A DNA stretch of 10,193 bases, taken from the NCBI GenBank assembly GCA_019246385.1, contig JAFAQP010000092.1:1-10193 (forward strand), given 5' to 3'. Source of the DNA: Patescibacteria group bacterium. GTDB taxonomy: Bacteria > Patescibacteriota > Minisyncoccia > Phycocordibacterales > Phycocordibacteraceae. The notes below the pieces were generated by a model. It saw only the letters and a list, made by a program, of their open reading frames with translations. It was not told the origin of the DNA and did not search any database. Position numbers and translations under genes: made by a program. This document shows positions 1 to 10,193 of this stretch, one piece after another (position 1 is the stretch's first letter; each line of letters opens with the position of its first letter).

Positions 1-2571
1 CTTCCCTTGCTCGCAGGAGACGATACGTATTATCTCAAGCCGGAAGACGGGAGCGTGCGAGATGTGGTCCGGAAAATCGCGGATCCGGAAGCCGAGCCTG
101 ACGGACTCGATCGCACATTCATCAGCGTGGAGACGGCGAACGAACGCTATCGCGACTTTCCCGAAGCTCTGGCGAATACCGAAGAAGTCGCGAAACGGAT
201 AGAGGTAAAACTTGATCTCGGTTCATGGGTCTTTCCTAAGTTTCCACTTTCGGGAGAAACGACATACGAAGCCGAGCTTGAAAAAGCGGCACGAGAAGGC
301 ATTGCTAAACGCGGCCTTAGGTCGACAGAAGAAGTGGAAACACGCCTCACGTATGAGCTTTCGGTCATAAATGCTAAAGGATATGCGCCGTATTTCCTTA
401 CCGTCTCGGACCTCCTTTCATATGCGAAAAGGGCAGGGATACTGACGACCACCCGCGGTTCGGCGGCCGGTTCCCTGGTCTCGTACCTGACGGGAGTAAC
501 GAATATAAATCCACTCGAATACAAGCTTCCCTTCGAGCGCTTTCTGAACCCGGAACGCCCGAAAGCGCCGGACATCGATATGGATATCGCGGATACGCGG
601 CGGGACGAATTGGTCGAGTATGCGCGGAAAAAATATGGATCGGAGAATGTCGCGCAGATAGGAACGTTCGGGACCATGGCGGCGCGCGCTGCAGTGCGTG
701 ACATCGCTCGCGCGATGGGATACCCCTATGGCGTCGGCGACCGCATCGCGAAGCTGATACCTCTGGGGTCACAGGGTTTCCCCATGACGATAGAGCATGC
801 GCTTGAAATAGAAGAGGATCTCCGAAAGCTCTATCAGTCTGACGAAGATGCGGAAACCATAATAAACGCGGCAAAAGAGATAGAGGGCAACGCGCGCCAC
901 ATCTCCGTGCATGCGGCCGGGGTCGTGATCGCCCCTTCGCCGGTCACCGATTTCTCGCCTGTCCAGCTTGACCCCTCCGGCAAAGCCGTCATCACGCAGT
1001 ACGACATGTATTCGATTACCGACGAATACGGCGGCGTAGGCCTTCTTAAATTCGATTTTTTGGGATTGAAGAACCTGTCCGTGCTCGAAGACGCCGTCCG
1101 CAGGGTGCGAGAAAGAAAAGAAGAAGCGATAGATATAGAAAATATCCCCCTCAATGATGAGAAAGTCTTCGGCATGCTCGCGCGAGGCGAAACCGAAGGG
1201 GTGTTCCAGCTTTCCGGTTCCGGCATGACGCATTACCTTAAAGAACTGAAGCCGACATCGATAGACGATATCAATGCCATGGTCGCCCTGTATCGGCCAG
1301 GCCCTATGGAATCGATCCCCGCGTATATCGCGAGGAAGCATAACCCGAAACTTATCACCTACATCGATGCGCGGATGAAGGATATACTCGACCGCTCATA
1401 TGGCATCATCACCTACCAAGACGATGTGCTTTTGACCGCGGTCACACTTGCCGGATACAGCTGGCTTGAAGCGGATAACCTGCGCAAGGCTATGGGTAAA
1501 AAGATCCCCATCGAAATGGAGGCGCAGAAGGAAAAGTTCATCGAAGGATGCCAGAAGCACGGCAAAATAGCTAAAAATCGCGCCGAGGCGATATGGAAGC
1601 TCATCGAGCCGTTCGCCGCATACGGCTTCAACAAGGGACATGCCGCAAGTTACGGCAGAGTCGCCTACCAGACCGCGTACATGAAAGCGAATCATCCGGA
1701 AGATTACATGGCGGCGCTTCTCTCGGCGGATTCAGGCGACACTCTCCGCGTGTCCGAGCATGTGGCCGAGTGCGAAAGAATAGGCATACGCGTCCTTCCT
1801 CCGGACGTCAATGAATCGTTCGCGACGTTCACCGTCATAGCGAACGGCATCATTCGCTTCGGCCTTTCCTCCATAAAAAACTTCGGCGAAGGAGCGGCAG
1901 AAGCCATCATCGCCGAGCGAGAGAAGAACGGGCGCTTCGCTTCGCTCGCTGATTTCCTTTCGAGGGTGCCCGGGAACGCCGTCAATCGTCGCGCCCTTGA
2001 GTCCCTGATAAAAAGCGGCGTCTTCGACGCATTCGCCCGCCGCGGAGTCCTCATGGCGAATATCGAGAAGATCCTCGCATACGCCAGGGATGCGGGCGCC
2101 GCCGCGCCGGCCAATCAGGACTCTCTTTTCGGCTCCCTCCCTTCCGCGCAAGCGCCGCGCGACATCGCCCTCGACCACGCTCCGGAAGCGCCGCGCGACG
2201 TGATGCTTGCCTGGGAAAAGGAACTCCTCGGAATCTACGTGTCCGGACATCCCATGGACCGCTTCAACGAAGCTTTGGAAAAATACCCTCATTCGATCCT
2301 GAATGCCCGCCGCGAAGACCGCAACGGTTATCCTTTGGTGGTCGGCGGCGTCGTCGAGAGCGTAAAGACGATTTTCACCAAAAAAGGCGACCGCATGGGG
2401 TTCATCACGCTTTCCGATAAAGAGTCTTCCATCGAGAGCGTCGCTTTTCCCGAAATCTATAAGACGAATCGAGATGCCCTGGTCGAAGGAAAATGTATCC
2501 TTCTGAAGGGCAAGTTTTCGAAACGCAACGGCGAGCCCTCTATTCTGATTGAGAAAGTAAAGGCGCTCTAA
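1..2571 (+). CDS. dnaE: DNA polymerase III subunit alpha, 3' part (5' end outside window)
   Basis: This is the catalytic subunit of the replicative DNA polymerase (C-family), which adds dNTPs at the fork while held on the sliding clamp. The frame is open from base 1, so the N-terminal PHP domain and start lie off the left edge; the TTG at 7 is not a real start. About 856 codons are visible. The palm motif PDIDMD lies at 568-585, its aspartates corresponding to the first catalytic pair of E. coli DnaE (PDFDVD), and KFDFLGL (1048-1068) supplies the third, at 1054-1056. RGSAAGS and FGTMAARAAVRD are also family hallmarks. A helix-hairpin-helix region lies around 1900-2030. QDSLF at 2116-2130 fits the QxxLF clamp-binding motif (QADMF in E. 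coli). An OB-fold runs from about 2335 to the stop. There is no tau-binding extension after the OB-fold, unlike E. coli. Identification is secure. Confidence 0.97.
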   Translation, partial: LPLLAGDDTYYLKPEDGSVRDVVRKIADPEAEPDGLDRTFISVETANERYRDFPEALANTEEVAKRIEVKLDLGSWVFPKFPLSGETTYEAELEKAAREGIAKRGLRSTEEVETRLTYELSVINAKGYAPYFLTVSDLLSYAKRAGILTTTRGSAAGSLVSYLTGVTNINPLEYKLPFERFLNPERPKAPDIDMDIADTRRDELVEYARKKYGSENVAQIGTFGTMAARAAVRDIARAMGYPYGVGDRIAKLIPLGSQGFPMTIEHALEIEEDLRKLYQSDEDAETIINAAKEIEGNARHISVHAAGVVIAPSPVTDFSPVQLDPSGKAVITQYDMYSITDEYGGVGLLKFDFLGLKNLSVLEDAVRRVRERKEEAIDIENIPLNDEKVFGMLARGETEGVFQLSGSGMTHYLKELKPTSIDDINAMVALYRPGPMESIPAYIARKHNPKLITYIDARMKDILDRSYGIITYQDDVLLTAVTLAGYSWLEADNLRKAMGKKIPIEMEAQKEKFIEGCQKHGKIAKNRAEAIWKLIEPFAAYGFNKGHAASYGRVAYQTAYMKANHPEDYMAALLSADSGDTLRVSEHVAECERIGIRVLPPDVNESFATFTVIANGIIRFGLSSIKNFGEGAAEAIIAEREKNGRFASLADFLSRVPGNAVNRRALESLIKSGVFDAFARRGVLMANIEKILAYARDAGAAAPANQDSLFGSLPSAQAPRDIALDHAPEAPRDVMLAWEKELLGIYVSGHPMDRFNEALEKYPHSILNARREDRNGYPLVVGGVVESVKTIFTKKGDRMGFITLSDKESSIESVAFPEIYKTNRDALVEGKCILLKGKFSKRNGEPSILIEKVKAL

Positions 2572-2649
2572 AGCCATGGTGGATGGCGGGAGAAGTCGTC
2601 TGCTCGGCCTGTAGCTTTCTCCCTTAGCGTCTTCGTGCATATCTCGGTA

Positions 2650-2677
2650 TTGCACAGCGAGCCCTTCGCGCTATAGT
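2650..2677 (+). promoter_or_regulatory. Candidate promoter of the thrS leader transcript
   Basis: A TTGCAC box (2650-2655, half matching TTGACA) is separated by 16 bp from TATAGT (2672-2677, five of six matching TATAAT). Transcription would begin near 2684, at or beside the GTG of the Thr-rich leader ORF, so the leader mRNA could be nearly leaderless. The -10 is good and the -35 is weak. The call is supported mainly by the attenuator-like leader that follows. Confidence 0.5.
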
Positions 2678-2683
2678 AAAGGG

Positions 2684-2725
2684 GTGAATACAATACTTAC
2701 CACGACGGCCATCAGGCTCCGCTAA
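2684..2725 (+). CDS. thrS leader peptide (Thr-rich, 13 aa)
   Basis: A very short ORF starting GTG and ending TAA reads MNTILTTTAIRLR. Four of 13 residues are threonine, three of them consecutive (ACC ACG ACG at 2699-2707), and two are isoleucine. It lies just upstream of an intrinsic terminator and of thrS, whose product charges tRNA-Thr. That is the arrangement of leader peptides such as thrL and pheM in E. coli. The stop codon sits in the loop of a CCGC-TAA-GCGG hairpin, so a ribosome terminating there would mask the segment needed for the antiterminator. The peptide probably has no function beyond ribosome stalling when threonyl-tRNA is scarce. The start is uncertain because the frame is open further upstream, but the candidate promoter predicts a transcript starting near 2684. 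The AAAGGGG before it is too close to be an ordinary Shine-Dalgarno. No direct evidence of translation is available from sequence. Confidence 0.65.
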   Translation: MNTILTTTAIRLR

Positions 2726-2757
2726 GCGGGTCTTTTGGCTCATGGCCTACCCCGCTT
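2707..2757 (+). promoter_or_regulatory. Attenuator RNA: alternative hairpins ahead of thrS
   Basis: Several pairings exclude one another. GGCCAT (2707-2712) pairs with ATGGCC (2742-2747) and encloses CCGC-TAA-GCGG (2719-2722 with 2726-2729). This leaves the downstream terminator free to form. Alternatively AAGCGGG (2724-2730) pairs perfectly with CCCGCTT (2751-2757), which destroys the terminator's left arm. A ribosome stalled on the Thr codons at 2699-2707 would cover GGCCAT and CCGC and so favour the second pairing (readthrough). A ribosome at the TAA would cover 2724-2730 and favour termination. The pairings are seen in the sequence; the mechanism is inferred by analogy with classical amino-acid attenuators. 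Confidence 0.62.
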
Positions 2758-2776
2758 CAAGCGGGGTTTTCTTTTT
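2750..2776 (+). terminator. Intrinsic terminator (attenuator terminator) upstream of thrS
   Basis: A GC-only 6-bp stem CCCCGC / GCGGGG (2750-2755 with 2761-2766) closes a TTCAA loop and is followed by TTTTCTTTTT (2767-2776). It is a textbook plus-strand rho-independent terminator; the minus strand has no U-tract. It ends 20 bp before the thrS ATG and about 180 bp after the dnaE stop. It therefore fits a conditional thrS leader terminator and would also stop dnaE readthrough. Confidence 0.85.
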
Positions 2777-2796
2777 AAAAGCTATAATAAAACGAA

Positions 2797-4524
2797 ATGG
2801 AAACGAAACTCGAACACAAACGCCATACGCTCGCTCACCTCTTGGCGGCAGCCGTTATGAACCTCTGGCCCGACACTAAGCGAACGATTGGCCCGGCCAT
2901 CGAAGACGGTTTTTATTTCGATTTCGAATTTTCAAAGCCGATTTCGGAAAAAGACTTTCCCGCTATCGAAAAAGAAATGCGGCGGCTTCTGCCAAGCTGG
3001 ACCTCGTTCACGCGCTCCGAGCTTTCAGCGGAGGAAGCCAAAAAGGAATATCCCGACAATCCCTATAAACACGAACTCATAGAAGAATTCACAAAAGACG
3101 GCGAAAAAGTGTCCTTTTACAAGTCAGGAGACTATTGGGATTTATGCCGGGGCGGGCATGCGGAAAATCCGGCAAAAGAAATACAGTCGGATTCCTGGAA
3201 GCTTGACCGCATTGCCGGCGCCTATTGGCGGGGTAACGAAAAGAACCCTATGCTCACTCGCATCTACGGGCTCGCGTTCGATACCAAAAAAGAACTTGAC
3301 GCGTATATCGAGAAACGGCAGGAAGCTATGGCCCGCGATCATAAAGTTCTCGGCCCGAAGTACGGTCTTTTTATGTTCCACCATACGGCTCCCGGAATGC
3401 CGTATTGGCTGCCGAAAGGCGTCACGATCTATAACGAACTCATAAATTTCTGGCGGGAAGAGCATGCGAAGCGCGGATACCAAGAGATAGTTTCGCCGCT
3501 TCTCAACAAAAAAGAGCTCTACGAAAAAAGTGGCCATTATGAACACTACTGGCCCGACATGTTCAAGATACAGACAGAAGAGAACGAAGAGTACGGCCTG
3601 AAGGCCATGAATTGCCCGAACGCCATGGTCGTATTCGGTTCTACCGGTCGAAGCTACCGTGATTTGCCGCTGCGACTTTCTGACACTGACACGCTTCATC
3701 GCAACGAGCTGTCAGGCACCCTCAATGGCCTTCTGCGCGTACGGGAATTCCGACAGGATGATGCACATATATTCGTGAGCGAGGAACAAATAGAAACGGA
3801 GTATGAAAATATATTCGAGATCGTTGAGCGATTCTATTCAATCTTCGGCATGACATATTCCTTTAATCTGAGTACGCGGCCGGATGCTTTTATGGGCGAT
3901 GTCGCCACCTGGGACAAGGCCGAAGCATCTTTAAAGAAGATACTGGAACGAAGCGGAAAGGAATATGGAATAAAGGAAAAGGACGGCGCCTTCTACGGTC
4001 CAAAAGTGGACATCCATATGAAAGATGTGCTCGGACGGGAATGGCAAATGGGAACGATACAGCTGGATTTTCAGCAGCCGGTGCGCTTCAATCTGGAATA
4101 CACCGCAACTGACGGGAGTAAAAAAACGCCCGTGGCCATTCATCGGGTCGTGTACGGCTCTATGGAACGATTCATCGGAATACTGATAGAACATTACGCG
4201 GGCGCGTTTCCTCTCTGGCTTTCGCCGGTTCAGGTAAAGATACTGCCGGTTTCGGAAAAGCACACCGAATACGCAAAAAACGTTCTCGCAGCACTCAATG
4301 CTGCGAATATCCGAGGGGACCTTGATGACGCGAACGATTCTCTGGGCAAAAAAATACGAAACGCCAAGCAAGAAAAAATCCCCTACCTTTTTGTGGTCGG
4401 GGACAAAGAAAAGGATGCAAAGACGGTATCCGTAGAGAGTCGAGAAGGCTCGGAAGGGCCTCAGCCTCTTGCCGAGATCGTTTCGAGACTTCGCGAAAAA
4501 ATTAATTCTCGCTCAGAGAAATGA
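2797..4524 (+). CDS. thrS: Threonyl-tRNA synthetase lacking the TGS domain
   Basis: This cytosolic class II synthetase attaches threonine to tRNA-Thr and hydrolyses mischarged Ser-tRNA-Thr. At 575 aa it is about 65 residues shorter than E. coli ThrRS because it begins directly in the editing domain. An in-frame TAA at 2788-2790 shows that no TGS domain is encoded upstream. Editing-site residues are H10, H14, C117 and H121 (the last pair in CRGGH; CRGPH in E. coli). The catalytic core (about 190-470) has zinc ligands C273, H324 and H449, with spacing nearly identical to E. coli. It also has motif 2 (HRNELSG, R302, then VREFRQDDAH) and motif 3 (HRVVYGSMERF). The C-terminal 100 residues form the anticodon-binding domain (PVQVKILPV, DLDDANDSLGKKIR, PYLFVVGDKE). 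No Shine-Dalgarno precedes the ATG. Expression is probably controlled by the Thr-leader attenuator just upstream. The usual infC-rpmI-rplT neighbours are absent. Confidence 0.97.
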   Translation: METKLEHKRHTLAHLLAAAVMNLWPDTKRTIGPAIEDGFYFDFEFSKPISEKDFPAIEKEMRRLLPSWTSFTRSELSAEEAKKEYPDNPYKHELIEEFTKDGEKVSFYKSGDYWDLCRGGHAENPAKEIQSDSWKLDRIAGAYWRGNEKNPMLTRIYGLAFDTKKELDAYIEKRQEAMARDHKVLGPKYGLFMFHHTAPGMPYWLPKGVTIYNELINFWREEHAKRGYQEIVSPLLNKKELYEKSGHYEHYWPDMFKIQTEENEEYGLKAMNCPNAMVVFGSTGRSYRDLPLRLSDTDTLHRNELSGTLNGLLRVREFRQDDAHIFVSEEQIETEYENIFEIVERFYSIFGMTYSFNLSTRPDAFMGDVATWDKAEASLKKILERSGKEYGIKEKDGAFYGPKVDIHMKDVLGREWQMGTIQLDFQQPVRFNLEYTATDGSKKTPVAIHRVVYGSMERFIGILIEHYAGAFPLWLSPVQVKILPVSEKHTEYAKNVLAALNAANIRGDLDDANDSLGKKIRNAKQEKIPYLFVVGDKEKDAKTVSVESREGSEGPQPLAEIVSRLREKINSRSEK

Positions 4525-4525
4525 G

Positions 4526-4804
4526 TTAATTGAGAATGATCCGTTTCGGATTCCACGTTATTGGCTTCCATTTGGACCGACGAGATTTTTCTTTGTGATA
4601 TTTGCGGATCATTTCCTGGAAGACCGCAAGTCGTTGTGTAGGCGTAAGTCCTCTTAAGATCTGATGAAACTTTCGCCTTGATTCGCTTTTTCCCTCTTCA
4701 TCGTTGCCACTGAGATAGTGTAAATACACAACACCGGCCTCGACTGCAGGTAGCAGTGCGGGAGATATTGCTTCTCCTGCGGGAGGCCGGTCTTTGCTTT
4801 CCAC
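4526..4804 (-). CDS. Small basic protein of unknown function (92 aa, or 67 aa from an internal GTG)
   Basis: I do not recognise this protein. The ORF opens with GTG three bases after the stop of the large surface protein and ends one base from the thrS stop, on the opposite strand. The last 60 or so residues look like genuine protein: an acidic turn (SGNDEEGKSES), a predicted amphipathic helical stretch (RRKFHQILRGLTPTQRLAVFQEMIRKYH) and a very basic tail (KEKSRRSKWKP). The first 25 codons instead translate the branched palindrome at 4733-4791, which looks like a structured nucleic-acid element. A second in-frame GTG at 4729-4727 lies just past that palindrome and gives a 67-aa protein; it may be the true start. 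No signal peptide, transmembrane helix or known motif is visible. It could be co-transcribed with the surface protein, unless the palindrome terminates transcription. A spurious ORF remains possible. Confidence 0.5.
   Translation of the reverse strand: MESKDRPPAGEAISPALLPAVEAGVVYLHYLSGNDEEGKSESRRKFHQILRGLTPTQRLAVFQEMIRKYHKEKSRRSKWKPITWNPKRIILN
4718..4729. repeat. Small inverted repeat GTGTA-AA-TACAC
   Basis: A perfect 5-bp inverted repeat with a 2-base centre abuts the large palindrome at 4733-4791. It overlaps the alternative GTG start of the small minus-strand ORF. Taken alone it is short enough to be chance; next to the larger palindrome it may belong to the same structured element. Confidence 0.35.
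4733..4800. terminator. Branched palindrome, possible terminator between convergent genes
   Basis: A perfect 9-bp stem ACCGGCCTC (4733-4741) / GAGGCCGGT (4783-4791) encloses two further hairpins: CTGC/GCAG (4744-4747 with 4753-4756) and GCGGGAGA/TCTCCTGC (4758-4765 with 4773-4780, one G-U pair). Together they make a three-way junction. On the plus strand it is followed by CTTTGCTTT, so it may terminate thrS transcripts, although 267 nt after the stop. On the minus strand it begins 17 nt after the surface-protein stop but is followed only by GTTGTGTATTT. The structure is clear; the terminator role is inferred. A dispersed palindromic repeat is the main alternative. Confidence 0.45.
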
Positions 4805-4807
4805 AAA

Positions 4808-7800
4808 TTATCCGAGAATCTCGAACGCCTGCGCGAGGGCCAATTTTACGCCAGTGAATGGCGATGCGTAAACGTGATCAAGCGAGTGTGCGAATACTGC
4901 AACCAGCTGTCCAAGCTTATCATCGCTGACCTGGGCTGCCTTTTCGGCAAGCGCCCTGTCCGGTGCAGTCCGTTGATCGCGGCGCGCCCGGTAAAGCTTG
5001 TCGAAAACGCTCGCCGTCGCGGTCATGAGCGCTGTCGGGGAAACGCCGTCGTGCTCAAGGGAGCGGATTATAGAGAAAGCGCTATCGCGGTCTCCGGAAA
5101 CTATCGCTCCGGCGAATTGCGCGGCTGCGTTTTCATCTATAAGCGCCGCAGGAGCGGAAGCAGCGGGTGTCCCGGTATATGCGGCTGCTGAAGGAGAAAT
5201 GGAAGCCGGGGAAGGCGGAACAGAGGAGGTAGGAGCAGCTTTTCGCGTGTTCAGCTCTTTCAGGCGGTCAGCGGTAAGCATGATCCATCCATCTTCGCGA
5301 GGGAGCATGCGGACAGCATCATTCAGGACGTCGCCGAACATGCGGAGCGCTTCGGCACGATTCGGAGAAAGCGAGACCGCAAGGCTCACTGCCTCCGGCG
5401 ACATAAGCACTCCTGCCGCATGAGCGCGTGATTCTATGACTGCGGCGATATCAGGAAGTGGTGTCGGTTCGGAAGCAGAAACGGCATATGTCGGATTTTG
5501 CACCGGAACAACGGGTACGGGAGCGCCATAAGCTACCGGAGAAGCCGAACCGGACGCGTAGGAACGCGCTGACGCCGGCATAACGGGCATAGACGGAGGC
5601 GTCGTAATCGGAGCGGGTGCAGATAATACTGCTGTTCTTTCGTCGACCGGATAATTTCTGCCGTATTCGGACATATGCCGATACTTATTTTCTTCCGCCA
5701 GAGGGATACCCATGACGCCACCAAGAATGTAAGCGAGTATCGGCCGCAAACCTCCCCTTCCCGTGATGAAGTATGCGGCCATTGCGGAAAGGAGTGCCAC
5801 GGCGAGCCAGAAGATCATGGTCAAGGCTGGTCCGGCTTCAAAACCGGTATACGGGATCTGCGAAAGAGAAACGAAGGCAAGAGGCTGTTCGGTCGGCTGC
5901 GGCAGCAAAGTGACGGTCGGCTGATTGTATCCGCCGCCACCGCATGAGCCGCTGCAGCCGCCTCCTCCCGTCTGAACCGTTATCGGAACCTGGCAAATGA
6001 CAGTCTGCCCGTTCGTACCAAGGAAGGTACCCGTATACGTTGTCGAACTCGGGGGGAATACCGTCACCGAACCGCCGGAAACGGGAGTCGTGGTGCCGAC
6101 ATTGTTGTCGATATGACCAGATACGGTGTTTTGCGAGGTCCATGTCAGGGTCGCACTGTTCCCTGTCGTTATACTGCCAGGCGTTATCGAAAGGGTACAG
6201 ACGGGAGCATTTGGAATAGTAAGGCTTACTGCCGCCGAACATTGCGCGGTGCCGCCCGGCCCCGTTACGGTCAGCGTATAGGTCGTATTTGCGGTCACCG
6301 CTGCAGAGACAGAACCTCCTCCAACAGGCGTGACTGAACCGATGCCGTGGTCAATGACTGCGGAGGTCGCATTCTGCGAAGTCCACGTCAGGGTCGTCGT
6401 ACCGGCTGCGGTAAAGGATGTAGGCGAAGCGGAAAGCGTGCAGACCGGACTGTTCGGCGGAGGATTGACTACTATGGTCGTAGCGCAATTCGCGCTCGTG
6501 CCTCCTGCTCCGTACACGATTGCAGAATAGGTCGTCGTCGTTGTGGGTGACACGTTGAATGAACCGTTGGCGGGCGAAGTCGTTATGGTCGTCGTGCCGA
6601 TGCCGTGATCAAAGACGATGGCGGTCGCGTTCATCGCAGTCCACATGATCTGGGTGGATTGTCCGGACTGAATGGTGGAAAGAGTGGCGGTCGCTTCGCA
6701 CACGGGAGCCTTGGGAGGCGGAATGACCTGCTGGTTCTTGAACACTACTCCTGCGCATTGCTTGCCAGCGGTCACGACCACCTGGCCGTTCGTCGGCGTT
6801 ACAGAAAGCAGTTTCCATGTCGGACCAGCATCCACTTCCGTCACGGTATGTGTGCCGGGAGATACGTTATCGAAGAGAGCGTCGCCGTTCGCGTCGTTCT
6901 TGACTGTCTGGCCATCATCGAGCGTGAACGTGAACTGCGCGACGGTCGAGAGTTTATTAGCATTTGGATCGAAAGTTTCCTTGAGGATCTGGATGCAGCC
7001 TTTGTTCGGAGGGACGACCTGCTGGTTGACGAATGTCACATGGGCGCAATCCCTGCCTGCCTGAACATTTATGTCCCCATTCGTCGGCGTTACGGAAAGC
7101 AGTTTCCAGTTTTGGCCTCCTTGGATCTCTTCCACGTGATGGCCCCCGGGGTCGACGTCATTGAATTGCGCTTCCCCTGTCGAATCGTTCTGTGTGGTGA
7201 CGCTGCCATCAAGCTTGAAAGTGAACTGCGCGACGGTCGAAAGTTTCGCTCCCGAAGGATCAAGCGTCACCTTCGTTACCTCGATGCAACCTTTCTGAGG
7301 GGGCGGAGGAACCTGCTTGTTCTTGAAGTATATCTTCGCGCAGCCACCCGGGTTGGAGGAATCGGCCGGCTGGGTAGGACCGACTGCAACGGTGCCTGAA
7401 GAAGGATCTTCCGATACTAATTTCCATCCGCTTCCCGGATCAACTTCGTCTACCTGATGGTTGCCCAGCGACAGGTTGGTGAAGAATGCGATCCCGTTCG
7501 GATCGTTCTGAACCGTCTGGTTGCCATCAAGCCTGAAGGTAAACGGCGCGACGGGAGTGATCTTATTTCCGCGCGCATCGTACGTTTCTTTTATGATCTG
7601 GATGCAACCTTTCTGAGGCGGCGGAGGGACCTGCTGGTTCTTGAAATATATCTTTGCGCAATCGGAACCGCCGTTCACGGTAACGTTGCCGTCTGAAGGA
7701 CTAACCGAAACGAGATGCCACGAAGCGCCTGGATCGTCTTCGCTTACGTGATAATTACCGGGCGTAAGGTTCTGGAAGAACGCATTGCCGGATGTATCGT

Positions 7801-8626
7801 TTTGGACCGTACCGTCTCCTTGCAGTCTGAAAGTGAAGGGAGGAACGCTCGAAAGCTTGTTTCCGTTCGCATCGTCCGCTTCTTTGATTATCTGGATGCA
7901 GCCTTTGGGCGGAGGGACCTGCTGGTTCTTGAAATTTATCGTGACGCAACGGTTGGAGTGGACGACTATATCTCCAGACGCTGGCTGGCTCGAAAGAAGG
8001 GTCCAGCCGCTTCCAGGATTGAGTTCGGACACATGGTGCGTGCCGACATCGACATCATCAAACTCAGCCGTTCCGCCGGTGTCGTTTTGTGCAGTCGCTC
8101 CTCCATCAAGCTGGAATGTAAATGTAGGGACATTGGTGATACGGTTGCCTGCAGAATCGAAAGCTTCTTTGACGACGATTATGCAGCCCGGAGTCGGACC
8201 GCCTCCTCCGCCGCCGCCTCCGCCGCCTCCGCCGCCTCCGCAGGCTGTACCGCAACCTCCGCCGCCGCCGCCGCAGTCTGTACCGCAACCTCCGCCTCCG
8301 CCGCCGCAGTCTGTACCGCAACCGCCCCCTCCGCCACCACCGCAATCATCGGCGTAAGCGCTTATGCTCATTGAAGAAAGCGAGGAAAGGGATTTAAGGC
8401 CTGCGGAAACTAGTGAATGTGAGCTTACCGCAGTAGCCAAAAAACCCCTCGTGTTTGCATTGTTGTTATAGAGAAACTCCGGTGGACAATCTTCACCGTG
8501 GACGGCTATAGCCGAGGAATGGAAAGCTGATATTGCTTCATCGACACCCACCCACGCGCTTACTATCCAAATAGCCATAACTGGCAGGAGGGCGAGCGTA
8601 ATTTTTATTTTCGTATTGAAATTCAT
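4808..8626 (-). CDS. Large sortase-type surface protein: SpaA/Cna-B repeats, Ig-like repeats, IPYTG, membrane helix, long cytosolic tail
   Basis: This is a predicted exported, cell-surface stalk of 1272 aa, probably adhesive. I start at the ATG at 8626, which yields a signal peptide (K6, K8, then ITLALLPVMAIWIVSAWVG); a TTG 48 bp further upstream would overlap the sortase gene. Domain order: signal 1-40; Gly/Cys hinge 93-145; five SpaA/Cna-B-like repeats starting at G147, G242, G340, G446 and G543; three Ig-like repeats (conserved TLTWTSQNAT, TTTYT) with first Cys at 643, 729 and 810; Gly/Cys spacer; IPYTG at 924-928; hydrophobic helix 934-955; then about 317 residues. Each SpaA repeat keeps the Lys (I-I-K-E), Glu (H-x-V-x-E) and Asn (F-K-N-Q-Q) expected for an internal isopeptide bond. 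The tail is an Ala/Pro/Ser-rich linker joining two helical segments and resembles nothing I can name. Sortase substrates normally end soon after the helix. The adjacent sortase is the likely partner. The ligand is unknown. Confidence 0.88.
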   Translation of the reverse strand: MNFNTKIKITLALLPVMAIWIVSAWVGVDEAISAFHSSAIAVHGEDCPPEFLYNNNANTRGFLATAVSSHSLVSAGLKSLSSLSSMSISAYADDCGGGGGGGCGTDCGGGGGGCGTDCGGGGGGCGTACGGGGGGGGGGGGGGPTPGCIIVVKEAFDSAGNRITNVPTFTFQLDGGATAQNDTGGTAEFDDVDVGTHHVSELNPGSGWTLLSSQPASGDIVVHSNRCVTINFKNQQVPPPKGCIQIIKEADDANGNKLSSVPPFTFRLQGDGTVQNDTSGNAFFQNLTPGNYHVSEDDPGASWHLVSVSPSDGNVTVNGGSDCAKIYFKNQQVPPPPQKGCIQIIKETYDARGNKITPVAPFTFRLDGNQTVQNDPNGIAFFTNLSLGNHQVDEVDPGSGWKLVSEDPSSGTVAVGPTQPADSSNPGGCAKIYFKNKQVPPPPQKGCIEVTKVTLDPSGAKLSTVAQFTFKLDGSVTTQNDSTGEAQFNDVDPGGHHVEEIQGGQNWKLLSVTPTNGDINVQAGRDCAHVTFVNQQVVPPNKGCIQILKETFDPNANKLSTVAQFTFTLDDGQTVKNDANGDALFDNVSPGTHTVTEVDAGPTWKLLSVTPTNGQVVVTAGKQCAGVVFKNQQVIPPPKAPVCEATATLSTIQSGQSTQIMWTAMNATAIVFDHGIGTTTITTSPANGSFNVSPTTTTTYSAIVYGAGGTSANCATTIVVNPPPNSPVCTLSASPTSFTAAGTTTLTWTSQNATSAVIDHGIGSVTPVGGGSVSAAVTANTTYTLTVTGPGGTAQCSAAVSLTIPNAPVCTLSITPGSITTGNSATLTWTSQNTVSGHIDNNVGTTTPVSGGSVTVFPPSSTTYTGTFLGTNGQTVICQVPITVQTGGGGCSGSCGGGGYNQPTVTLLPQPTEQPLAFVSLSQIPYTGFEAGPALTMIFWLAVALLSAMAAYFITGRGGLRPILAYILGGVMGIPLAEENKYRHMSEYGRNYPVDERTAVLSAPAPITTPPSMPVMPASARSYASGSASPVAYGAPVPVVPVQNPTYAVSASEPTPLPDIAAVIESRAHAAGVLMSPEAVSLAVSLSPNRAEALRMFGDVLNDAVRMLPREDGWIMLTADRLKELNTRKAAPTSSVPPSPASISPSAAAYTGTPAASAPAALIDENAAAQFAGAIVSGDRDSAFSIIRSLEHDGVSPTALMTATASVFDKLYRARRDQRTAPDRALAEKAAQVSDDKLGQLVAVFAHSLDHVYASPFTGVKLALAQAFEILG
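5975..6712 (-). repeat. Three Ig-like repeats in the surface protein
   Basis: These are three tandem units of about 81-86 aa, each beginning PVC and containing a W-T-(S/A)-(Q/M)-N strand, a G-I-G or N-V-G turn followed by T-T/V-T, a TTTYT or NTTYT strand, and a second Cys near the end. The paired cysteines suggest one disulfide per unit. Units two and three are the most alike. They form the membrane-proximal part of the stalk. Confidence 0.75.
6722..8188 (-). repeat. Five SpaA/Cna-B-like tandem repeats in the surface protein
   Basis: Units of 285-318 nt begin at minus-strand positions 8188, 7903, 7609, 7291 and 7000. Each starts G-C-I, has F-T-F-x-L, a Q-N-D or K-N-D turn, an H-x-V-x-E strand, a W-x-L-(L/V)-S strand and a closing F-K-N-Q-Q-V-P-P-P linker (F-V-N in unit four). 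Unit three carries an extra loop of about ten residues rich in P, S and N. DNA between units is visibly similar, especially across the linker, which suggests duplication within the gene. Confidence 0.85.
8198..8350 (-). repeat. 33-nt tandem repeat encoding a Gly/Cys hinge
   Basis: The motif C-G-T-D-C followed by six glycines recurs with an exact 33-nt period; corresponding plus-strand positions are 8246, 8279 and 8312. It is followed by an uninterrupted run of about 14 glycines. The coding strand is rich in GGC/GGA codons. The product is a flexible polyglycine segment with regularly spaced cysteines between the N-terminal region and the first SpaA repeat. Confidence 0.85.
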
Positions 8627-8648
8627 GTGGGTGATAAATGTATATAAC

Positions 8649-9380
8649 TTAGGAAGCTGGGTTTGCGGAAACAAAGTCCGCCGTCACGACGTACCGATCG
8701 GTCTTTTTTCCGAACACATCGCAGGTGCTGAGGATGAGCGTGCGTTCGCCGCTGCCCAGCTCTATTTGGGCGTCGTCGGCGTTCACATGCTCTACAGTTT
8801 TCACGCGGTAATGATACTGGCCGGTTTCTGAAGAAACGATGATTTCATCGCCTGCTTTCAGGTTCTGTATCCCATTGAAAGCTTTGAATGCCTTGTTATG
8901 GACGATCGGAAGGTAGCTTTGATGGGCGAAGATGTACACCCGGGCATTCTCTCCGAGAAGTCCAGACTCCGGGTATCTGACCGCTCCCTTCAGGAGGAAG
9001 TTGTTGAGAACAGTATTGTCAATGCTGCTCGGGTTCTCAACTGGCGTATCGATGCCTACGGAAGGCGCTTCTATCCGGACTGGAACTTCCATAGAAGCCC
9101 CAGAGGAAGAAACGGAGGAAGAAACGATAGGCTGCGCTCTTCCCGTTGTTGCCGCAAGCGCTTGCCGGGTTCCCGATCCATTAACGACGTCCGAACTTGC
9201 GAAGCTCGTCGTGACATTCCCGGTCGTGTCTATGTTTGCGGCATTTTTTGGTGCTTCAGGTACGAAATCGACACCGAAAAGAATCGTCGCAAAAAGAAAG
9301 AACACGACAAGAAACACGAGAAGGAACTCCCATGGTCTGAAGCCGGTATTTTTATCGCGTGTATTTTGGTCTCCATCCAT
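8649..9380 (-). CDS. Sortase, membrane-anchored transpeptidase
   Basis: This is a cysteine transpeptidase that would cleave a sorting motif in exported proteins outside the membrane and transfer the product to an acceptor; its class is not assigned. The 243-aa protein has a short cytosolic N-terminus, one hydrophobic helix (WEFLLVFLVVFFLFATILF, about 17-35), a Ser/Ala/Thr-rich linker to about residue 98, and a C-terminal sortase barrel. Catalytic residues are visible: H153 in IFAHQS, C220 in LSTCD and R229 in DRYVV, in the order and spacing expected for the family. VRIEAPSVGIDTPVE is the typical start of the barrel. It is the first gene behind the TTGACA promoter at 9438-9466. It ends 22 bp before the ATG of the IPYTG surface protein, so that protein is the obvious substrate. 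No Shine-Dalgarno is seen before the ATG. Confidence 0.94.
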   Translation of the reverse strand: MDGDQNTRDKNTGFRPWEFLLVFLVVFFLFATILFGVDFVPEAPKNAANIDTTGNVTTSFASSDVVNGSGTRQALAATTGRAQPIVSSSVSSSGASMEVPVRIEAPSVGIDTPVENPSSIDNTVLNNFLLKGAVRYPESGLLGENARVYIFAHQSYLPIVHNKAFKAFNGIQNLKAGDEIIVSSETGQYHYRVKTVEHVNADDAQIELGSGERTLILSTCDVFGKKTDRYVVTADFVSANPAS

Positions 9381-9401
9381 ACTTCAAAGAATTGACCGTG
9401 C

Positions 9402-9430
9402 GAAACTGATGGAAAGCTCCGCGCAGTTTC
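9402..9430 (-). promoter_or_regulatory. Hairpin at the 5' end of the sortase transcript
   Basis: Perfect 7-bp arms GAAACTG / CAGTTTC (9402-9408 with 9424-9430) enclose a 15-nt loop that itself contains GGA/TCC. It lies right at the predicted transcription start, 21 bp before the sortase ATG. There is no U-tract, so it is not a terminator. It may stabilise the 5' end or be a protein-binding site. The structure is visible; the role is unknown. Confidence 0.4.
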
Positions 9431-9450
9431 CGTGATTAGCTTACATCACG
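9431..9450. promoter_or_regulatory. Palindrome overlapping the sortase promoter -10 (candidate operator)
   Basis: CGTGATTAGCTTACATCACG has perfect 6-bp arms (CGTGAT / ATCACG) separated by 8 bp, and it spans the -10 box and probable start site. Such placement suits a repressor operator. The half-site spacing does not match the CRP consensus (TGTGA-N6-TCACA), and no regulator gene is present in the window. Confidence 0.4.
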
Positions 9451-9466
9451 AATTCCAATTTGTCAA
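9438..9466 (-). promoter_or_regulatory. Promoter of the sortase-surface protein operon
   Basis: Reading the minus strand, a perfect TTGACA (9466-9461) is followed by a 17-bp spacer and TAAGCT (9443-9438, three of six matching TATAAT). The start would be near 9431, giving an untranslated leader of about 50 nt before the sortase ATG at 9380. The -35 begins directly after the stop codon of the upstream 157-aa gene. Confidence 0.6.
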
Positions 9467-9467
9467 G

Positions 9468-9941
9468 TTACGGTTTTTCAGTGCCAATATTTACCGGTAT
9501 GTCATACGGAACGGGAGTGCTGCCTTTCGAAGGTCCTTTGTCGGGTTCAAGACTGCCGAGATCTGTCGGCATATTTTCTTCTAAGACGAAAGAACCATTC
9601 CCTCCTAAGCGAGACGGACGATGATGCGTGCGATGATGTTTTGTCATAGCGTCATTCGCGCGGATGTAGTGCTGTATTTCAGCAAAGGAAATAAACTGAG
9701 GCGTTTGCTTTGACACATGGACATGAGAAGATCGAGCGACCGAATTATGCGAGACCGCTGAGTCAGGCGAATGAATACTTTCAAAGATGGCATGTCCGGC
9801 TGCTCCTACCGCTGTTCCAAAAAGGCCTGCAGCGGCCGCTAAAACCATATATCGTCTGCGAATTCGATCGGCGACTTTATCTATATGTCGCCTATTCCTT
9901 TCATTGCGCGTCATTCCTTTCGGTTCGAAGTTTTGTCTCAT
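9468..9941 (-). CDS. Predicted single-pass membrane protein of unknown function (157 aa)
   Basis: I do not recognise this protein. It has a strongly basic N-terminus (RNERNRRHIDKVADRIRRRY), one hydrophobic helix (MVLAAAAGLFGTAVGAAGHAIF, about 32-53) and a C-terminal region of about 100 residues. By the positive-inside rule that region should be outside the cell. It includes a His-rich patch (KHHRTHHRPSR) and ends in a Pro/Gly-rich tail (PVPYDIPVNIG). The ATG at 9941 lies 7 bp after the stop of the upstream membrane-protein gene, so the two are probably co-transcribed. An AAGGA lies 13 nt before the ATG, rather far for a ribosome binding site. A second ATG at 9914 is possible but has no better spacing. 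It shares the strand and envelope theme of the sortase locus, but a separate promoter follows it. Confidence 0.75.
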   Translation of the reverse strand: MRQNFEPKGMTRNERNRRHIDKVADRIRRRYMVLAAAAGLFGTAVGAAGHAIFESIHSPDSAVSHNSVARSSHVHVSKQTPQFISFAEIQHYIRANDAMTKHHRTHHRPSRLGGNGSFVLEENMPTDLGSLEPDKGPSKGSTPVPYDIPVNIGTEKP

Positions 9942-9948
9942 GATTTTT

Positions 9949-10193
9949 TTATATTCCTTGATTCAAGCTGGTATATATCGCTGAAGCCGCCACTCCCATA
10001 ATTCCCGGTTTTTGTCCTTCCTGTCTTTGACTTTCATACATTCTGTCCGTCGCGTGCATTCTTTCTATTATTTGTGTCTCCGTAGGACGCTGCAGCTGCG
10101 GTACGAATAATATTAAAGCAATGCTGAGGGCGGTGGCTGTGCTTATGCCTACTATTTCTCCGTCGGATAACTTTCCCCCCTCGGGCTTCTGCA
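9949..10193 (-). CDS. C-terminal part of an unrecognised membrane protein (5' end outside window)
   Basis: The minus strand is open from the right edge (first full codon at 10191) to a TAA at 9951-9949, giving 80 residues. A hydrophobic helix (IVGISTATALSIALILFVPQL, about 13-33) is preceded by KPEGGKLSDGE. It is followed by a mostly polar, helical segment (ETQIIERMHATDRMYESQRQ) and a short end, GVAASAIYTSLNQGI. Coding is supported by the uninterrupted frame, sensible residue composition and the 7-bp gap to the next gene, whose weak AAGGA overlaps this gene's last codons. No family is recognised. The start and total length cannot be seen. Confidence 0.65.
   Translation of the reverse strand, partial: QKPEGGKLSDGEIVGISTATALSIALILFVPQLQRPTETQIIERMHATDRMYESQRQEGQKPGIMGVAASAIYTSLNQGI

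Follow-up and report, generated by a model that had tools for sequence, protein, structure and literature searches.

A probable threonine leader-peptide attenuator before thrS in a Patescibacteria genome, with comparable leaders elsewhere in the phylum

Leader-peptide attenuation is a textbook mechanism of gene regulation. The enterobacterial attenuators (trp, thr, his and pheST) combine a short open reading frame (ORF) containing cognate codons with 1:2, 2:3 and 3:4 pairings and an intrinsic terminator. In Escherichia coli, thrS is controlled by a translational operator, in which threonyl-tRNA synthetase (ThrRS) binds tRNA-like arms of the mRNA near the Shine–Dalgarno (SD) sequence. Attenuation before synthetase genes is reportedly treated by Lopatovskaya et al. 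in 2010, whose work may contain earlier thrS cases. How Patescibacteria regulate their genes is, to our knowledge, still poorly understood.

In bacilli, leader peptides replace T-boxes before hisS, and the available excerpts of the paper describing them state that leader peptides had previously been known only from Proteobacteria and Actinobacteria (PMC2965389). For thrS, excerpts of a study of Streptomyces lividans TK24 report a leader, thrL, located before thrS on a transcript found to be leaderless by RNA-seq; its peptide, MKRVRPFLETTPGFVPAR, contains two Thr residues and, within these excerpts, is accompanied by no clear terminator (PMC8079986).

The locus described here lies in a window, i.e., the whole analyzed stretch of 10,193 nt, which is a contig of an ultra-small, uncultured Patescibacteria group bacterium whose genome is represented by 691 kb; this lineage agrees with the CPR-type organism that the initial annotation had proposed. 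In this window, dnaE ends at 2571 and thrS starts at 2797, and all leader elements are located between them, the leader ORF and both promoter elements being read directly from the sequence:

2650..2677, + strand: promoter P1, with a weak −35 TTGCAC (2650–2655) and a −10 TATAGT (2672–2677)
2684..2725, + strand: Thr leader ORF of 13 codons, VNTILTTTAIRLR, with a GTG start and the stop TAA at 2723–2725
2700..2745, + strand: hairpin 1:2 (protective); the fold of 2684–2748 has −20.8 kcal/mol, z −2.1
2724..2757, + strand: antiterminator 2:3, AAGCGGG (2724–2730) with CCCGCTT (2751–2757), a perfect 7 bp
2749..2776, + strand: intrinsic terminator 3:4, stem 2749–2756/2760–2767, T-tract to 2776
2783..2788, + strand: putative −10 box of a second promoter, P2, a perfect TATAAT 8 nt before the thrS ATG
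2797..4524, + strand: thrS, threonyl-tRNA synthetase of 575 aa (Pfam PF00587, PF03129, PF07973), start ATG

Thr occupies codons 3, 6, 7 and 8 of the leader ORF VNTILTTTAIRLR, and most of codons 6–8 lie inside hairpin 1:2, which is the sole hairpin in the fold of 2684–2748 and in which the UAA stop forms precisely the triloop. The antiterminator (2723–2757) folds with −14.4 kcal/mol (z −2.5), and its 2:3 score reaches p = 0.033 against shuffles of the intervening sequence. Its downstream partner, CCCGCTT, is at the same time the 5' arm of the terminator, which reads ACCCCGCT-TCA-AGCGGGGT at 2749–2767 (−13.6 kcal/mol, z −4.7). An intrinsic terminator is thus present between leader and gene, and the end of its T-tract (2776) is separated from thrS (2797) by 20 bp in which neither an SD nor a hairpin is visible on reading the sequence only. 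The leader as a whole (2684–2775) folds with −34.9 kcal/mol and z −4.1, none of 200 shuffles being equally stable. Each element was found where the initial annotation had placed it, and the 13-codon Thr ORF, the hairpin with the stop in its loop, the 7-bp alternative pairing and the terminator were all borne out by sequence and folding.

The locus shares with the enterobacterial trp, thr, his and pheST attenuators the cognate-codon ORF, the 1:2, 2:3 and 3:4 pairings and the terminator; however, its target is thrS, its leader is apparently leaderless and there seems to be a second promoter past the terminator. The E. coli operator also controls thrS, whereas no SD precedes the window's thrS and the gap from the T-tract to the ATG is only 20 nt. 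A Thr-containing leader peptide before thrS is common to the window and S. lividans, although, compared with what the excerpts on thrL describe, the window has a run of Thr codons, an intrinsic terminator and a matched antiterminator, and belongs to a different phylum (PMC8079986). The interchange of leader peptides and T-boxes before one and the same synthetase gene resembles the bacilli case as excerpted, which concerns hisS in Firmicutes rather than thrS in Patescibacteria (PMC2965389). The mechanism itself is therefore known, and what appears to be new is its extension to Patescibacteria together with an unusual tandem-promoter, leaderless layout. The initial annotation had been aware of no such case for this lineage and, among the matches listed from open-licence PMC full texts, we likewise found no description of leader-peptide attenuation in Patescibacteria.

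We consider it probable (roughly 85%) that these elements form a ribosome-mediated leader-peptide transcription attenuator through which thrS would sense the charging of tRNA-Thr. This reading, first put forward in the initial annotation, draws on the sequence elements, the comparative pattern and the pairing and stall computations described below, and gained support from the comparative specificity, the geometry, the 2:3 pairing and the stall logic. The transcript starts, leaderless translation, ribosome stalling, direction of the response and role of P2 are what we infer in the following scheme. Transcription from P1 would begin near 2684, with the RNA 5' end at or beside the leader GTG, and the leader ORF would be translated without an SD. 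When Thr-tRNA is ample, the ribosome would arrive at the stop (2723) and either cover segment 2 or depart, letting hairpin 1:2 form, and terminator 3:4 would halt transcription ahead of thrS. When Thr-tRNA is scarce, a ribosome stalled at codons 6–8 would open hairpin 1:2, and segment 2 (2724–2730) would pair with segment 3 (2751–2757), precluding the terminator and allowing read-through into thrS. P2 (2783–2788), located past the terminator, would probably yield a basal leaderless thrS transcript. A Thr-specific attenuator of this kind would imply that transcription and translation are coupled tightly enough for the position of a ribosome to steer the choice of terminator, and that leader ORFs at the 5' end of the RNA are translated. 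Moreover, the leader is a candidate reporter of threonine starvation, which could be assayed in a surrogate host or traced in metatranscriptomes.

The comparative pattern was obtained from 258 thrS upstream regions (loci and genomes are cited by our own handles, L and G), composed of a family part, loci with organism names and a phylum draw. From 105 family genomes, with G007, G010, G033, G038, G064 and G070 among those left out, come the 30 best loci, one of which is the window, plus another 60 places. A further 58 loci carry organism names, and 110 places, top-ranked by similarity to a leader-bearing Roizmanbacteria ThrRS, stem from 380 phylum genomes drawn evenly. Five upstream regions were discarded as masked or too short; collapsing identical ends reduced the set to 245, and clustering by shared 60-mers to 241. 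L040, L041, L042, L061, L064, L072 and L084 carry no Patescibacteria label. A Thr leader was defined as a short ORF with at least four Thr per six codons that ends at least 30 nt before thrS, a rule that excludes one ORF with at least four Thr, in L008 of genus-mate G101.

By this definition, 34 of the 241 non-redundant upstream regions have a Thr leader, the next residues, Ser and Arg, reaching 11, and 207 have none. At a threshold of at least five in six the counts are 21 for Thr and 1 for the next residue, while lowering it to three blurs the signal (Leu 85, Thr 53, Ser 52). Dinucleotide shuffles of the first 140 upstream regions (100 shuffles) gave a mean of 0.46 loci and a maximum of 3, against 20 observed. 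The phylum-draw set alone, a biased estimate of frequency since its places were ranked by similarity to a leader-bearing ThrRS, has 15/105 at four or more (next residue 6) and 10/105 at five or more (next 0). Upstream regions of other synthetase genes, some of them partly coding because start codons had to be guessed, reach four or more Thr in 3/155 cases and five or more in 0/155. For thrS, the corresponding counts among 245 are 35 and 22 (Fisher p 1.4e-5 at four or more); the 155 controls consist of 89 ileS, leuS and valS regions from phylum draws and 66 of several kinds from the genus. The short ORF with a run of cognate codons is thus both Thr-specific and thrS-specific.

A Thr-rich ORF followed by a terminator was found at 22 loci, of which L214 was dropped for its T-box motif and accidental-looking ORF, leaving 21 (20 after clustering). 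In these leaders, the distance from stop to terminator is confined to 23–37 nt (median 28), and segment 2, counted from the first base of the stop, begins at +1 to +15 in all except L077; in the window it occupies +1 to +7. The arms themselves vary, with pairs such as GCGGGG/CCCCGC, GGAGGG/CCCTCC, CGGAGGTT/AACCTCCG and AAGCGGG/CCCGCTT. Because the leaders were judged too divergent for a covariance model, arms were swapped among 19 loci, the near duplicates L046 and L128 having been removed. The loci's own 2:3 pairings sum to 312, against a swapped mean of 247 (sd 11.5; p = 0.00005, a value that ignores relatedness among the loci). Some arms in this set are alike, since L009, L039 and L012 share GGCGG/CCGCC and L074 resembles L075. 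With kinship among loci left aside, the result is covariation between segments 2 and 3. Each at its own locus, the window's arm ranks first of the 19 and that of L077 a poor 15th, and the 2:3 match taken singly falls below p = 0.05 in only 6/22 loci.

In the stall computation, RNA was masked up to 12 nt from the ribosome A-site and the remainder folded. Across the 21 loci, the sequestered fraction of arm 3 averages 0.86 for a ribosome stalled at Thr codons, 0.48 for one at the stop and 0.34 when none is present; the corresponding values in the window are 0.72, 0.02 and 0.31. Sequestration is higher at the stall than at the stop in 18/21 loci and higher than without a ribosome in 20/21. The mean difference between stall and no ribosome is 0.53, against 0.17 when the spacer is shuffled (maximum of 20 repeats 0.27), and that between stall and stop is 0.38 against 0.05 (maximum 0.15). 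Most of this excess comes from the stall itself (0.86, compared with 0.60 in shuffles), whereas the values at the stop (0.48 against 0.54) and without a ribosome (0.34 against 0.43) stay near their shuffles. An exclusive antiterminator, covered when the ribosome is at the stop and free when it stalls at cognate codons, is therefore predicted in the window, and other loci are less clean: arm 3 exceeds 0.6 at the stop in 9/21 (L032, L009, L012, L051, L058, L063, L076, L127 and L128) and is at least 0.78 without a ribosome in 5/21 (L012, L046, L067, L077 and L171).

Regarding promoters, the −10 of P1 predicts a transcript start at about 2684, where the initial annotation had also expected it, although a promoter scan of the window lists none at P1, whose −35 is poor. 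If the RNA does start there, no space is left for an SD, and translation of the leader ORF would be leaderless. A TANNNT box ends 6–9 nt 5' of the leader start in 15 of the 21 terminator-bearing Thr leaders (random positions: mean 2.2, maximum 7), and in seven of the 15 a full TTGACA precedes it by 16–17 nt. These boxes directly before the leader starts suggest that leader RNAs begin at or near the start codon and are probably translated leaderless. The second box, P2, which did not figure in the initial annotation, is located 7 nt past the T-tract, and a TANNNT likewise ends 4–12 nt before thrS in 14/21 loci with a Thr leader, where random positions give a mean of 3.0 and a maximum of 7. A −10 box shortly before thrS is also present in 123 of the 245 thrS upstream regions overall. 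Such boxes make it likely that thrS has its own basal, nearly leaderless promoter, with the attenuator governing the additional P1. Attenuation may then be limited to transcripts initiated at P1, leaving the P2 share of thrS expression unaffected, and P2 could even make the attenuator redundant.

Within the window's family (f1), terminator-bearing Thr leaders occur in the window, L003/L032, L009, L010/L039, L012, L127 and L128, the last two with a weak T-tract, and further ones are found at loci named Roizmanbacteria, Woesebacteria, Brennerbacteria and others. The 21 leaders are scattered across the ThrRS tree. The closest thrS (L003/L032, protein 73% identical) has the same layout, with the leader MQLVTTTTTAF. 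Homologous leaders with Thr runs and the alternative pairing, which the initial annotation had recommended seeking in related genomes, thus exist and pass the controls of specificity, geometry, 2:3 pairing and stalling. Conservation in relatives is nevertheless partial: the arrangement recurs elsewhere in the family and the phylum, although within the genus the window alone has it in full among the nine members whose thrS match is full-length (G102 lacks one and stands outside the nine). Genus-mates G096, G100 and G103 have T-box-like elements before thrS, G101 (L008) has a 29-codon ORF with four Thr in six codons that lacks a terminator and ends 9 nt before thrS, and neither a Thr leader nor a T-box-like element was seen in the thrS upstream regions of G097, G098, G099 and G104. 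In the ThrRS tree (110 rows), which counts two leader groups only against each other and was used for placing and spread alone, the window groups with the leader-bearing L032 and with L033, where the leader is absent (SH-aLRT 99), apart from the genus-mates. This grouping outside the genus suggests that thrS and its leader may have arrived jointly by transfer.

The distribution of terminators bears on the foremost alternative, which we deem improbable, i.e., that the hairpin terminates the upstream dnaE unit, that thrS is transcribed only from the leaderless P2 and that the Thr ORF arose by chance. A terminator lies within 110 nt of thrS in 25 of 85 family f1 upstream regions, seven with a Thr leader, five with a T-box motif and 13 with neither, whose terminators may belong to the upstream gene. 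The 18 of these 25 loci that lack a Thr leader (five with the T-box motif), the genus-mates without the full arrangement and the TATAAT of P2 at 2783–2788 are what this alternative would lead one to expect. However, a chance ORF is difficult to reconcile with the Thr-specific enrichment before thrS and the narrow spacing from stop to terminator, with the matched 2:3 arms (p = 0.00005, kinship ignored) or with −10 boxes directly before the leader starts in 15/21 loci against a null of 2.2.

P2 invites a second alternative, very unlikely in our judgment, in which the leader acts by transcriptional interference and read-through from P1 occludes P2. The −10 of P2 is only 7 nt past the T-tract, and no SD is seen before the thrS ATG in the window that would explain translation of thrS from P1 read-through RNA, which may therefore be poorly translated. 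Against this, L051, L054, L077 and L246 have no P2 box yet do have an SD-like word before thrS, although neither is present at L063, L075 and L076; moreover, interference would presumably lower ThrRS just when charged tRNA runs short, contrary to what would be useful. Attenuation of P1 transcripts remains our preferred reading.

Control of the window's thrS by a T-box or another known RNA family can be set aside almost entirely, for, although T-box-like motifs precede thrS in three genus-mates and at further loci of the survey (36/245), the window gives no hit to the Rfam T-box (RF00230) at E up to 5, the T-box bulge motif GGTGGNACCG is absent from the window's leader, and no locus combines it with an ORF of at least four Thr. 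The figure of 36/245 in the thrS survey allows up to one mismatch to GGTGGNACCG. The Rfam check that the initial annotation had advised, for T-boxes and other leaders, therefore returned no T-box and no credible family; an anti-hemB match at 2716–2774, one of six weak ones, scores 19.1 bits against a gathering threshold of 49.5 (E 0.99) and is not credible.

The T-box-like antiterminators of the genus-mates (GGTGGAACCGCGG) are found before thrS of G100, G103 and G096 (L022, L097 and L011, respectively). A promoter-like sequence lies a few tens of bases 5' of each, comprising TTGACA and TATAGT in L022 and L097, which leaves space for one hairpin and apparently none for a Stem I with specifier. 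The Rfam T-box model aligns to L011 only at positions 147–216 of 219, with 29.8 bits against a gathering threshold of 93. These elements could possibly represent a T-box devoid of Stem I. Their occurrence suggests that leader peptides and T-box-like elements may substitute for each other before one gene inside a single genus.

Leaders before other synthetase genes were also encountered in the genus. An IAVII leader precedes L280 of G096 and an LLSFLL leader precedes L300 of G102, genes that we take to be ileS and leuS from Pfam PF00133 and sequence motifs; their terminators lie 237 and 184 nt, respectively, before the starts taken, and another small ORF would fit in between. A weaker case is the IIKI leader with terminator before ileS of G099 and G098 (L273/L274). 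The leaders of L280 and L300 hint at a design that may extend beyond thrS alone. In the phylum draws of ileS, leuS and valS, a cognate run of at least four with a terminator was found in 1/89 upstream regions (L378), so that the design is rare before these genes. The window's genome yielded no cognate leader with a terminator before five other synthetase-type matches (L261, L276, L316, L331 and L340) or before leuS (L381), where the match of L331 is below the family cut-off, the start of L261 looks misplaced (the stretch reads as coding) and the valS start is unreadable. General attenuation of synthetases across the phylum, considered as a candidate, is unsupported by this one case in 89 and by the window's genome, where none was flagged.

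A broader picture, to which we lend somewhat less than even credence, would make thrS a hub of tRNA-charging control throughout Patescibacteria. Its sensors, T-boxes and repeatedly gained Thr leaders, would be interchangeable, its leader ORFs leaderless and, in numerous species, a booster promoter under attenuation would precede a terminator-shielded leaderless basal promoter, attenuation coupled to leaderless translation being a main route of amino-acid sensing in these minimal bacteria.

Several further observations concern these loci and their surroundings. Thr-rich leaders of a second class, likewise located before thrS, carry a short hairpin, ACCCC-loop-GGGGT, at or near the leader stop (L154, L155, L158, L162, L163, L166/L082, L175, L176, L187, L190, L200, L202 and others), and the alphaproteobacterial L041 and L042 also belong to it; the scan found no separate downstream terminator in this class. 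At L045 and L046, the Thr leader ORF begins directly after a tRNA-Val gene, so that leader and tRNA may share a transcript. In 24 family f1 genomes, thrS matches only from about query residue 160–180, mostly in open frames of about 410–480 codons, and this form of ThrRS without the N-terminal part is found at L130–L149 of family f1, L146 excepted. In the remainder of the window, a gene on the − strand (4808–8674) encodes a protein of 1288 aa that has repeated domains as well as repeats rich in glycine and cysteine, and it adjoins a sortase gene (PF04203) on the same strand (8649–9380).
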